64,000 bases of DNA, taken from the IMG/VR virus record IMGVR_UViG_3300050821_010761, positions 40,808-104,807 of that record. One strand, given 5' to 3'. The notes below the pieces were generated by a model. The model was not told the DNA's origin, did not search any database, and worked only from the letters and a program-made list of their open reading frames with translations. Source of the DNA: a virus. Positions within the stretch are counted from its first letter, which is position 1; every line of letters begins with the position of its first letter. The position numbers were made by a program, and so were the translations under genes. Shown piece after piece: positions 1-64,000 of the stretch.

Positions 1-386
1 ATAGGCTTAATGTCATTTTCTACACGATCAAATATCTCCGCTGGACTATTGGTGTCGTAAATAATCATGCGATCCTGATCGATTTCAGGGAAGATTTTAC
101 CTTGGAGGGCGCCTCGCAATTCAGTGTTAAAAATGATTGCAATACCATCTGGATCACGACGCTGCATTTCTAGGACCATGGAGTAAATGGACAAAGATTT
201 TCCTGCCTTTTGTTCGGAGAAGAATAGTACAGAAGCGTTTTTTGGAATACCGTGGCTTTTGTTAGCAAAAATCCAATTAAAATAGGGACTTGGAGTATAA
301 AGACAATTTTCTTCAGCAAAAGAATCATAATTAGGATCAACGGAATCGTCATACCCACGCAGTTGTTTGGTCCATTTATTTGGCAT
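1..386 (-). CDS. RecA/UvsX-like recombinase, C-terminal part outside the window
   Basis: The reading frame starts at the ATG at 386 and runs open to base 1, giving about 128 residues before the window edge. A P-loop variant, FFSEQKAGKSLSIY, lies near residues 55-70. It follows a short N-terminal region and precedes a strand resembling the Walker-A to beta-2 part of RecA and UvsX (IAIIFNTE). Such proteins form ATP-dependent filaments on ssDNA and carry out strand exchange. The gene follows the 88-aa gene after 3 bases and lies in the same minus-strand block as SSB, SbcCD, RuvC and a UvsW-like helicase, which supports a role in recombination. The P-loop has K-A-G-K-S where GxxGxGKT is usual. 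The assignment rests on the N-terminal domain only. Confidence 0.7.
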   Translation of the reverse strand, partial: MPNKWTKQLRGYDDSVDPNYDSFAEENCLYTPSPYFNWIFANKSHGIPKNASVLFFSEQKAGKSLSIYSMVLEMQRRDPDGIAIIFNTELRGALQGKIFPEIDQDRMIIYDTNSPAEIFDRVENDIKP

Positions 387-389
387 TTT

Positions 390-656
390 TTATCCTGTAA
401 TCGCTTTAAGACGCTTCATTGCGGCTTGGGTTTGTATTTCTAAAATACGAATTTCTAGCATGGTCGCCAATTCTGGAATTTGATGGAGGGTACGGGTAGC
501 GTCAAAAATATCATTGTTGAATTGGTCATCCAGTAATGTTCTAGCGAGGGAGATTGTAACCGTACCATCTGGATGCATTTTACGAGGACAATCAGAAAGA
601 ATTTTAAACGCTTGCATTAGAGTCACTATCGTTTGGTTTAATTGCGTAGATTCCAT
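390..656 (-). CDS. Hypothetical protein, 88 aa
   Basis: A small helical protein with no recognised domain. The central segment holds a CPRKMHPDGTVTISLARTLL stretch and the C-terminal half looks amphipathic. It starts at ATG with GGAG-type bases just upstream, and sits between an 83-aa coiled-coil protein and the recombinase with gaps under 10 bases, so it is very likely co-transcribed with them. Confidence 0.6.
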   Translation of the reverse strand: MESTQLNQTIVTLMQAFKILSDCPRKMHPDGTVTISLARTLLDDQFNNDIFDATRTLHQIPELATMLEIRILEIQTQAAMKRLKAITG

Positions 657-663
657 TTTTCTC

Positions 664-915
664 CTAAATTTTTAATACAAATGAGGAATTTGTGGCAGGG
701 TGAAGAGGCTCTGCTACCTGTTGGGCTACTTGGTTATTTGTCAACGCAATTATGGCGTCGGTAAGTTGCGCTACTCTTTTTTCTAAATTATCTAATCTCA
801 TGTGTAAAATATTCAATTCTTTCTGAAGCGCAAAGGCTGTGCCGTTAGGATTAAAGTGTTGGTTATCAAGAGATTGGATTAATCCGTCCATGTAACTTTG
901 TGGATATGGTCCCAT
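664..915 (-). CDS. Hypothetical coiled-coil protein, 83 aa
   Basis: A short protein with a predicted heptad coiled coil at about residues 30-62 (LQKELNILHMRLDNLEKRVAQL). The start ATG overlaps the last base of the upstream gene's stop region at 915, so translational coupling is likely. No enzyme motif is visible. Position suggests an accessory to the replication or recombination block, but this is inference from location only. Confidence 0.6.
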   Translation of the reverse strand: MGPYPQSYMDGLIQSLDNQHFNPNGTAFALQKELNILHMRLDNLEKRVAQLTDAIIALTNNQVAQQVAEPLHPATNSSFVLKI

Positions 916-1247
916 TACTTCAACTCCAAATCTAATTTTATGTGGATTGCTTCGTTGCCATAATAACCTCGATATTCGTCGCCTTCAAGCGGACTAACAT
1001 CGTACGTTATCGGTATATCGTTTCGATGACAAAATCGCGCAAAGTCATCTCCACACACATCGAAACTATTTTTAATCAGCCCTTCCAGTTGGCGATAGGG
1101 AATATCAGTTTGGCCACCTAGTTCCACAATCTTATGCGCAGTATCAATCATTTCTAGAACTCTTAACTTGGCAGTAGACACTTTCAGTTTATTAAGTTCT
1201 TGTAGTATGTATTGCTTGTTTATTTCGTATTCTTTCTGCAAGCTCAT
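915..1247 (-). CDS. Hypothetical protein, 110 aa
   Basis: Unrecognised soluble protein with a helical N-terminus and a C-terminal part rich in aromatic and acidic residues (EGDEYRGYYGNEAIHIKLDLELK). It starts inside the end of the 179-aa gene (4-base ATGA overlap) and overlaps the next gene by one base, so it is part of a tightly coupled operon. Confidence 0.6.
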   Translation of the reverse strand: MSLQKEYEINKQYILQELNKLKVSTAKLRVLEMIDTAHKIVELGGQTDIPYRQLEGLIKNSFDVCGDDFARFCHRNDIPITYDVSPLEGDEYRGYYGNEAIHIKLDLELK

Positions 1248-1783
1248 TTCTTCCCCGATGTAACGTAATAGTCAGCGCTGGAATTTCCGCTGCGCATTAA
1301 AAGATCCATTTTTTTCCTCATGTACCGACATACATTTTCTAATACTTTGATTTTACCGTCAAAGTTGTTTTCTAGGGCTTTCAACTGATTGACCCTATCT
1401 AGACATGCCTGATATTGTTCGTCTCTAGCAATAAAAGCTTTGCGAAGATCGGCATTGTCTTGAGTTTTCTTGATCCCCTTTTCTTCTAAATATTGAGGAT
1501 ATTTATCTAATAGAATGTCAGCCTTAGCTTCTTCTAACGCCTTTTCTGCAAAGACTATTTGATAACCGATTGCAGATAGATAGCGCTTAAGATCGCGATA
1601 TGCTTCATTAAATGTGTGTTCCAAGTCAGAGTAGGTAGAAGGATTGACCACCTTTGCTTCGATGAATCTTTGTTCTGCTTCTCTGTTGCTGCTCATGTCC
1701 ATGCGCAACTCAGGTGATGTCCCAAAAGATGGGACCACCATGACATTATCGGACGGAGCATGAACAGGTGAATTTTCGCTCAC
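1244..1783 (-). CDS. Hypothetical helical protein, 179 aa (GTG start)
   Basis: The reading frame opens with GTG at 1783, preceded by AAGGAG six bases upstream, so GTG is the probable start. The protein is mostly alpha-helical and charged, with long stretches that could form coiled coils (about residues 30-165) and a disordered N-terminus. No catalytic motif is recognised. It lies between the SSB-like gene and three small genes of the same operon. Confidence 0.6.
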   Translation of the reverse strand: MSENSPVHAPSDNVMVVPSFGTSPELRMDMSSNREAEQRFIEAKVVNPSTYSDLEHTFNEAYRDLKRYLSAIGYQIVFAEKALEEAKADILLDKYPQYLEEKGIKKTQDNADLRKAFIARDEQYQACLDRVNQLKALENNFDGKIKVLENVCRYMRKKMDLLMRSGNSSADYYVTSGKK

Positions 1784-1793
1784 CCGTTTCTCC

Positions 1794-2852
1794 TTATGAA
1801 ATACCCAATGATTTCAAGAAATCGGCGTCACTCATCTCAGTCAATTTATCTGCCGTGGTCTGGGGCGCTGGAGCAGCTTTAGGTGCAGATACTGGCGTCG
1901 AAGCAGTAAGATTAACATCCTGGGATTGAGTGGGTGCTGGAGTCGAAGTTACTGTTGTGTCTGCAACAAGTGGAAGCGCTGTTTCTGATGCCGTATTATC
2001 TGTGACATCATCATCTCCTGGTTCATCTACGACTTCTTCTTGTGTAGCGCCATCTGTAGCAAAGCCAAGAATATCATCGATGTTTGGCGAAATGCCCGTG
2101 GTCAACGCAGCTTCCTTAACGATTTGGGCTACTTGCTCAGAAGTTGGACTCTTGAACAATTGATCCAAGCGTGCTGCTTCATCTCCCAAACGATCTAGTA
2201 CATCGTCTGAAAGGCTAGAAACGTATTCTTGTTTTACTTCTACTTCTCGTCCATTAACGGTTGCCGTGATGAGTTCTTCGTACACGTCAACTTTGTAATT
2301 TGTTTCGTTGCCAGTGCCAGTGCGTGTAAACTTGAAAAAACGACGATCTTCAATGCCAAGAGGCTCAATGCCCTTCTTGCGGAGTTTATTAATTTCTTCC
2401 TGAAGTGCCATTTTGGCCTTGTGTCGAAGTTTTAATACTACGATATTACCCTGAAGATCTATAGCGTTTACATAGTGGTTCTTGTCGAGATTATATAAGG
2501 ACTTTTGTCCACCAATTAATTTGAACAGAGCTTCTTTGGTTTTCTCATCGCCAGCTTTTTTAGCTTTATCTAATTGTGCTCGCAACACGTCTAAACGCTC
2601 AACTGCCGCGTCTGGTACTTCAATCATATATGGCGGCTTACGGTTCTTAACCAAGCAGCTATTGAAGGGGCGGCTCTTGCCAGCGGCATTCTTATAGCCA
2701 TAATGAATAGCGTAATAGACGCTCCAACGACCTTCTTTTGCTAAACTTCCAATCGGAGGAAGGATGCCCCAAACGGCTTCGCCGTCTTTAATTTTTTCGA
2801 ATTTTCTTTGTGTGTTGCCGTATTTCGGTCGTCCAATTTCTACTCGTCCCAT
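1794..2852 (-). CDS. Putative gp32-like single-stranded DNA-binding protein
   Basis: A 352-aa protein. Residues about 40-200 resemble the core of phage gp32-like SSBs: a YYAIHYGYKN and FNSC segment, an inserted helical hairpin, a SLYNLDKNHYVNAIDLQG strand set, then FFKFTRTGTGNETNYKVDV, which matches the usual pattern near the end of the OB fold. The C-terminal third is low-complexity and acidic and ends in SDADFLKSLGIS, like the acidic tail SSBs use to recruit partners. Its neighbours (recombinase, polymerase, SbcCD) fit a role in coating ssDNA at forks and recombination intermediates. The call is from overall pattern, not a diagnostic motif. Confidence 0.6.
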   Translation of the reverse strand: MGRVEIGRPKYGNTQRKFEKIKDGEAVWGILPPIGSLAKEGRWSVYYAIHYGYKNAAGKSRPFNSCLVKNRKPPYMIEVPDAAVERLDVLRAQLDKAKKAGDEKTKEALFKLIGGQKSLYNLDKNHYVNAIDLQGNIVVLKLRHKAKMALQEEINKLRKKGIEPLGIEDRRFFKFTRTGTGNETNYKVDVYEELITATVNGREVEVKQEYVSSLSDDVLDRLGDEAARLDQLFKSPTSEQVAQIVKEAALTTGISPNIDDILGFATDGATQEEVVDEPGDDDVTDNTASETALPLVADTTVTSTPAPTQSQDVNLTASTPVSAPKAAPAPQTTADKLTEMSDADFLKSLGIS

Positions 2853-2861
2853 TTTTTCTCC

Positions 2862-3650
2862 CTATTTTTTAAGTAAAGTTTTCATCGAATCAATTGTAGC
2901 TTTTACATTCTCTTCTGTCACTTCTTTTACTTTGAAAGTATTGATGCTTTCCGAAGAGAAATTATTCAAAGACTTTGATACCTTGCCTGCCAAAACAAGC
3001 ATAACACGATTGCCACGAATTCCCAAGTCTTTAAGTAAATCTTGAGTGAGTTTTTCATCGCTAGTGGACAAAAGGATAGAAGTCGTCTTACCAGAATGAT
3101 TGCGATTGATAGCTTCATCAAGAATCGAAGTCGTAGCTTGAATACCAACGATTTCGGCACCAATTTGTTCATTGATGGCCTCTTTAACGATTGATGTAAA
3201 TTCTTCCTGCGTCTTTACTGGCTTTAGATATTTTTCCTTAAAGATCAATTGATTATATTGATTGGCGTCCAATTCCATCATCTTGTCTTCGAGATGACGT
3301 CCTAAAACGTCGAACAAATTCTGTTGGCCCTCTTTACCTAAATAAAGCGTGGGATGAATGCGTCCAGATAGATCAGAATAAAACTGATCAGGATCGGCAG
3401 AAAACAGTTTGAATCCTTCGCCAGTTGCAATTGTTTCAAAATCTTTTCTTTGTGAGCCAGCCACGATAATGAAAACCGCACTCTTTAGAAGATCAAGTCG
3501 ATACATACTTTTTAACACAGCAAGCTGTTCGATTGCTTGATTTTTTCTTCCACGGCGACCATTCAGTGTCTCTGCTGGTCCATCTTCTACATTTTCATTA
3601 GCGAATTGCTTATAGCTATTGATTTGATTTAAAACACTTTCAAGTGACAT
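2862..3650 (-). CDS. Hypothetical protein next to the SSB, 262 aa
   Basis: Not recognised. The sequence alternates strands and helices and looks like a soluble alpha/beta protein. Two hydrophobic strands, AVFIIVAG (about 58-65) and NRVMLVLAG (about 210-218), could be core strands of a Rossmann-like fold. The segment GRRGRKN near residue 32 is strongly basic. It is separated by 9 bases from the SSB gene and by 9 bases from the upstream membrane gene, so it belongs to the same operon. A replication accessory role is possible but not shown. Confidence 0.6.
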   Translation of the reverse strand: MSLESVLNQINSYKQFANENVEDGPAETLNGRRGRKNQAIEQLAVLKSMYRLDLLKSAVFIIVAGSQRKDFETIATGEGFKLFSADPDQFYSDLSGRIHPTLYLGKEGQQNLFDVLGRHLEDKMMELDANQYNQLIFKEKYLKPVKTQEEFTSIVKEAINEQIGAEIVGIQATTSILDEAINRNHSGKTTSILLSTSDEKLTQDLLKDLGIRGNRVMLVLAGKVSKSLNNFSSESINTFKVKEVTEENVKATIDSMKTLLKK

Positions 3651-3659
3651 GTGTGCTCC

Positions 3660-3866
3660 CTAAGATAAAATCTTAACTGCTAAAGTTACTAGTGCTGTAA
3701 GTGCGGTGATGCCCAACAGAAAATTTACAAGGTGTCCGAGACCGATTCCTACGGTTATGAGAAAAGCAGTTCTAAATGGGGTCTTGCTTGTTGCTGCCAA
3801 TGCTGATGTCGTAAGCGTTGCAAAAGTGTTCGTCACACCAGTGGGGTTTGTAGTATTATCGTTCAT
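3660..3866 (-). CDS. Small membrane protein, 68 aa
   Basis: The Thr- and Asn-rich N-terminus (about 1-30) is followed by one long hydrophobic segment or two short ones (FLITVGIGLGHLVNFLLG and ITALTALVTLAVKIL, about 35-66). This suggests a hairpin membrane protein. It is the first gene after the promoter at 3886-3915 and has a strong AAGGAG ribosome site, so it may be well expressed. The function is unknown; holin-like or antiholin-like roles are conceivable but nothing specific supports them. Confidence 0.6.
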   Translation of the reverse strand: MNDNTTNPTGVTNTFATLTTSALAATSKTPFRTAFLITVGIGLGHLVNFLLGITALTALVTLAVKILS

Positions 3867-3885
3867 TTTTTCTCCTTATGAGATG

Positions 3886-3915
3886 AATGTATCATGGCGA
3901 TACGATTTGGGTCAA
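3886..3915 (-). promoter_or_regulatory. Sigma-70-type promoter upstream of the small membrane gene
   Basis: On the minus strand a TTGACC box (3910-3915) is followed after 18 bases by TACATT (3886-3891). The predicted start is near 3879, giving a short leader with AAGGAG before the ATG at 3866. It lies in the only gap of this part of the operon. Confidence 0.6.
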
Positions 3916-3923
3916 GAATTATT

Positions 3924-4742
3924 TTAATTGCAAACGTTTTTTTCTTTAGAAGCCAACTTACCAGTTGCCACAGCCGTAGCTTGTGAGGTGCCCGTCATAT
4001 ACATACATTGTCCAGGAACGCACACCTTGACATTTGTACCTTTTTCCCACATATTAACTCTATCTCCGAAATTACTAGTGGGATTATGGGTTTCTCCATT
4101 TGAATAAAGGTTTCCTACTACTATCACACGATCATCATCCATGGCAGGATAATATGGTTTTTTTGCCAAATCAGATCTTTCGTTTCCTGCAGCTGCTACA
4201 AATTTTCCGCCAGCATCTATGAATGCTTTTACGGCCTGTTTTTCCTCATCCCTGGTAGAAAGTCCTCCACCAGAATAATTGAAATATTTTGCATGAATGC
4301 TTGTTGCGTAGTTAATTGCTTTGATGGTATTTTCTAAATTATCATTATTTTCTGAATCTGAAGATGGATTGTAGTATTTCAATATGACTATGCAATAATT
4401 TACATTCGTCTGTTTTAAGATTCCGTCTATGATACCAGCGACATGTGTTCCATGTCCGTGATCATCCGATGGAACTGGATCAACAGTAGCGTAGTCTGCA
4501 AGCGGATGAAATTTTTGAACAGAAGTGAAGTCTCTGTGACCAAACTTGCAAAGTTTTATTTTGAGATCAAATAATGTTGCTCCAAATCCAGTATCTGCTA
4601 TTGCTACCACAATTGGTTTTCGCGTGCAAGGTATGCCCACCCTTTTCTTTGGCTTTTTAACTGGGAATGGTTGACTCGGTGCTGTTCCACAGCTAATCAA
4701 AGCTAACATTACTGATAAAATCAACGAAAAAGATACTTTCAT
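3924..4742 (-). CDS. Subtilisin-like (S8) serine protease, lipoprotein
   Basis: The 272-aa protein starts with a lipoprotein signal (hydrophobic residues 4-17, lipobox-like LISC ending at Cys18), so export and lipid anchoring are predicted. The subtilase triad is visible: Asp in VVAIADTGFG (about 50), His in HGHGTHVAGI (about 97), and Ser in GTSQATAVATG near the C-terminus, the counterpart of the usual GTSMA. The domain is close to a minimal S8 core. Family members cleave proteins non-specifically. A phage-encoded surface protease could act on host envelope proteins or block superinfection; that role is inference. A promoter immediately upstream leaves almost no leader. Confidence 0.88.
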   Translation of the reverse strand: MKVSFSLILSVMLALISCGTAPSQPFPVKKPKKRVGIPCTRKPIVVAIADTGFGATLFDLKIKLCKFGHRDFTSVQKFHPLADYATVDPVPSDDHGHGTHVAGIIDGILKQTNVNYCIVILKYYNPSSDSENNDNLENTIKAINYATSIHAKYFNYSGGGLSTRDEEKQAVKAFIDAGGKFVAAAGNERSDLAKKPYYPAMDDDRVIVVGNLYSNGETHNPTSNFGDRVNMWEKGTNVKVCVPGQCMYMTGTSQATAVATGKLASKEKNVCN

Positions 4743-4748
4743 TCTTTA

Positions 4749-4777
4749 ACTATATTACAAAATGGGACGGTAGTCAA
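4749..4777 (-). promoter_or_regulatory. Near-consensus sigma-70 promoter for the S8 protease
   Basis: TTGACT (4772-4777) and TATAGT (4749-4754) are separated by 17 bases on the minus strand. Only six bases (TAAAGA) separate the -10 box from the ATG at 4742, so the predicted start site falls on or next to the start codon and the mRNA may be leaderless. The -35 box overlaps the end of the polymerase gene. Confidence 0.75.
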
Positions 4778-7700
4778 GTCTCAACAACCACGCTAATAAT
4801 AGCCATATCCTTCCTGCCTATCTTTTTTCTGAAAAACGCCGTTATGATGCTACCTTTTTTAAGTTCTGGTGGATATACTAGTTTTCCACTCTCATATTCG
4901 GGCCACATGACCTTTTCTGAAACATAGCCGTCCGCGTCAAGAACCAATTTGAGAGCCCGCTTTGTGCCGTTAGAAAATGAGAATTCTTTAGCTTGGATAA
5001 CAAAACAAGTAGCGGCTATGTATACGTCTTTTTCCAACGTCTCGCCAGTCATTTCGTCTAGGCGTTGCAACTTCTCTCCATTTATGAGCAGAGTTTTATA
5101 ACCTTTGGCATTGATAACCATTGGAACACCAGCGCCTTGATTAGAAAGGACTTTTGAATGATTCTTGCCTAGATCAAACATGTTGATTGGCAAAGATGGT
5201 AAAACTGCCTTTTTCATTGCCGCTTCTTTTATTGGAAACTTTTCAATTTCTATGTATTCTTCTGGAATCTCACTTTCTTTTGGTCCTGTGGAGCGAACTT
5301 TTTTGCCTTCTTTTGCCGCTTTTTCAAGTTTATCAGAGTAAGCTTTAGCTTCGACTGCGTCTTGATACATCTTAAGTTTTTCTAAAAGGCCAGTTTTAGG
5401 AGGAAATAGGCTATCAAGTACCCCAACATGAATGAGCTTATGACTAAGACTGTCCCCAGCAACATCTTTATCAACAAATTCTTTAATGTTTGCATATGGT
5501 CTTCCGTTGACGATTGGATCTATTGTAGCATCGCCCATTCCTCTAATGACGCCTAGTTTGGAGCGAATTTTCTCATTGGCGTAGTCAACTACCATATGAT
5601 CACCAGATAGATTAATGTCTGGCGGCAATACCATGTCTTTAACATAAGGCCAGAAAGTGCCTGTGATTTCTTGCTCAGAAGCATTTGTAAGAATTGCAGC
5701 CCACCATTCAAGTGAATAATAATGCCTTAAGAACATGCAAGCATAAGCAATGTGCATATAACCAACTGCATGAGAAGAATTGAATCCGTATCTTCCGAAA
5801 GTGACCATCTGCTCCCAAATTTTTTCCGCTGTTTCCAGGGAGACCTTTTTTGTAGCACCTTCCAAGAAATCAGGCTTCATTTTGGTCAACTTATCCATTT
5901 TCTTCTTAGCCATGTTTTCTCTAAGAAGTTCCGCTGTTTCCGCATCCATATCGGCTAAGCCACTAGCGATCTTATTTAAATTTTCTTGGAAAACCAACAC
6001 GCCGTAAGTATCAGGCAAAAGGTCTGCCATTTCTTGGATATCTGGCGAAGATTCGCCTTTTCTTCTGAGCATATATTCTTCGATCATGTTTCTGCCAGTG
6101 TTAGGATCTATGTAATCCGCTGGACCAGGACGAACGAGTGCAGTCAAAGTAGCTAAGTCCATCATGCTTTTTGGCAGCATTTCCATTAGATGGGGCCTAA
6201 CCGCATTAGTACTGAGTTGAAAAATGGTTTCTGTGGAACCGTTCCAAGTAGATTGGTAAACTTCTAATATTTCTGGTAGATCCCAAATGTAAAGTTTCTC
6301 GCCCTTGTGAGTGAAATAACCTACTGTATTTTTTTCATTATTTTTTTTATTAATCAAGTCAAGACAAATTCTAATATCTTTGAGTTGCGCCACTGTAAGA
6401 AAGTCGTACTTGATCAAACCTGCCGACTCAGTCTCCTTAGCTTCGTACTGGGTTATGCAACCTTCCTTGGTGGGAATTACGTTTTTAATGGGCACGTCAG
6501 CCAAAACGAAAGCGCAAGGATGCTGACCAAAGGCTCTCGTGATGCCCATGGCTTTAGAAACAATTTCCCATTCTTGTGGATATTTGTTTGCATATTGTTG
6601 CAATTCAGTAGATTGATCAATCAATCCAGGAACGTGGGTACCATCTGATTCATTTTCATAGCCTAGGACATACTTGGTATCAGAAATTCCAGTTGGCGGT
6701 GTCCCGAAACCCTTAGTCAATACCTCAATTTCTGGCAATACCTTACCATGGAAGTATCTATTAGTATCTTTTATGGCACTCTTAAGACGAATTGTGGTTC
6801 TAGTACTAATTCTAGCTGCTTTATCGCCCCATCGACTATACAAATAGCCGCTTTTGCCATCTTCGCCAGTTAATAACTCCTGACTTTCTAGATCTGTATC
6901 TATATCTGGCAATTTTTTACTTTGAATTCTGACCATGGAAAAGAAGCGTTGAAAAGGAAGATCGTATTTGAATGGATTGATCTGTGTGATTCCAGTAATG
7001 TAGCATAGCAGTGAGCCTCCAGAACTACCTCTCAAGGGACCAACCAGTTGACCATTTTCTTGATAATGATTTAGAACGTTGCGAATTGGCAAAAAATAGG
7101 GTGCAAGATCGTAAACTCCATTTCCATGAATAACTTCTATTTCTTCTTTGAGTCTAGCAACATATTTAGGATCGTCCCATTTCATACGACCAGTCTCTTT
7201 GGCTATCTTCATCAGTTCTTGTATAGCTGAGCCTTCGCTTTTCGCCAAGCGCCAATCGTACTTGAGTGAAAAATTGTCATATTTCTCTGCCCAGGAGGCA
7301 TTATTGTGCAAGTAGATGGATGTAGACAAAGGATCTATCCCTAGAACATCAACTAAGTATTGACCCATTTCTGTGAAATCTTTCATGTAATAATTGGGCT
7401 GCAATTTGTTATTGCCCTCTAATCGCATAGTCTGGACGATCTTATCTTCCTTGTTGGCATAATAAGCATAATCAGAAACCATTACGGTTACGTCGTGTTT
7501 ATTTGCTAAAGCTACTAGGAATTTATTGACTTTGGTTTGTGCGTCTCCACCAGGCAATGGCAGAAAGCCTTTGTGCAACTTAACGGAATCTATGTCTTTA
7601 TTGATTTCGTAGAATGCCATGCCCTTAGTTAAGGACTTGATCGTAGAATGTCCAGATCTTTCTGCTAAATCGAGAGCTTTGATCCTACGAGCCCTATCGG

Positions 7701-8376
7701 TCGTCACAGTATCGTTGGCTAAAATTGCGTCCTTAGTACCATCCGTATATTTGATCTCTACTACCTGACTCCACTTTTTCATGTATGGTTCAGCGATCAA
7801 AGCGATCCAGAGTCTTTCCCAACCGAAAATTTCTTTGAGTTTTTCTAGAATCTTTTGTCCAGCTTCAGCTGCGCCCGCGAGCATGGTTTTTCCAACCATG
7901 CAATGTACGCCGCCGATGACAAAATCGACGTTGAACTGCGATATGAATTTAAGATCTTTCCATGACCAAAGTTGCTGTTTTTCTTCATAGATCTCGATAG
8001 TCGGTAAGTCCGTTCGACTAACAAACTTGACTAATTCTTGATAGGCTGCTTGGTCTCTGCAATAGATAGTGGCATTGAAATATTTACAGCGATCAGCAGG
8101 AGTACCAGCTACAAAAGGGCACTGAGGATCTTTAAAGAATATTTCTATTCCAGGAATGAATTTCATCCCCTCTTTAGTGCATTGCTCATAGGCTTTCATG
8201 GCAGAAGAAAGATGGCCCATATCAGTATAGGCGAAATATTTTCTTCCAAGTTCCTTAGCTTTGGCAACCATAGCTGGTAGGGTAGCTCCAGTCAATGGGG
8301 ATTCAGGATGGCAATGTGGGCTCACCGTAAGTATTGGAGTTTCAACTGGGGTTTCTGGTGTAACGATTCTGATCAT
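4774..8376 (-). CDS. dnaE: DNA polymerase III alpha subunit (DnaE-type, family C)
   Basis: A 1200-aa replicative polymerase. The N-terminus is a PHP domain (HCHPES near residue 22, YTDMGH near 51). The palm shows LPDIDTDLE (about 488-496), the family C version of the PDxDxD catalytic pair. FGQHPCAFVLAD (about 615) and GLIKYDFLTVAQL (about 655) carry the third catalytic Asp region. Later come the fingers, a helix-hairpin-helix region (FGRYGFNSSHAVGYMHIAYACMFL), and a C-terminal OB fold from about residue 1090. Length matches bacterial DnaE. No proofreading domain is present; a separate DnaQ-like exonuclease lies three genes upstream. A family C polymerase is less common in phages than A or B types and suggests acquisition from bacteria. 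Confidence 0.95.
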   Translation of the reverse strand: MIRIVTPETPVETPILTVSPHCHPESPLTGATLPAMVAKAKELGRKYFAYTDMGHLSSAMKAYEQCTKEGMKFIPGIEIFFKDPQCPFVAGTPADRCKYFNATIYCRDQAAYQELVKFVSRTDLPTIEIYEEKQQLWSWKDLKFISQFNVDFVIGGVHCMVGKTMLAGAAEAGQKILEKLKEIFGWERLWIALIAEPYMKKWSQVVEIKYTDGTKDAILANDTVTTDRARRIKALDLAERSGHSTIKSLTKGMAFYEINKDIDSVKLHKGFLPLPGGDAQTKVNKFLVALANKHDVTVMVSDYAYYANKEDKIVQTMRLEGNNKLQPNYYMKDFTEMGQYLVDVLGIDPLSTSIYLHNNASWAEKYDNFSLKYDWRLAKSEGSAIQELMKIAKETGRMKWDDPKYVARLKEEIEVIHGNGVYDLAPYFLPIRNVLNHYQENGQLVGPLRGSSGGSLLCYITGITQINPFKYDLPFQRFFSMVRIQSKKLPDIDTDLESQELLTGEDGKSGYLYSRWGDKAARISTRTTIRLKSAIKDTNRYFHGKVLPEIEVLTKGFGTPPTGISDTKYVLGYENESDGTHVPGLIDQSTELQQYANKYPQEWEIVSKAMGITRAFGQHPCAFVLADVPIKNVIPTKEGCITQYEAKETESAGLIKYDFLTVAQLKDIRICLDLINKKNNEKNTVGYFTHKGEKLYIWDLPEILEVYQSTWNGSTETIFQLSTNAVRPHLMEMLPKSMMDLATLTALVRPGPADYIDPNTGRNMIEEYMLRRKGESSPDIQEMADLLPDTYGVLVFQENLNKIASGLADMDAETAELLRENMAKKKMDKLTKMKPDFLEGATKKVSLETAEKIWEQMVTFGRYGFNSSHAVGYMHIAYACMFLRHYYSLEWWAAILTNASEQEITGTFWPYVKDMVLPPDINLSGDHMVVDYANEKIRSKLGVIRGMGDATIDPIVNGRPYANIKEFVDKDVAGDSLSHKLIHVGVLDSLFPPKTGLLEKLKMYQDAVEAKAYSDKLEKAAKEGKKVRSTGPKESEIPEEYIEIEKFPIKEAAMKKAVLPSLPINMFDLGKNHSKVLSNQGAGVPMVINAKGYKTLLINGEKLQRLDEMTGETLEKDVYIAATCFVIQAKEFSFSNGTKRALKLVLDADGYVSEKVMWPEYESGKLVYPPELKKGSIITAFFRKKIGRKDMAIISVVVET

Positions 8377-8627
8377 TATTCTCTAGTGAAAGGATTGAAT
8401 TGTTTAAATAAATAAGGCTCTTCATTTTGGAATATATCTTCCAATGCTTTCATAAAAAGCCAAGCATCTCCCTTTGATAAGCCTACTATCTCTTTCCCCT
8501 CTCGGACGAAAGTAATTACATCCGATGTTCCATGGTATTGAGCATAATACGATTCTTCCGTGGAATCCATTTTGCCACAATCATAGGGGTCGTTATATTT
8601 TACTGTTCTGGTCTGGTAGCCGCTCAT
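8376..8627 (-). CDS. Hypothetical protein, 83 aa
   Basis: Unrecognised small protein with several Tyr and Glu residues and a C-terminal amphipathic helix (AWLFMKALEDIFQ). Its ATG overlaps the TGA of the 59-aa gene (ATGA), and its own stop overlaps the start of dnaE by one base, so it is translationally coupled to the polymerase. Confidence 0.6.
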   Translation of the reverse strand: MSGYQTRTVKYNDPYDCGKMDSTEESYYAQYHGTSDVITFVREGKEIVGLSKGDAWLFMKALEDIFQNEEPYLFKQFNPFTRE

Positions 8628-8803
8628 TCTGCCTCCGACAAAGCGGCGCGGAAGTTATAGGATAGAGCTAAATTAACGCCGAAAGCATTTAATTCGACCG
8701 TAGTATATTCTACTGCCTCATTCCTAATGAAGTCTCTGCGCACATTTGGCCAGAGTCGTTCGTCGGTTACAATCACGCTGAATGTAAAGTAATATTTACT
8801 CAT
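8624..8803 (-). CDS. Hypothetical protein, 59 aa
   Basis: A short frame from the ATG at 8803 to the TGA at 8624 fills the gap between the exonuclease and the 83-aa gene exactly, with ATGA overlaps at both ends. It begins MSKYYFTFSVIVTDERLW and looks like a small alpha/beta protein. Perfect fit between its neighbours supports it as a real gene. No function is recognised. Confidence 0.65.
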   Translation of the reverse strand: MSKYYFTFSVIVTDERLWPNVRRDFIRNEAVEYTTVELNAFGVNLALSYNFRAALSEAE

Positions 8804-9435
8804 TCTGCCTCCAACAGGGAGATCAGGTCTTGCGTAGAGCCAGAACTTTCTTTCTTCGATTTCATGATTTCAAGAAGTTTTTTGTAAACATCCACAGTCA
8901 TTAAGGTATCGTCTTTGGCAGAGTGAGCATTCCTTTTGGGTAAATTCAGAAAATCTACCACGGAACCAAGGTTGCCGAGATCGCGAGGGAACCAGCCAGA
9001 ATCCTTAAGAAGCCAAATGATTGGATTCGTGTCTATATTTCTATAATGACAGAACTTTTCCCACTCGTCTTTTCTCATGATGTGGTGAGAGATGAAATTC
9101 AAGTCGAAAGGAATATTGTGCCCAAGGGGAATTAGATTGCTGTAACGACCTGGCAAGCGATGCTTCTTTAGCATTGTTGAGATTTTTTCTTTAGCTTCTG
9201 AATAGGTCAACGTAGAAGGATCTGCCAGGTGTTTTTGAAGATCGATACCGTTAACTTTCATCGCCCCAGCTTCTGTAACGGGTAGACGATCATTGTCTGG
9301 TTTTAATTTCAGGTCCAATTCTTCCAGGATTTGAAAGTTATCATCAATCACAGAAATATAAAGCGTAAGAAGATCGCTGGTCTTTGGATCCAAGCCACCA
9401 GTTTCGCAGTCTAGGGGCACATATAATTGACTCAT
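8800..9435 (-). CDS. DnaQ-like 3'-5' exonuclease (probable proofreading subunit)
   Basis: A 211-aa DEDD-family exonuclease. Exo I is VPLDCETGGLDP (Asp and Glu near residues 9-11), Exo II is HNIPFDLNFI (about 106-115), and Exo III is NAHSAKDDTLM with the His and Asp typical of the DEDDh type (about 170-180). These residues bind two metal ions and hydrolyse DNA from the 3' end. Because the polymerase three genes downstream has no exonuclease domain, this protein is the likely epsilon-like proofreader. It overlaps both neighbours by four bases. Confidence 0.9.
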   Translation of the reverse strand: MSQLYVPLDCETGGLDPKTSDLLTLYISVIDDNFQILEELDLKLKPDNDRLPVTEAGAMKVNGIDLQKHLADPSTLTYSEAKEKISTMLKKHRLPGRYSNLIPLGHNIPFDLNFISHHIMRKDEWEKFCHYRNIDTNPIIWLLKDSGWFPRDLGNLGSVVDFLNLPKRNAHSAKDDTLMTVDVYKKLLEIMKSKKESSGSTQDLISLLEAE

Positions 9436-9671
9436 GGCTGATTTTCCACGTAAGCAATTGATCCGTTCGCCATGACTTTAAGCATAGGAACTTGGATTTC
9501 ATATTGATCAACATATATATGGGGAATGGATTCGTAATACCGATATGCTGCTTCTTGTGCGGTTCTCCGTAATTGGTCTAGCGTGTTTTGCGTCATTTTT
9601 TCTCCGTAGAAAGGCTCAACAGCTTCTTGTATAGCTTTTTTAAATCCTTCTTCAATTTCCTGCTGTGTCAT
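9432..9671 (-). CDS. Hypothetical protein, 79 aa
   Basis: Unrecognised. The N-terminal half is an amphipathic helix (EEGFKKAIQEAVEPF) and the C-terminal half is strand-rich. It has four-base overlaps with the RNase H gene upstream and the exonuclease downstream, which places it in the replication operon and supports it being expressed. Confidence 0.6.
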   Translation of the reverse strand: MTQQEIEEGFKKAIQEAVEPFYGEKMTQNTLDQLRRTAQEAAYRYYESIPHIYVDQYEIQVPMLKVMANGSIAYVENQP

Positions 9672-10330
9672 GTTCTAGCCTTTACGGAAAAATATTCTGT
9701 ATTTTCCATTTGTTCTTTTAATTTCTGTGTAAAAATTTCCATCCAATTGTTCACTAGAGAATCGTTGTGGCAGTCGGCATGCTTTTTGGCTTCCTTGCAC
9801 ATATCATACAATAATGAGTCATTTACTGCAATGCCAAATTTTACATTGACGATATTCTTTTTCTTCTTTACTTGTGGCTTTGGCTCTTCGATGCCTTTCC
9901 TTGCCCAGTTAGCCAAGCGATCACAGCGATTGTTATGCTCGTCTCCTGAATGTCCTCGTACCCATCTGGTTTGAGCGTTTAAGCGATGCATAAGGAATTG
10001 AAGTTGCTTGTATTTTTGTACTTTTTTCTGCTGTTTAAACCGCTGCGTGCCATTAGCCCAGCGAAGAATTATTTGGCTATCTGAGACCAAGGTGATTTCT
10101 GGCAGAGTTTGATCAGAGTATGAAATTCTAGGTGGATCAGTACCAATTTCTTTCAAGACCGCCGCCAGTCCCATTATCGCGCTTTCCAGTTCAGCATCGT
10201 TGTTGGTAGCATTTTCCATTCGCCCAGAGCCTTCTGAGTGCTTTACGCCATCGATTACCAGCACCCAGGCCCAACCTCCAGGCTTTGTTGCTATGGTCGC
10301 TGAGCCATCTGTGTAGACCTCGATTTTCAT
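9668..10330 (-). CDS. rnhA: Ribonuclease H (type 1)
   Basis: A 220-aa protein whose first 145 residues are an RNase H fold. The catalytic acids are Asp8 (VYTDGSA), Glu in NNDAELESA (about 48), Asp in LVSDSQIIL (about 81), and Asp in HNNRCDRLAN (about 133) after the WVRGHSGD loop with its His. It would cleave RNA in RNA-DNA hybrids, for example Okazaki primers. About 70 further residues of unknown function, with a basic KKKKN stretch, extend the C-terminus beyond the usual length. Neighbours are the proofreading exonuclease and polymerase. Confidence 0.9.
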   Translation of the reverse strand: MKIEVYTDGSATIATKPGGWAWVLVIDGVKHSEGSGRMENATNNDAELESAIMGLAAVLKEIGTDPPRISYSDQTLPEITLVSDSQIILRWANGTQRFKQQKKVQKYKQLQFLMHRLNAQTRWVRGHSGDEHNNRCDRLANWARKGIEEPKPQVKKKKNIVNVKFGIAVNDSLLYDMCKEAKKHADCHNDSLVNNWMEIFTQKLKEQMENTEYFSVKART

Positions 10331-10548
10331 TCAGGATCACACATGTCGTCTCTAAGCATTTGGACGGCTTCTTGGTAAATTTTTTCAACTTCTTCCTCAG
10401 TTACCATTAACAACCGAGCTATGATTGAATTTTCTACACCTTCGGAATTTTTTAACGTGAATTTGCTCAAGGAATTGCCGCACTTAGGGCAACGTATATA
10501 GTCTTCTTCTGTAGCAATCCTATGCTGGATCTCCGTCTTGTCGATCAT
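10327..10548 (-). CDS. Hypothetical protein with a CxxC motif, 73 aa
   Basis: I place the start at the ATG at 10548 (MIDKTEIQ), which has GGAG five bases upstream; an in-frame TTG lies four codons earlier. The protein has one CPKCG knuckle near residue 22, so it might bind metal as a dimer, followed by an acidic helical tail. It overlaps the 134-aa gene upstream by 29 bases and RNase H by four. Confidence 0.55.
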   Translation of the reverse strand: MIDKTEIQHRIATEEDYIRCPKCGNSLSKFTLKNSEGVENSIIARLLMVTEEEVEKIYQEAVQMLRDDMCDPE

Positions 10549-10924
10549 CCTTTCTCCCAAAATCTACTTCTATCACTTTTGGAGTTTGTTCCTCCATAGC
10601 TAGCAAATATTGTTCCCTACGTTCTGCCAAAAATTTCCTTGCCTGTTCTACGGAATGGCCAAGGTTGTTCTTGTTGATTCTTAGCATGGTTAGTTTGTTG
10701 TAAATTTTATCCAAGTCTTCCTTGGCTTTTCTGTATTCTAGCGCAACAGTGATTATCTGTCTACTTTTTAATATGGAAATGTTCTCTTGGAGACTTTTTT
10801 TGAGGTGAAGTAGCAACGCTACCTCATTGTCGATATTATACAAATGTGCCTGTAGGGCGTCCAATCGATCATTGGCGTCTTTAAATTCTCTCTCAGCTGC
10901 GTAAATATCTATAGGCTTGTTCAT
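10520..10924 (-). CDS. Hypothetical coiled-coil protein, 134 aa
   Basis: Almost entirely helical with long heptad stretches (about residues 8-110), so it probably forms a coiled-coil dimer or oligomer. No catalytic residues are apparent. It starts at ATG three bases after the phosphoesterase gene and is co-transcribed with the RNase H region. Confidence 0.6.
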   Translation of the reverse strand: MNKPIDIYAAEREFKDANDRLDALQAHLYNIDNEVALLLHLKKSLQENISILKSRQIITVALEYRKAKEDLDKIYNKLTMLRINKNNLGHSVEQARKFLAERREQYLLAMEEQTPKVIEVDFGRKDDRQDGDPA

Positions 10925-10927
10925 TCA

Positions 10928-12571
10928 TTATCGTTTGATCCGCCACTTTCCATTAATAGAATTAATGAGTTGGCGCTGCCCGTTTGCGTAAACTAAACAA
11001 CTGCAATGAACCCACGAGGACGGGCCGTGATTGTATCCCAAATCGAATAAACTAGAGGTGCCTACTTGAAATACGCCCCGAAGAATTCCAGGAGTATGGC
11101 TATGACCAATTACGCACTTACCGTAAGCATTTTCTAGATTGGATTTACTTCCCCTAGCCCCATTGCTTCCTTTGTCGCCATGAGCCCCTAATTCGATGCC
11201 AGCGACCTTGTAGTCTTCATCACGATCTAAAAATTGAATTTTATTCCAATGTTTAATCTTACCGCACTCTTTTAGCCCCTCTTTTAATGCATCTAGCCCA
11301 TCTACTGACTTGTCAGCCAGTTTGCAACCTATCTGGAAATTTAAGGGATCGTACTTGAATTTGCCATTATCGAGCCAGCGGGACAAGAAGTCATCATGAT
11401 TGGATTTTACTACGATACCCTTTTTGACGCTTTTATGCGACAAAATGCGATCAAGCTGCTCGCCAGTAACTCTTAACTCATCGGAAAGACTGAGCAAACC
11501 ATTTTTTGAGTGTCTAGCCCTAAGGACGATGTTATGCTCTTCATGATGATTGATTGACTTACCATTGAAGAGATCGTGAAAAAAGACCTCATCTACGCCC
11601 ATAGCCTCGATGATTTCTTCCCATGCACCAATGGCACTCTCGTCATGTTCGCCAGCATGGTAATCGCCCATTACAAGTCGGGGAGTAACCTTCCGTGGTT
11701 TGTTGTCTCCTATGTAATAATTTCCGTGGTGACAAACTCCGCCTTCTAAATCTGCTTGAACTTGTGTAAAATGGTAAATTTTATCATCTTCAATTTCAAC
11801 GACCAAAGCGCCCATGACATGGTCATGTTCTGCTATATAAGCAGTGCGTAAGGAATTACCTTGTGTTGAGTTATAGTTAGCTACCGTACATGCGCCAGTA
11901 GACATCCTTGCATGAGGATACTTAACGTTGGATACAGGATCATATTCTAAACTTTGCTTAGGAGAAGCAAAGATAAAGCTACCTTTACCTTGGCAAATTC
12001 TACCAAGACCAGTCGTTGGGTTGATCTGTTTTGCGTTGATCCTTAAAGAACTCAAACGAATATTCGAGTTTAGAATTAAGGAATCAAACACAAACGTGTA
12101 GTTCTTAAGAAGTTCATCAAAATGCCATTCAATATCATTATCCAAGTTATGTGCTGGATCATGAGACGGTAGCAGAAGGATCTTAGCTTTCAATTGTTTG
12201 GAAAGGAAATCCAAGGTTTCCATGAACTTAGGGTGAGCCCACTGTCCGTTGACGGCAGTAGTGATAATGAATGTTTTGTGATTCTTTATTTCTTTTGCTA
12301 GTTTAGTTTTGGCTTTTTGTGAAGTGAAATCATTCTCTTCAATAACGCCCTGGAAAGCTTCAGGAAACATCATTTTGGCTGCCAAACGTAAGCCAGTAAT
12401 ATTCACGAAATGATGCCTGATCTTATCTCGTGTAATACCTACCAAAGCCAAATCGGATCTAGTCGGAAACATATTCTTTTGTTGAACAATTTGCACATAT
12501 GCTTCGGCTATCTCACGTTTTAGGGTAGACTCGTCCTTTTCTACCCTTTTAGGCTTCCGTTTGTTACTCAT
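10928..12571 (-). CDS. Calcineurin-like metallophosphoesterase, T5 A1-like
   Basis: A 547-aa protein. An N-terminal helix-turn-helix-like part (ALVGITRDKIRHHF) precedes a complete metallophosphoesterase set: GDYHAGEHD (D-x-H, about 300), FFHDLFNG, SNHDDF (NHD, about 392), GAHGD, and IGHSHTPG (GHxH, near 490). Length and layout resemble phage T5 A1, the early protein needed for second-step DNA transfer and host DNA breakdown; the resemblance is from memory of that family and is unverified. It would act on DNA or nucleotides using two metal ions. The neighbours are small replication-block genes. Confidence 0.7.
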   Translation of the reverse strand: MSNKRKPKRVEKDESTLKREIAEAYVQIVQQKNMFPTRSDLALVGITRDKIRHHFVNITGLRLAAKMMFPEAFQGVIEENDFTSQKAKTKLAKEIKNHKTFIITTAVNGQWAHPKFMETLDFLSKQLKAKILLLPSHDPAHNLDNDIEWHFDELLKNYTFVFDSLILNSNIRLSSLRINAKQINPTTGLGRICQGKGSFIFASPKQSLEYDPVSNVKYPHARMSTGACTVANYNSTQGNSLRTAYIAEHDHVMGALVVEIEDDKIYHFTQVQADLEGGVCHHGNYYIGDNKPRKVTPRLVMGDYHAGEHDESAIGAWEEIIEAMGVDEVFFHDLFNGKSINHHEEHNIVLRARHSKNGLLSLSDELRVTGEQLDRILSHKSVKKGIVVKSNHDDFLSRWLDNGKFKYDPLNFQIGCKLADKSVDGLDALKEGLKECGKIKHWNKIQFLDRDEDYKVAGIELGAHGDKGSNGARGSKSNLENAYGKCVIGHSHTPGILRGVFQVGTSSLFDLGYNHGPSSWVHCSCLVYANGQRQLINSINGKWRIKR

Positions 12572-12588
12572 ATTGTTTCCCGTAGTTA

Positions 12589-13239
12589 TTACGATCCAGA
12601 ACTTTCGCTTGATTGCGGAGCGGAGTCGTTACTTGCATCACTAGAAGATTGCTCGGCTGCTTCTGCGGAAGCTTCCGTATCTTCAGGAGCCGAAGCCTCT
12701 GCTTGCGGTGCGGGAGCGGCTTCTTCGGCAGCGGGAACTTGCGGGGCAACTACTGAATATACTTCTTGAATTTCAAATTTGAGTTTGCCTTCTTGAAAGG
12801 AAACCGCATCACCAGTTTTCGCTCCGAGAATCTTTGCGCGAAGATTTTCCTGCAAAGAACGCACGATGAATTGCAGTCGTGGATTCAATACTTTACCTTC
12901 ATCATCCACTTCTCGACCGACCACGAAATTAGTTTCATTAATTGGCTCTTCAGAAAGTGCTAACATACCAGAAGAGATAAGCTGAGAAACCTTATTGCGC
13001 AATTCTACGACGTTATTATCGACCATGATCCGAGAGAGTACTTCGTCATTAAGGTCTTCTCCTGCCATTGTAGCCTTTACAATAGCGTCTACTTTTCCAC
13101 CCAAGAGCTTAATAGCTTCTTTGATGGTCATGATATCGCGAGCCAAGTTGTCTCCAGCTTGGTACATGCCCATGAGCCCACGCTCAAGGTCATCGATTCT
13201 TTGTACTGCGGTCCGTTTCGGGGGTTGCTGTTGTTCCAT
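12589..13239 (-). CDS. Hypothetical protein with low-complexity acidic tail, 216 aa
   Basis: Residues 1-160 form a helical region followed by a strand-rich segment (GDAVSFQEGKLKFEIQEVYSVV). Residues about 165-216 are almost only Ala, Ser, Glu, Pro and Asp, so disordered and acidic. Such tails are typical of phage proteins that contact DNA-binding partners. No domain is recognised. A frame in another phase (12564-12749) is its shadow. Confidence 0.6.
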   Translation of the reverse strand: MEQQQPPKRTAVQRIDDLERGLMGMYQAGDNLARDIMTIKEAIKLLGGKVDAIVKATMAGEDLNDEVLSRIMVDNNVVELRNKVSQLISSGMLALSEEPINETNFVVGREVDDEGKVLNPRLQFIVRSLQENLRAKILGAKTGDAVSFQEGKLKFEIQEVYSVVAPQVPAAEEAAPAPQAEASAPEDTEASAEAAEQSSSDASNDSAPQSSESSGS

Positions 13240-13251
13240 TTTTTCTCCTAT

Positions 13252-13509
13252 TTAGTAACGTTTTCCGTTAACGATTATAAATGAATACGGTATCTTGACT
13301 TTTACTTTCACTACTTTGCGCGGAAATAAATATCCCTTCTTAGCAGGCTTTGTGATTACCCTTCGTCCGCCGTCCCCTGTAAAGCCAAATAGAAGGATTT
13401 CTATCTCTCGGGTGCGAGTGTTGTATTTTGTGACGTCTTTGATTTCAACTCCTGGATGAGCGTACACTTTTACTTTCTTTCCAATGGTATTTTTTACATT
13501 GAAAATCAT
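13252..13509 (-). CDS. Hypothetical small beta-rich protein, 85 aa
   Basis: A basic, strand-rich protein (many Lys and Val; YLFPRKVVKVKVKIPYSF) that could form a small barrel. No family recognised. It sits five bases after the 321-aa gene and twelve bases before the 216-aa gene in the same operon. Confidence 0.55.
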   Translation of the reverse strand: MIFNVKNTIGKKVKVYAHPGVEIKDVTKYNTRTREIEILLFGFTGDGGRRVITKPAKKGYLFPRKVVKVKVKIPYSFIIVNGKRY

Positions 13510-13514
13510 ACTTC

Positions 13515-14480
13515 CTACTTATTTTTCTTATCAAGAAGATTCATAATCATTTGCATTTGGGGATTTGCCGCCGCTTGGTTAGCCCTAGAAGCGTACATTG
13601 CGTCAATATGTTCTTGTGATGGCATCGGTGCTGCCTGACGCGAAGGCACCGTTTTATTAAGTCTAGCTGCTGATTGGCGATTTCTTTCAGCCATCTGTTC
13701 AGGTGTCAATCGAGCCATTTCATCTGGTGTCAAATATTTCTGATTGGGATCAAAAACTTGATTGATCTCTTCCAGGGTGACACCTTCTTCATCTAAAATT
13801 CTTTGTATTGCTTCGCTTGTTTTGGCTCTTTTTACTGGTGTTGCCGCTTTAGTTGGCAGCGGCTTTGCTTCCTGTTTCTTAGGTGCGGGACGAGTTTGAT
13901 TACTACGAACGGAAATAGGATTCAGAGTATTCTTTTTTGGTGGAGCAGAAGGACCGACGAATGGTTCAGCGTCGGCGCTAGCACCTTTAGTTGCAGCCAA
14001 AGCTAAAGACTTGAGGACTTCCACTTCCAAAGCATTAAAAGGGAATGATTCCATGGGGAAAGAAGATTCTTTCGGAATCTCCTGTCTCATACCAAGCATG
14101 ATTTCCATTCGTTCCTTGGCAAATTGGCGGATCTCTTTCTCCACATTTTTGATGGCCCTTGGATCACAATCTGAATCGCCAAATAAATCGTTGTTCATGA
14201 CTAATGAGTAGAGATTGCCTTGTTCTAGCCTAAGCCTTGCATCGCTAAGAACATCCGTATAATCTTCGACTTCTTCCGTTTCCTCTTCATACTCCTGTTC
14301 TGGAGCAGAAGGAAGATCTACGGTTTTCTCGGAAGGGAAAACCCTTCGTGTAGGAATTGCATTGGCTGCCTGCATCTCAGTGAGAGCGGCATTTTGACCT
14401 GGCGCTACATTGGTTTCATTGACTTCATCGGGGATATCTCTGAAATCCGTTGAATCGTCATCATCCATGTAATTACTCAT
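13515..14480 (-). CDS. Hypothetical largely disordered protein, 321 aa
   Basis: Low-complexity and charged over most of its length. It has an Asp/Glu-rich N-terminus (DDDDSTDF, EEETEEVEDY), a Pro/Lys/Ala-rich middle with basic patches (about 180-215), and a C-terminal segment with short helices (LTPEQMAERNRQSAARLN). It could be a flexible adaptor. It overlaps the RuvC-like gene by four bases. Confidence 0.6.
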   Translation of the reverse strand: MSNYMDDDDSTDFRDIPDEVNETNVAPGQNAALTEMQAANAIPTRRVFPSEKTVDLPSAPEQEYEEETEEVEDYTDVLSDARLRLEQGNLYSLVMNNDLFGDSDCDPRAIKNVEKEIRQFAKERMEIMLGMRQEIPKESSFPMESFPFNALEVEVLKSLALAATKGASADAEPFVGPSAPPKKNTLNPISVRSNQTRPAPKKQEAKPLPTKAATPVKRAKTSEAIQRILDEEGVTLEEINQVFDPNQKYLTPDEMARLTPEQMAERNRQSAARLNKTVPSRQAAPMPSQEHIDAMYASRANQAAANPQMQMIMNLLDKKNK

Positions 14481-15100
14481 ATTAATCCTGTATTTATCCT
14501 ACGAAGGCAGTAACAGTAACCCAATAATAGGGATTCCGCTGCATCTTCATCTTTTTTCCTCAGTGGAGTTTTTAGAAATTTTCCAAAAAGCTCATTTGCT
14601 CTGCGGATTGAAACGTGTTTCCTCGTCACTAGACCAATTCTCTTACCATCGTCGCCGTATGCTACAGATGTATCATGTTTCTTCTTGTATTCTCTGACCT
14701 TCTTGTTGCGTTTACTTTCGTCTTTGCTCATCAAGCAACCAGTCTCGCTTTTCCATTGACCAGACATGATGTACACAGCCTTTATCTTACTCTCTTTTAT
14801 AAAAGAAGCAAGAAGAAAGTGAATCCATTCCAAGATTTTTTGACTATAAATCGATTTACTATTCGATGCAGTTTCTTCGATCACCAAGGTGTCTGGATTA
14901 AATTTCTTTATGAGTGAAAGAATTGCATCAAAGCATTGCTGTGCCCAGTCCAGAAAGGCTTCAGGATAAGTGCCCAAAACTTGCGGAATCTGCGAGTTTT
15001 GTCCAAATTCATGAAGAATGACTTCTTGGCCGTCCAAGGTCATGTAGGCCCATCCCGTTTTTGTTGACATATCCAATGCAAGAATGCGTTCAGCGGCCAA
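14477..15100 (-). CDS. RuvC-like Holliday junction resolvase (TTG start)
   Basis: The 207-aa protein has an RNase H-like resolvase core. ILALDMSTKTGWAYM (catalytic Asp9) is strand 1, TLVIEETASNSKSIYSQKILEW carries the Glu pair (about 72-76), and DEDAAESLLLGYCY carries the C-terminal acids (about 182-190). It would cut four-way junctions before packaging. The start is TTG at 15100 with GGAG upstream: the first ATG lies after the catalytic Asp, so a later start would delete the active site. It overlaps the upstream gene by 11 bases. Confidence 0.85.
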   Translation of the reverse strand: MAAERILALDMSTKTGWAYMTLDGQEVILHEFGQNSQIPQVLGTYPEAFLDWAQQCFDAILSLIKKFNPDTLVIEETASNSKSIYSQKILEWIHFLLASFIKESKIKAVYIMSGQWKSETGCLMSKDESKRNKKVREYKKKHDTSVAYGDDGKRIGLVTRKHVSIRRANELFGKFLKTPLRKKDEDAAESLLLGYCYCLRRINTGLI

Positions 15101-15407
15101 GTTTTAGTTCTCCAGATGGACCAGGCAATATGAACGAAGAACTTTGTAATTTTTGCTGCTCCTTGTATTTTTCTACTTCGATTTGTCCCCGTAGGCCAGC
15201 ATAAAGCTCAATCATAGCTATTTCATCTAACTCGTATGCGATCCAGCTGGCGTTTCCTATCGAAAACGTAAAATGGCTAACATCATTTGTAATTTTCAGT
15301 GGCGTTTCTGCTGTAGCAAGCTCAAAAATCCTACGGAGGGTTATAGAAAATACGCTGTCGCGTGAAACGCTAGTTACGTGTAGTGGTAAGGTCACATCGT
15401 GGCCCAC
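15090..15407 (-). CDS. Hypothetical protein, 105 aa (GTG start)
   Basis: Unrecognised strand-rich protein. The frame opens with GTG at 15407, with AGGTGG about nine bases upstream. The first half is beta-rich (DVTLPLHVTSVSRDSVFSITL), followed by a helix rich in Glu and Tyr. It overlaps the RuvC-like gene. Confidence 0.55.
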   Translation of the reverse strand: MGHDVTLPLHVTSVSRDSVFSITLRRIFELATAETPLKITNDVSHFTFSIGNASWIAYELDEIAMIELYAGLRGQIEVEKYKEQQKLQSSSFILPGPSGELKLGR

Positions 15408-15409
15408 GG

Positions 15410-15700
15410 TTATTGCCCACCTTTTTCTTCAATCAAATTCAACAGATAGCGAGTCTTCGTTGCTACTGCTTTTTTCACTTCACGATACGGAGCGCCCAAC
15501 TCTTTTACTTCTGCCCTAGCAGCTGCTAAAGCTTCGTCGTTTTCTTGGCATTCTTCCGACTTTGAAAGCTCACGTGCATAATTGGCGATGCGATTTTTTA
15601 GCGCCTGTACGTCCAGACCAGCCACTTCATTGGCGAATTCTGGCATTTCTTTTTGTACTTTACCTGCGAATGTCAACGGTTCTTTTTTAGGTCTTCCCAT
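15410..15700 (-). CDS. Hypothetical helical protein, 96 aa
   Basis: A basic-start, helical protein (MGRPKKEPLTF, then long helices to about 92), with an AAAR and KAVATKTRY region. It could bind nucleic acid through the basic N-terminus, but no motif is diagnostic. It is preceded by an AGGAG site at 15704-15712 and lies between two small genes. Confidence 0.55.
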   Translation of the reverse strand: MGRPKKEPLTFAGKVQKEMPEFANEVAGLDVQALKNRIANYARELSKSEECQENDEALAAARAEVKELGAPYREVKKAVATKTRYLLNLIEEKGGQ

Positions 15701-15711
15701 TTTATTCTCCT

Positions 15712-16002
15712 TTAAACTTCATACGATAGATGAAAATCTGATGCCGCAACGTCTCTATTTCTGAAAAAAACTGCAATGTTGTCGCCATCGTCCAGGGGGA
15801 TCTGGAAAGGATAAATTACGTTTTCGGCTGATTTTCCATATAGTGTCGTAAGTACTTTGCCATTTTTCATAACGATATAGGTACCATGAGCGACGGAAGA
15901 AAAAACCATTTTTGTAATCATTCCACCCTCTTTAAATTTCAAGACGGTATTCTTAGTGTAGCCTGCTTTTACATTTCTATGTGTAACATTTTTAATTGCC
16001 AT
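15712..16002 (-). CDS. Hypothetical beta-rich protein, 96 aa
   Basis: The start is set at ATG 16002 because AGGAG lies five bases upstream; a longer TTG-initiated frame would place this ribosome site inside the coding region. The protein is mostly beta (GYTKNTVLKFKEGGMITKMVFS, HGTYIVMKNGKVLTTLYG) and resembles small phage jelly-roll or decoration-like folds, without a specific match. Confidence 0.6.
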   Translation of the reverse strand: MAIKNVTHRNVKAGYTKNTVLKFKEGGMITKMVFSSVAHGTYIVMKNGKVLTTLYGKSAENVIYPFQIPLDDGDNIAVFFRNRDVAASDFHLSYEV

Positions 16003-16003
16003 T

Positions 16004-16339
16004 TTATCTCCTGTAGTCAAATTTGACTAATTTTTTAAGCAATCTATTTTTATTCAAATAACCAATCAAGGCATCCATCATCAATATGTAGTTAAATTCT
16101 ACGCCACTGACTTCTTTGTTCGATATATTAAGCGGCATCTTTGTGGTTGCAAATACAGTCTTTGCCACACTTAACATTCCCGTAAACTCATGATAAGTAA
16201 TCATGTGATCAATTCTATCAGTGCCGAAATGCTTATTGATAATAGCCATCAAGTAGGGCAAACGGTCTGATTTTCTTATGTTGTCTTCTATTTCCAGGAA
16301 CGCTCTCAACTCTTGTTCGATCTGTGCTGGATCAGACAT
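16004..16339 (-). CDS. Hypothetical helical protein, 111 aa
   Basis: All-helical and unrecognised. ATG at 16339 is preferred because AAGGA lies about five bases upstream; ATG at 16345 and TTG at 16354 are in frame. It overlaps the end of the SbcC-like gene, suggesting coupling with it. Confidence 0.55.
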   Translation of the reverse strand: MSDPAQIEQELRAFLEIEDNIRKSDRLPYLMAIINKHFGTDRIDHMITYHEFTGMLSVAKTVFATTKMPLNISNKEVSGVEFNYILMMDALIGYLNKNRLLKKLVKFDYRR

Positions 16340-18395
16340 TTGCATCCTTTTCAATTCTGCTTGTTAGTCCTTCTCTGACTACTACTAGTCTGTTCTGGAC
16401 CATTTGTTTAACTTCTGAATTATGATCTACAATGACGATCTTCTTGTTCGTATTGGAATTCTTTAAGACTTCCAACGAAGGTTCAATTTCTACTGGACCG
16501 AGGCCCGTGAAGGGTTCATCCAAAATAAAGATGTTTATGCCCTTATTAGACTTTGTCTCGATAAAGTCTATCACAGCAAGATCTACCGCTATATCGACTG
16601 CAGATCTTTCCCCGCCAGAAAGACTTCTGATGGGAATCTTTTCTTCTCCATCCATTCCAATGACAGCATTTACTTCTTCCTTTACGTTACCATCTTTGGT
16701 TTCTCTCGTACCATCGAATTGTATAGTAGCATTACTCATGTTAGGAATGCAACGAATAATTTCAGTGGAACGTTGACTGATCGCCTCTAAAGCATCTTCA
16801 AAAGAATAGGAAAGAAAAGTTTTCACAGCTTTGCAGGCTTCCTCTGCTAAAGCAATGTCCGCATCTATTGCGGAAATTGAAGATTTTATCTCCGCAATCT
16901 TGTTTGTAAATTTTTCTTCCTTGCTCTTTAAATCGGCAAGATTTTTTTCATATGAAGCCAATAAATCAGCGGCTGATCTCATGGCAGAGACAGCGTTGTC
17001 GAAAAGTCTACGGGATAAGTCCAGTTGTCCCCTAGCTTGATTAGCCTCGGCAGTCTGGAATTCTAATAAGGCTTTCTGCTTATGTGCAAATTTTTCACTT
17101 TCGATTTTATTGGCAGCATTTTGTTTGGCAATCCACGCATCTTCTTTTTGTTTCTCTTCTAGATGCTTTGTATGAGTTTCCCTAAGAGCTTCATTGATAT
17201 CAGGCAATCTAGGATCTATCTTTGGTTTCAGGTTTTCTTTGTTGATCTCTACGTTCTTGTCGAGCACAAGGCGATCCTGTAAAGCTTGAGTGCCCCTATC
17301 CATAATTTTCTTTAATTCTAACAACTTAGCGACTCTATTCGATATCTGATTGGTAGCAACTTCAGTTGCCCACGTTTGTTCGCATGTGGGACAAATCGAT
17401 GCCTTGAGTTTCTTTATTTCTTCTGCCAGTTTGATCGATTCTTCATGGGCCTTCTTCTGTGCGGCTTGTAGGACGTTGTTTTCTTTGATTGCCATGTCAT
17501 TAATGGACGTGCATTCTCTGACCTTAGCTTGACGATCTTTTTCTTCTTGAAGGATGACGCTAATTTTGCTATTAAGCTCATCGATAGTTTTTTTGTGAAA
17601 TTCTAATAAAGAACGATCAAATGGAACAACTGATAATTCTGGGCGTTCTCTCTCAAGTTGACTTATATTCAAATTATGGACCGCGAGCACACTTTTTAGT
17701 TCGTTTTCAGCCTCTTCCATTTTCTTTTTGAGGCTGATCACCGTATCCTGGCTCATATTTTTATTTGGAACTGGACCAAGCGATTGGGCGGCTTCTTTGG
17801 TTGCGGTCAAGGCCGCTTCCTGACCAAATAATTCTGTTTCTTTTACGGTTCTTCGCTCTAGAAAATCTTTGATTTTTTTCTCTTCTTTTTCATAATCCTT
17901 ACGATATTTTACGAGATCCAAACAATCAATCAAAAACTCGTGCATCTTTTGCGGAGTGAACTCTAGGAAAAACCCACCCTCTTTTTGACGTTTATGTAAA
18001 AGTTTCCTGAATATCTTTCTTGGCATACCCAGGATTAAGTCGATCTGCTCTTCCGCTAAAGCATTGCTACCTTCGAAAACCTTATCGTTAATGGTGACTT
18101 TTAATTTCTTTCCTCTGGTAATGGATACTTTTTTGCCATCCCATGAGAAATCGCCGTGTAGACTCATGGGCTCATCGGAATATCTAGATTGTAAAATCGT
18201 TATAGGTAGATCGTTAAGACCAAGTAAAACGTCCAAGGCATTGAAAACCGTAGTCTTGGCAGCCCCACTAGATCCACCAGTATTCTTATTCAATCCATCA
18301 ATTTGAATGAAGTCGTCAAGAGAAGCAAAATTTATGGATTGCTCTTTGACGAATCTTCCTATACCGCCAAAACGCAATTCTAGAAGCTCTAGCAC
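16332..18395 (-). CDS. SbcC/Rad50-like recombination nuclease ATPase subunit (gp46-like)
   Basis: A 687-aa SMC-type ATPase. The Walker A region is GGSSGAAKTTVFNAL (about 41-55), with Ala replacing the Gly before Lys. Two long coiled-coil arms (about 160-560) flank a zinc hook CPTC (about 335). The signature SLSGGERSAVD lies near 597 and Walker B, INIFILDEPFTGL, near 630. With the SbcD-like protein at 20850-21848 it would form a complex that processes DNA ends for recombination-dependent replication, as T4 gp46/gp47 do. The start is GTG at 18395 with AGGG upstream. At 687 residues it is closer to phage gp46 than to bacterial SbcC. Confidence 0.9.
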   Translation of the reverse strand: MLELLELRFGGIGRFVKEQSINFASLDDFIQIDGLNKNTGGSSGAAKTTVFNALDVLLGLNDLPITILQSRYSDEPMSLHGDFSWDGKKVSITRGKKLKVTINDKVFEGSNALAEEQIDLILGMPRKIFRKLLHKRQKEGGFFLEFTPQKMHEFLIDCLDLVKYRKDYEKEEKKIKDFLERRTVKETELFGQEAALTATKEAAQSLGPVPNKNMSQDTVISLKKKMEEAENELKSVLAVHNLNISQLERERPELSVVPFDRSLLEFHKKTIDELNSKISVILQEEKDRQAKVRECTSINDMAIKENNVLQAAQKKAHEESIKLAEEIKKLKASICPTCEQTWATEVATNQISNRVAKLLELKKIMDRGTQALQDRLVLDKNVEINKENLKPKIDPRLPDINEALRETHTKHLEEKQKEDAWIAKQNAANKIESEKFAHKQKALLEFQTAEANQARGQLDLSRRLFDNAVSAMRSAADLLASYEKNLADLKSKEEKFTNKIAEIKSSISAIDADIALAEEACKAVKTFLSYSFEDALEAISQRSTEIIRCIPNMSNATIQFDGTRETKDGNVKEEVNAVIGMDGEEKIPIRSLSGGERSAVDIAVDLAVIDFIETKSNKGINIFILDEPFTGLGPVEIEPSLEVLKNSNTNKKIVIVDHNSEVKQMVQNRLVVVREGLTSRIEKDANV

Positions 18396-18644
18396 TTATT
18401 TTTCCCTGTAATTCTTTTTTGATCTTTCTTGATTGATCTCAACAATATCTGGGATAATTTCCACAGCGCGGGCCTGGAATCCATTATCTACAACTATCTT
18501 ACTAGAAGAAGTGGGAGAAGACAAGCACTTTTTCATTTCTTTTTGGCACTTGTCACAAACAATTACGGCAGGTATTTCATTTACCTGCCGATAATATTTT
18601 TTCTTAGAATTTTTACACTCACATAGGTACGAGATGAGTGGCAT
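18396..18644 (-). CDS. FmdB-like zinc ribbon protein, 82 aa
   Basis: Begins MPLISYLCECKN with a second knuckle CDKCQKEMKK near residue 30, the layout of small FmdB-type regulatory zinc ribbons. The first pair is C-x-C rather than the usual CxxC. A Ser-rich linker and C-terminal tail follow. Proteins like this are often encoded near phage replication genes; their role is unknown. Confidence 0.6.
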   Translation of the reverse strand: MPLISYLCECKNSKKKYYRQVNEIPAVIVCDKCQKEMKKCLSSPTSSSKIVVDNGFQARAVEIIPDIVEINQERSKKNYREK

Positions 18645-18646
18645 AT

Positions 18647-19531
18647 TTACATCAACAAATTTCTTTGCATGATCTCACAAAGTTGTTTTACTTTATTCTT
18701 CTCATCAGAATCGCAAATATTTTGAAGTTTTTCCATGCTAGTAGCCTCTTTAGCTTCTTCTTTTTCTCCAAAAATGTTAACGACGTTGGACGGACGATTA
18801 TAGGGTAAATGTTTGGATTCATTCAAGATGAAGTTGCGCACGTATTCGTAAGGAACTGTCCAAGCATAACCTATGTCTCCGCTACCAGCAAAAACAACCC
18901 CAGACAACTCCATATCTTCATTGTACACAGCGCTACCGCTTGAACCAGGACTAATAGTTGCTGTTACGAGAACAGAATCATATTGTTTCAATACTGGCAA
19001 GCCACCAAGAAGTAGGCAATACAATCCTTTCTTTGAATCCGCCACATCGTCATCCGTGCATGGCTTGAAATCCACTAAAATGGTAATCGTCTGTCTGCCA
19101 GAGAAGTGACCGATTGTTTTTACGTTTGGATAAAGAGAAGGATGACCAGAGATAAGAGCGCCTTCATAATAGGGTACAGGAGCGCGATTTGCCAACTTTA
19201 CGCCACCATGTAAATTGCCAGCTACTCTGATCAAGCAAAGATCTGCTGTTTCGGATTTTTTGTACGAAACGACCATGAAACTTCCCGCTTGTCCACTGAC
19301 CAATCCGCCATACTTTTCCACTACTCCACAAACGTGTGAGTTGGTAAGGATCAATGATCCATTCTGGCTAGATTTCAGGATGATTCCTGTTCCACCATGA
19401 TTGCCAGCTATATTTGTAATTTTTACTGCGTTAGCGCTAGCGTCTTTATAGTCTGGCTGTTGTTGTCTCGTAGCGCACGCGGACAATACCAGAACCGCTA
19501 CGGCAAGTAGCGCTTTCTTAACAAGGGACAT
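18647..19531 (-). CDS. Trypsin-like (S1) serine protease, lipoprotein
   Basis: About 294 aa. A signal peptide with lipobox LSAC (Cys about 19) predicts a lipid-anchored exported protein. The chymotrypsin triad is readable: His in ILTNSHVCG (about 67), Asp in ADLCLIRV (about 97) and Ser in SPGSSGSAVYN (about 195). The C-terminus has a helical tail with Cys residues. ATG at 19531 is used; an in-frame GTG lies one codon earlier, and AGGAG fits both. With the S8 lipoprotein at 3924 this makes two exported phage proteases in one replication block. Target and role are unknown; envelope remodelling or exclusion are guesses. Confidence 0.87.
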   Translation of the reverse strand: MSLVKKALLAVAVLVLSACATRQQQPDYKDASANAVKITNIAGNHGGTGIILKSSQNGSLILTNSHVCGVVEKYGGLVSGQAGSFMVVSYKKSETADLCLIRVAGNLHGGVKLANRAPVPYYEGALISGHPSLYPNVKTIGHFSGRQTITILVDFKPCTDDDVADSKKGLYCLLLGGLPVLKQYDSVLVTATISPGSSGSAVYNEDMELSGVVFAGSGDIGYAWTVPYEYVRNFILNESKHLPYNRPSNVVNIFGEKEEAKEATSMEKLQNICDSDEKNKVKQLCEIMQRNLLM

Positions 19532-19833
19532 CACATGTACTCCTGGGTTTGTGTTTTATTATTTAATAAATTTAAGACACTTTTAGGTGCTTTTTTCAAT
19601 AATTTAATGTGGTATACGTAGCCCGTGGAATCCAAACAGTCCATCACAGTCTCCACTGGGGTCTTACCACTAACTAACAAGCTAGCCATGGAAACATAGA
19701 AAACCTTCCACTCGCCATCTTTGCCGATCTGATATAAAAGCTCAATCGTGAGATCCCTGGATGGCAAAGCAAGAAATGACACTTGAATGCTACGTCCAGT
19801 TAATCGATACCATAGTCTTTTTAGGAAATTCAT
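19531..19833 (-). CDS. Hypothetical protein, 100 aa
   Basis: Unrecognised alpha/beta protein with a basic N-terminus (MNFLKRLWYRLTGRS) that could be a membrane-surface helix. It overlaps the lipoprotein protease start and the 218-aa gene by one and four bases, so all three are coupled. Confidence 0.55.
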   Translation of the reverse strand: MNFLKRLWYRLTGRSIQVSFLALPSRDLTIELLYQIGKDGEWKVFYVSMASLLVSGKTPVETVMDCLDSTGYVYHIKLLKKAPKSVLNLLNNKTQTQEYM

Positions 19834-20486
19834 TTGTTTTCTTCCTCCCGTCTTAAGTCAGCGTAGTGCTTAAGCACATCGCCGATGGCTTTTGCTTTTG
19901 GCGTAATTTCTATCTGGTTATCGCCTTTGCGAGTAACCGTTGCGCCGTCACTAATATTTAGTCCTATCATAGGTCCTTTGTCTTTTGGAGGCTCAGCCAT
20001 CGATTTTTGTATAAGATCGGCTATCTTGAGATAACGATCGATCTCTTTTAGACTTATTTGATCTGTAAATTCTTCATTATTAGTTTCTAGATAGCGTATG
20101 ATCTTATGACCATGTTTCTTTTGGTACATCTGGGCAAGTTGCAGGAGATGATCCTGCATGACCAATTTAGCCTCAATGATCCTTCGTTTCATATGGTCGG
20201 CTAATTCCGACATATACTCTTTTCTTCGCTCGCACCAATTCATCCTGTGAGATAAATACATGACCGTAATACGGTCTGTGCGAGTAATATTCGAAATTTG
20301 ATCATAAGTTTTGCCAGAAAGATAAAGATCCATCATCTTAGCGATCTTTTCTTCTTCAATTTTAATCATACCAGCTTCGCCATTATCGATGAATTTCTGC
20401 ACTTTTTTCATGCTTTCATCGCTAATATCCGTCATTTTTATTGGATTTACGACGATTTCTGGTAAATTATTATTTTCTTCACTCAT
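19830..20486 (-). CDS. Helix-turn-helix protein, possible small terminase
   Basis: The 218-aa protein has a helix-turn-helix near residues 44-80 (MMDLYLSGKTYDQISNIT followed by a second helix) and a long helical middle. The order HTH, coiled region, then a small C-terminal strand segment resembles phage small terminase subunits and other DNA-recognition proteins, but no specific family motif is seen. TerL lies far away at 28383 on the other strand, so the packaging role is only a possibility; a transcription regulator fits as well. Confidence 0.45.
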   Translation of the reverse strand: MSEENNNLPEIVVNPIKMTDISDESMKKVQKFIDNGEAGMIKIEEEKIAKMMDLYLSGKTYDQISNITRTDRITVMYLSHRMNWCERRKEYMSELADHMKRRIIEAKLVMQDHLLQLAQMYQKKHGHKIIRYLETNNEEFTDQISLKEIDRYLKIADLIQKSMAEPPKDKGPMIGLNISDGATVTRKGDNQIEITPKAKAIGDVLKHYADLRREEENK

Positions 20487-20857
20487 TCTTTGCTCTTGTA
20501 AGCCAGTTTTTCGTTGATGAATACTTCTATCACGATATCTTTCCAGAACAGCGTTCTTATACTGGCTTCCAATGCGGCAAAACGCTTTTGAATCTGATCG
20601 TTCTTGGCGTCGTCTTCTAAGGTAAGATGATAGGTGACAACGTTATTTCTTATGGGAGCATTGATAGTCAGATTAAAATCCTTATCAACCAAAGCATCAG
20701 ACTGATGTGATAAATCGTAGTCAATTTTTACTTCTTTTACGCCAAAAAAATAAATAAATGGGTAAAATTTCATGTTTTTTTCGTGCATTTCGGTGATTTT
20801 CCCTGAAATCAGCACCAGTTTCGCCATATCTTTCACTATTTTTGATTCTTCAGACAA
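20483..20857 (-). CDS. Hypothetical protein, 124 aa (TTG start)
   Basis: Opens at TTG 20857 with AGGAG seven bases upstream; the next in-frame ATG is 10 codons in. The protein is alpha/beta with strand-rich centre (DFNLTINAPIRNNVVTYHL). No function recognised. It overlaps the SbcD-like gene by eight bases. Confidence 0.55.
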   Translation of the reverse strand: MSEESKIVKDMAKLVLISGKITEMHEKNMKFYPFIYFFGVKEVKIDYDLSHQSDALVDKDFNLTINAPIRNNVVTYHLTLEDDAKNDQIQKRFAALEASIRTLFWKDIVIEVFINEKLAYKSKE

Positions 20858-21848
20858 TTGAATTCTCCTTCATGTAAGCAATCAATTTGTCACGATCAAA
20901 TGTGGTTTGATAGAGATTAGTCATGAAATCCTGAAAACTTTTGCCTGGATTCCTGATGGATTTGCTTACTTTGTCTGTAATTTTGGTCTTAATGCCGTAT
21001 TGACCCTTTAAAACTTTTTTTTGCTCACTGACCCACTTAACTGAACCAATCAATTCTATGGTGATCTTGCCAGTTGATGGTACTTGTGGCATATCATCAC
21101 CTTCTTTCCATTCTAGTTCGAAAATCGGTGTGACAATCCTAGAAGTGGACCAGAATTCTGTTTTGGTGATTTTTCCAGTCAAATCATCATGATGGTACAA
21201 CCATATGCCTTTGTTTTGATTCGCATCTGAAGCTGAATCCCATTTGGGCGTTCCAGGATGAATTACTTGTTTTCCGTTGGCAGTACATTCTTGATGGGCG
21301 TGAATATGTCCTGAGATGATGATATCAAAGGGGATCGGATCGGTGTCAAAACCCTCTGGATCGTAGGTACCAGATTCGAACTTGGATGTGCTAAATGACT
21401 GATGACAGACGAGAACCTTGGCGCCTTCACTAGCAAGTCCCCTGCAAATATCGTAGAACGTATCTCTGTCATGTGTGTAGGAGATGTATCCATAAATTCC
21501 TTCTGTTCTTGGATTTTGAACAATTTTCAAATTTTTACGATTTCTAGCCAAATGTCTAAAAACGTGTAAAGCGGAATAGTCTGCCGAATATTCGCCAGTC
21601 ATATCGTGATTACCAATAAGAACCACGATTTCAATATTTTCGTGAGAAGTCAAGACGTCTAACCATCCATCCCAAAACTCCAGTACCTCAAGCCTTATTA
21701 CGGCATGCGTATGGTATAAATCTCCTAAAATTTCTACCCTATCTGGTTGTATTTCTAGGATTTTATCATTGATGAAATGCATCAACTTCTCGGATTCCTC
21801 CAAGTTGTTTGGTTTAACGTGCATATCTCCAATGCGCAGAATTCTCAT
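20850..21848 (-). CDS. SbcD/Mre11-like nuclease subunit (gp47-like)
   Basis: A 332-aa calcineurin-fold nuclease: GDMHVKP (D-x-H, about 7-9), VEILGDLYHTH (about 38-46), VVLIGNHDMTG (about 75-83), CHQSF (about 144), and ISGHIHAHQ (GHxH, about 180). These residues bind two Mn ions. It would pair with the SbcC-like ATPase to resect or open DNA ends and feed the RecA/UvsX-like recombinase. Four genes separate it from its partner. Length matches T4 gp47. Confidence 0.9.
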   Translation of the reverse strand: MRILRIGDMHVKPNNLEESEKLMHFINDKILEIQPDRVEILGDLYHTHAVIRLEVLEFWDGWLDVLTSHENIEIVVLIGNHDMTGEYSADYSALHVFRHLARNRKNLKIVQNPRTEGIYGYISYTHDRDTFYDICRGLASEGAKVLVCHQSFSTSKFESGTYDPEGFDTDPIPFDIIISGHIHAHQECTANGKQVIHPGTPKWDSASDANQNKGIWLYHHDDLTGKITKTEFWSTSRIVTPIFELEWKEGDDMPQVPSTGKITIELIGSVKWVSEQKKVLKGQYGIKTKITDKVSKSIRNPGKSFQDFMTNLYQTTFDRDKLIAYMKENSIV

Positions 21849-22087
21849 TTGCCTCTTGGGTACTTTTGTGCTGGTTGTCTAGCGTTTTCCAATGGAATAC
21901 ATACTGATTGATCTAAAGAATCTTTCACATATGCCTCGTTTTCTGGGATTGCTAACCATTCAGAGACTTGGACCATATTTTTATGGATGCTCTTGATCAT
22001 TTCAAATTGACCATCAATACAACCTTGACGGTAGTCAGATTTTGACGCGCATGCGGAAAGCAATAGAGCGATTAGTAAATATTTCAT
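21845..22087 (-). CDS. Small lipoprotein, 80 aa
   Basis: The N-terminus MKYLLIALLLSACASKSDYR is a lipoprotein signal with lipobox LSAC (Cys13). The mature part is about 67 residues, helical, with two Cys (CIDGQF and VCIPLE) that could form a disulfide. Its start overlaps the 106-aa gene by four bases. Such lipoproteins in phages can act in superinfection exclusion or as spanins; no feature decides between these. Confidence 0.65.
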   Translation of the reverse strand: MKYLLIALLLSACASKSDYRQGCIDGQFEMIKSIHKNMVQVSEWLAIPENEAYVKDSLDQSVCIPLENARQPAQKYPRGK

Positions 22088-22404
22088 TTTTCCACCACGA
22101 ATTCAATATGGGCAGCGTCCACGATAATAAATTTTCCTTCAATAGCATCGCTCTCATAAACTTTGGATGCCCAAGGCTGCGTGAACAATAGTTCTTCTTT
22201 GATGTAAGCCAAGGAACCTTTACTGTATGGCACTCCACATTGTGTACCCGAGAAAACAACGGCATCCATCAAAAGTCTCAAGCCGACGATTGATGTCTTT
22301 TGTTGAACTAGGGCAAAACCCACTTCGTTTTTAGATTTCAGGGTACGGTCGCCAGAATACGGTTCAAGAATGAATCGGTTATTCAAAGAATTTGCTTGTG
22401 GCAT
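22084..22404 (-). CDS. Hypothetical protein, 106 aa
   Basis: Unrecognised beta-rich protein with motifs such as FILEPYSGDRT and GLRLLMDAVVFSG. The start ATG has AAGGAG upstream. It overlaps the lipoprotein gene by four bases. Confidence 0.55.
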   Translation of the reverse strand: MPQANSLNNRFILEPYSGDRTLKSKNEVGFALVQQKTSIVGLRLLMDAVVFSGTQCGVPYSKGSLAYIKEELLFTQPWASKVYESDAIEGKFIIVDAAHIEFVVEK

Positions 22405-22412
22405 ATTTCTCC

Positions 22413-22613
22413 TTAAAAACTGTAACTAATGGAAAATACAATTCCATTAACGCGAATCTCATTACCAGTGATGTCGATTTCTGCTTCAAAATTGGCATCT
22501 CGCAATTCGTAGCGGATTCTTTCTAAAACGACTTCTGGAGTAACTTCGTCCGTTCTTAGTCCCACGAAAGTATGGATGGCCTCTCGTATAGTGTCTTGTT
22601 GATCTTTCGTCAT
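22413..22613 (-). CDS. Hypothetical protein, 66 aa
   Basis: Small alpha/beta protein, helical at first and ending in strands (ITGNEIRVNGIVFSISYSF). It starts inside the end of the sigma factor gene (four-base overlap) and is therefore likely coupled to it. No function recognised. Confidence 0.55.
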   Translation of the reverse strand: MTKDQQDTIREAIHTFVGLRTDEVTPEVVLERIRYELRDANFEAEIDITGNEIRVNGIVFSISYSF

Positions 22614-23665
22614 ATTTTTATTCCTTTAAGTTTCAATACTTTTCTATGTAAAATGGGCAAATTCTTGGCATAACCAAGCATTTCCATAGTGGATTCTCTC
22701 TCGATATACGCAGATTCCATATCTTGGGTTAAATCTTGCGTGTAGCTATAAACTCCATAGCCTTCGTCATTCACTGTAGAATCCGCACTGACTGTGCTTG
22801 CCGCACTCATTAAATCGCTCAATTCTCCTGCCTTTACCTCATATTTTGGAATGCTTTTCCCATCCTTCGCATCTTGTTGGAAGGATTTATTGATAGCATC
22901 TGCCAGTTCATTGATATCATCAATACCTTGGCGACCACGAATCGAGTTGGCTTTGTAAAGCACCCTCTTATCAGATGGATAGAAGTGTAGCATGGTTTCG
23001 GAATATGAATCTATGAGGTTGCCGACCATCCGACCTATACACACAGACCTGAAAACTGGCGTGTAACTACCGCACCATTTATCAATGCCAGCTGCAAGTC
23101 CCATACTACATATACCAATCATATCCATCAAAGTCAAGTGGCTTCTTGGTGTTTTGCGAAAAAAGAGCTTAGCACGGTTAACTGCCAATGGCATATTATT
23201 TTCTATAAGGATGGTTCTAGCTTTGTGGACACGGTCGAAAAGTTCACAAGCACGCGGTGGGAAAGGACCCAGCCAATTGTCCTTTATGAATCTAATGAGT
23301 TGATAGTTGATGTTGAATTTTTTTAATTCTTCCACATTACCAGTTTTTATGGCAGGTGTTATGGAGCCGCTGAAAGTCGTAGCGGCTTCTCTAAAATAGG
23401 GACGAGCAGATAAAATGTTCCTGTTTTGGATGCATACTTTTTGTAAAAATTTCTTATAGACTTCAGTGGACTGTCGATATTTCAAAACCGTTTCTTTGAA
23501 CTTTTTCTCAGCATCTAGTAATTCTTCTACTTGTTTCTTCTGTGATTCCGTGGATGACAATTCTTCATCGGCAGGATCCTTATTCCTGGCTAATGCCGCA
23601 GCAATTTCTCCTGCCAGTTTGTAGAAGGAATCATCGAACCCCTCCTGTTTCTTTGGTTTTGCCAT
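22610..23665 (-). CDS. Sigma-70 family RNA polymerase sigma factor
   Basis: The 351-aa protein has a region 2-like core at about residues 148-235: an ARTILIENNMPLAVNRAKLFF helix, then LTLMDMIGICSMGLAAGIDKW, and RSVCIGRMVGNLIDSY, matching the sigma region 2.1-2.4 order (NLRLV, DLIQEG, FSTYA). An N-terminal helical extension of about 140 residues and a C-terminal part of about 110 follow no clear region 4. It would redirect host RNA polymerase to a phage promoter class, as T4 gp55 does; its place near SbcCD and a UvsW-like helicase recalls T4. The promoter it recognises is not known; the repeated motif at 47152-47243 is a candidate. Confidence 0.75.
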   Translation of the reverse strand: MAKPKKQEGFDDSFYKLAGEIAAALARNKDPADEELSSTESQKKQVEELLDAEKKFKETVLKYRQSTEVYKKFLQKVCIQNRNILSARPYFREAATTFSGSITPAIKTGNVEELKKFNINYQLIRFIKDNWLGPFPPRACELFDRVHKARTILIENNMPLAVNRAKLFFRKTPRSHLTLMDMIGICSMGLAAGIDKWCGSYTPVFRSVCIGRMVGNLIDSYSETMLHFYPSDKRVLYKANSIRGRQGIDDINELADAINKSFQQDAKDGKSIPKYEVKAGELSDLMSAASTVSADSTVNDEGYGVYSYTQDLTQDMESAYIERESTMEMLGYAKNLPILHRKVLKLKGIKI

Positions 23666-25160
23666 CTAACTGAATCCTCTTGACATCCGTGCCAGATTCA
23701 CGGTAACATAGTAGTCTTTTGGTCAACTGGTGACTCAAGACTGGTATATCACGTAAATGGAAGTCAAAGATCCTAGAAACGTCTTTTTTCACGCACTTAT
23801 CCTTGAAAGGATTCTGATCGTGGAGTCTGACGCTACGTCCCACAGCGCCCTGTTTAGTTTTAATCTCACTGCCACCGCCAACCCAGTTGAAAACATTATG
23901 AGTAGGATAAATATTTGTACCAGTAGCGATGCATGAGGTGCCAATCAGCACTAAAGCTTCGGCTTTATTGAACTTTTCTACGGCTTCGTCAGTGTCTACC
24001 TTTTTCATTCCCATGGATTCAAGTCGTATTTTGTTGGTTTCTGAATGTGCATATGCCGTCGGTACTTTTAGAAGAGGCAAGAGCATAGCGATTTGGCTCA
24101 ATTCCTCAACCAAAACGAGAGTTTGTCGTCGGTTAGCTGTCGCCTCTGCATTGGCAAGCTTTGCGATGAATGCAGCGATGTTTCGATTATTGAGGAAATG
24201 AATTCTTTTCATTACCAAAGGATCTTCATCATTGTAATTCGGATTGCTGGATTCTATGTCAATCAAGGTGAAATTGTGATTTGAAATGAATCCGCCAGCA
24301 ATGGCTTCGGCGGTCGTTAGAGTGTGGACTGTCTTGCCGATGATGCTTTGTAATAATTTCTCGGCACCATCTCCTCGTGTCTGAGTACCACTCATGAAGA
24401 AGCGGTATGGAACATCGCCAAGAATGCCATGGCAAATGTCTTCTAAGGTTTCAGCGCCCCAAGTATGGCTCTCATCAACAATCATCATATCGAGTTTACT
24501 AAAGAATTCCCATTCATCGGTACCAGGTTTTACATTACAGAGGCTATCGCCGATGCACACTGTAAATTTTTTACCGATCTTTCTTTTGCCATCACCAAAA
24601 CCACCGACTTTATCCTTGCCCAGATATTTCTCAAACGCTTTGAGGAGTTCACGAAAAATGCTCCTGGAAGGAACAACAATTGCGGCATTAAAACCAGTTT
24701 CCCGACAAAGGCTTAATATTATTGCACTTTTTCCAGCCCCCGTACACAATTCAACGTTTCCATGCTTTACTTCAATGAGCTTTTCTACACTCAATTTTTG
24801 GTATTCATGCAGTTCAAACGGAAGCTTCTGTTTCCATGCTACTTTCTTCGGAGTTGGGTAAGTTATCTTGTTTTCTATTTCGGTCGAGAGTAAATAAGGA
24901 ACAGATCCAGGTCTTATGAATGGTTTTCCGTAAGAGTCCGAAAACACTAGTGTATTTTTTACCTTGGATTTGAGAAAATCCAATTTCTTCTGCCATGCGT
25001 CATTATCTTTCCTTCTTAACAATTTGTTGTTATGATGACGTTTTACGTCGTGAGAAGCAGCAGTATTGGTATACGTCAGTTCTTTGCGTAATTCATACAA
25101 TTCGTCGCCTGATGCGTCGTGTATATAGGCTTTGGTTGGGCTAGAAATTTCAAATCGCAT
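23631..25160 (-). CDS. UvsW-like superfamily 2 DNA helicase
   Basis: About 509 aa. Motif I is VELCTGAGKSAIIL, motif II IVDESH, motif III FMSGTQTRGDG, and motif VI QGAVGRSVRL. The N-terminal part before the helicase core is small, as in T4 UvsW, which remodels forks and D-loops and helps the switch to recombination-dependent replication. The start is ATG at 25160: an in-frame TTG 12 codons upstream overlaps the promoter. The 3' end overlaps the sigma gene by 35 bases. A promoter lies directly before the ATG with only seven bases after its -10 box and no Shine-Dalgarno, suggesting a leaderless mRNA. Confidence 0.88.
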   Translation of the reverse strand: MRFEISSPTKAYIHDASGDELYELRKELTYTNTAASHDVKRHHNNKLLRRKDNDAWQKKLDFLKSKVKNTLVFSDSYGKPFIRPGSVPYLLSTEIENKITYPTPKKVAWKQKLPFELHEYQKLSVEKLIEVKHGNVELCTGAGKSAIILSLCRETGFNAAIVVPSRSIFRELLKAFEKYLGKDKVGGFGDGKRKIGKKFTVCIGDSLCNVKPGTDEWEFFSKLDMMIVDESHTWGAETLEDICHGILGDVPYRFFMSGTQTRGDGAEKLLQSIIGKTVHTLTTAEAIAGGFISNHNFTLIDIESSNPNYNDEDPLVMKRIHFLNNRNIAAFIAKLANAEATANRRQTLVLVEELSQIAMLLPLLKVPTAYAHSETNKIRLESMGMKKVDTDEAVEKFNKAEALVLIGTSCIATGTNIYPTHNVFNWVGGGSEIKTKQGAVGRSVRLHDQNPFKDKCVKKDVSRIFDFHLRDIPVLSHQLTKRLLCYRESGTDVKRIQLDGKTKETGGVR

Positions 25161-25167
25161 AAAACGA

Positions 25168-25196
25168 TATATATCAGAAGTTGACCAAAAACACAA
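25168..25196 (-). promoter_or_regulatory. Promoter for the helicase and leftward replication operon
   Basis: TTGTGT (25191-25196) and TATATA (25168-25173) with a 17-base spacer on the minus strand. Seven bases separate the -10 box from the ATG at 25160, which predicts a start at or within two bases of the start codon. It overlaps a divergent plus-strand promoter. Confidence 0.6.
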
Positions 25197-25210
25197 TAAT
25201 GTGATAGTGT
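25181..25210 (+). promoter_or_regulatory. Divergent plus-strand promoter before the small RNA and groEL
   Basis: TTGACC (25181-25186) followed after 18 bases by TAGTGT (25205-25210). A start near 25217 would coincide with the first base of the predicted structured RNA. It shares DNA with the leftward helicase promoter, so the two may interfere with each other. Confidence 0.5.
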
Positions 25211-25216
25211 TATTTT

Positions 25217-25292
25217 GAGACGGAGACTTAAAACGTCTGCAGCGGATAGTTGTGACATGGACAATTGCGGGATCCGCCCCGTCTCTTTTTTT
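25217..25292 (+). ncRNA. Predicted structured small RNA or groEL leader with terminator-like tail
   Basis: An outer 7-bp stem pairs 25217-25223 (GAGACGG) with 25279-25285 (CCGTCTC), followed directly by seven T. Inside are a 4-bp hairpin (25224-25227 with 25235-25238, 7-base loop) and a longer arm: 25242-25247 with 25272-25277, capped by 25248-25253 with 25261-25266 around a 7-base loop. The shape ends like an intrinsic terminator. It begins where the plus-strand promoter should start. It may be a free RNA of about 76 nt or an attenuator ahead of groEL: a second GTCTC at 25310-25314 could compete for the same 5' bases. Structure was drawn by eye. Confidence 0.45.
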
Positions 25293-25339
25293 GAAGCATG
25301 AATTAAAAGGTCTCTTTTTTAAAAAGTACAGGAGAAATA

Positions 25340-27112
25340 ATGGCTCACAGAAAAGCTAAAGATGCGCCTAAAATATTTGTATCGAATAAAGAAAAATTAA
25401 AAAATATCGTTCTAAAGACTTTAAGCGAAGCTTCTACTATAGTTTCATCTACCTTGGGACCAGGAGGGAAAAACTGTTTAATTGAATCAGACTTTCCTGG
25501 TTTAGCAAATAAAAATACGAAAGATGGCGTTACAGTATTGAAATCCTTAGGCTCTCGCGATCCGTATGAACATCTAATATTGGAACAAGTTCGTGATTCC
25601 GCAGTTAGAACAGCTACGGAAGCAGGCGACGGAACTACGACTGCAACTCTTCTTTCGTATAATATAGTATCTAATCTTTTTGCATTTTGTGAAAAAAATC
25701 CAAAATATAGTCCACAAAAAGCCACTAGGCGAATTTCTAAAGTTGTGGATTCAATTTTAATTCCCTACATTTTCAATCGTAGCATCAAAATCGACGAAAA
25801 CAACAAAGAAATGCTTCAGATGGTTGCTCAAATCAGTGCCAATGGCGATGCTGACATGGCAAACGCCGTTATCAAAGCATTTGAAGAAATTGGTTATGGA
25901 GATGCCAGCCACGTAACCATTCGAGAATTATCTGGTAAAAAAGACTACAAAGTAGAAAGAATTGATGGTTTCCCCATCCCAATCGGCTACGAAGACAGTA
26001 TTGGTAAATTGCATACTGCTTTTATTAATGACCAAGCAAACCAGCGCTGCTATCTGGAAAAACCGTTGTTTTTGTTATTTGACGGTCAGGTCAATGATCT
26101 AGTGACCATGTGGCCCATCATTTCCGAGCTTGGAACTCGTTATCAAACTGAAAAAGACGCCAAATATAAGAATCTCGTAATTGTTTCCCATGGTTTTAGC
26201 GAGAACGTGCTAACTGCATTGGCCTATAACTTCTCCGATCCAAATAGCATCAACGTCCTTCCGTTGGTGACGCCTATGGCACAATTCTTGAATTCTCAAT
26301 TGCATTTTTTACAAGATCTGTCTGCTTTCACAGGAGCTAAGATCTTTGGGATGAGCTCTCCTCTTTCCACTGCCACAATGGAAGATCTTGGCCATGGAAT
26401 GAATAGTGTTGAAGCCTATCGTTTCCGTTCCACGATTATTGGTGAACCAGAGGCTATAAACATCGAAGCACGGGCAGAAGAACTTAAAATAATGATGGAA
26501 AATGGCGAAAGTCAGGCTGAAAAAATTTGGCTTCAAGAACGATTGGGGAAAATTACTAATGGGATCGCGAAACTCACTATATTTGGTGGAAGCAACGGAG
26601 AACTCAAAGAAGCCCACGACAGGTGTGAAGACGCTGTTTGCGCGGTGCGTGCTGCTATTGGCCACGGCGCTCTACCTGGCGGCGCTCGTGTGGCTATTGA
26701 CCTAGCTCTAAAACTTAGCGAAGAGATGGAAGTCGGAGATCCTGCACGTGAAGTGCTCGTTCCAGCGCTTATGTCATTGCCTTTGCGACTGCTGGACAAT
26801 GCTGGCTATAATGCAGAAGAAACCCAGGAAGTGCTTGGTAAATTGATACAAGATCCGAGTTTGGTATATGATATCGAAAACCAGAAATTCGGAAAAGCTG
26901 AGGAATTAGGGCTATTTGACGCTACTAAAGCTGTGAGTGAATCTTTATCAAATGCGGTAAGTATCGCTACTGTGTTGGGCACAATGGGCGGAATGGTTTG
27001 TCACCCTCGCGATGATGTATTTGAGCGCTCCGAGGCTACGGCTGACAGCGAATTCATGAAAACGGTGGAAAACCCACATCAGTTCGTAAACGAAGCCAAC
27101 GAGAGGGCATAA
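25340..27112 (+). CDS. groEL: GroEL-type chaperonin
   Basis: A 590-aa group I chaperonin. Nucleotide motifs are clear: STLGPGGKN (about 38), TKDGVTVLKSL (about 60-70) and AGDGTTTATLL (about 94-104), with the catalytic Asp of the equatorial domain. The second equatorial half has ERLGKITNGIAKLTI, a RCEDAVCAVRAAIGHGALPGG region and a C-terminal Asn/Asp segment. The apical domain (about 185-375) is much diverged, so the substrate range may differ. There is no GGM-rich tail, and no groES was found in the window. The AGGAG site at 25330-25334 fits the ATG. Phage chaperonins such as those of OBP and EL help virion protein folding. Confidence 0.92.
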   Translation: MAHRKAKDAPKIFVSNKEKLKNIVLKTLSEASTIVSSTLGPGGKNCLIESDFPGLANKNTKDGVTVLKSLGSRDPYEHLILEQVRDSAVRTATEAGDGTTTATLLSYNIVSNLFAFCEKNPKYSPQKATRRISKVVDSILIPYIFNRSIKIDENNKEMLQMVAQISANGDADMANAVIKAFEEIGYGDASHVTIRELSGKKDYKVERIDGFPIPIGYEDSIGKLHTAFINDQANQRCYLEKPLFLLFDGQVNDLVTMWPIISELGTRYQTEKDAKYKNLVIVSHGFSENVLTALAYNFSDPNSINVLPLVTPMAQFLNSQLHFLQDLSAFTGAKIFGMSSPLSTATMEDLGHGMNSVEAYRFRSTIIGEPEAINIEARAEELKIMMENGESQAEKIWLQERLGKITNGIAKLTIFGGSNGELKEAHDRCEDAVCAVRAAIGHGALPGGARVAIDLALKLSEEMEVGDPAREVLVPALMSLPLRLLDNAGYNAEETQEVLGKLIQDPSLVYDIENQKFGKAEELGLFDATKAVSESLSNAVSIATVLGTMGGMVCHPRDDVFERSEATADSEFMKTVENPHQFVNEANERA

Positions 27113-27384
27113 TGGTCGTTACACAGATGGACATCGAAGAAAGGGCCGTGGAATACATGACTAACAACTATCCTAGAAAACCTAGGTTTGTCCTCCTAGA
27201 TCCAGAATCGTATAAGGCTTTTAACAAAATTTGCTTCGCGAAAGAGCGCATACTGGACGCAAATGGTAACATCCAAGTTCAGCCCAAGACCCCATACCGC
27301 ATTGAAAAAATCCACTGCACTGACTGCGAATTGCGAATCCTTGAAGTGGATACTGATAAAGAAATTTTTGAAGTTGTAGGATAA
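27112..27384 (+). CDS. Hypothetical protein, 90 aa
   Basis: A small alpha/beta protein that follows groEL with a TAATG overlap, so the two are co-translated. It has two Cys in CTDCELRILEV (about 71-74), perhaps metal-binding. It does not resemble GroES: no mobile-loop pattern is seen. Function unknown. Confidence 0.6.
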   Translation: MVVTQMDIEERAVEYMTNNYPRKPRFVLLDPESYKAFNKICFAKERILDANGNIQVQPKTPYRIEKIHCTDCELRILEVDTDKEIFEVVG

Positions 27385-27385
27385 C

Positions 27386-27544
27386 ATGAAACCCTACGGA
27401 CAAAAACACGCTAGTAAAATCTGTTCATGTGTTATGTGTGGTAAACAGAAAAAGGACGCCGTCAAAAAACGTGCTAGGCGTAATGGTAAAAAAGAAGAAA
27501 CGGATGCAATCAAAAAAGTAAAAATATCGAAAAATGGAAAATAA
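27386..27544 (+). CDS. Small basic CxxC protein, 52 aa
   Basis: A frame from the ATG at 27386 to the TAA at 27544 starts one base after the 90-aa gene, with AGGAT upstream. The protein is very basic (about 17 Lys/Arg) with CSCVMCGK near residues 13-20, so it may be a small zinc or nucleic-acid-binding protein. Its 3' end overlaps the homing endonuclease start by 11 bases, which suggests the endonuclease gene landed at its 3' end. Confidence 0.6.
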   Translation: MKPYGQKHASKICSCVMCGKQKKDAVKKRARRNGKKEETDAIKKVKISKNGK

Positions 27545-28382
27545 AATATTTAAGCATTTTTTAAATGCCAATAAATATCAGTACAAAACGGAATTTGCCA
27601 GAAAAAGTCCTGGTTCTTATCAATTTTTATTAAAAAATAAAATGTTAGACGAAGCGTGTAAGCATATGCCTAATCGTAAAGATAGAAAGATAATTCTTAC
27701 CTACGAAATCGTAAAGTCAATAGCATTAAAATATTCAATTAGATCTAAATTTTCAGAAATGGACGGTTCTGCATATAATAAGGCATTAGAACTTGGAATT
27801 TTAGATGAAATATGTGCTCATATGCCAATAAACGCGAATGCAGGAAAGCATGCCGACAATTTTAAATGGACGGATGACGCTTTGTTGTTAGTAGCAAAAC
27901 AGTATGCTACAAGAACAGAGCTAAAGATGGGTAGTTCTGGAGCATATGACGCCATGGTTAAATCTGGAACTATCGAAAAATATTGCTCTCACATGAAATT
28001 GTCCAAAAACACTTCTTCTTTCGAAAAAGAGCTTTTTGAAATTATTAATAACGTATATCCAAATTCTAGAAAATACTATGATAGGAAAGTCAAAATAAAT
28101 AAAAAACATTACATTAAAGGATTTCAAATAGATATTTACGTAGATGAATTGAAAAAGGGCATAGAATTTGATGGCAAATATTATCATTCTTTTGAATTTA
28201 TGAGAAAAGATCCTAAAAAGGTTATGTGGACTGACGACGATATAAAAAATTATCACAAGTTAAAAGACGAATGGTTTAAATCCAAAGGCATACAAATTTT
28301 GCATATAAAAGAAGTGGAATGGTTAAAAGATAAAAATAAATGCGTCAAAAAATGTTTTGATTTTTTATTGGACAATACGTAA
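27534..28382 (+). CDS. Free-standing homing endonuclease, VSR-like (EDxHD type)
   Basis: The 282-aa protein has three N-terminal repeats of about 45 residues with pattern YxxRxxF..GxYxxAxxxGxLDEiCxHM, a DNA-binding array like those in phage homing enzymes. The C-terminal nuclease part shows SFEKELFEII (Glu), FQIDIYVDELKKGIEFDGKYYHS (Asp, Glu/Asp and His) and a final KEVEW strand, matching the VSR/EDxHD family that includes I-Bth0305I. It cuts alleles lacking the insertion and so spreads with its host genome. It lies directly before TerL, whose start abuts its stop. Low GC and A/T-rich codons set it apart from its neighbours. Confidence 0.8.
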   Translation: MENKIFKHFLNANKYQYKTEFARKSPGSYQFLLKNKMLDEACKHMPNRKDRKIILTYEIVKSIALKYSIRSKFSEMDGSAYNKALELGILDEICAHMPINANAGKHADNFKWTDDALLLVAKQYATRTELKMGSSGAYDAMVKSGTIEKYCSHMKLSKNTSSFEKELFEIINNVYPNSRKYYDRKVKINKKHYIKGFQIDIYVDELKKGIEFDGKYYHSFEFMRKDPKKVMWTDDDIKNYHKLKDEWFKSKGIQILHIKEVEWLKDKNKCVKKCFDFLLDNT

Positions 28383-30242
28383 ATGGATTTTTCAATACTT
28401 CCCTATGAGGAACAACGGCAATTATCAAAATATATGTTCGAACCTTTAAATTCTGCGGAAGACGTTAAGAATTGGGCTCGTTTATTTCTAGGTTTAGAGC
28501 TTCCACTAGAAATTACCGATCCCGATAGCACTAGCACTCCTTTGGATTCAATATGGCAAGTATACAATGTATTTAAAAATAATAGTGGAGATGTCAATCC
28601 TGGTTACGTAATGATGTCTTGTCGCGAAGGAATGAAGACAGTAAGCGTAGCCATACTAGAAGTGCTTTTGGTGCTGCATTGGCAATTGGATGTGGGACAC
28701 GCAGCCTCGACTGAAGATCAAAGCTCGATTGCTCTTGGATACATAGAAGGATTTTTCATGAGCATCCAGCCGTTGCTAGATATAGCTGGTTGGGAAAACA
28801 AAACTAAAAATAAACGTCTAACAAAATTTAAAACCCCACAAGGCAAAACTCCTTTCATCAAGATCGTCATTTGTACTCCCAAGGGCATGAACAGTCTACA
28901 TTCAAATATTCTCATATTGGACGAATTGGATCTAGCGGATCCCAAAGCTATCAAAGAAGGCAAAAACATCACTGGATACAGCAAAGGAATTCACGGTATC
29001 AAGGTCTACCTTTCTACTCGCAAATATGCGTTTGGTAACATGTCCAAAGCTATCGATGAAGCTCCAGCGATGAATTATAAGATTCTTAGCTGGAACATTC
29101 TAGATGTTACAGAAAAATGTCCTCCGTCGAGGCATCTGCCCGATACTCCCAAAGAGGATATGTACGTTGGCAAAAACCTACCATTAAAACAATTGCACAA
29201 GGGAGAATATGATCTCCTGTCTGATGCAGAGAAAGTCACTTACGAGTTAGTGCCAGACGTTCCCGAGGGATGTCGTTCTTGTCTACTATTGCCAGTCTGT
29301 AAGAAACGTCTTTCTTTAAAACCCGATTCTGCTACTGGTGGATTTTATAAGCCAATCGTTTCCGTGATTCAAAAATTCAGAGAAAATGATCCAGATACGG
29401 CTGAAGCACAACTTATGTGCTGGAAGCCTGGCAGTGAAGGTCTAGTTTATCCTCGTTTCAGCACAGTTCCAGAAAAAGGAAACGTGATGACTCTTAAGGA
29501 GGCTTATGAAGCCTTGGTTGGTCCGACCAAAAAAGCATTCGTCACTGAGACAGATTTACTTTATCAACTTCAAGAAGCGAATGTTCCAATTTATGCGGGA
29601 GTTGACTGGGGATTCACGCACGACTCTGTAATTCTTGTTGTGGCTAAATTACCAAATGGTGAGATCTGGGTTATCGATTGCTTTGCTGCTCCAGGATTAG
29701 AGTTTCCAGACGTTTTGACTACTGCTATGGCTTACAGGGATAAATATGTAATTCAGAAATGGTTCTGTGATCAAGCTATGCCAAGCAGTATTAAGAGTTT
29801 TAATAAGAACGGTATGAAATCTCCAAAATTCACTAAAGACGTACTTGGTGGAATCGATAGTATCAGATCAAAGATCGTAGATTCTTCTGGCAAGCGCTTA
29901 TTAAAAATCGTCGCCACTCCAAATACCAAAAAAGTTATATCCGCCATTCAAAAACATAGATTCATGATGGACGGTCAAGGAAACCTGACTACTGAACCAG
30001 ACGACGAACGCGGGATTGCCGACATCTGCGATGCTTTTCGTTACATTGGCCAAAATCTATTTCCTGTACGTGGAAGTCAAAAACCAGAGGTTTCTTGGAG
30101 TGATGTTAAATCGGCTTCAGATCTGCCGCAAAATCCAACACCAAACGAGCAAATGAGAGAAGAAGTACAAAGAAGGGTTATGGAAGGTAGTGACCTGGTC
30201 GGTGGAACTGGGAAGCGCGGCGGCTTCCACTGGAATATCTAA
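28383..30242 (+). CDS. terL: Terminase large subunit
   Basis: A 619-aa packaging motor. The ATPase has a Walker A variant, MSCREGMKTVS (about 78-88), Walker B NILILDELDLA (about 176-186) and a coupling region with ILSWNILDVTE. The C-terminal RNase H-like nuclease shows YAGVDWGFTHDSVILVV (first Asp, about 405), FCDQAMP (second) and GIADICDAFRY (third, about 546). Two CxxC-like pairs (CRSCLLLPVC, about 300) sit between the domains. The protein translocates DNA into the prohead and makes the cut. The ATG follows the homing endonuclease stop immediately and has no Shine-Dalgarno, so translation probably depends on coupling. Confidence 0.93.
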   Translation: MDFSILPYEEQRQLSKYMFEPLNSAEDVKNWARLFLGLELPLEITDPDSTSTPLDSIWQVYNVFKNNSGDVNPGYVMMSCREGMKTVSVAILEVLLVLHWQLDVGHAASTEDQSSIALGYIEGFFMSIQPLLDIAGWENKTKNKRLTKFKTPQGKTPFIKIVICTPKGMNSLHSNILILDELDLADPKAIKEGKNITGYSKGIHGIKVYLSTRKYAFGNMSKAIDEAPAMNYKILSWNILDVTEKCPPSRHLPDTPKEDMYVGKNLPLKQLHKGEYDLLSDAEKVTYELVPDVPEGCRSCLLLPVCKKRLSLKPDSATGGFYKPIVSVIQKFRENDPDTAEAQLMCWKPGSEGLVYPRFSTVPEKGNVMTLKEAYEALVGPTKKAFVTETDLLYQLQEANVPIYAGVDWGFTHDSVILVVAKLPNGEIWVIDCFAAPGLEFPDVLTTAMAYRDKYVIQKWFCDQAMPSSIKSFNKNGMKSPKFTKDVLGGIDSIRSKIVDSSGKRLLKIVATPNTKKVISAIQKHRFMMDGQGNLTTEPDDERGIADICDAFRYIGQNLFPVRGSQKPEVSWSDVKSASDLPQNPTPNEQMREEVQRRVMEGSDLVGGTGKRGGFHWNI

Positions 30243-30286
30243 GTCTGGCAATCTTAAAGGGAGCATCCTTCTAAAGAGGTCCTTTA

Positions 30287-31759
30287 ATGTCAAAACTGAT
30301 TTTATCCGTAAATTTGCAAGCTTACGATGATTCCAGACCGTCCAATGCACCGTCTAGAAGTCCAATTAAATGGTCTAGGGATCTCCAAAGTATCGTAGTA
30401 AACAATCCCAAAAGTGAAGATTATACAATTGCTCCTGGATCCACCCAGAGTCTCTTTAGTGGCATGCGTATCCTCAATCAAGATGGAACTACCGAATATT
30501 CCTTGGCTTTAGCACCTTTGTCTACTACGACTTATCAGCTTTCTTGGGCTGGTGGAACTGCTCCAAATTTTAGAACGCCACGGTCCATTGGCATCGATGC
30601 CACCACGCAAGTCACTACTTCTGTAAATGCTACCGTTGAAACTTTTACATTTACTAGTACTTTTTCCACTTATGCCTTTTTCACTGGCACCATTCCTGGA
30701 ATGTCCACTCCTGTAACTATTACAGCCACAAATATTGGGACCATAGGGAACTCCGTTGTTTTGGATGCGGATGGTACTTCTAGCATTAATACTTTGATCA
30801 CTAACTGGAATACCGCTAATCCTTCAAATACCATCGCATTAACGACTGGCGACGGTACACAGATACCCTTGGTTGGCATTGCCGCTACTTATAGCGGTAC
30901 TCCAACTGGAACCACCCTTCCGATTACCCTAACTGCAGCTAATATCGGTGCTGGTGGTAATTCTATTCTATTGACTGGTAATGGTGCTGCTGACATCGCT
31001 ACTTTAATTGCTAACTGGAATACTGCCAATCCTGGAAACCAAGTCACACAAACGGCTGGCATAAGTACCCAAGTTCCCGCTGTGGGTGCCTTAATGCAGC
31101 TTTCTGGCGGTGTAGAACCAGAAACTATTACCCTATCTGGTGGAACCAACGCACAACCCCTAAACCTCGTGACGAGTGGCGTAGTTGTTGGCGATTTTGT
31201 GACAATTGGAAGCAATTTCAATGTAGCAAATCGGGGGACTTTTCAGATCATTTCTTTGACTCCGATCAGCTTCTCTGTTATTAATGCGAACGCCGTAGTG
31301 GAAGGTCCAATTACTCTTGGGTCTGGTTATGCAACGCAAGTCCAGATGTTCAGTGCTGCTGGTGTACAAGCAGGCGACACGTTGGTAATTTCTTCAGGAT
31401 TTTCACCAGTTAGCTGGGGATCATATCAGATCACATCTGTGCAGGCTGAATCGTTACAATTTAGTTCGACTGCAGTTTTACCATCTGAAAGTTCTATAAT
31501 GACGGAAGTTGCAATTTATTCAATGGCAAAATCCTTAATTTACATGGAATCAAGTGGACCATTGGCTATAACCATTAATGGAAGCGCAACCCCAATAATC
31601 TTGCAACCGTTTCAACTGACCGATTGCTGTGTAAATGGCTTTAGCGGTCCTGGAACAAACGCGCCTGGAATGCTTTTATTGACTTCCACCGTTTATTCTT
31701 TAAGCGTAACCAATAGCGGCTCAGATCCAGTACAATTATTCTTAGCTGCCGTTGAATAA
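30287..31759 (+). CDS. Repeat-containing structural protein, 490 aa
   Basis: Beta-rich and Thr/Gly/Ala/Ser-rich, typical of virion proteins. It contains two kinds of internal repeat. First, two about 57-residue units (residues about 140-197 and 207-264) share TxxxIGxxGNSxxLxxxG, then a LIxNWNTANPxN signature. Second, two units near residues 300-410 share xxGDxxxIxSxFxxxxxGxxQIxS. The order TerL, this gene, portal suggests a head or neck decoration protein, but there is no family match. AAAGAGG lies before the ATG. Confidence 0.65.
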   Translation: MSKLILSVNLQAYDDSRPSNAPSRSPIKWSRDLQSIVVNNPKSEDYTIAPGSTQSLFSGMRILNQDGTTEYSLALAPLSTTTYQLSWAGGTAPNFRTPRSIGIDATTQVTTSVNATVETFTFTSTFSTYAFFTGTIPGMSTPVTITATNIGTIGNSVVLDADGTSSINTLITNWNTANPSNTIALTTGDGTQIPLVGIAATYSGTPTGTTLPITLTAANIGAGGNSILLTGNGAADIATLIANWNTANPGNQVTQTAGISTQVPAVGALMQLSGGVEPETITLSGGTNAQPLNLVTSGVVVGDFVTIGSNFNVANRGTFQIISLTPISFSVINANAVVEGPITLGSGYATQVQMFSAAGVQAGDTLVISSGFSPVSWGSYQITSVQAESLQFSSTAVLPSESSIMTEVAIYSMAKSLIYMESSGPLAITINGSATPIILQPFQLTDCCVNGFSGPGTNAPGMLLLTSTVYSLSVTNSGSDPVQLFLAAVE

Positions 31760-31778
31760 CAAGTGATAGTAGCATAGT

Positions 31779-33650
31779 ATGGCAGAAGACAAAACTCCAG
31801 AACAAAAAGCGCAGGAAGCAGTTTTAGCTGCCGCGTCTATCAATAATTCGATTAAGAACAAAATGGTCTTTGCTCTTGGTCCAGAAATGGATCAGGCCAT
31901 GGAGAAAGCTGGTTTCTCTAAATCAGAGGCAAAATCTGAAGCTAATGCTTTGATGTATGCCGTTAATGCTGCGGCAGGATCTGCCTATGCAAAACGTGCC
32001 CCAGCATTGGCCTTTACGGAGAACCCAGCACCATCCGATAACTTCCTTGGTCTTTATAAAACCAAGAGACGCGCACTCCCAGATGAAGTCTTAAAACAAG
32101 TAAGAATTACAGATCACCTTGTTGCTGCCATATTGAGATGTCGCGGTAACATCATGTCCTTGATGGGCGATCTTCGTCCAGATCGTTTTGGTGTTGGCGT
32201 AGAAGTAGAAATTAAACCAGAATTCTATAAAGTATTAACTCCAGAGCAATTTGATAAAGTAAGAGAAAGAATCAAACGATTCGAAAAGATTCTGCTAAAT
32301 TGCGGACATACTGATCAACTCGAACTTCAAGAAAAATTGACCTTAGGCGAGTTCATGGATATTCAAACTCGTAATGGCCTGACATTTGGAAGATTAGCGA
32401 CAGAAATTATCTATGACAGATCCGTTCCTCCAGATGAGAACGGCAACTATCCTTTCCATCGGTTTAGACCAATCGATGTGGCTACCATCGTTAGAGCTGT
32501 TAGAAAAGGCGAATATGTAGGAAACAATATACGAGCCACAGCAATTAGAGCTTTAGAGAGTATTACTGGCGAAAAGATTAATATCGATATCAATAAACTG
32601 CAGGAAGATCGTTATGCTTGGCTACAAATTATCGACGGCACTCCTAGACAAGCTTTCACTCACGATGAAATGCTTGTGTTTAACTTGTTCCCTTCTACTG
32701 ATGTGGAGCATAACGGCTATCCTATTTCTCCTCTCGATACCGTTGTTAGTTCTGTCACTACTCATATTTCAATTGACTCTTATAAGAAATTGTACTTCCA
32801 GAACGGTCGAGCGACAAAAGGCATGCTTGTCATCCAATCGGATGAAGTAGATCAACAGACTCTAGATAATTTGAAACTACAATTTAATGCTGGCATCAAT
32901 AGCGTTTCCAATAGTTTTCGAACCCCGATTTTCGGTATCGGACAAGAAGACAAAGTCACATGGCTTCCAATGGTCGGCGAAGGTCTTGGTGACGAGTTCC
33001 AATTCATGTATGATCAAATTGCAAGAAACATCTTGTCTGCATTTGGTGTGTCACCAGATGAGTTGCCTGGTTATGGTCACCTTTCCAAGGGTACCAATTC
33101 ACAGACTCTGTCTGAATCAAACAATGAATTTAAACTGACTGCTTCGCGTGATTCTGGTTTGCGTCCACTGATATTGAAGTTTCAGAATTTCTTCAACCAA
33201 CGATTATTCCCGATCATCGATCCTTTATTAGCTAAGATCTGCGTAATTAAACTTTCTGGTTTGGACGCACAGTCGAAAGAACAAGAGACGACACGTCTGC
33301 AACAAGACATGGTCGTTTCGATGACCTTTGATGAAGTTTTGCATGAAGTGGACAAAGAGCCGCTTGGCAAAGTCTTAGGTGGAAAATTTCCATTTAACGA
33401 ACGATATCAACTTCTCATCGATAAGTACAAGAATGTAAGCGATGTAATGGGTCCCCTGCTTGGCAGTCCCGCAGCAGTAGTAGATCCTTTGTTAAGGTAC
33501 AAAAGAGATCCATTTTGGCTACAATATTTGCAATTGTTAGCTCAGGTAAATCCATCAGCAGTTCAGGCATACTTTGCTCCGCGTCCATTTGCACTAGAAT
33601 TTTTGAAAATACAGATCCAAGATGAAATAGAAGGCGAAGATAACATTTAA
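31779..33650 (+). CDS. Portal protein
   Basis: The 623-aa protein has a portal pattern: DHLVAAILRCRGNIMSLMGD early, a helical clip region, FRPIDVATIVRAVRKG, then HDEMLVFNLFPSTDVEHNGYPISPLDTVVSSVT, LYFQNGRATKGMLVIQSD, a GISxxS-like section, and FQFMYDQIARNILSAFGVSPDELPGYG before the crown helices. It forms the dodecameric channel at the head vertex, binds TerL during packaging and later the tail. It lies between two structural genes, upstream of MuF. There is no strong Shine-Dalgarno. Two KSE tripeptides lie near residue 45 in SKSEAKSEAN. Confidence 0.9.
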   Translation: MAEDKTPEQKAQEAVLAAASINNSIKNKMVFALGPEMDQAMEKAGFSKSEAKSEANALMYAVNAAAGSAYAKRAPALAFTENPAPSDNFLGLYKTKRRALPDEVLKQVRITDHLVAAILRCRGNIMSLMGDLRPDRFGVGVEVEIKPEFYKVLTPEQFDKVRERIKRFEKILLNCGHTDQLELQEKLTLGEFMDIQTRNGLTFGRLATEIIYDRSVPPDENGNYPFHRFRPIDVATIVRAVRKGEYVGNNIRATAIRALESITGEKINIDINKLQEDRYAWLQIIDGTPRQAFTHDEMLVFNLFPSTDVEHNGYPISPLDTVVSSVTTHISIDSYKKLYFQNGRATKGMLVIQSDEVDQQTLDNLKLQFNAGINSVSNSFRTPIFGIGQEDKVTWLPMVGEGLGDEFQFMYDQIARNILSAFGVSPDELPGYGHLSKGTNSQTLSESNNEFKLTASRDSGLRPLILKFQNFFNQRLFPIIDPLLAKICVIKLSGLDAQSKEQETTRLQQDMVVSMTFDEVLHEVDKEPLGKVLGGKFPFNERYQLLIDKYKNVSDVMGPLLGSPAAVVDPLLRYKRDPFWLQYLQLLAQVNPSAVQAYFAPRPFALEFLKIQIQDEIEGEDNI

Positions 33651-33659
33651 GAGGTATAT

Positions 33660-34355
33660 ATGGCAGGGGATATCAACTGGAGAGCAAAATACTTAGAAAT
33701 TAAAGCAAAATGGATGGAATCCGTTGATGTTGCTTTTCGTCTTGGTTTTGAAGAGGGCTCTAAACAAGCTTCTCAAGACAATGCTATGCAACAGCAAATG
33801 CAAGCACAAGACCAAATGAATTCCATATCTGGTGGCGCTGAAGGTGGACAATCTCCCGATCCTACTCAAGCAAATGGTGCTGCTCAACCTGGCGACGATG
33901 AAAGTGCTCCTATGCCTGGCGGTGCTACTCCAAAAGAACCTCCACAACCTGCCGTTCCCATGGAAGAATCGGAACATCCAGATGGATCTGAATTAGATCA
34001 GCATATTGCTCAATTGGAAGGCATGCTTAGTAAAGGCGAACTTGGAGACGAAGAAAGATCGGAATTAAGAAAGTCCGTTGCAGGACTGCGTTCGTTCAGA
34101 AAGAATCAAGTACAACAAATTGAACTCAAAAAATCATATGAAGCCATTTCTGGTATAGCAAAAGCTCTTCATAAGCCAGCATTCAAGATGAATGTTCAGG
34201 CTCAACATAATCTGACTGCCAATGCTAAACAAGCAGTTGGAATGCAGGAAAAAATTGTTACTGATATCATGCAAAAATGGGAACAAGAGGAAGCTATGGC
34301 TTCCAAGGGTATTTTAGCTCAGTTAGGCATTGAAGGTCTAACCAAAAAGGAGTAG
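33660..34355 (+). CDS. Hypothetical head-region protein, 231 aa
   Basis: N-terminal helix (WRAKYLEIKAKWMESVDVAF), a Gln/Gly/Pro-rich disordered middle (about 40-105) and a helical C-terminal half with coiled-coil propensity. This layout is common in phage scaffold or internal head proteins. It lies nine bases after portal and is followed by a zinc-type small gene. No specific family is recognised. Confidence 0.6.
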   Translation: MAGDINWRAKYLEIKAKWMESVDVAFRLGFEEGSKQASQDNAMQQQMQAQDQMNSISGGAEGGQSPDPTQANGAAQPGDDESAPMPGGATPKEPPQPAVPMEESEHPDGSELDQHIAQLEGMLSKGELGDEERSELRKSVAGLRSFRKNQVQQIELKKSYEAISGIAKALHKPAFKMNVQAQHNLTANAKQAVGMQEKIVTDIMQKWEQEEAMASKGILAQLGIEGLTKKE

Positions 34356-34358
34356 TTT

Positions 34359-34709
34359 ATGACGGAAATTGAATTCTTGGTTGAACTACTTATAAACGAT
34401 GAATTGTCTGAGACCGTAAAGAATAAACTGTTAGCTCGTATCAGCGAAGTAGAAAAGAACAGAACATTTACACCAGCGCCCTACGTCGTTCCATATGTCA
34501 CGACTCCAAACATCGTTCTAAATCCTCCGCTAATTCCGTGTCAACACGAATATCCATTCCCATGGTTTGGCACAGTTCCACCAGCATGCAGGAAATGCGG
34601 GCAATCTCAATCTCCATATTATACGATAACCTGCACTAGCGCAGATCTTAATAAAGTAGAAACTGGTTTATTGGGTCAAATCTCCAATACGTCTTTGAAA
34701 CTCTCTTAG
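34359..34709 (+). CDS. Hypothetical protein with HxC-type metal site, 116 aa
   Basis: The N-terminal helix is followed by a Pro-rich region and a CQHEYPFPWFGTVPPACRKCGQSQ cluster near residues 65-88 that could bind zinc (Cys-His-Cys-Cys). It lies between the 231-aa protein and MuF in the head cluster, with AAAGGAG before the ATG. Function unknown. Confidence 0.6.
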   Translation: MTEIEFLVELLINDELSETVKNKLLARISEVEKNRTFTPAPYVVPYVTTPNIVLNPPLIPCQHEYPFPWFGTVPPACRKCGQSQSPYYTITCTSADLNKVETGLLGQISNTSLKLS

Positions 34710-34716
34710 GATTTCC

Positions 34717-36648
34717 ATGAATGGGATCTCTTCTTCTGGCAAAGAAAGTATAGGAAACATTATCGAGCAGATGTTCGATAATATTGCTTTGCATTTCCTA
34801 GGAAATCTGCCCAGATTCAAAAACAAGAAAACGATGGTATTCAGTACGTCGCCAAATGTGGGACTTTCTCACCTGTTTGTTCAAGCTATGGAAAATAGAG
34901 TACCAAATTCCATCGAACAAGATATGCTAAGGGGTTTGTTAGATACGGCTGATGGCTACATTCAAGCAACAAAAAATCAAGCTAAATCCAATCTGATTGA
35001 CCGAATCGATGGGCTCACCAAGGAAGCTAGCATAAGAGGAGAAAAAGCCGATCCGACGGAAATTCAGGCAGCAATAAATCAAGAAATGAATAAAGCAAGA
35101 CAAAAATTACAAACCATTGTTGAATCTGAATCTACGAAACTTAGAAATATTGGTACTTTAATGAGTATAACGAGAATGGCAGCGAGTGTTGGAGATAATG
35201 ATCCAACCGTCTTCTTCGTCATCGTTAGGGATGGCGCTACTTGCAAGGAATGTTTGAGGCTTCACGTGATGCCTGATGGTATAACTCCTAGGCTTTACAA
35301 ATTTTCGGAACTTAAGCAAGGATATCATAAGCGTGGCGAAGATAAACCTTCGGCATTTGGGGAACATCCTCATTGTTTTACTGGAGACAGCATGCTTCAT
35401 ACCTCCAAAGGACTTATATCATTAAAAGAGCTTTTTCTTTCTGGAGAAAATCAAGAAGTTTGTGTAGACAATAGAATAAAAAATAGAAAAACTACGGGCA
35501 ATCAATACGGGTCTTCTATTCCTGGAGAAGTTTGGCTGAATAGGCATGCTAGTGGAGTGAATAGATTTAATGCTAGTCACGTATACGATACTGGGATTCA
35601 AGAATGCGTAAAAATTACTCTAGATAACGGATTTTCCGTTTCGGTTTCTCTTGGGCATGAAATGTGGGTGGATGATGACAAAAATGGAAATAAGATTCCC
35701 GCAAGAGATATAAAAGTAGGAGATAAAATACCTCTAATTTCAGGAGAATGTGGATTCGGATCCGATGATTTTCCAGAATTAGCAGAGTTGATGGGAAATT
35801 TGATGGGAGATGGATCTATTTGCAAATCTACTGCTCAATGGATTTTTTTTGGCAATGATATCCCATATGGAGAACATTTGTATTCGTTAGTTAAAGCCCA
35901 TCACACTAACTGGAACACCCAAAAGATGATGACTATTAGTCCTCCAAACGAAAAATACAACGTTGATAGGGCTAGTTTTAACAGTTCAATCATGAAAGAA
36001 ATATTCATAAAAGAATTTGAATTAAGCAAAAAACCAAGAAGAGTACCTAAGAGATTATGGAAGGCATCTAAAAATACAATAGCATCTTTTTTGAGAGGAT
36101 TATATGCTGCAGACGGCCATGTAGAAAAAGCACCGATGATAGTGTTAGCACAAAATGATATAGAATTCTTAAAAGAAATTCAACTATTGCTGTCTAATTT
36201 TGGTTTAATTGCATCTATAAATAAGCATGGCGATGAATGCAGTAAAAAAATTACGTACGCTAATGGTCAAACATTTGATACAAATAGAAAGCCGTGTTGG
36301 AGATTAAATTTAAGCGGATGGGATCAATGCGCCATATTTGCTAAAGAAATAGGTATGGGTGTACCTAATAAGAACGAAAGATTAAACCATCATTTGTCAT
36401 TAACTGAAGGAAAAATTAAACACGGTTCATGGAGGACTTCTAGAGTGTCGTCTATAGAAAGACTTGGTGAGCTTCAAACTTATTGTTTAACAGAACCAAT
36501 GACAAATACCATCACGGTCAATGGATTTGTTACTGGAAATTGTCGTTGCACTTTAAATTATTTATCTCCAAATTTTGGTTTCGATGAAAAGGGCAAATTA
36601 AAATATCATCAACAGGGTTTCGATTTGTATTCTAAACAACGAAGCTAG
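34717..36648 (+). CDS. MuF-like head morphogenesis protein interrupted by an intein
   Basis: The 643-aa precursor contains a 389-aa intein at residues 220-608. Removing it joins residues 1-219 to 609-643 and gives a 254-aa protein with DGATCKECLRLH and HPHCRC, the C-terminal zinc-like signature of MuF-type minor head proteins. The N-terminal part is helical. Such proteins bind the portal and may be injected. The intein begins immediately after HPH and ends before CRC, so it splits the most conserved motif, a typical site for homing into an essential gene. Unspliced protein would lack a functional C-terminal motif. Confidence 0.85.
   Translation: MNGISSSGKESIGNIIEQMFDNIALHFLGNLPRFKNKKTMVFSTSPNVGLSHLFVQAMENRVPNSIEQDMLRGLLDTADGYIQATKNQAKSNLIDRIDGLTKEASIRGEKADPTEIQAAINQEMNKARQKLQTIVESESTKLRNIGTLMSITRMAASVGDNDPTVFFVIVRDGATCKECLRLHVMPDGITPRLYKFSELKQGYHKRGEDKPSAFGEHPHCFTGDSMLHTSKGLISLKELFLSGENQEVCVDNRIKNRKTTGNQYGSSIPGEVWLNRHASGVNRFNASHVYDTGIQECVKITLDNGFSVSVSLGHEMWVDDDKNGNKIPARDIKVGDKIPLISGECGFGSDDFPELAELMGNLMGDGSICKSTAQWIFFGNDIPYGEHLYSLVKAHHTNWNTQKMMTISPPNEKYNVDRASFNSSIMKEIFIKEFELSKKPRRVPKRLWKASKNTIASFLRGLYAADGHVEKAPMIVLAQNDIEFLKEIQLLLSNFGLIASINKHGDECSKKITYANGQTFDTNRKPCWRLNLSGWDQCAIFAKEIGMGVPNKNERLNHHLSLTEGKIKHGSWRTSRVSSIERLGELQTYCLTEPMTNTITVNGFVTGNCRCTLNYLSPNFGFDEKGKLKYHQQGFDLYSKQRS
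35374..36540 (+). mobile_element. Intein with LAGLIDADG endonuclease inside the MuF gene
   Basis: 389 codons flanked by extein HPH and CRC. Block A is CFTGDSMLHTSKGLISLKE (Cys1), block B contains VSLGHEMWV (the His), the endonuclease has two LAGLIDADG-like helices (ELMGNLMGDGS and FLRGLYAADGH), and block F is YCLTEPMTNTITVNGFVTGN. The final residue is Asn and the +1 residue is Cys, as for class 1 inteins. The penultimate residue is Gly where His is usual, which can slow Asn cyclisation or need a compensating residue elsewhere. Low GC in this segment also marks it as acquired. Confidence 0.92.
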
Positions 36649-37194
36649 CTACTTCTTTATCACTACATTTTTTAAAAATTTCATATTCTTAAGTTTGTTA
36701 ACCTGAATTACGTAATTATCTTCTTTATAAGTTAGCATTTTGCCTCCACCTAACGGTCTCTGAGAACCAGCTGGGCAAAACTCTGATTTCTCATAAAATT
36801 CCTTCTTTGAAATGAAACCGCTTAACCAAACAACGGAATAATCTGATTTTACCCCAGCAAACAGATAAACGTGACAATTTTGATGTGGATTGTATCCGTA
36901 GACCGTACAATCGTAATACAGACGCGGTTTATTGGTCAGACGTTTGGTTTTTACGTCTATGGTTACTTGCCCAATCTTAAGGTCATTGTCGTGAGTATCT
37001 GTGGCTTCTGCTTTGGGAAGAAACTTTAGAGCTGCGAGTTCTCCGAGAATTCCTTCAACATTGCGTTCGCCTTTCATCATTGAATGTTTATTCAAAACAC
37101 CCATTTTCTCAGCTTTTTCTTCCGCGAAAGCTCGCATTTCCCTAGTTATGGGAATTTCTACTATATCTCTTTCACTTAATACGCCGAAATCCAT
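36649..37194 (-). CDS. Putative PD-(D/E)XK-type nuclease, 181 aa
   Basis: GILGELAALKFL (Glu, about 47-58), DNDLKIGQVTIDVKTKR (Asp-x-n-DVKTK, about 69-85) and a later basic strand form the order expected for a PD-(D/E)XK nuclease, with Asp-Val-Lys in place of Glu-x-Lys. C-terminal residues carry KEDNYVIQVNKLKN strands. It is convergent with MuF, its stop lying one base from MuF's stop. The preceding leader contains the pentamer tract at 37268-37317. Whether it degrades host DNA or acts in repair cannot be told. Confidence 0.5.
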   Translation of the reverse strand: MDFGVLSERDIVEIPITREMRAFAEEKAEKMGVLNKHSMMKGERNVEGILGELAALKFLPKAEATDTHDNDLKIGQVTIDVKTKRLTNKPRLYYDCTVYGYNPHQNCHVYLFAGVKSDYSVVWLSGFISKKEFYEKSEFCPAGSQRPLGGGKMLTYKEDNYVIQVNKLKNMKFLKNVVIKK

Positions 37195-37267
37195 AAAATC
37201 TCCATTTTAGAAAGCTAGCATTTGGCACGTGGATACCAGTACTAGCAAAATGATTGATAAATTGTTA

Positions 37268-37317
37268 CCGTGCCATGCCATGCCACGCCCAGCCTCGCCA
37301 CACCCAACCAAGCCCAG
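37268..37317 (-). repeat. Ten-unit pentamer tract with GG every five bases
   Basis: On the minus strand, ten consecutive pentamers all end in GG (plus strand: each begins CC), 50 bases in all, with varied first three bases (CTG, CTT, TTG, TGT, CGA, CTG, CGT, CAT, CAT, CAC). GG runs spaced by three bases fit a two-quartet G-quadruplex in RNA or DNA. It lies between the 73-aa gene and the 181-aa gene, so it would be in the leader of the latter. A 7-bp stem (37223-37229 with 37269-37275) could compete with it. Confidence 0.8.
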
Positions 37318-37325
37318 TTTAAAAT

Positions 37326-37547
37326 CTAATATTCATCAAATTCATCAGGTTTCTCCGCCACCATATATTCGTCTTTAACCATGCCGAGTTCCTGCATGAT
37401 TTGAAAACATGCTTTAAAAGTCTCGATAAACAAGCCACTTTCCATAGTCGGACGATCATTACCAGTTATTTCTTTGGCAAACTGTATCGCCTTTTTATGG
37501 AGGGCCGTTGGAAGAATGTAATCGGAATCAGTAGTTTTATAGGGCAT
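37326..37547 (-). CDS. Hypothetical protein, 73 aa
   Basis: Start set at ATG 37547, with GGAG seven bases upstream; a longer frame would run far into the RNA ligase gene from a non-ATG codon. The protein is helical with an acidic C-terminus (EKPDEFDEY). It overlaps the RNA ligase end by 11 bases. Function unknown. Confidence 0.55.
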   Translation of the reverse strand: MPYKTTDSDYILPTALHKKAIQFAKEITGNDRPTMESGLFIETFKACFQIMQELGMVKDEYMVAEKPDEFDEY

Positions 37548-38499
37548 TTTGCTTCTCCACAGTTTCTTGCACGAATTTGAACAAATGACCACCCAATTGC
37601 TTTCTAATACCACTGATCTCGGCATCTGTGCCTTTCACCTGATCTTCTTTTACTAAATCGGCAAAATAATCCTTCACAATTTGTGGCATTGATTTCGGAT
37701 ATTCTTTTAAGTATGCTTCGTCGCGCGAAAGAAGTTTTTCCAAGCGAATAGGTTGCAAAAGATGACCATATTTTTCTAACGCTTGATTCTGTTCTCTCGA
37801 TTTATTCTTTTGGTATTCTGGATCAGCATCCTTCCACTGAGTCTCTTCCGCATTGAACACTACTTTGTAGCGCTCACCCTTAATTTTGACAACTACGCCT
37901 TCTGGACGCATATAACCAGGAACAAGTTTGGAGCCATTAGTTTTAAGATCGTCCATACACTCCTGAACTTTACTAAGATCGAAGGCGCCTGCGTAAAGAA
38001 CTGGAACTACTACTGTGCGAGGTGGAAGTGGACGATCCGATGGATAGCGCCAATGGTCAAAAAGCACAAAAGTCTTTTCTTTTAGGCCCTCACCAGAATT
38101 GATGCCAGGTCCTGCCCATTCACCGTAGTGACGCCCATGACCAAGTTTATCGATAAACTCTTGTTTGTTGGCATAGACGAATTCAGCAAAGCCGTAATTA
38201 TCATTGCCAGGAGCAATCCAACGAGTTCGAGAACCACAAGCTAGATCCATAAATTCGTTGTAAAGAATTGTTACGGTTCCAAAATTCTGTGAACTATCAA
38301 CTACTAAATTTTTACCTGGAAATTCTTCAGCAAATTTTGCCATACGATCGTCATCTGGCGTAGAGTTCAAATGTCTCAAGTATTCACGATTCTTAAAAAT
38401 GTAAATTTGGGCGTTAGATCCGTGAATCTTTTGGGTAATGAATAATGCTGCAGTGCCCAATTTCTTGATGTCTGGGAAAGCTTCGAATTTTTGTTCCAT
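37537..38499 (-). CDS. RNA ligase (Rnl2-like)
   Basis: A 320-aa nucleotidyltransferase from ATG 38499, which has AGGAGAGG upstream; the longer frame from 38628 is unlikely. Motif I is TQKIHGSN (active-site Lys near residue 24), motif III HYGEWAG (about 148), motif IV RPEGVVVKI, and motif V YKVVF. The KxHGxN form and size point to the Rnl2/Rnl-type fold. It seals nicks in RNA, probably repairing host or phage tRNA cut by anticodon nucleases, using ATP. The C-terminal 90 residues are helical. It overlaps the 68-aa gene by one base (TAATG). Confidence 0.82.
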   Translation of the reverse strand: MEQKFEAFPDIKKLGTAALFITQKIHGSNAQIYIFKNREYLRHLNSTPDDDRMAKFAEEFPGKNLVVDSSQNFGTVTILYNEFMDLACGSRTRWIAPGNDNYGFAEFVYANKQEFIDKLGHGRHYGEWAGPGINSGEGLKEKTFVLFDHWRYPSDRPLPPRTVVVPVLYAGAFDLSKVQECMDDLKTNGSKLVPGYMRPEGVVVKIKGERYKVVFNAEETQWKDADPEYQKNKSREQNQALEKYGHLLQPIRLEKLLSRDEAYLKEYPKSMPQIVKDYFADLVKEDQVKGTDAEISGIRKQLGGHLFKFVQETVEKQNAL

Positions 38500-38705
38500 T
38501 AGAACGCCTCTCCTCGTCTTAGTCCTAATCGTTCTTCCAACCATTCTATCAGAATTGGTCCATCTCCACGAAGGAAAATCTCCTCTGGCGTACAATCGAA
38601 CAAGAAGTCCTGTTTGGTAGTGTACCAATTATCACCAACGTGCAGTTTTTCTGCCAGATACTCGATGATAATAGCCTGTTCTTCCATAGCGTCCAGATCA
38701 ATCAT
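38499..38705 (-). CDS. Hypothetical protein, possible MbcA/ParS-like domain, 68 aa
   Basis: The C-terminal part FDCTPEEIFLRGDGPILIEWLEERLG resembles the antitoxin-type Xre/MbcA/ParS toxin-binding segment, a short amphipathic fold seen in phage and plasmid genes. The match is by eye and weak. It begins at ATG 38705, overlaps the exported 100-aa gene by eight bases, and its stop overlaps the RNA ligase ATG. Confidence 0.4.
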   Translation of the reverse strand: MIDLDAMEEQAIIIEYLAEKLHVGDNWYTTKQDFLFDCTPEEIFLRGDGPILIEWLEERLGLRRGEAF

Positions 38706-38997
38706 TCGTAATCTCGATTGGGCATGAGATGCGTTTGACGTCCCTTAAAATTGCCGTGTGATAAAACCAATGAATGCTGTCTATGCTAACTCCGCCGATA
38801 GGATAGAATTTGTTATCACTATCTATTTTTCCGTCGATAGACACTCTGAAAGTCATATCCCCATTTTTATAACAAGCATGCGAGATCGCTCTAGAATAAG
38901 GAGATAATACCTCTACGCCTACAGTCAGCGAAATCCCAGTGAGAATTCCCAAAGAAAAGCTAACGATCATCAGCAATTGAACTACTTTTGTTTTCAT
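38698..38997 (-). CDS. Membrane-anchored or secreted small protein, 99 aa
   Basis: ATG at 38997 is favoured because it overlaps the TGA of the upstream 57-aa gene (ATGA). The N-terminus is a hydrophobic segment (VVQLLMIVSFSLGILTGISL, about 5-24), either a signal or an anchor. The rest is beta-rich with three Cys (including HACYKNGDM and ISCPIE) that could pair in the periplasm. No family recognised. Confidence 0.6.
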   Translation of the reverse strand: MKTKVVQLLMIVSFSLGILTGISLTVGVEVLSPYSRAISHACYKNGDMTFRVSIDGKIDSDNKFYPIGGVSIDSIHWFYHTAILRDVKRISCPIEITND

Positions 38998-39167
38998 TTT
39001 GTGTACCCACATGTCTTGCAGGTGTAATCCGTGCCGCCGTAATCGGAATATCTCTCAAAGTCGTGGTCGCACTTCTTATATAAATTGTCCAATCGTTTTC
39101 GATAAAGCTGTCGCGCTTTTTCGAAAAGTTCGTCAATTCGCTTGCGGTCCATTTTAATCTTTTTCAT
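38994..39167 (-). CDS. Small zinc-type protein, 57 aa
   Basis: Frame from ATG 39167, which overlaps the DNA ligase stop (ATGA), to TGA 38994, which overlaps the next ATG. Basic helices (KRIDELFEKARQLYRKRL) precede CDHDFERY and CKTCGYTK, a C-x2-H and CxxC pair that could bind one zinc. The exact fit between neighbours supports it. Confidence 0.6.
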   Translation of the reverse strand: MKKIKMDRKRIDELFEKARQLYRKRLDNLYKKCDHDFERYSDYGGTDYTCKTCGYTK

Positions 39168-40315
39168 TCGTAGTCTCTAATAGCAATTCCCACAGGAAAT
39201 CTTGGAACTTTTTCTTTTCCAGTAAATCCTTGGAATTGAACTGTAAGATTTTTCCCTTCCCAGAGTCCGTGGTTATTAAAATATTCTCTGAGTTTTTCAG
39301 TTTCTCCAGACATTTTAGCGAGAAACTCTTTCCCATCTGCCGTCCTGCACACGAAAGCACCGACGTGCCCCGCAAGTTTTCCACGACCCTCTTCAATGCC
39401 CACGATGGTAAATTCATCGTCCTCAAACTCCTTTACTTTTTGTAGATCATACGAGCGCTTACTTACATACCTAGAATCTTGGTTACGGAGCATGGCGCCT
39501 TCAAATCCTTGATCGCGAAACTTTTCAAAATACTCCATAACTTGATCTTCGGTCTTGATTCTAACTGTCTCAACCAGTCTTAGCGAGGAGTCCTCTACAG
39601 CAACATCGGCAAGCCATTCATAAAGCATATCGCTGCGTCCAGAAAATTCACTTCCGCTAACCATGTCGTATATATGGTACTGAACGTCCGTATGGTGCTG
39701 GTCAGGAATTTCTTGGCGGACTAGATGAACTATGTGTTCAAAGTTGCTCTTAAAATTGTCGTTATACAATTCGCCGTCCAAGATAATTTCTGTGCGTGCG
39801 TTCTCAAATATTGCTTCTAGCTCTTGCACTATGTGAGGGCAAGAGGTGATTGGCTTGCGCGTCCTGGACCAAAGAGTACATTCGCCGCCTCTGATAATAG
39901 CTATACATCGAATACCATCTAGTTTTGGTTGCACAAAGCATGGGTATTTGATCTTATGCCCATGTTTAGAAAATGATTGAGCAAGCATTGGAACTACGCC
40001 GCCTTCAATTAGGGCGTCCACTGCATCTGCTTCAGCATCATCAATGCGTTCAACGTAACCCTTCTTTTTTTGTTTGTCCCACTTAGCTCTAGCTTCTAGT
40101 TGTGCTTGTTCCAAAGGAGTAGTCTCATTTATCTTACCGATATTTTTGCCCTTAGAGATTAAATCACTAGTTTCTTGGATTTTTCCACCAACTTGTCCAC
40201 CATACTGAGTAAAAATACAAATAACAGGACCTGCAGTTCCTACATCTTTAACAAAAATCAACCATTCTTGGATCGCTCCCGTGGACGTCTTTTTATACAA
40301 TTTCGGTAATGTCAT
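39164..40315 (-). CDS. ATP-dependent DNA ligase
   Basis: A 383-aa ligase. Motif I is FVQPKLDGIRCIA (Lys near residue 127), motif III EIILDGELYN (about 186), motif IV FEGAMLRNQ (about 266), and motif V LQKVKEFEDDEFTI. The C-terminal OB fold ends in motif VI-like PRFPVGIAIRDYE. An N-terminal region of about 110 residues comes before the catalytic core. It seals nicks left by replication or recombination. It overlaps the 112-aa gene by four bases and stands in the same minus cluster as the RNA ligase. Confidence 0.93.
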   Translation of the reverse strand: MTLPKLYKKTSTGAIQEWLIFVKDVGTAGPVICIFTQYGGQVGGKIQETSDLISKGKNIGKINETTPLEQAQLEARAKWDKQKKKGYVERIDDAEADAVDALIEGGVVPMLAQSFSKHGHKIKYPCFVQPKLDGIRCIAIIRGGECTLWSRTRKPITSCPHIVQELEAIFENARTEIILDGELYNDNFKSNFEHIVHLVRQEIPDQHHTDVQYHIYDMVSGSEFSGRSDMLYEWLADVAVEDSSLRLVETVRIKTEDQVMEYFEKFRDQGFEGAMLRNQDSRYVSKRSYDLQKVKEFEDDEFTIVGIEEGRGKLAGHVGAFVCRTADGKEFLAKMSGETEKLREYFNNHGLWEGKNLTVQFQGFTGKEKVPRFPVGIAIRDYE

Positions 40316-40650
40316 TCTTTACTCCATCTAGGACATTTTATCATATGATGATTAGGAAAGCTTGAAAATTTTGCACCACACCCGCAAGGCTCTAAATATT
40401 TCTTAATATTGAACATTTCGTGTAGATCTGGAACTGGCATGACAAATCCAAACATATCCATTGGCAACGCTTCTTCCTTCATTTTCCCAAAATAGAGCAC
40501 TTTATGCACAAGACCAAATTGATCATCGTCCCACATGCCCCATTGCCAGTATTTCCCGTCGTATTTTACTACATTGGGAAAATCGCTGAGATCTTTGTCC
40601 CATTCAACGGTGTGTCTATCGTTTTCATCAAATACTAAAGAAAGCTTCAT
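40312..40650 (-). CDS. Hypothetical protein, 112 aa
   Basis: Trp-, Asp- and Met-rich N-terminal half, then a cluster of CGCGAKF and HHMIKCPRW near the C-terminus that could bind a metal. It overlaps the oxygenase and ligase genes by four bases each, so it is translated with them. No function assigned. Confidence 0.55.
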   Translation of the reverse strand: MKLSLVFDENDRHTVEWDKDLSDFPNVVKYDGKYWQWGMWDDDQFGLVHKVLYFGKMKEEALPMDMFGFVMPVPDLHEMFNIKKYLEPCGCGAKFSSFPNHHMIKCPRWSKE

Positions 40651-41465
40651 TTTTTACCATAAATCTGTGCAATTCTTTCTTCCAAAAACTGGCCAGCGGT
40701 ATATCCAGGAGAAAGTTCTACATTGCCGTGCGGGTGAATAAAAAACGGCATGGAAATTCTATCAGACGCATCGTCTTTTGGATTTACGACACGATGGGTG
40801 GTTGATTTGTACAGTCCTTTGCTAGCCAATTTAAGCATATCTCCTACATTCACGATTACCGAGTTTTCTTCATGAGGTACTGCATGCCATTTACCATTAT
40901 TATCTAGCACTTCCAGTCCAGGAGCACTAGCGGCAACCAATAAGGTGATATGGTTGATATCTTCGTGTGCAGCTGCGCGAACTGAGCCTTCCTGACGATC
41001 AGAATTCTGAAGAGCTGGGTAATACAGAGTACGCAGAAGAGTTTTTGTACTTCCTTCACAGTCGTCTTCATAATTGGTTCCATTGGCATCATCGAGTACG
41101 CGTAAGATCTTCATACCCAAAGAAGAAAGTTCGAAAAACATATCACGGTTGATCAGATAAAGACCTTCTGGGATCTCTTCACCAAATTTCCAATGGAAGA
41201 ATTCCTTTAGATCTGCTGTTTTAGATCCTACGGCTGTTTCGCTACCAAAGGATTTATAGCCCATGTTGGAGTCGTTGCCATTTATAAAAAGGTTCTTGTA
41301 AATCTGGTCTCTTTTGAAAAATTTACGCCAGGCAGATTGAGCATCCTTGATAAGCCCATAGTCTATGTCATGATGCGTCAAAACAGCAAAACCAGTGTTG
41401 ATCAATGAGTTGAGAAGCGTCTTCTCGAAATCTTCTGATTGTAGATTACAAACGGCGACTTTCAT
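40647..41465 (-). CDS. 2-oxoglutarate/Fe(II)-dependent oxygenase (IPNS-like)
   Basis: The 272-aa protein resembles the isopenicillin-N-synthase family. GFAVLTHHDID near residue 28 is the usual N-terminal strand, AAHEDINHITLLVA gives the H-x-D iron ligands (about 165-167), and YKSTTHRVVNP the distal His (about 222), followed by RISMPFFIHP with the Arg for 2-oxoglutarate. Family members hydroxylate or close rings on small molecules, peptides or bases. In phages, related enzymes can modify DNA bases or proteins; which substrate is used here is unknown. A near-consensus promoter and GGAGG site precede it. Confidence 0.85.
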   Translation of the reverse strand: MKVAVCNLQSEDFEKTLLNSLINTGFAVLTHHDIDYGLIKDAQSAWRKFFKRDQIYKNLFINGNDSNMGYKSFGSETAVGSKTADLKEFFHWKFGEEIPEGLYLINRDMFFELSSLGMKILRVLDDANGTNYEDDCEGSTKTLLRTLYYPALQNSDRQEGSVRAAAHEDINHITLLVAASAPGLEVLDNNGKWHAVPHEENSVIVNVGDMLKLASKGLYKSTTHRVVNPKDDASDRISMPFFIHPHGNVELSPGYTAGQFLEERIAQIYGKK

Positions 41466-41485
41466 AGGACCTCCACATAATCTTT

Positions 41486-41514
41486 ACTATAGTCCATATA
41501 TCACCTGGATACAA
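41486..41514 (-). promoter_or_regulatory. Sigma-70-type promoter for the oxygenase operon
   Basis: TTGTAT (41509-41514) and TATAGT (41486-41491) with a 17-base spacer on the minus strand. The -10 box lies in the palindrome ACTATAGT (41486-41493), so it also offers a -10 to the divergent endolysin gene, though no good plus-strand -35 is seen. The leader before the oxygenase ATG contains GGAGG. Confidence 0.65.
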
Positions 41515-41522
41515 GAGGAAAT

Positions 41523-42104
41523 ATGAATTTTCTAGATTTGTTAAGACAGTTTATGCCGCAAATTTTGTCATTTTTACAAGGTCAATCCAAACAAATTATG
41601 GAGAAACCAGTTCCAGCTGCTCCTGTACAAGTTCACATTGATCTTCCTTCCCCCGCTCAAGATCCTTCTGTTTCCATCGATTGGAACAACCCAAAGTGTC
41701 CAATCACTCAGCATTTTACTGTCGAAGATGCTTGCATGCTGCATTCGTGGAATCGCCTGGCAAATGAATCTGATGGTTTGGACGACCAGATGAAAGCTAA
41801 ACTTGTAATACTTTGCAAAAAAATGGAAGAAATCCGTGCTTTCCTGGGTTGCTCCATGAACGTTCACTGTATATTCAGATCTCAACAGTATAACAAGGAA
41901 GTGGTCAAAGCTAATCCTAATGATCCGCACAGTCGTGGAATGGCAATCGATTTTGATGCAAACCAAACTATGACGATTGATGAGCTTCATGCAAAATTGG
42001 AGCCAGTCCTTGAGCAGTATGGCTTACGCATGGAAAGAAACACGCCAACATGGTGCCATTTAGATACATGTCCAGTGGTACACGCTAGATATTTTTTGCC
42101 CTAG
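41523..42104 (+). CDS. Peptidase M15-like endolysin
   Basis: 193 aa. A short N-terminal hydrophobic/helical part (MNFLDLLRQFMPQILSFLQG) is followed by a Pro-rich linker and an M15-type domain (about 58-193). RSQQYNKEVV, PHSRGMAIDFD (His and Asp zinc ligands, about 137-146) and TWCHLDTC (His) are the expected D-alanyl-D-alanine carboxypeptidase/L-Ala-D-Glu endopeptidase layout. It cleaves peptidoglycan stem peptides. The gene stands alone on the plus strand between two minus clusters, with AGAGGAAAT before the ATG. No holin is adjacent. Confidence 0.8.
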   Translation: MNFLDLLRQFMPQILSFLQGQSKQIMEKPVPAAPVQVHIDLPSPAQDPSVSIDWNNPKCPITQHFTVEDACMLHSWNRLANESDGLDDQMKAKLVILCKKMEEIRAFLGCSMNVHCIFRSQQYNKEVVKANPNDPHSRGMAIDFDANQTMTIDELHAKLEPVLEQYGLRMERNTPTWCHLDTCPVVHARYFLP

Positions 42105-42349
42105 TTAAAAGTCGGATTCGCGCAGCCATCAATGATTGCATCCACTTCATCGGTGGTTAAATCTCTTTTTCCTATACCAAAGAAATCGCCACAAAATACG
42201 CCCGCTTTTTCCAACGCTTGAGACCTCGTATTTGCATCCGTTTTGTACTTCAGAGTGTTCATCTTGCCGTCCAAAGGAATGTTGAAGGTAAAACGGTATT
42301 CAGTGGCAAAGCATGGCTGAGACATCAGTAACAAAAGTAAGTATTTCAT
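42101..42349 (-). CDS. Small secreted protein, 82 aa
   Basis: MKYLLLLLMSQPCFATEYR is a signal peptide with a probable cleavage at CFA-TEY. The mature part of about 65 residues has two Cys (VFCGDFF and DGCANP) that may form a disulfide in the periplasm. It ends four bases inside the endolysin stop region. Position next to lysis suggests an envelope role, unproved. Confidence 0.6.
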   Translation of the reverse strand: MKYLLLLLMSQPCFATEYRFTFNIPLDGKMNTLKYKTDANTRSQALEKAGVFCGDFFGIGKRDLTTDEVDAIIDGCANPTFN

Positions 42350-42594
42350 AGTGAACTCCTAGCTCTCTTTTTAAAATAATTACGAAAACATTTCTCCCTA
42401 CACCAAATATCGCCGTAGCCCCAAGGAAGCGAATGGTGACCGTAAGCTTCTTGCCAGTGCATATGCTTCTTCTTGCAGTGGAGACAACCAGAGTTTAAGT
42501 CTCCGAGACCATTGGAGACGAGAAACTTCATAGTTTCATGATTATCGTCTCCTGGCGGAAACCACTCTGATAATCTTACTGGATAAATGCTCAT
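42346..42594 (-). CDS. Hypothetical Cys/His-rich protein, 82 aa
   Basis: GCLHCKKKHMHW, HHSLPWGYGDIWC and REKCFRNYF give at least four Cys and four His, consistent with one or two zinc sites. It has overlaps of one and four bases with its neighbours. Unrecognised. Confidence 0.55.
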   Translation of the reverse strand: MSIYPVRLSEWFPPGDDNHETMKFLVSNGLGDLNSGCLHCKKKHMHWQEAYGHHSLPWGYGDIWCREKCFRNYFKKRARSSL

Positions 42595-43199
42595 TAAAAC
42601 GGACCTCTTATAAATTTTTTTAGATCCTTCTCATGCTTGCTCTCTGGTATCCAAAGAGTCACCTGAAGCTTTTCTGTTGCAAATAGGTCCAACCATTCTT
42701 TTTTACTATAACCCTGTGGATAGAAACTAATCCTATATCCATCCTTCTTAGCAAATTCTCGATCTTTTGCCATACCGACCTTTTCGCCGTTAGCAAATTC
42801 TATGACTTGTCCAGTGGCGATAAAGGTGATTGCATCCCAGGAAGAAAAATACTGAAAGTTATCTCTGTCTTCGGGTTTGTTAGGATCAAAATTGGGATTT
42901 GGATTGCCATGTATTCCATCTTCACAAAAGATCAGTCCCAGGGACTCCATACCAGTCTCAAAGTAGGTCTGCAAAACTCCTACCTTTTTCTTAAACGAAC
43001 TAGATAGATCTCCGTCGATCATGGGTTTTGGTCTGTCGCTTTTTGGATTAATTTCGGTAAATTGATGCCAATACAAATTTTTCTTGTTAGCTTTGAGCCA
43101 TGCATTGGCGTCCTTTTTTGTAAAAAAGAATTTGTAGTGATAAAAAGGATCGCCTGGTCTCTTTAGGGTATAAGAAATTTGATATTTTTCTTTCTTCAT
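42594..43199 (-). CDS. Hypothetical protein, 201 aa
   Basis: Aromatic-rich, alpha/beta. The N-terminal half (GDPFYHYKFFFTKKDANAWLKANKK) looks like a small domain with a binding groove; the middle contains DPNKPEDRDNFQYFSSWDAITFIATG. No family recognised. A gap of 26 bases to the upstream gene, with no promoter, suggests readthrough. Confidence 0.55.
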   Translation of the reverse strand: MKKEKYQISYTLKRPGDPFYHYKFFFTKKDANAWLKANKKNLYWHQFTEINPKSDRPKPMIDGDLSSSFKKKVGVLQTYFETGMESLGLIFCEDGIHGNPNPNFDPNKPEDRDNFQYFSSWDAITFIATGQVIEFANGEKVGMAKDREFAKKDGYRISFYPQGYSKKEWLDLFATEKLQVTLWIPESKHEKDLKKFIRGPF

Positions 43200-43225
43200 C
43201 CATCAATAGTACCAGGCGATTGAAA

Positions 43226-43432
43226 TTAATTCAACTTATTTTCTTGACCAAGTTTCTGAGATTCTATGGCTTCAAGCGCTAGGTCTAACTTATTGATAAG
43301 TTTTACTAATTTTGATACTTTGCGCTGAGCGTTTACTATGCCAACCGTTGTTCCAGCGATCTCATCCATGAGATCGCAGTGCATATCGCACAATTGATCT
43401 TCAGTCATCTGGCTCAAATCTATCTTTTTCAT
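43226..43432 (-). CDS. Small coiled-coil protein, 68 aa
   Basis: Helical throughout with a heptad pattern (about 20-60). Its Shine-Dalgarno (GGAGG) lies in the last codons of the HNH gene, so it depends on that transcript. Function unknown. Confidence 0.55.
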   Translation of the reverse strand: MKKIDLSQMTEDQLCDMHCDLMDEIAGTTVGIVNAQRKVSKLVKLINKLDLALEAIESQKLGQENKLN

Positions 43433-43433
43433 T

Positions 43434-43895
43434 TTATCCTCCTTTCTTGGTTAAATATTTGATAGCGAATTCCAAAAATAATACGTTGTCTTGAAAGTTT
43501 CCAAGACCTAAGTTGCAATTAGAGCAGAGAAGACCTCTTATGGTACCAGTGGAATGACAATGGTCCACAGATAGGGATCTATGACTCTTGTTTTCAATTC
43601 CACCACAAATTGCGCACACGCCCTTTTGCTCCGACAACATGCGTTCGTAATCTTCTATAGTGATGCCAAAAATGCGCTTAAGCTCCCAATCTCGATACTT
43701 GCGTTTGTTGGAGTGATACTGATTTTTAGATTTTAATAGAATTTGCGGATTTTTTCTCGAATGCTCGCGATTATAGGCATTTACACAAGATCGACAATAG
43801 GAAGTCAACCCGTCTTTCTTGGATTTGTTTTTACCGAACGCTGAAATGTCTAAATCTGAGTTGCACCAGTTACAATGCTTGGTCTGTGTCTGCAT
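43434..43895 (-). CDS. Endonuclease VII-type HNH nuclease, 153 aa
   Basis: N-terminal CNWCNSDL and CRSCVNAY form a zinc site, followed by a basic linker. The C-terminal domain has CAICGG, LSVDHCHSTGTIRGLLCSNCNLGLGNF and a terminal helix, matching the endonuclease VII (gp49) HNH-zinc fold with the catalytic VDHCH. It could resolve branched DNA, or be a mobile HNH gene as often seen in phages. A RuvC-like resolvase already exists at 14477, which favours the mobile-gene reading. It has its own promoter (44023-44051) and a structured leader. Confidence 0.75.
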   Translation of the reverse strand: MQTQTKHCNWCNSDLDISAFGKNKSKKDGLTSYCRSCVNAYNREHSRKNPQILLKSKNQYHSNKRKYRDWELKRIFGITIEDYERMLSEQKGVCAICGGIENKSHRSLSVDHCHSTGTIRGLLCSNCNLGLGNFQDNVLFLEFAIKYLTKKGG

Positions 43896-43964
43896 ACGAG
43901 TACTTATATGTAAAATGTTTATAATGCCTTGCGGCTATTTTAAACACTCATAAATATTCGTATG
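43893..43964 (-). promoter_or_regulatory. HNH leader: start-codon-sequestering pairing
   Basis: In the transcript, CATACGA (43958-43964) can pair perfectly with TCGTATG (43893-43899), which includes the HNH ATG. The first segment can alternatively form a local 6-bp hairpin (CTCATA with TATGAG, 43947-43966). The two structures are mutually exclusive, so the leader could switch initiation on or off. This is sequence pairing only. Confidence 0.4.
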
Positions 43965-44022
43965 AGGGTTTTTGGAGTAGAAGTGCGCTATCAAATCGGC
44001 ACTTATTCCTGTACTTGAGATA

Positions 44023-44051
44023 AGATTACTACATCGCGCTCATTGTGTCAA
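44023..44051 (-). promoter_or_regulatory. Consensus-like sigma-70 promoter for the HNH operon
   Basis: TTGACA (44046-44051) and TAATCT (44023-44028) with a 17-base spacer on the minus strand. The start near 44016 gives a leader of about 120 bases with a 6-bp hairpin (AAGTGC with GCACTT) before the start-codon pairing. Confidence 0.7.
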
Positions 44052-44104
44052 TTAATAAAGTGAAGGAAGGGCGAACAATTTACAAAAAACGATCCCTAAA
44101 TAAC

Positions 44105-44278
44105 ACCCTGCGTAAATCCACGACAATCAACAAATGCTATAAATAGCACATAAGCTTTATGGATGACGATGCAGGTCTCGACTCGTCTGGGTAAATGAGT
44201 CAGCCATGTAGTATGCCCTATCGCTTCACCGCCGCAATCCTTCGCAGGTGCCATACGGCTCCCGCTATCGAGCCCTAA
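44105..44278 (-). ncRNA. GC-rich structured element downstream of the 190-aa gene (candidate RNA)
   Basis: This is the main part of the 379-bp gap 43896-44274, which has no open reading frame of note. Transcribed leftward it can form: GGCTC with GAGCC, CACC with GGTG enclosing TGC/GCG, GACTC with GAGTC, GCGATAGG with CCT-GC-ATCGT, and TGCTA-TTTA-TAGCA. GGGCTCG occurs twice 14 bases apart, once in the last codons of the 190-aa gene, so two pairings compete for the same GAGCC. It is richer in G and C than its surroundings. No match to tmRNA, RNase P, hammerhead or group I cores was found by eye. Confidence 0.4.
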
Positions 44279-44847
44279 ACGAGCCCGACGGACTGAAGCA
44301 AACTAACAGTTTCTTCACTCAATTTAATTTTTGCGCCCAAATTCTTCTGGGAAAGTTGGTCTTCGATATCTTCTAGTCGTTTCTTAATAAGGGAATCTGT
44401 ATTCTTGAATGCGCTAACGTCTTCTTTCAATGCGACTGGCAGTGAGAATGTAACGGAAGCCTCACTAAAACGGCTCTCGCCTTTCTCAAGATGAGATTTC
44501 TTTGCCGCAGCAAGATCGTTAGCTTCCAATTGATCCAGTGTGTCAACGTCATCTATGGATAATGCCAACAACGATTGTAATTCTTCCCTACGATTGATCA
44601 AAGCATTAATGCCAGTTGAATGATTAGCTTCAGCAATTTGCTGCCGAATCATAAAACGAGTAACTAGCAAGCCACTTCTCGTATTAACATCTGAGAGATA
44701 TTTTTCACGACCTTTTGCTAGTACGCCATTCCTTTCTTCTTCTGTGGCTAGAACGCGTACGCGAACAGAAGAATTAGGCTTCATAGCGTTAATATACGTC
44801 AAGATTTTTGCTTCAAGTTTGCGGGCTTTGCGAAGGTTCAATTCCAT
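44275..44847 (-). CDS. Hypothetical helical protein, 190 aa
   Basis: Almost all-helical with Lys/Leu-rich coiled-coil stretches (about 1-25 and 130-180). It starts at ATG 44847 with GGAG six bases upstream, and its transcript starts about 130 bases earlier at the promoter 44987-45014. It ends in QSVGLV at the edge of the structured element. No family recognised. Confidence 0.6.
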   Translation of the reverse strand: MELNLRKARKLEAKILTYINAMKPNSSVRVRVLATEEERNGVLAKGREKYLSDVNTRSGLLVTRFMIRQQIAEANHSTGINALINRREELQSLLALSIDDVDTLDQLEANDLAAAKKSHLEKGESRFSEASVTFSLPVALKEDVSAFKNTDSLIKKRLEDIEDQLSQKNLGAKIKLSEETVSLLQSVGLV

Positions 44848-44882
44848 GTTTTCTCCAAAAATCGAGTATAAAATATACGAAC

Positions 44883-44971
44883 TCTTTTAACTCATGCTCA
44901 TAACCAAAACCTGTAAGCAGCTGATTTCTTAAGAGGACGTTTTCTTTTAACTCATGCTCATAACCAAAACC
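44883..44971 (-). repeat. 29-bp exact direct repeat with 60-bp period in a leader
   Basis: The 29-base unit at 44883-44911 recurs exactly at 44943-44971. The spacer 44912-44936 repeats, with no mismatch over 25 bases, a stretch at 45221-45245 inside the prohead protease gene. Each copy carries the minus-strand mini-frame ATGAGCATGAGTTAA (Met-Ser-Met-Ser-stop) at 44887-44901 and 44947-44961. It lies in the leader of the 190-aa gene. Confidence 0.85.
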
Positions 44972-44986
44972 AGTGGTTACTATGTG

Positions 44987-45014
44987 ACTATAACATGAAA
45001 TTTTTAGAAGTCAA
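44987..45014 (-). promoter_or_regulatory. Sigma-70-type promoter for the 190-aa gene
   Basis: TTGACT (45009-45014) and TATAGT (44987-44992) with a 16-base spacer on the minus strand. It begins only four bases past the protease stop. The leader of about 130 bases contains the direct repeat. Confidence 0.65.
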
Positions 45015-45017
45015 CAA

Positions 45018-47087
45018 TTATTCTTTGTCTTTTTTGAAAAAACTAGCTGCAAGACTTTTGTGGAAATCCAAGGACTTTTCCAGTTTCATGGATTTATTCA
45101 AAAGCATGGCTTGGCCAAATGCTCTTATCTCACCTTTAGTCATGTACGGCATGCGTGATTTCATGAAGGTTTCGAATTCTTCACGCTTTTCCCACTTATC
45201 GTACTCTTCTTCAACTCGCTTGTAAGCAGCTGATTTCTTAAGAGGGCGCTTCGGATGTTTCAACATTACTTCCGCAGTCTTCTTAGAATCGGGCCTATAA
45301 GTGCCTTGATCTATCTGACGTTGCAAGTGATCGATTTTCTTATCTTTTGGCATCCAATTAGGATCTTTTGAATCTTTTTCAAGACTTTCTTTAACCAAAG
45401 CAGCGCCGCCGACCAAACGATCAGGGGAACATAGTCCAGATCCAGCTTCCAGCGATTTATGCATGGTTTGTCTAGGTGCCTGCAAATTATTATGAAGCAT
45501 GTTATTGTTTGGGGCACCCGCTGCGGGAGTAGGATCCAAAACCTGTTTATTTGGAATACTCTGTCTTTGCTGATTTTGTGAAGATATATTAGAAGAGCTT
45601 CTATTGACTTTGTGCTTGTCCCAATGTCTTTTGCTATTATTTGGATAAGCTTCTTCTGCGCGTCTAGCTCTCTGTTGTTTCTGGTTTGCTTCTTTAGCGT
45701 TACTTTCTTCGCCTGGTCGTAGCGTTTCGGATTTTTTATAATCGACTTTACCGCTCATTCCTGGATCATGTAATTTGTCAGTCTTTGGAGAAGCATTTGG
45801 ATGTAAATTCGCGGATTTAGGTCTTGAATTACGCTTAATTTCGCGATCTTTCATGGAAATAGCAGCTGAACTATGCAAATTTGCTTTATCATTATGATGT
45901 CTAGCCATGGAAGGATTAGCATTAGCGGCCTTTTTATGCCAAGCGGCGGCTTCTTCATGTTCCTTAGCGTTAAATCCAGTTTCACTGACTTTTGCGTGGC
46001 TGTGTACATCCTTACCACTAGAAGTCGTCCCGATCTTAGAACCATTTGGAGTGGAAGGTGGAACAATTTTCAAAGCCTTTGACATATCCTCAGATTTTGG
46101 AAGGCTAGGTTTTGGCATTGAACGCATTTCTTTCAAAGTTTGACCATGAAGCTGCTTGGCTGAACCACCAATGTCTCTGATTACATTTGGATTAGTCGCG
46201 GATTCACCAATGGGTCCGCCATGAACTGGTTTATTGATACCTTTGTGGTGACTTACGTCTAAATTACCTTTATGTTTGGCCTGTGGATATGGAGATTCTT
46301 GAGAATTACCGTGACCCTTTGCCATTTTTTCAGTTCTAGCCATATCTGGTTCGGATTGCGTCATCATATTGGTAGGTGATATTGGGCCAGATCCGCTAAG
46401 ACCAGAAGATGAGCCGTAAGCCAAACCGCCAGCACCGACGTCTTTTTTCATCGGCTTTCTGAATAACTCTTTTGCCCGTTTGACCAAAGACTCTTTTTTT
46501 AGGAGATCCCAAAGACCTTCACTCTTATTCATCTTAACTACTTCAATTTCAACGTAATTTTCCGTTTTGAAAATATTATCAAGGTTGTCTTTTGGTTTTT
46601 TACCAGACGAAGGTACCATTTCGGCAACTGCTTGTTTATTACAAGGCAGTCCAGTGCAGGTGATTTTACGCGCAATAGAACGAACTATTGTATTACCTTG
46701 TTTCGATATGGTAGCACCTTCGACGCTGAACCCTATGATATCCTTAGCATTTTTGCCACGATGATCGAGGTCATAACGGAACAATCCAGCTACAGTCCTT
46801 GCAGAATCAGTGTAATCGTCAAACAATTCTCCAAGAACATATAGATAAGGAACCTGACACTTTTCCCAATAATACTTCTGACGATCATCCTCGCAATCCT
46901 TAACAGAGAAAATTTTTCTAGCTTTTAGGATCTTACCAACTAGTTGATCTGGCACGTCTTTTTTGTGCTCCCAGTTCAAACTTCCATCAATTTCGAGGCT
47001 ACTGATATCGAGACCTGCAATATCAACTATTTCGCCAGAAGAATCGATATTTTGGCTTGCGCCTATGCCGTCGACGTATGTCCCCAA
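45018..47087 (-). CDS. Prohead serine protease with long disordered tail (TTG start)
   Basis: 689 aa. Residues 1-160 look like a prohead protease: NWEHKK (His41) before a VGKILKARKIF strand, and IIGFSVEG (Ser121) at the distance and context of U9/U35-family enzymes, then RSIARKITCTGLPC. The remaining 500 residues are low-complexity, Lys/Ser/Asn/Gly-rich and probably disordered or scaffold-like. Near residue 541 they hold a KSLEAGSGLCSPDRLV stretch that recurs in the capsid protein. No ATG lies before residue 150, and GGGAG sits six bases before TTG 47087, so TTG is the start. It is divergent from the head genes it should serve. Confidence 0.75.
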   Translation of the reverse strand: MGTYVDGIGASQNIDSSGEIVDIAGLDISSLEIDGSLNWEHKKDVPDQLVGKILKARKIFSVKDCEDDRQKYYWEKCQVPYLYVLGELFDDYTDSARTVAGLFRYDLDHRGKNAKDIIGFSVEGATISKQGNTIVRSIARKITCTGLPCNKQAVAEMVPSSGKKPKDNLDNIFKTENYVEIEVVKMNKSEGLWDLLKKESLVKRAKELFRKPMKKDVGAGGLAYGSSSGLSGSGPISPTNMMTQSEPDMARTEKMAKGHGNSQESPYPQAKHKGNLDVSHHKGINKPVHGGPIGESATNPNVIRDIGGSAKQLHGQTLKEMRSMPKPSLPKSEDMSKALKIVPPSTPNGSKIGTTSSGKDVHSHAKVSETGFNAKEHEEAAAWHKKAANANPSMARHHNDKANLHSSAAISMKDREIKRNSRPKSANLHPNASPKTDKLHDPGMSGKVDYKKSETLRPGEESNAKEANQKQQRARRAEEAYPNNSKRHWDKHKVNRSSSNISSQNQQRQSIPNKQVLDPTPAAGAPNNNMLHNNLQAPRQTMHKSLEAGSGLCSPDRLVGGAALVKESLEKDSKDPNWMPKDKKIDHLQRQIDQGTYRPDSKKTAEVMLKHPKRPLKKSAAYKRVEEEYDKWEKREEFETFMKSRMPYMTKGEIRAFGQAMLLNKSMKLEKSLDFHKSLAASFFKKDKE

Positions 47088-47151
47088 GTTAAGCTCCCTT
47101 TAGTAGATATCACTAAAGATTGCTTTTATTGCCCTATATCACACACTTGAA

Positions 47152-47243
47152 AATAGTACAATTTGCAGTTTTGGACGTTTAGACAAGTTAACTACTTGAA
47201 ATAAGACATTTTTTTCTAGAGTATTAATTGTTTATAGTACAAT
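47152..47243 (+). promoter_or_regulatory. Repeated ATAGTACAAT motif before the head genes
   Basis: The 10-mer ATAGTACAAT occurs at 47152-47161 and 47234-47243 in the 206-bp gap 47088-47293, and a related CGTACAAT lies before the 50458 gene. No good -35 hexamer accompanies either copy. It may be a late promoter element for the phage sigma factor. The rest of the gap shows only AT-rich sequence and an AAAAGGAG ribosome site. Confidence 0.35.
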
Positions 47244-47293
47244 CGAACGTTTATCGATTTTAGTAAAACGAACCTTTTAAAAGGAGAATTAAT

Positions 47294-47794
47294 ATGTATA
47301 GCAACGCAAAATGCTTGGCTCTCATCCGAGATCTTGCTGATCGACTGAATGTTCGGCTTGCAGCCAATGCTTCGAGTGGCACTCTTATCAACACCGTAGT
47401 TGAAGGTTTTTGGACCCAGACTCTTGCTGATGGTAATACTGCTCAATGGCCGTATCTGATCTGCTACAACTCAACTCTTGGAACTGGCGAAGGCGAACCC
47501 GTTGTTCAAATCCAACTTTCTGACGTTGACGCTGTTTCTAAAGACATCTTCGGTAACTCGACTTATGCTTATGCTCCTACTCTCTTGCAATTTGCTTATG
47601 AGTTAAACGCCACTGGCGGATCGACTCCTGCTCACGCAGACTTGGCAAACATTCAATTTGAAGCACAAACTATCGGCGCTGAATGGCAATTGATCGAAAT
47701 TGCACACGGAACTGCTGTTAGCTCTGCTGCAATTGCTGCTGCTACTCCTGTTGTTGATATTCAACCTCTTTACTGGCCAACTAAGTCCGTCTAA
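47294..47794 (+). CDS. Virion-like protein, 166 aa
   Basis: Soluble, Ala/Thr-rich with balanced charge and C-ending codons, like the capsid genes beside it. A helix of about 20 residues at the N-terminus (CLALIRDLADRLNVRLAANA) precedes a strand-rich body. Possible head decoration or cement protein given its position 5' of the scaffold-like gene; no family match. AAAAGGAG precedes the ATG. Confidence 0.6.
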   Translation: MYSNAKCLALIRDLADRLNVRLAANASSGTLINTVVEGFWTQTLADGNTAQWPYLICYNSTLGTGEGEPVVQIQLSDVDAVSKDIFGNSTYAYAPTLLQFAYELNATGGSTPAHADLANIQFEAQTIGAEWQLIEIAHGTAVSSAAIAAATPVVDIQPLYWPTKSV

Positions 47795-47823
47795 TAACTT
47801 TAAACGGAATCTTAGGAGGAAAA

Positions 47824-48912
47824 ATGCAGTACACAGAAACCGAGCTAGCAAAGCTCATCGAGACCGTGGAACAAGAATTCACGACTCATTTGAACAAAGC
47901 AGAAGTTGCCCATAGTGCAGCTTTGGCTAAGTCCGAAGTTTCTGCGTCTGGCACCTTGGCTAAAGCTGAAGACTCTAAACCGCCTAAAAAGGAAGAGTCT
48001 GCACCTAAAGAGGAGAAGGAATCAAATCCTTCCGAATCTGAAGCTGCACCTGAGGAGCACAATCAAGCTCCTAATATGGAAGCCGAAGCTGAACAACCTG
48101 CTGCGCCAGCCCCTGCTGCCGCCGCCGCTGGACACGGATACGACGACGAAGACATGGCTCATATGTTGAAAATGTATCAGTCAATGTCACGAGAAGAACT
48201 GCTTGCACACCACGATTGTGTGCGTCAATGCCTGGATGCAATGGGTGGCGAACAAGCTCCTGCTGAACCTGGTTTGGATAAATGTGGTCCTATGTCAATG
48301 GGCAAATCTGAGATCGAGGATGAAAATCCTGTTCTCAACTCGAAACCAAAAGCTGGTGGCGAGAACATGAACAATGACAAAAAGAATGGTGGCATTGAAA
48401 AAGCTCCCCCACACGACGCTCCTGGCGCTAAATCGGCTGCGAGTAATGCTAATGGTGCGAAGATTAACAAATCTGAGCATGACCGAAGAAATGGCGGAAA
48501 AATTGAAGGTCAGGCTCCAGGCAAAATCCCTGGCGCAAAATCTCCTGCTAGCAAAGCGGAAGGAATGCAAATGGAAAAGTCGGAAAACATGGAAATCGAA
48601 TTGCTCAAATCTGAACTGGAAGCCGAAAAAGCTTCGAATGCAGAACTGAAAAAGAGCTTCGATAAGGCAACTGAAATTTTGACTACTTTGGTCAAAAAAG
48701 TTGTCCCACAAGGAAAAGCAATCACTGAACTCGCTGTCATCGAAAAAAGCGAAGGCAATGAAGAAGTGAAAGAACTTTCTAAGTCAGAAGTCACACAGAT
48801 CCTGATGAAGAAAGACCAAACGAAATTGACACCAGCAGACAGAGAAGCAATCAACTCTTTCTATCTTGGTTCGTCTGATTTAAAAACTATTAGCCACCTG
48901 CTTAAGAATTAA
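47824..48912 (+). CDS. Scaffold-like prohead core protein, 362 aa
   Basis: Charged, Ala/Glu/Lys/Pro-rich, mostly disordered or coiled-coil, with helical ends (a typical scaffold shape), placed just before the major capsid gene. It contains the tripeptide KSE seven times (about residues 39, 163, 219, 255, 263, 314, 323), usually after a small or hydrophobic residue. Glu-terminated short motifs are the known cut sites of T4-like and phiKZ-like prohead proteases, so these may be processing sites. AGGAGG lies before the ATG. Confidence 0.65.
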   Translation: MQYTETELAKLIETVEQEFTTHLNKAEVAHSAALAKSEVSASGTLAKAEDSKPPKKEESAPKEEKESNPSESEAAPEEHNQAPNMEAEAEQPAAPAPAAAAAGHGYDDEDMAHMLKMYQSMSREELLAHHDCVRQCLDAMGGEQAPAEPGLDKCGPMSMGKSEIEDENPVLNSKPKAGGENMNNDKKNGGIEKAPPHDAPGAKSAASNANGAKINKSEHDRRNGGKIEGQAPGKIPGAKSPASKAEGMQMEKSENMEIELLKSELEAEKASNAELKKSFDKATEILTTLVKKVVPQGKAITELAVIEKSEGNEEVKELSKSEVTQILMKKDQTKLTPADREAINSFYLGSSDLKTISHLLKN

Positions 48913-48934
48913 GCAGCGGTAAAGGAGAAATAAA

Positions 48935-50335
48935 ATGATTGAACAACTTCAGTCACTCATGAAAGCGTTGGAAGCAGGTAGTTATCTTGCATCTCCAGAT
49001 CGGCTAGTTCAGGGTGCAGCCCTAATGATCGAGGATATGTCGCCTGTGATGCAAAACGTCACCTTTGACGATTCTCATATCAAATTGCAAAAGATGCTCC
49101 CGTCGAAAGATGTTAAGAGCCAATTGCATCAGTTTAACCGTCAGCTCGACTATGGTATCTTCGGTGGGTCTGCCCAGTTCGAAGGTGGCATCGGCGAAGA
49201 AGACACTAGCAACTACGTCCGTGCAGTTGTGCCGATGGCATACTACAGCACGACTCGACGTGTAACTGTTGCGTCTAACATGATCGGAGCATTCGACGGT
49301 GTAAAAGCTGAAGACCGCGCCGCTGCTGACGCTGCAATGAAACTCGCTGGCGATATCGAATTTGACTCCTTCCGTGGACAAGCAGATTTCTCTAACGCTG
49401 GTGTTTTCAACGGTAACCCCCTTGCTGTTGCAAAAGTTCCGAACATGATTGGTGTTGACCAACAGGTTCGTCAGTCGGACGCTCAGTCCAACACACAAGA
49501 CTTGATGTTCGCAGAATTTGGTTCAGACCAAACTGTTGTTCTGTCGGTCGGTGGAACTCTCACTCAGTCGATCATCGAAGATAGCTCGGTCCGTTCAGCA
49601 ATGAACATGGGCGCAGCTGATCGTTTGATCCTGGATCCGATCTCGTTGTCGGCTTATAACAAGATCGCCCACGCCAAAGAACGTATTATGTTGGCTGGTT
49701 CGGCTCAAGAAGCTACTGGCGCTCACTTGCGTACTCAGTGGACTTCGTCTGCAATCGTTAGCTTGGAAGCTTCGCGTTTCTTGTCTGGAAAAACTCGTCC
49801 AGCACGTGCTCGCGGTGGTTCTCCTGCTGCTCCTGCTGCTCCTGCTTTGGCAGACGCTGGTGCCGCTGGCTCTCTCTTGCAAGCTGGTACTTACTGGTAC
49901 TACGTTACTTCTGTTTCGATGCGCGGCGAATCGTTCCCGTCTCCCGCTGCTTCAGTACCCGTTACTGCTGCTGGCGACCAAGTAAACGTTACAATCACTG
50001 CAGTGTCAGGCGCTCAGTATTACAACGTGTATCGTTCAGGTGCTGGTGGATCTGCGGCTTCCGCAAAATTCATCGGTCGTATCGCCCAGAACAACGGCAA
50101 CCCGATCTTCGTCGATCTTGGTAACCGTCAACCTGGTTCGGTCACTGGATTCTTGATCCAAGGCAACACGATGGGCTTTGCTCAATTAGCTCCTTACAGC
50201 AAATTAAAACTTGCAGTAAATGATTTAAGTTTGCCCGAGGCGCACTTTAGGTTCCTTAGTTTGGCCATGTACCAACCACGTAAAAACGTTCTCTTGGAGA
50301 ACATTACTGGTCAGCTGATTCCTGGTGGCGGCTAA
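48935..50335 (+). CDS. Major capsid protein with an Fn3-like insertion
   Basis: 466 aa. The order N-terminal arm, central domain with ADRLILDPISLSAYNKIAHAKERI (HK97-type P-domain feel), then a Gly/Pro-rich hinge and a C-terminal half fits a capsid protein. Residues about 290-385 look inserted: an Ala/Pro linker, then GTYWYYVTSVSMRGESFPS and VNVTITAVSGAQYYNVYRSG, an Ig/fibronectin-type fold often exposed on capsids. The N-terminal arm ALEAGSYLASPDRLVQGAAL resembles the protease tail. It uses C-ending codons, as expected for a highly expressed gene. A strong terminator follows. Confidence 0.85.
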   Translation: MIEQLQSLMKALEAGSYLASPDRLVQGAALMIEDMSPVMQNVTFDDSHIKLQKMLPSKDVKSQLHQFNRQLDYGIFGGSAQFEGGIGEEDTSNYVRAVVPMAYYSTTRRVTVASNMIGAFDGVKAEDRAAADAAMKLAGDIEFDSFRGQADFSNAGVFNGNPLAVAKVPNMIGVDQQVRQSDAQSNTQDLMFAEFGSDQTVVLSVGGTLTQSIIEDSSVRSAMNMGAADRLILDPISLSAYNKIAHAKERIMLAGSAQEATGAHLRTQWTSSAIVSLEASRFLSGKTRPARARGGSPAAPAAPALADAGAAGSLLQAGTYWYYVTSVSMRGESFPSPAASVPVTAAGDQVNVTITAVSGAQYYNVYRSGAGGSAASAKFIGRIAQNNGNPIFVDLGNRQPGSVTGFLIQGNTMGFAQLAPYSKLKLAVNDLSLPEAHFRFLSLAMYQPRKNVLLENITGQLIPGGG

Positions 50336-50360
50336 TAAGTAGCTGAAATTATAAGTTAAT

Positions 50361-50396
50361 TTTAAAAAGGCTGAAAGTTCTCTTTCAGCCTTTTTT
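50361..50396 (+). terminator. Intrinsic terminator after the major capsid gene
   Basis: A perfect 9-bp stem GGCTGAAAG/CTTTCAGCC (50369-50377 with 50382-50390) with a TTCT loop, followed by six T, and A-rich upstream bases. Confidence 0.95.
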
Positions 50397-50409
50397 ATTT
50401 CTTTTTTGC

Positions 50410-50438
50410 TTGACATCATCGTACAATTAAGGTAACGT
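50410..50438 (+). promoter_or_regulatory. Promoter of the homing endonuclease gene
   Basis: TTGACA (50410-50415) and TAACGT (50433-50438) with a 17-base spacer. It lies right after the capsid terminator and gives the endonuclease its own transcript; GGAG precedes the ATG. A TACAAT element inside the spacer (50422-50427) resembles the motif upstream of the head genes. Confidence 0.6.
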
Positions 50439-50457
50439 TGGGTTATGGAGAGCAAAA

Positions 50458-51996
50458 ATGCCAAACAAATCAAAAATAGTCGGTGAGATAGAAGTAAAAG
50501 TTAGAGAAATGTGCGAAAAGGGATACAATCCAACGCACATTGGCAAACAAGTAGGACTAGCAAAGGATACGATCAAGTCCTGGGCTAATAAAAACGGGAT
50601 CGTTCTTAGTAATAGGCTAAGCAGTAAAATAATAGACTTAGAGCCAAAAATAATCGAGCTTTTAAAAAACGGCGTTTCCAGAAAACAGATTCAGACTCAA
50701 TTACATGTTCATTATGATCAAGTTACAGAGATCTCTCTACGCCATGGCATCAAAATTAAAGATCAACTTGAAGCAGCTATAGACAAAACTATCTCTTTAG
50801 AGGAAGCCCAAAAAAGGCTCCCACCAGATGGCAGCCAAGTCATTGGCTACGATCAACAGAAAAATAAGTACATTATTAAGGCTTTAGACGGCTTTATTTA
50901 TCATAAATCATCTGCCAAAATCAAACAGGGAGATCCTCGCGGCAAGAGTGGTACCCCCTTAACCATAGAAAATGTTAAGGAACAATTGGTTAAGCTTGGC
51001 TACGAGTATGTTGAAGGTTTTACAATCAAAAGAAAACCATTAAAGGCTAAACATCTAAAATGTGGGCAAATTAGAGAGAATAGGCTTGAGAATTTTTATT
51101 TTCAAGATTGTCCAACGTGTTCTAATACTGGAACGTCTAAAGCAGAATTGGAATTACTTGAATGGGTTAGAACGTTCTATCCTAGCGCTCACAAGTACAA
51201 GTTTCAGGAACGTATAACTAAGCCAAAGGAGATTGACATTTACATACCAGAACTGAAGCTAGGCATAGAATATTGTGGACTTTACTTTCATTCTGAAAAA
51301 ATAGAGAATGCTGGAGAAAGTAAACATTACAAAAAGATGTTGGCAGCCAATGAAATTGGCATTCGTTTGATCACCATTTTTGAAAATGAGTGGTTGAACA
51401 AGCGCGATCAGATAAAGGGTTTTCTTATCTCCATCTTTAAAAGAAACGAGCGTATCGTTTATGCCAGAGACTGCAAAGTAGTCGAATTGGATTGTGACGT
51501 AGCTAACGCTTTCTTAAATGAAACTCACATACAGGGAAAAACCACTAATAATGGCATTTTCTATGGACTAGTTTATGAGGGAGAATTGCTAGCTGTGGTA
51601 AATGGCGGCATGCATCCACAAAAAGCTCAAAAAAGCGATACCCTTTATCTAAATCGATTGGCGTTCAAATTTAACACTACGGTAGTTGGAGGCTCTTCTA
51701 GATTATTCTCATATCTTGTAAAATATGCAAAAAGTAATAATTATAATAAAATCATCTCATGGTCTGACAATAGGTGGTCTGAAGGGAATGTTTATAGTAC
51801 TCTCGGATTCACATTCGATTCGCAAAAACTTAAAGGTCGCGGTTTAAGAGATGGCTCTATTTGGCCTGAATTTTATTACTGTTTTATGGGAAGCATATAT
51901 ACAAAAAAGGGTGTGAAAAAACTTCAACTCGATACAACCATGTTGCCTAAAGTCTATGATTGTGGCAAAAAACGCTGGATCTTCAATATTCCATGA
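50458..51996 (+). CDS. Homing endonuclease-like protein, VSR-type nuclease domain
   Basis: 512 aa. Two short helix-turn-helix units (about 10-40 and 55-85) precede a Cys-containing linker (CGQIR and CPTCS, about 205-225). The nuclease core at about 225-310 shows SKAELELLEWVRTFYP, EIDIYIPELKLGIEYCGLYFHSEK, and ITIFENEW: the same order of Glu, Asp, Glu and His as the EDxHD proteins. The last 200 residues are a separate domain (RLAFKFNTTVVGGSSRLFSYL, W-rich) often found in phage homing enzymes. It lies 3' of the capsid gene with its own promoter, as an independent mobile gene. Confidence 0.75.
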   Translation: MPNKSKIVGEIEVKVREMCEKGYNPTHIGKQVGLAKDTIKSWANKNGIVLSNRLSSKIIDLEPKIIELLKNGVSRKQIQTQLHVHYDQVTEISLRHGIKIKDQLEAAIDKTISLEEAQKRLPPDGSQVIGYDQQKNKYIIKALDGFIYHKSSAKIKQGDPRGKSGTPLTIENVKEQLVKLGYEYVEGFTIKRKPLKAKHLKCGQIRENRLENFYFQDCPTCSNTGTSKAELELLEWVRTFYPSAHKYKFQERITKPKEIDIYIPELKLGIEYCGLYFHSEKIENAGESKHYKKMLAANEIGIRLITIFENEWLNKRDQIKGFLISIFKRNERIVYARDCKVVELDCDVANAFLNETHIQGKTTNNGIFYGLVYEGELLAVVNGGMHPQKAQKSDTLYLNRLAFKFNTTVVGGSSRLFSYLVKYAKSNNYNKIISWSDNRWSEGNVYSTLGFTFDSQKLKGRGLRDGSIWPEFYYCFMGSIYTKKGVKKLQLDTTMLPKVYDCGKKRWIFNIP

Positions 51997-52022
51997 TAGA
52001 AGTCTTTATCCATGGAGGACTT

Positions 52023-52829
52023 ATGTCTGACGATACTATAGAAGCGAGCGAAAACGAGGCGCCACCAGCAGTCGGTCAAATTCTGCGAGTAGAAAAAGAG
52101 GAGATTCTTTACAAAAAATACTTGACACCTAAAGCTCTAGCTTGTATGGATGGCAAACAGGCAAAAACACTAGTTGCAGTTGAGGAAGATGGAAAATGCT
52201 ACAGAGCTATTTTCTTCTCCGTTCTTATCCGCAAAGGAAACACGGAAAAAGGTGTAAAGGTAATTGCAAAGATTATAAACGAACTAGCAGAGGAAGGGCT
52301 GATTCATTCAATTTTATCGCCCATTAGTTCCTTGACACTAGCTAAGCAGCTGATGGTATTTGACCAAGCCGCAGTTTTCTGCTTCCCGTTGGTACCAGCT
52401 GATAAGCACGATGAAATAACGAAAAGGTACAATAAGATAGCGGTACCAGAAGGTGGAATAGGGGAATCTGTCGACGATTTTCGCTTACCTCTTGAAGATG
52501 GTGAATTCGTGACGGCACTATATGTGATGCCCGATCTAAATGCAGCTTGTACTAGGGAAGAAATGGACCTACTAGTACAAAAAGAAATTGATTCCTATCT
52601 ATCCGTCCTCCCAAAGGGAACCGTAGTCAGAGACATCGTCCCGTGTGCTATAGCCTCTTTAGCTTTGCCATACGAGGTTCATTTTTACAATCCACTGATG
52701 AAGAAAGTGAAATCCGTTTCCTTGGATTATGTTAGATGCATAGAGCGAGTGGAAGGAAAACTAGAAGAGTTCAATCTATTGACTGGAATTAAGTATTTCG
52801 ATATTGATAAAAAAGAACTTTTCAAGTAA
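52023..52829 (+). CDS. Hypothetical protein, 268 aa
   Basis: The start is ATG 52023, which has GGAGG upstream; the longer frame from 51960 overlaps the endonuclease. An alpha/beta protein with conserved-looking strand pairs (KTLVAVEEDGKCYRAIFF), many Leu, and Asp-rich loops. It is eight bases from the phosphoesterase gene. Unrecognised. Confidence 0.6.
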   Translation: MSDDTIEASENEAPPAVGQILRVEKEEILYKKYLTPKALACMDGKQAKTLVAVEEDGKCYRAIFFSVLIRKGNTEKGVKVIAKIINELAEEGLIHSILSPISSLTLAKQLMVFDQAAVFCFPLVPADKHDEITKRYNKIAVPEGGIGESVDDFRLPLEDGEFVTALYVMPDLNAACTREEMDLLVQKEIDSYLSVLPKGTVVRDIVPCAIASLALPYEVHFYNPLMKKVKSVSLDYVRCIERVEGKLEEFNLLTGIKYFDIDKKELFK

Positions 52830-52837
52830 AATGTACT

Positions 52838-53533
52838 ATGGAAAAACTGATCATCGACCTCCTTTCTGATACTCACAATCAGCATGAAAAATTTACATGC
52901 GATGGTGGTGACATTCTTTTGCACGCTGGCGACGCTTCTTTGCGCGGATCCGAAGTTGAAATTCTTACATTTTTAGATTGGTTTGCAAAACAGGATTATT
53001 CTTATTTAATATTTGTCCCTGGAAATCACGATTGGTTTGCGGAAAGAATGCCAGTAAGAATGGCCGAAGAGTGTCAAAAACGCAACATCATTCTCCTCAA
53101 TGACTCAGGCGTTGAGATCGAAGGTATAAAGGTTTGGGGTTCGGCAATTCAGCCCTGGTTCCATAATTGGGCCTTTAATCGTTTGCGTGGCGACGACATT
53201 AAGCACCATTGGGACATGATTCCTGAAGATACCGAGATTTTGATCACCCACGGGCCGCCAGCTGGTATCCTGGATACTGTTGCCTTTGTCAATGGTAATC
53301 CTAAAGAAGGCGCTGGATGCAAGGATTTATTAGATAAGATACTGAAAACACAAGTAAAACTGCACATTTTTGGTCACATTCACGAGGCTAGAGGCATACA
53401 CTACGTTGGTCCTAGCACATTTGTAAATGCTTCATGCTTGGATAGGATGTATTATCCTGCTAGTAAAAGACCAATTCGTACTACTAGAGAACTCGTACAG
53501 GACGGCAGTATAGTCTATCTAGCCGAAGAATAA
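52838..53533 (+). CDS. Calcineurin-like metallophosphoesterase, 231 aa
   Basis: The complete motif set is visible: LLSDTHNQ (D-x-H, about 9-11), LHAGDASLRG (about 29), FVPGNHDWF (about 62), LITHGPP (about 135) and HIFGHIHEARG (GHxH, about 180). It binds two metals and hydrolyses phosphoesters. The short length resembles phage and YfcE-type enzymes. Substrate unknown; 2',3'-cyclic nucleotides or nucleic acid ends are possible. It is followed by a small virion-like gene after a hairpin. Confidence 0.85.
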   Translation: MEKLIIDLLSDTHNQHEKFTCDGGDILLHAGDASLRGSEVEILTFLDWFAKQDYSYLIFVPGNHDWFAERMPVRMAEECQKRNIILLNDSGVEIEGIKVWGSAIQPWFHNWAFNRLRGDDIKHHWDMIPEDTEILITHGPPAGILDTVAFVNGNPKEGAGCKDLLDKILKTQVKLHIFGHIHEARGIHYVGPSTFVNASCLDRMYYPASKRPIRTTRELVQDGSIVYLAEE

Positions 53534-53550
53534 TAATCTTATTCGTATTC

Positions 53551-53564
53551 CCTGCATAAGCAGG
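53551..53564 (+). promoter_or_regulatory. Small hairpin in the leader of the 152-aa gene
   Basis: CCTGC-ATAA-GCAGG forms a perfect 5-bp stem with a 4-base loop 24 bases before the ATG at 53588, ahead of an AAAGGAG site. It has no T-tract, so it is not a terminator; an RNA-stability or binding element is possible. Confidence 0.4.
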
Positions 53565-53587
53565 TTAAACCTAAAGGAGTATAAAAT

Positions 53588-54046
53588 ATGGGATTACTAA
53601 ATACAACGATCAAAAGGCTTATTATCGCCTTGTCTGGTCAAAAAGCTGGCAATAACGTTGCTGGAGCAATCGGCCTATACGGTGGCGCACGTATTAATGC
53701 AAGCGCTGATACGGTAGAATATTCTGTTGGCGACGTTTCGGTAGCATTAGATTCTGGTGGAGCACCATGCACATACAGAGTTTTCTTTCCAAATGCAAAC
53801 AAAAACATTCAATCTATCGACTGGATTGATGTGAAAGGTTTCACTCCCAGGGCACCAAGTGGAGTAGAGACTCTTGACGCATTGGTGTGCGGATACAATT
53901 ACGACACGACTCTTAATCAGTGGTATGTTACTGTTCAAATCGTAACATATGGAACTGGAGCGGCTGTTACCGAAGTAACTTCGGCTGGATACGTTCTTGG
54001 TATCAGAGTGGCAGTTACTTATCTTCCTAGTGCCAACGCACTGTAA
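53588..54046 (+). CDS. Virion-like protein, 152 aa
   Basis: A Gly/Ala/Val-rich, strand-rich protein similar in feel to small head or tail decoration proteins; YRVFFPNANKNIQSIDWIDVKG is a long beta region. The gene is isolated between a hairpin and an intrinsic terminator, so it is expressed alone or with the upstream phosphoesterase. Codons resemble the capsid genes. No family recognised. Confidence 0.6.
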   Translation: MGLLNTTIKRLIIALSGQKAGNNVAGAIGLYGGARINASADTVEYSVGDVSVALDSGGAPCTYRVFFPNANKNIQSIDWIDVKGFTPRAPSGVETLDALVCGYNYDTTLNQWYVTVQIVTYGTGAAVTEVTSAGYVLGIRVAVTYLPSANAL

Positions 54047-54061
54047 TATAAAAGATTTTTT

Positions 54062-54088
54062 AAAGGCCCTGTTTCGGGGCCTTTTTTA
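54062..54088 (+). terminator. Intrinsic terminator after the 152-aa gene
   Basis: An 8-bp stem AAAGGCCC/GGGCCTTT (54062-54069 with 54077-54084) with a 7-base loop, followed by T-rich bases. It lies in the gap to the convergent thymidylate kinase gene. Confidence 0.9.
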
Positions 54089-54089
54089 T

Positions 54090-54734
54090 TTAAGCCTTAC
54101 CGATTGATTCTTGAATCTGATCTAGAATCACATCTAGTTGTTTTTTAACGCCTTCCAAGCTTTCATTCGCATTCACGAAAAATTTCTCAATTCCATTACA
54201 TTCAGAAAGATATTTTTCAAATGATTTACGCACCTTCTCTTGAAACTCGACACCCTTCATTTCTATCGCGTCCATCCCTTCTCCACGTTTTATACGACGT
54301 TTTAAGGCAGTTTCCGTATTAACGTCAAAATAAATGACGATATCTGGTAAAGCGGTCTGTTTTGCCATGAAATTTTCAAATAGCGCCATTACAAATGCCT
54401 GAGAAGTATTATGTAAACCGTACGCCAAATGCGAAAAGTATCCGCGATCAGAAATAATTAAGTCTGGTGAATCTTTACTTTTTTTCAAATTTTTAAGCCA
54501 TATGTCGCTTTCTATTCTCATAGCAGAAAAAATAAGTTCCATGGTTTCTCCGCTCATGTTATTTTTTGGATCTAGTACCAATTCACGCATTTTTATGCAT
54601 GAATCTACATGTGGATTGCCCACCTCCCTAGTTTCTATGGCTGACAAGTTTCGTTTTTTTGCTTCTTCCACCAAATATTTTAGACCAGTGGTTTTGCCAG
54701 ATCCATCAACTCCTTCGCATTCTATCTTAATCAT
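54090..54734 (-). CDS. tmk: Thymidylate kinase
   Basis: A 214-aa dTMP kinase: P-loop ECEGVDGSGKTTG (about 5-17), DR motif IISDRGYFSH (about 93-102), and a lid with KRRIKRGEG. It phosphorylates dTMP to dTDP with ATP for DNA synthesis. The gene is minus-strand amid plus-strand late genes and is preceded by a homing endonuclease that overlaps it by eight bases, which suggests the pair arrived as a unit. Confidence 0.9.
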   Translation of the reverse strand: MIKIECEGVDGSGKTTGLKYLVEEAKKRNLSAIETREVGNPHVDSCIKMRELVLDPKNNMSGETMELIFSAMRIESDIWLKNLKKSKDSPDLIISDRGYFSHLAYGLHNTSQAFVMALFENFMAKQTALPDIVIYFDVNTETALKRRIKRGEGMDAIEMKGVEFQEKVRKSFEKYLSECNGIEKFFVNANESLEGVKKQLDVILDQIQESIGKA

Positions 54735-55533
54735 TTTTCCTAGTCCTTTTGTATCCCAATGTTTTTAATTTACTTAAGTCCCACAATTCTGAATTGGCAT
54801 GTACGATTTTGAACCAATCCCATTTTTCCTGGGCATCCTTCCAGAAATGTCCCTTTATTTCTACATACACATTTTCTTTTTCAAGAAAGAAATCTGGGCG
54901 ATATGTTCTGCCATCAGGCATGATAAAAACGTCTTTCTGCCAAGAAAAATCTATCATGTTTTTGTTCAAATAGTCAACAACAAAGTTTTCATATGATCCA
55001 ACACAACAAAGGACTTCACTTGTTTTCCAGTGTATCATATTTGTTGATTTTAGTTGAGATTTCATAGACTTAGAGAAAAAAGCATCGCTTTGCATGGTAT
55101 GACTAATGCCATATCTTTTCTCCATGGTACTTTTCATTTTCGACATCTTACCATTTGGGTGCCCACATCTTTTTTCAAGAACGTTCCTTGCAGTAGTCCA
55201 CCATTCTCCATATTGTTCATCTATAAATCTGGCTTTCTTATTCAAGCCGTAAAATGTTGAAATATCTATAGAAATTCCTTTTGGTAACGTATATCTTTTT
55301 AATGTCTCATTTAGTTTTTTTGCAGAAGATTTTTCCCTACCTCTATTTTTATGCAAATGTCCCCGAGCCACATTCAAAGGAAATGCCCACCACTCTCCGT
55401 ATTTTTCGTCTATGAATCTAGCCTTATTATGGGTATGAGTATACGTAGATTCGTCAAGTTTAACATATTCTGGAAGAGAATTTTTGAGGGTTTGGAGAGC
55501 TTTAAATTTCATTTTATCTATGTAGTCACTCAT
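54727..55533 (-). CDS. Homing endonuclease-like protein, PD-(D/E)XK type
   Basis: The 268-aa protein has two repeats of KARFIDExYGEWW (about residues 36-48 and 102-114), a DNA-binding repeat seen in phage homing enzymes. The C-terminal core shows YENFVVDYL, TYRPDFFLEKENVYVEIKGHFW (PD-x-n-EIK), and helical ends, the PD-(D/E)XK catalytic order. It lies before tmk and is transcribed from a promoter with a palindrome in its spacer. The coding region is A/T-rich. Confidence 0.75.
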   Translation of the reverse strand: MSDYIDKMKFKALQTLKNSLPEYVKLDESTYTHTHNKARFIDEKYGEWWAFPLNVARGHLHKNRGREKSSAKKLNETLKRYTLPKGISIDISTFYGLNKKARFIDEQYGEWWTTARNVLEKRCGHPNGKMSKMKSTMEKRYGISHTMQSDAFFSKSMKSQLKSTNMIHWKTSEVLCCVGSYENFVVDYLNKNMIDFSWQKDVFIMPDGRTYRPDFFLEKENVYVEIKGHFWKDAQEKWDWFKIVHANSELWDLSKLKTLGYKRTRKND

Positions 55534-55540
55534 TTACATA

Positions 55541-55569
55541 AGATTACCATTAATGGTATACATATACAA
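55541..55569 (-). promoter_or_regulatory. Promoter with palindromic operator, apparently leaderless
   Basis: TTGTAT (55564-55569) and TAATCT (55541-55546) with a 17-base spacer on the minus strand. The perfect 14-bp palindrome TACCATTAATGGTA (55545-55558) lies in the spacer and reaches the -10 box, a classic repressor site. Seven bases separate the -10 box from the ATG at 55533, with no Shine-Dalgarno. Confidence 0.6.
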
Positions 55570-55618
55570 ATAATAAAGAAGAGCAATCTTTGTCTAAAGT
55601 ACCGTCCTTGGAGAAAAA

Positions 55619-56071
55619 ATGCGCTTAAGTGCTAATATCATTGTAAATTATGCAAACACTAACCAATTTGCTTATGCAAATCAGTGGATAATCCGTGCTG
55701 GCGACCCGAATACGCTGTACTTTCAGATAGTTGATCTAGATCAAAATATCAACAACACTAATGGATCAAATGGTCAAAATTCCAACGGTCCAACTTCCAG
55801 TTTGAGATACATGCTTGGTTGTGGCGCTGGAACCACTCCTTATTCTGTTCAAGTAAAATTTTGCTCGATCGATGATACTAAAACTCTTGTCGTACAGGCT
55901 CAGCAAGCTGATGACTGTGATAGTTCTGTATGGTCGGTTAGCCTATCTGGCAATCAAATTGTTGCCGCTGGAAACGTCTACATTGCCGTAACCGAAGGCA
56001 ATTCTACCCGAACTTTTAAGCTAATGAATGCTCTATCTGTCGAGTATAATTCGACTTGTGGGTCTTGCTAG
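55619..56071 (+). CDS. Virion-like protein, 150 aa
   Basis: Asn/Thr/Ser/Gln-rich, strand-rich protein with several Cys (about six), reminiscent of small tail or neck proteins. It precedes the neck-like gene with a one-base TAGTG overlap. GGAG lies before the ATG. No family recognised. Confidence 0.6.
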   Translation: MRLSANIIVNYANTNQFAYANQWIIRAGDPNTLYFQIVDLDQNINNTNGSNGQNSNGPTSSLRYMLGCGAGTTPYSVQVKFCSIDDTKTLVVQAQQADDCDSSVWSVSLSGNQIVAAGNVYIAVTEGNSTRTFKLMNALSVEYNSTCGSC

Positions 56072-56904
56072 TGGATTTCAGAGAGACTGGACAAAAAACA
56101 TCGGGTACAGCAGTATATCCCGTTCACGCACAACAAACGTCTGGACTTTTAACCAGATGTGAGCCTTTACTTGATGTCAATAAATTCAAGCGCATATTCT
56201 TGACTGGCATTCCCCTAAGACTCAGAACTGGCGGAGTGATTACAGACGAAATCATCAGAGAAAGACTAAATTGGGCAATGAATGAAGCAGAGTTGATGAT
56301 TGGTTCCACTATCACACGTGAAGCCTTCATGCACAAAGTTCCATTCGATTATGCTTTATATAAATCCTACATTCACATCATGGCAGAAAAGGGTCCTATT
56401 ATTAGCCTTGAATCTTTAGCAATTGTGAGCGCCGACAATAACAATATTTTTACAATTCCCCCAACTTGGATCGAATGTACAAACTTCTCGAAGCGTTTGA
56501 TCAACGTCGTTCCACTTTTGGCTGCATATGGTGTCAACCAAGTTGGTGGTGCCGTAGGTAATGCTGGTATAGCATTTTTGACTGTCATGGATGGTCTTAA
56601 TTGGGTTCCTGCTTATTGGCAGATTAATTATACGGCTGGTCTTTCCAATACAGAAGGCCAAGTACCAATTCCAGTGAACGAGCTTATCGGTACAATTGCT
56701 GCCATTGATTTGTTGAGCATGATCGCAGCCACTTTCCTCTTCAACTCACAATCGCAAAGTCAAGACGGTATCAGTCAAAGTAGTTCTGGTCCAGGACCAA
56801 ACGTATACGCGAGACGTATAGAAGACCTAGAGAAAAAACGTGAAGTGCTCAAGAAACAGCTGAGATCGATTTTTTCGAACAGATATCTTGTCGGGAATTT
56901 CTAA
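56071..56904 (+). CDS. Possible neck or head-completion protein (GTG start)
   Basis: The start is GTG 56071, which overlaps the TAG of the previous gene; the longer frame from TTG 56056 is less likely. About 277 aa: an N-terminal strand region, a helical bundle (RERLNWAMNEAELMIGSTITREAF), then ADNNNIFTIPPTWIEC and a WQINYTAG strand, ending in a coiled coil (RRIEDLEKKREVLKKQL). Such layout is common in head-tail connector proteins, but no motif proves it. Confidence 0.5.
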   Translation: MDFRETGQKTSGTAVYPVHAQQTSGLLTRCEPLLDVNKFKRIFLTGIPLRLRTGGVITDEIIRERLNWAMNEAELMIGSTITREAFMHKVPFDYALYKSYIHIMAEKGPIISLESLAIVSADNNNIFTIPPTWIECTNFSKRLINVVPLLAAYGVNQVGGAVGNAGIAFLTVMDGLNWVPAYWQINYTAGLSNTEGQVPIPVNELIGTIAAIDLLSMIAATFLFNSQSQSQDGISQSSSGPGPNVYARRIEDLEKKREVLKKQLRSIFSNRYLVGNF

Positions 56905-57965
56905 TGGCTGCGGCGGCGAAAAGAGGCGAGGGCGTCCACAACAGCTACAAAGAAGAAGCAAAAAAAGGATGCGACGTATTATTCCGCGTAAAGATTAAAG
57001 GTAGAAAAACTCTTGTTGATGATATTCCTCTGCATATGTCACTTAAAATTTTTAGTGATCCCAAGGAATACGACTTAGATGAACTTAAGTCTTATGTAAA
57101 AGAACATGATATTTGCTCGCCAGATCCTAAAGATCTCAAATTAACTCCCATCATCTTCACCGCAGAAAAATCGAAACTCGATTACTATATGCTTAAGATA
57201 GAGGGTTTGCCTCCAAAATATAAAGCTCTATATGATCATTATAAGCATGTCGGTAATGTTTACAAAGAATTCATGACTCACGTCACCATAGATAAAGCGT
57301 TGTATGATGATTTGAAAGAAAATGGCATAAAAGCAGAAGATATAGAATTTGGTCCACTAATGGTAGAGCATGGTTCAAATAACGCCATTCATACTTTCGA
57401 CAAATCGGAAAAACTGGACAAAGGTATTAAACACGTTGCTGCTGCTCTTGGAGTAGTTGGCGCTATGGCTTCTCAGCCAGCAAAAGCTCCTGCTCCCCAA
57501 GCTGATCGTTCACCTGCTATGGTACAGCCAAATGCCTATAGTAGCAAAAGAATGCTTAATACTATATCATCAGTGGAAAGTCAACACGGCAAGTTTCAAA
57601 ATCATAAGCCCGTTGGTGGTATTCACGGTGGGGAGAGCGCTTATGGCAAATATGCTCTTATGCCTGCGACTATCAGAGACACCATCCATATGGATCCTCA
57701 ATTAAAAATCAAGCATGCAAAAGCTATGAATCTACGTGGCGATGATATGCGACGCTACATGGAAGATAATCCAGGATTAGAAGATACGATAGCGCAGAAA
57801 CATTTATCAAGATTAGAGCATCACTTTGGACAAAATCCAGAGAAAATTGGTTATGCATGGCTTAACGGTGTTCGCGGTACCTATAAGGCTGGCAAGAATA
57901 AGATGGACATTTCGAATCACTGGCATGTGAAAAAAATAAAAGATGCCTATTCAAAGGAAAAATAA
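56904..57965 (+). CDS. 2H-phosphoesterase-like domain fused to transglycosylase-like domain, 353 aa
   Basis: The N-terminal 165 residues hold two HxS/T motifs 82 residues apart: PLHMSLKIF (His44, Ser46) and FMTHVTIDK (His126, Thr128). That spacing and context fit the 2H phosphoesterase (LigT-like) superfamily, which acts on 2',3'-cyclic or cyclic oligonucleotide phosphates. After an Ala/Pro-rich linker, residues 215-330 contain ISSVESQHGKF (Glu225) and GGESAYGKYALMP, then HHFGQNPEKIGYAWLNG, like the lysozyme-type transglycosylase layout. It overlaps its neighbours by one base, so it is in the late operon. The two-domain reading is by motif. Confidence 0.6.
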   Translation: MAAAAKRGEGVHNSYKEEAKKGCDVLFRVKIKGRKTLVDDIPLHMSLKIFSDPKEYDLDELKSYVKEHDICSPDPKDLKLTPIIFTAEKSKLDYYMLKIEGLPPKYKALYDHYKHVGNVYKEFMTHVTIDKALYDDLKENGIKAEDIEFGPLMVEHGSNNAIHTFDKSEKLDKGIKHVAAALGVVGAMASQPAKAPAPQADRSPAMVQPNAYSSKRMLNTISSVESQHGKFQNHKPVGGIHGGESAYGKYALMPATIRDTIHMDPQLKIKHAKAMNLRGDDMRRYMEDNPGLEDTIAQKHLSRLEHHFGQNPEKIGYAWLNGVRGTYKAGKNKMDISNHWHVKKIKDAYSKEK

Positions 57966-58475
57966 ATGCAATTAACTCCAAATGAGATATCAGACATAGA
58001 AGAAATCGGTTTATTAAACGGTACGCCAGTTAAGATGATTCGTACCCGTGGCGGATTTCATATAGCCGTTGGCAGACCAAAAGGTAAAATGCAAGAAGAG
58101 GCACTCGCTGCTGGCTCCCATCCTGCAATCGTAAAGTATAACGTGGAGCGTCAACATCCAGATTTCCAACCTTCTATGATGAAAAGTGAACTTCTTTCTA
58201 GTCCTACTAAAGTTGAAAAACATTCACATTTCCTTTCTGATGATTTAAGAAAATCTGGCCATGATTTGTATTCTGTACAATCTGGTGAAAAAATAGAATT
58301 TCAGATTACCAAACAAAACGCAAAAGTATCTTCAGTAAATAGCTCCTTAGACAAAGGCGTTTTGGTTTTCAGTGATATGAATATTGATAAGAAGTTTGCT
58401 AGAGCCCTTGCTGGAGCAACTTCCGAAAAGGCTCTTTCTTGTGGTGCGAAGAAGATAAGAGTGGAGGGCAAATAA
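57966..58475 (+). CDS. Hypothetical protein, 169 aa
   Basis: Small alpha/beta N-terminal part (IEEIGLLNGTPVKMIRTRGGFHIAVG) and a charged helical C-terminus. Contains one KSE (MMKSELLS). It is directly followed by a GTG-start gene. Unrecognised; virion or assembly protein by position. Confidence 0.55.
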   Translation: MQLTPNEISDIEEIGLLNGTPVKMIRTRGGFHIAVGRPKGKMQEEALAAGSHPAIVKYNVERQHPDFQPSMMKSELLSSPTKVEKHSHFLSDDLRKSGHDLYSVQSGEKIEFQITKQNAKVSSVNSSLDKGVLVFSDMNIDKKFARALAGATSEKALSCGAKKIRVEGK

Positions 58476-58643
58476 GTGGCAAATAAAAAGATAAAATCTT
58501 GTAAAAAATCTACGAATGTTCGCGCAAAACAGGGAATGAACGCATCTGAATGGGACGCATTCATGAAAACGGTTGAATCTGTAAAGACAGAAGCAGACGA
58601 AAAACTTAAAGAAATTTCGCAAATTTGTTTAAAGAGAGCATAA
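58476..58643 (+). CDS. Small basic protein, 55 aa (GTG start)
   Basis: A frame opens at GTG 58476, right after the previous stop, and ends in TAA 58643, whose last base is the A of the next ATG. Preceding bases include GGAGGGC. Composition is Lys-rich (KKIKSCKKST) with a helical C-terminal half. The fit between neighbours supports it. Confidence 0.6.
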   Translation: MANKKIKSCKKSTNVRAKQGMNASEWDAFMKTVESVKTEADEKLKEISQICLKRA

Positions 58644-59608
58644 TGGCAGATAACGGCGCTAATGATCCAAATAAACCGCTCGATCTAAGTGCGGATCTAC
58701 AAATCGATGCTATTCCAGAATATGCACCGTATGTACAGATGTCTTTCGATCTTGATAGATTGGAGGATTTCGTAGTTGGTCTTGGAGTCGAGTTCCTTCA
58801 CTATAAAGGACTGCCTAGCCCTATTGGTAAGAAGGATCGTGGTGACTATCGTAGAAGCGATGGCGTAGATACAATTACGTCAAACGGCATGATTTATACC
58901 ATGGCTGGTCGTTTTACTGCCACTATGACAGACAATAGCAAAACTCGTGAAAGAAACAGCGGCAGCGTATTGGATGCATCTGAGAGTAAACTGGTAATGC
59001 CTCGTTTTTATAACAACTTAGGTCTGGCCGATGGGGATAGGATATATCTTTCTCCTGGTGATAGAATCTATGTAGCCGACCCAACTGTCGACGTTTTGGT
59101 CAGCAATCCACAACAAATGGACTATACTTTTGATCAAGACAACGTTCCCATGTTTCCGATTGTAAAAATGGAAGTACCGCTCATTGACAGTCGTGGCTTC
59201 GAATACGTGGAAAATGTCGATTATGCAATCACCAAAGATGGCAATATTCGGTGGATCACTGGCGGAAGAAATCCTGGGATTGACCCAAGTACTGGAAAAG
59301 GCAGGATTTATTCAATAAGATATCTTTACAGATCTTATTGGTATATTACGATTCTCTTGAAAGAAGTAAGAGTTACAAATATTACGGAAAATGGCGTCAG
59401 AACACCAGAACGCATGCCTATGCATGCCATTGCACAAAGAGAATATATTTATCATAATCAAAATCGTGGTAATGCGTTGAATCAAAACAAGCCTAAAGAT
59501 CCGAAAAGAGTGGATTTACCACCAGTTGAGTCAGAAAATCCAGCTAAATATGGTAATGGCATTAAAGTAGAAATGGATGCTTATGGTGATGGGGACGAAG
59601 AGTCCTAG
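58643..59608 (+). CDS. Virion structural protein, 321 aa
   Basis: The start is ATG 58643, with AAAGAGAG upstream; a TTG six codons earlier is less likely. Strand-rich with aromatic-rich stretches (YSIRYLYRSYWYITILL, FEYVENVDYAI) and a charged C-terminal tail. The GDRIYxxPGDRIYVADP pair suggests a beta-sandwich. The gene order connector, this, 170-aa protein is typical of neck or baseplate areas. No specific family. Confidence 0.6.
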   Translation: MADNGANDPNKPLDLSADLQIDAIPEYAPYVQMSFDLDRLEDFVVGLGVEFLHYKGLPSPIGKKDRGDYRRSDGVDTITSNGMIYTMAGRFTATMTDNSKTRERNSGSVLDASESKLVMPRFYNNLGLADGDRIYLSPGDRIYVADPTVDVLVSNPQQMDYTFDQDNVPMFPIVKMEVPLIDSRGFEYVENVDYAITKDGNIRWITGGRNPGIDPSTGKGRIYSIRYLYRSYWYITILLKEVRVTNITENGVRTPERMPMHAIAQREYIYHNQNRGNALNQNKPKDPKRVDLPPVESENPAKYGNGIKVEMDAYGDGDEES

Positions 59609-59650
59609 CCCACGACAATCTTTAATAAATATAAGGAAAATGGAGTAGTT

Positions 59651-60163
59651 ATGCCAAACATTCGAGAGCGTCAAATACCAGGTGATCAATCACGAGATAT
59701 GTCAACCATTGAGTTGTTGACATACAACGAAAAAGCGGGAGCAAGAAAAAGCGTAGAAGTTGGTCGAGCCCTAATACCGCTCGGAGATGGAGCAGGTGGA
59801 TTTACCACTAATGCTGCTACTGCACCAAGAATTCTTCCAAGTGCTGGTATTAACCTTGCAATTTACAATAATTCTGGTGCGGTTGGTTCGATCACAGTTG
59901 GCGATAACACTATGGTATCACAAGCTCCTGGTGCAGTGCAAATTTCTGGATCCAACGTTTTTGTCGGTGTTCCAGTGCAACCTAATGGTTGGCTATATCT
60001 GTCTTCTGCACAGTGGAATTGGGTCGCTGCTAGCGCTTCCACGTTGTTAGTCTTCATCATCGACGATCCTACTTACATGTTTACTTTGCCTGCTACCGTG
60101 TCTAGCAATCCGCAACAAACGGCTGCTCCTCAAGGCGCTCCAGTAAACGAGCCCAATACATAA
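59651..60163 (+). CDS. Virion-like protein, 170 aa
   Basis: Strand-rich and Gly/Ser/Val-rich body (INLAIYNNSGAVGSITVGDNTMV, PVQPNGWLYLSSAQWNW) with a disordered C-terminus. It looks like a small tail or decoration protein. AAGGA and GGAG sites lie before the ATG. Unrecognised. Confidence 0.55.
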   Translation: MPNIRERQIPGDQSRDMSTIELLTYNEKAGARKSVEVGRALIPLGDGAGGFTTNAATAPRILPSAGINLAIYNNSGAVGSITVGDNTMVSQAPGAVQISGSNVFVGVPVQPNGWLYLSSAQWNWVAASASTLLVFIIDDPTYMFTLPATVSSNPQQTAAPQGAPVNEPNT

Positions 60164-60175
60164 TAGGAGCGCAAG

Positions 60176-61114
60176 GTGTCCTCTGGCGCTAATTTCTTTT
60201 TAAAGAAAACACTAGGCGAAGATTTTCTTCAGTCATTGGAGAAATTTGAATTGTGGAAGATGGGAACTAAAACCGTCGTAGATCCAGAAGAAATTAAAAT
60301 TGCGCTAAAAATCGTTCCACGCACTCTAATGAGCATGCTTATTCATAATTTGACTAGCATGGAAATCGGCGATACCAAAGAAATAGAGATTCCAGTCGAG
60401 AGTAGTAGTCCTCATCAAGCCATGGTCAGAGTCAATAAGCACGAGAGGGACGTTTACTCTGGTGAGATCGAGCAAGGCAACAAAAAGATAGCGGAATTCA
60501 AATATCGTTCTATCCCTGGTGTTGGTTTGGTTATCATGAGCGCTCTAGAGCTTTATGATGTTGAAAGACTCAATGATCATTCTAAAGACCACTCTATGGA
60601 AATGGAACATAAAGTCCAAAGAATGATTGATGATCGCCTAGCATTACACGATTTAATCGGTAAGGTTGTTGACAAGAAGTTATCCGAACGTGAAGCCATA
60701 CAAAAGGTGATTCTTCATAAACTTACAGAAGAACTTCATAGAGAGAAAGAAGGCGTTGGTCCTAGTGAGCAAGTAAGACAATTACACGAAACGCAGGATG
60801 AACTTAGAAAAGAAAATAAAAAATTAAAAAAGAAACTTGCACTTAATGAGTTCTTAGAAGAGAGAAAGAAAAAGTTACACAAAAAAGAACACCCAATATC
60901 TCTTTCCAAGGGTGAGCACGTTTCTTGTCCAGATTGCGGTAAAAACATATTCGACGGTACGGTATTTGCTGGCTGTATTTGTTATGGCGACGATATGGAT
61001 AAAAAATTATACATTACCAAATCAGAAGGTGGAGTAAAAGTAAGATTCGGTAAAGGATGGGATCCAGAAAATATTGAAATGCTATTGGATGTCCTGAGAG
61101 GCAAACGTGGATAA
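60176..61114 (+). CDS. Coiled-coil zinc protein coupled to the palm-domain gene, 312 aa (GTG start)
   Basis: Starts at GTG 60176 with AGGAG six bases upstream. Residues 1-145 are mixed alpha/beta, about 150-245 form a coiled coil (ETQDELRKENKKLKKKLALNEFLEERKKK), and the C-terminus has CPDCGKNIFDGTVFAGCICYGD, a four-Cys zinc site (about 258-278). Its end overlaps the next gene's start by eight bases, so the two are made together. The KSE tripeptide appears once. A partner for the next protein is a fair guess. Confidence 0.6.
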   Translation: MSSGANFFLKKTLGEDFLQSLEKFELWKMGTKTVVDPEEIKIALKIVPRTLMSMLIHNLTSMEIGDTKEIEIPVESSSPHQAMVRVNKHERDVYSGEIEQGNKKIAEFKYRSIPGVGLVIMSALELYDVERLNDHSKDHSMEMEHKVQRMIDDRLALHDLIGKVVDKKLSEREAIQKVILHKLTEELHREKEGVGPSEQVRQLHETQDELRKENKKLKKKLALNEFLEERKKKLHKKEHPISLSKGEHVSCPDCGKNIFDGTVFAGCICYGDDMDKKLYITKSEGGVKVRFGKGWDPENIEMLLDVLRGKRG

Positions 61115-62975
61115 TTTCAGATGGATTGTCAACTATGATGGTGATGATGCTGGACGCATGATTGGCCGAGCAATTTTGTCTAACCAGTTGGGTGCATTGC
61201 ATGAGGCATCGGATAGGATAAAACTTGGTAACGAGATAGTAGAAAAATGGTCAAATGATCATGGAGGTGTCACTATATCTAATGGCGGTGACCAGGGTGC
61301 ATTTGAAGTTCCCCATGAAGCACTTGAGAGTCTCGATCAACTAATGAGAGATTATCATTTTGCTACTCAGCTTACTATGTCGATGGGAGTAGGTAAAACT
61401 CTATCTGAATCTGGAAAAGCATTGTTAGCTGCAAAATTTAGAGGTAAGAATCAAATTGTATATTATGATTTTTCCGTAGAAAATGACTTAGAAAAAGTAA
61501 AAAATAATTTAACGCATGGCACTGCTTCCGAAGAAGAAAAAAAACAGGGCGAAGCTTACTTACAACCAACTGAACAGGAAATTCCAATGGACGAGAAAGA
61601 TAAATATAAAAACGCGTACGCGCAAACAGATCCAGAACCATTGTGGAATTCCGAAGAACCTGACGATGCTGGTGGTCCACAACCAATGCATGATTCTGAA
61701 CAGCTTCCAACAGACGGTACATTAACGCAGGAACACGATTGTCCTTACTGTAATGAACTACAAGCCCAAAATATAACCGATGAAGATTGTCCATACTGCG
61801 CTGACACTGGACATGATCCCAATGCACCTGATCATTTGGATGATTGCCAATATTGTGCCGTAATGAGCCACGATCCAGATATGGAAGGTCATACTGATGA
61901 TTGCGCTTATTGTCAAGAAATGGCAATGCACGATCCTATGATGGATGGTCATGCCGATGATTGTCCGTATTGCGCTAGATCGCATGATCCAAACATGGAA
62001 GGTCACCCAGAAGATTGTCAATATTGTGCTAGAGCAGATCAATGGAATGGCGGGAATGGTCAAGAGATCGAACCTAGCAGCCCTTCTTCTCAAGTACTGC
62101 CTACCACTCAAGATAGCCAGGATTATGATGGTCAGGACTTACCTCGTCCCGATCTAGATAAACCGTCGGCTATTTCTGCGGTTCCATCAGGACTTGGATT
62201 TAATACGGATTCACAAACAAATGAAAATATCAAGTTAGAAGATACGCAAGGAAAGCAAGATCCAAATATGGATGCTCAAATGGCTCAAGCTAGCAATCCA
62301 GAGGGTCAAGAGACTGTCAACGATATCATTGGTGAAATTGATGCAGTTCCTACCGATGAAGTTCCAGGAAGACCGAAAATTAATCAGACCGACGATGCTA
62401 ACATGGCCATTGGCACTAATATGGAAGGCAACGTAAGCAGAGAAGATAGTTACAGTCAGGATGTTCCTACTGATTTGGGACTTGGAGAAGAACCAGACAA
62501 TGATTCCCCAGACATTAGTTCAGTCCTTAAAGAAGGTTTAGACAATCACGCCGATAGTATTAAACGTGAGAAAGTCATGGAAATGGTCGGCGAAGCTTTG
62601 GAAGGTTTTAAGGCTAGTAAAATGATTATTGAGAGAGCTAAAACTGAAGCTCCCCAATTCTATCAGTCGTCCATTGCGATGCTTAAAGCTATGATCGAGA
62701 TGTGTAAGATGCTTGGTTTAGACCAACAACAAGCGATGACTCCATCTGGCGTTTTAAATCCACAAGCGTCAGCCGATGAACCAATAGTTGATTCGAAAGA
62801 TCAAGTAGAAGATCCTGAAGCTTCGTATGAAGCACACATGAGCCAGCCTGGTAATACGCCAATGGGTGGACCAGAAAGTGCTGAACAAGACGGGCATCCA
62901 AACTACTCGAATCTTTTTCCTCCTCACCCAGATGGGAAGGCGGGAAACTCCGACCCAAAGCTTCAGGGGTTATAG
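61107..62975 (+). CDS. GGDEF/mCpol-like palm domain with tandem CCHH zinc array, 622 aa
   Basis: Residues 1-125 look like a nucleotide-cyclase palm: NYDGDDAGRMIG (Asp11, Asp13) as the first metal motif, TISNGGDQGAFEV (Gly60-Gly61-Asp62) at the GGDEF/GGDD hairpin, and MSMGVGKTLS followed by ALLAAKFRGKNQIVYYD, matching the end of GGDEF and minimal CRISPR polymerase domains. Residues about 210-308 hold six DCxYC knuckles, most followed by HDP and GH: repeated C-x2-C-x4-5-H-x6-7-H units. The rest is acidic and disordered with a helical C-terminal region (about 470-560). The second acid of GGDE is Gln here. Product unknown. A -1 frameshift site lies near the end. Confidence 0.65.
   Translation: MDNFRWIVNYDGDDAGRMIGRAILSNQLGALHEASDRIKLGNEIVEKWSNDHGGVTISNGGDQGAFEVPHEALESLDQLMRDYHFATQLTMSMGVGKTLSESGKALLAAKFRGKNQIVYYDFSVENDLEKVKNNLTHGTASEEEKKQGEAYLQPTEQEIPMDEKDKYKNAYAQTDPEPLWNSEEPDDAGGPQPMHDSEQLPTDGTLTQEHDCPYCNELQAQNITDEDCPYCADTGHDPNAPDHLDDCQYCAVMSHDPDMEGHTDDCAYCQEMAMHDPMMDGHADDCPYCARSHDPNMEGHPEDCQYCARADQWNGGNGQEIEPSSPSSQVLPTTQDSQDYDGQDLPRPDLDKPSAISAVPSGLGFNTDSQTNENIKLEDTQGKQDPNMDAQMAQASNPEGQETVNDIIGEIDAVPTDEVPGRPKINQTDDANMAIGTNMEGNVSREDSYSQDVPTDLGLGEEPDNDSPDISSVLKEGLDNHADSIKREKVMEMVGEALEGFKASKMIIERAKTEAPQFYQSSIAMLKAMIEMCKMLGLDQQQAMTPSGVLNPQASADEPIVDSKDQVEDPEASYEAHMSQPGNTPMGGPESAEQDGHPNYSNLFPPHPDGKAGNSDPKLQGL
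62942..62948 (+). other. -1 ribosomal frameshift slippery heptamer GGGAAAC
   Basis: The heptamer is in phase G-GGA-AAC relative to the 622-aa frame (codons 613-614), as needed for simultaneous tRNA slippage. The -1 frame is open to 63205. GGGAAGG just upstream could act as a stimulatory Shine-Dalgarno-like site, and downstream hairpins can form (62967-62971 with 62979-62983, or 62975-62979 with the TGCCC near 62994). Confidence 0.6.
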
Positions 62976-63205
62976 GGCAACCCGTAGGAAAACTGCCCAC
63001 CAGTCAAACTACTCCGCACGTACCTAGGACACCTTTCCTAGAAGGGGCAGTAAATGATAAAGGACAAAAAAAGGTCATCGATCCTATTACTGGCAAAACC
63101 AGATGGATTACAATGCGTGAAGGAAAAGTTAAGAGTCCAACTGGAGTACCAGTAAAACCAGAGAGAATAGAAGAAAATGGCCCTAAAGTTCCAGCTAAAC
63201 GTTGA
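62948..63205 (+). CDS. -1 frameshift extension of the palm-domain protein, 85 codons
   Basis: After slippage at GGGAAAC translation continues LRPKASGVIGQPVGKL, then a Pro/Thr-rich linker, VIDPITGKTRWI and SPTGVPVKPERI, ending in TGA at 63203-63205. The resulting fusion would have 614 plus 85, or 699, residues. The frame is open back to a TGA at 62882 but has no ATG, GTG or TTG before the RWI segment, so independent initiation is unlikely. It overlaps the next gene by 29 bases. Confidence 0.55.
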   Translation, partial: LRPKASGVIGQPVGKLPTSQTTPHVPRTPFLEGAVNDKGQKKVIDPITGKTRWITMREGKVKSPTGVPVKPERIEENGPKVPAKR

Positions 63206-63929
63206 AGAGATCGCTAGTACATTCGGCGAATTTGCAAAGGAAGTAGCGGATGACATGCGAAAAGCAGTCAGGGATCTGGCTACTCTTACACGTGCGCAGA
63301 TTCACCTGGAAGTGCAGTCCGAATTGCATTCGACTAGAAAAATTTATCTGGATAATCTTTCTGATGCCACGGAATCTTCCCCTGGAGTTTGGACGATTAC
63401 TTTGGACGAACCTGCTTTTTTCATTGAAGAAGGAATTGAGCCAAATCATGACATGAAGCCCGATTTACTTAAAGGAAAGCCTTATCGAGTAATTCCTTTC
63501 AAATATAATACTGCTCCTACTGAAACGGTACCCTCAACTCAATTGCTAATTACGGAAATCAAGAAAAAGCTAAGAAATGAAAAGATACCGTACAAGAAGA
63601 TTGAATACAATAAAGACGGTAGTCCAAAAGTAGGGAAGCTTCATGATTTAAGGTGGGGCACTCAGATACCTGGTGGAAACCAAATACCTGGAAGAGGCAA
63701 TACGCCGCAGCTCAAAGGCTTGTCGATTTACCAACAGATCACGAAAAGCGGTAACGTAAGACGTGATATATTAACATTTCGCACAGTGAGCGCTGGACCA
63801 AAGAGCCAAGGGAAATGGTTGCACCCTGGGCTGAAAGCCAAGCATTACATGGACAAAGCATTCGATGAAGCAATGACCAAATGGGAGCAAGAAATTTTGC
63901 CTGAAATCATGCAGAAGTGGGGTAGATAA
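63177..63929 (+). CDS. Tail-completion/HK97 gp10-like protein, 250 aa
   Basis: The ATG at 63177 lies within the frameshift extension. The protein begins with helices (EEIASTFGEFAKEVADDMRKAVRDLATLTRAQIHLEV) and ends YMDKAFDEAMTKWEQEILPEIM, the helix order of gp10-type head-tail joining proteins; the middle is a Gly/Pro-rich beta section. This suggests a connector or tail completion protein. No catalytic residues. Confidence 0.5.
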   Translation: MALKFQLNVEEIASTFGEFAKEVADDMRKAVRDLATLTRAQIHLEVQSELHSTRKIYLDNLSDATESSPGVWTITLDEPAFFIEEGIEPNHDMKPDLLKGKPYRVIPFKYNTAPTETVPSTQLLITEIKKKLRNEKIPYKKIEYNKDGSPKVGKLHDLRWGTQIPGGNQIPGRGNTPQLKGLSIYQQITKSGNVRRDILTFRTVSAGPKSQGKWLHPGLKAKHYMDKAFDEAMTKWEQEILPEIMQKWGR

Positions 63930-63931
63930 AT

Positions 63932-64000
63932 ATGGGTGTATTCCAAGGCGACGTTGTAATTTCTGCAATGTTAAATCGTGGTTTAGAGGATATCAGAAAA
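63932..64000 (+). CDS. Partial virion-region gene, 5' end only
   Basis: From ATG 63932 the frame (MGVFQGDVVISAMLNRGLED) runs to the window edge. It starts three bases after the previous stop. Too short to identify. Confidence 0.6.
   Translation, partial: MGVFQGDVVISAMLNRGLEDIRK

Follow-up and report, generated by a model that had tools for sequence, protein, structure and literature searches.

Why should a phage carry, in a gene that lies among those for its virion, a domain of the kind from which bacteria make immune nucleotide signals, and what could the phage gain from it? The question is raised by the gene at positions 61107-62975 of the window, i.e., the 64,000-nucleotide stretch of DNA analyzed here (G000:C1:40808-104807), which is part of a virus record of 168,807 bases. 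In bacteria, the mCpol domain is known as one of the two halves of an anti-phage system, namely the half that makes the signal, and this system detects phage proteins that soak up nucleotide signals. The domain family as such is already known, and no mention of a phage mCpol was found in the literature searched; new with respect to that literature is a conserved mCpol domain with an intact active site in the neck module of phages. The phage protein may be understood as a neck-module, probably virion-associated carrier that bears an N-terminal mCpol-family enzyme, and the cyclic dinucleotides of this enzyme would serve the manipulation of host immunity, a reading to which we assign a probability of about 0.45.

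A preliminary description of the gene, which had noted a GGDEF/mCpol-like palm domain together with a six-knuckle zinc array and had proposed an enzyme that makes or binds nucleotide signals, is confirmed in its observations and partly supported in its interpretation. Its open reading frame was present at 61107-62975, but the 622 aa represent the zero-frame product only, and a -1-frame tail extends to position 63205 (Table 1). The GTG start lies inside the last codons of the upstream gene for a 312-aa protein, resulting in an overlap of 8 bases with the upstream stop. This neighbor (60176-61114) has a zinc-ribbon-like end (CPDC...CIC) and a conserved C terminus in nearly all relatives.

Table 1. 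Features of the window in the region of the mCpol carrier gene
Feature	Position	Strand	Basis or remark
Major capsid protein, C-terminal part	49175..50317	+	49-51% identity to Myxococcus phage Mx1 MCP
353-aa 2H-transglycosylase-like protein	56904..57965	+	2H domain 56943-57395; transglycosylase-like (SLT) domain 57552-57953
327-aa virion structural protein	58625..59608	+	Homologue in Mx1 has a match to phrog_1004 (head and packaging)
312-aa upstream gene	60176..61114	+	C-terminal CxxC...CxC motif; overlaps mCpol gene; conserved neighbor
mCpol carrier gene	61107..62975	+	GTG start; zero-frame product 622 aa
mCpol palm domain, residues 8-120	61128..61466	+	Pfam PF18182, NF033576, AF2, Foldseek
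Metal-site motif D11-G-D13 (OptS Asp6/Asp8)	61137..61145	+	Alignments; D11 in 66/85, D13 in 78/85 phage palms
Ser35, aligned with OptS Ser30 (base selection)	61209..61211	+	Alignment; role of Ser30 from PMC12657218
G60-G61-D62-Q63-G64, Asp62 at OptS Asp57 position	61284..61298	+	Alignment
Six CxYC zinc-knuckle-like repeats, residues 212-307	61740..62027	+	Sequence pattern; kept in palm-less relatives
C-terminal helical module, residues 483-536	62553..62714	+	In 84/84 family proteins examined
Slippery heptamer C_CCA_AAG	62954..62960	+	Predicted programmed -1 frameshift site
Conserved C-terminal tail, -1 frame	62960..63205	+	Long form 699 aa; overlaps start of next gene
250-aa downstream neck-type protein	63177..63929	+	phrog_16819; weak tail completion/Neck1 similarity; conserved neighbor

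Residues 8-120 are almost certainly an mCpol domain proper, of the type of the Panoptes synthase OptS. They matched the Pfam mCpol profile PF18182 with E=8.5e-13 and 49.1 bits (curated cut-off 26.4) and the NCBIfam profile NF033576 with 40.8 bits, just above the cut-off of 40. When the window palm was compared as a single query with the PDB, only OptS/mCpol chains matched at E<1e-6, and a profile from 29 phage palms matched OptS with E=2e-17. The AlphaFold2 model built from 29 phage sequences (mean pLDDT 94.9) has a palm fold, and its best Foldseek matches are the crystal structures of OptS (9pd0, 9mnr, and 9nwn), with TM values of 0.87-0.89 by target length at 1.4-1.7 A; GGDEF and Cas10 structures are far behind, the GGDEF domains with TM values of about 0.5-0.6. 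The profile search and the structure prediction that the preliminary description had proposed as checks of the N-terminal residues hence bore out its palm domain and narrowed it to mCpol. A generic GGDEF identity was rejected, since fold and profiles favor mCpol; the GG[DE]EF signature is absent, with GGDQG in the window, and no GGDEF Pfam match was obtained at E<=1.

With Panoptes OptS, the phage palm shares the fold (TM 0.89, rmsd 1.4 A, and 30% identity), the metal-site Asp pair, a Ser at the base-selecting position, and the C-terminal GK[ND] motif. However, OptS is a stand-alone enzyme of ~125 aa next to the effector OptE, whereas the phage palm is fused into a neck gene and belongs to a separate clade, and the long acidic linker, zinc knuckles, helical module, and frameshift tail of the fusion are absent from OptS. 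The Cas10 palm of type III CRISPR systems and the GGDEF diguanylate cyclases are members of the same palm superfamily, and the GGD is kept in the phage sequences, but their fold matches are weaker, the phage sequence departs from GG[DE]EF, and the phage protein has neither an HD nor a second palm domain.

The motifs noted earlier are located at the residues originally given, i.e., DGDDAG at 11-16 and NGGDQG at 59-64, with the RGKN ending at 112-115. In a near-gapless alignment, Asp11, Asp13, Asp62, and Ser35 correspond to Asp6, Asp8, Asp57, and Ser30 of OptS, and the concern that the aspartates might not gather at one metal site was thereby dispelled. Asp6 and Asp57 of OptS hold the metal and are required for activity, Ser30 selects the base, and the active site is common to two protomers (PMC12657218; PMC12657230). 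Of the 85 phage palms, 66 have Asp at positions 11, 13, and 62; the median pairwise identity among these 66 is only 36%, and 59 of them keep Ser35. The adenine-contacting Asn34 of OptS, on the other hand, has no conserved counterpart at the aligned position in phage palms, which counts against the reading given above. The dN/dS ratio is 0.04 for L032-L037, the single close pair that is informative in a family with otherwise saturated dS. The palm is probably catalytic. The Gln of the GGDQ motif had been suspected of weakening catalysis, but Gln63 follows the metal-binding Asp62 and does not occupy a metal-ligand position; the proven-active OptS has Gly there, and among the 66 intact phage palms, Glu is found in 55 and Gln in 11. 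An inactivating effect of Gln63 is therefore not supported.

The catalytic site has been lost from 12 of the 85 palms, including that of Myxococcus phage Mx1, while the domain was retained, which argues for some noncatalytic function, at least there. Seven further palms have D11N with D13 and D62 kept (L130, L131, L132, L133, L136, L145, and L149), and an altered use of metal is possible in these. Both groups count against the signaling reading and in favor of an alternative in which the head completion machinery adopted the mCpol fold as a part for dimerization or nucleotide sensing. The conserved aspartates would then bind metal-NTP, or else a cyclic nucleotide of the host, without turnover, e.g., as a virion-borne sponge or sensor. 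The constant location in the neck module and a programmed frameshift of the kind typical of assembly proteins fit such a binding-only or structural palm as well, but the retention of three acidic residues at such low overall identity exceeds what a fold alone would need, and the palm has been lost outright in relatives in which the carrier stays. The alternative is somewhat unlikely as an account of the family.

Phage palms were collected by profile scans of IMG/VR and by scans with two neighboring genes as bait, resulting in 83 distinct further palms and a total of 85 including those of the window and Mx1. A tree was built from 30 phage palms, among them those of the window and Mx1, together with 12 mCpols from bacteria and the palms of three Cas10 proteins. 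All phage palms in it form one clade apart from the bacterial mCpols (support 98/95); they are thus placed outside the OptS clade, within which a synthase would be assigned to Panoptes. The gene order is fixed, with the 327-aa virion protein, a 170-aa protein, the 312-aa protein, the mCpol carrier, the 250-aa neck-type protein, the next neck gene, and the tail sheath. The major capsid protein is encoded farther upstream of this block, and the carrier gene is always found in the interval between capsid and sheath genes. The order holds in every locus with enough flanking sequence, except that single neighbors have no recognizable copy in some of the loci that diverge most. Since the same order is seen across loci, Mx1 included, the mCpol carrier is a near-core gene in one lineage of phages of roughly 150-177 kb, a widespread family of large myoviruses.

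Mx1 (169.6 kb) is a named isolate of this lineage, and its homologue WNM70340.1, annotated as hypothetical, likewise lies between the major capsid protein and tail sheath genes in the same order, but it has lost the catalytic residues and sits on a long branch. This degenerate member corresponds to positions 14007-15413 of L006. The Bacteroides DAC phages have two of the neck neighbors in common, with no palm or mCpol between them. A scan of GTDB genomes with the phage profile found no prophage or bacterial relatives of the phage clade, and BFVD contained one clearly similar uncharacterized phage protein (A0A6J5L1I5). A match in Bacteriophage sp. MT837983 was a GGDEF-EAL-type protein by eye and was placed outside the family.

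Among the loci that hold both bait neighbors, the palm is absent only from L083, L085, and L086. The gene begins there at the same start position but continues directly with the knuckles and helical module, which represents a clean N-terminal loss of the palm, and no mCpol was found elsewhere in the 170.6-kb contig of L085. Because the zinc knuckles and the helical module are kept in these three relatives after the loss of the palm, the latter is accessory to a carrier of the neck module, and because the carrier persists, the palm is not essential for assembly.

The putative zinc array of the preliminary description was confirmed in that six DCxYC knuckles are present, with Cys pairs at 212/215, 228/231, 247/250, 266/269, 286/289, and 304/307, four of which fit the C-x2-C...H...H pattern; when the residues of the protein were shuffled 2000 times, at least three CxxC motifs arose only once, so that such an array is hardly ever produced by composition alone. 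The number of knuckles ranges from 0 to 8 across the family. A role of the array as part of the enzyme was rejected, since relatives without the palm retain it and roughly half of the proteins with an intact palm lack it. The zinc-knuckle-like array thus belongs to the carrier, apart from the enzyme. In some members, the helical module is followed by GNAT acetyltransferase domains (L039-L041 by Pfam and L206 by eye). Stretches that resemble ART and ParB in L039, and one that resembles a Zn peptidase in L202, were recognized by eye only. The protein may hence be a carrier with exchangeable enzyme cargo, and its association with the virion, suggested by the position among neck genes, has roughly an even chance.

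The zero-frame reading frame stops just past CCCAAAG, which is predicted to be a conserved programmed -1 frameshift site. An in-frame X_XXY_YYZ heptamer was present within 75 bases of the stop in 39 of the 40 members with a -1-frame tail and, by the same criterion, in 5 of the 28 members with an in-frame tail (Fisher p=2.6e-12, with no correction for relatedness). CCCAAAG accounts for 16 of the heptamers, AAAAAAG for 12, CCCAAAA for 10, and AAAAAAC for 1; elsewhere in the same genes, one in-frame heptamer of these kinds is found per roughly 800 codons. In six relatives, the tail is encoded in the +1 frame and the zero-frame product mostly ends in a PQQ-type sequence, which may point to a +1 or -2 shift. 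An in-frame X_XXY_YYZ just before the stop and a conserved domain in the -1 frame are shared with the frameshifts of the tail assembly chaperone type; the differences are that another gene is concerned, that the conserved tail comprises 80 residues, and that no stable RNA structure was found downstream of the slippery site (z-scores of +0.8 to +1.7). The conserved frameshift is a second unusual feature of the gene and would control two forms of the carrier. Together with the fixed place among virion genes, it would suit a protein of assembly better than a counter-defense factor; counter-defense genes are more often found in variable early regions.

The second gene of interest is located 3.1 kb upstream of the mCpol gene in the same module and encodes a 2H phosphoesterase domain fused to a transglycosylase-like domain. 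Two invariant His residues in HxS/T contexts were found across 32 sequences of the 2H domain, and its model (pLDDT 88) matched the rotavirus VP3 phosphodiesterase, Usb1, a phage BCSR5 phosphodiesterase, and phage Acb1 in Foldseek searches (E 7e-4 to 0.02 and TM about 0.4-0.5); viral proteins that antagonize oligoadenylate signaling rank highest by structure, with Acb1 in the top ten, and the fold is thus related to those of Acb1 and the 2-5A phosphodiesterases of viruses. Acb1 hydrolyzes CBASS signals via an HxT/HxT site (PMC9117128). The protein shares the 2H fold and the two HxS/T motifs with this anti-CBASS phosphoesterase (PF23474), but it is fused to the transglycosylase-like domain, its TM value to Acb1 is only about 0.42, and its Pfam matches, to Acb1 (best E 0.0047, in 3 of 32 members) and LigT, are weak, with none above the curated Acb1 cut-off. 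Other 2H enzymes, i.e., rotavirus VP3 and Usb1, fit as well as or better than Acb1, and a search of ten genomes with the Acb1 family HMM found nothing.

Among 48 loci, 27 have both an intact palm and the 2H gene, 12 the palm only, none the 2H gene only, and 9 neither. L083 and L085 are nested in a clade with palm and 2H and lack both domains; since this counts for roughly a single independent loss of the two together, the co-occurrence is suggestive but without significance on the tree. L083, L085, and L086 are close relatives from which the palm and the 2H-transglycosylase gene are both cleanly gone. A synthase and a putative phosphodiesterase in one cluster, the latter never without an intact palm, would also suit a signal internal to the phage, with a product that acts on its own proteins or timing, e.g., in assembly or lysis, and the 2H gene as the eraser. 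This is improbable, as no phage receptor for cyclic nucleotides was recognized among the neighbors and palm-less phages persist; the 12 palm-bearing loci without the 2H gene weigh against it and against the favored reading alike.

Under the favored reading of host manipulation, the palm is predicted to dimerize like OptS and to form a cyclic dinucleotide from two NTPs, of which one or both are ATP. In the composite site, Asp11, Asp13, and Asp62 of one protomer would hold the metal and the triphosphate, while Ser35 of the other would touch the base. The acidic linker, the optional zinc knuckles, the helical module, and the frameshift-encoded tail would represent the structural carrier. The cyclic dinucleotide most likely would help the phage by disturbing host immunity that is based on nucleotide signals, and a signaling role is preferred to a structural one because the active-site residues are kept, the palm is dispensable, and a 2H phosphoesterase is nearby. 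In the simplest route, the phage product would top up the inhibitory signal that keeps membrane effectors of the Panoptes type off. Removal of 2',3'-c-di-AMP by phage proteins is lethal to Panoptes hosts, and the effector would stay silent if the phage made such a signal itself, while the 2H phosphoesterase of the same module may destroy other immune cyclic nucleotides. The full combination of a virion-delivered synthase that supplies an inhibitory signal with a 2H phosphodiesterase that removes activating ones is unlikely to hold in every part.

Conversely, the cyclase might be directed against competing phages, as a Panoptes-like or CARF/HEPN-type defense in superinfection exclusion. mCpol is known from bacterial defense, including CARF-HEPN-mCpol fusions (PMC12657218), and a PADLOC model was weakly matched, but there is no adjoining effector, and the late module is a late position for exclusion, which makes this use highly improbable. 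No strongly hydrophobic protein with two TM segments was found among the ten structural-module genes from the major capsid protein to position 63926 or in the larger reading frames just downstream. A complete Panoptes pair, i.e., an optSE operon with a 2TM effector, was thus not found in the phage, the neighbors being virion genes of which none encodes two TM helices.

An mCpol with an intact active site that is near-core in a phage lineage reverses the Panoptes story in that phages, too, may make such signals. If true, the supply of a signal would be the reverse of the known counter-defenses of the sponge and nuclease types (Acb/Tad). At one gene position, the family offers a series of natural versions in which the palm is intact, carries D11N, is degenerate, or is missing, and the finding opens the direct question of whether Panoptes may be silenced by the phage mCpol while the phage destroys CBASS signals.
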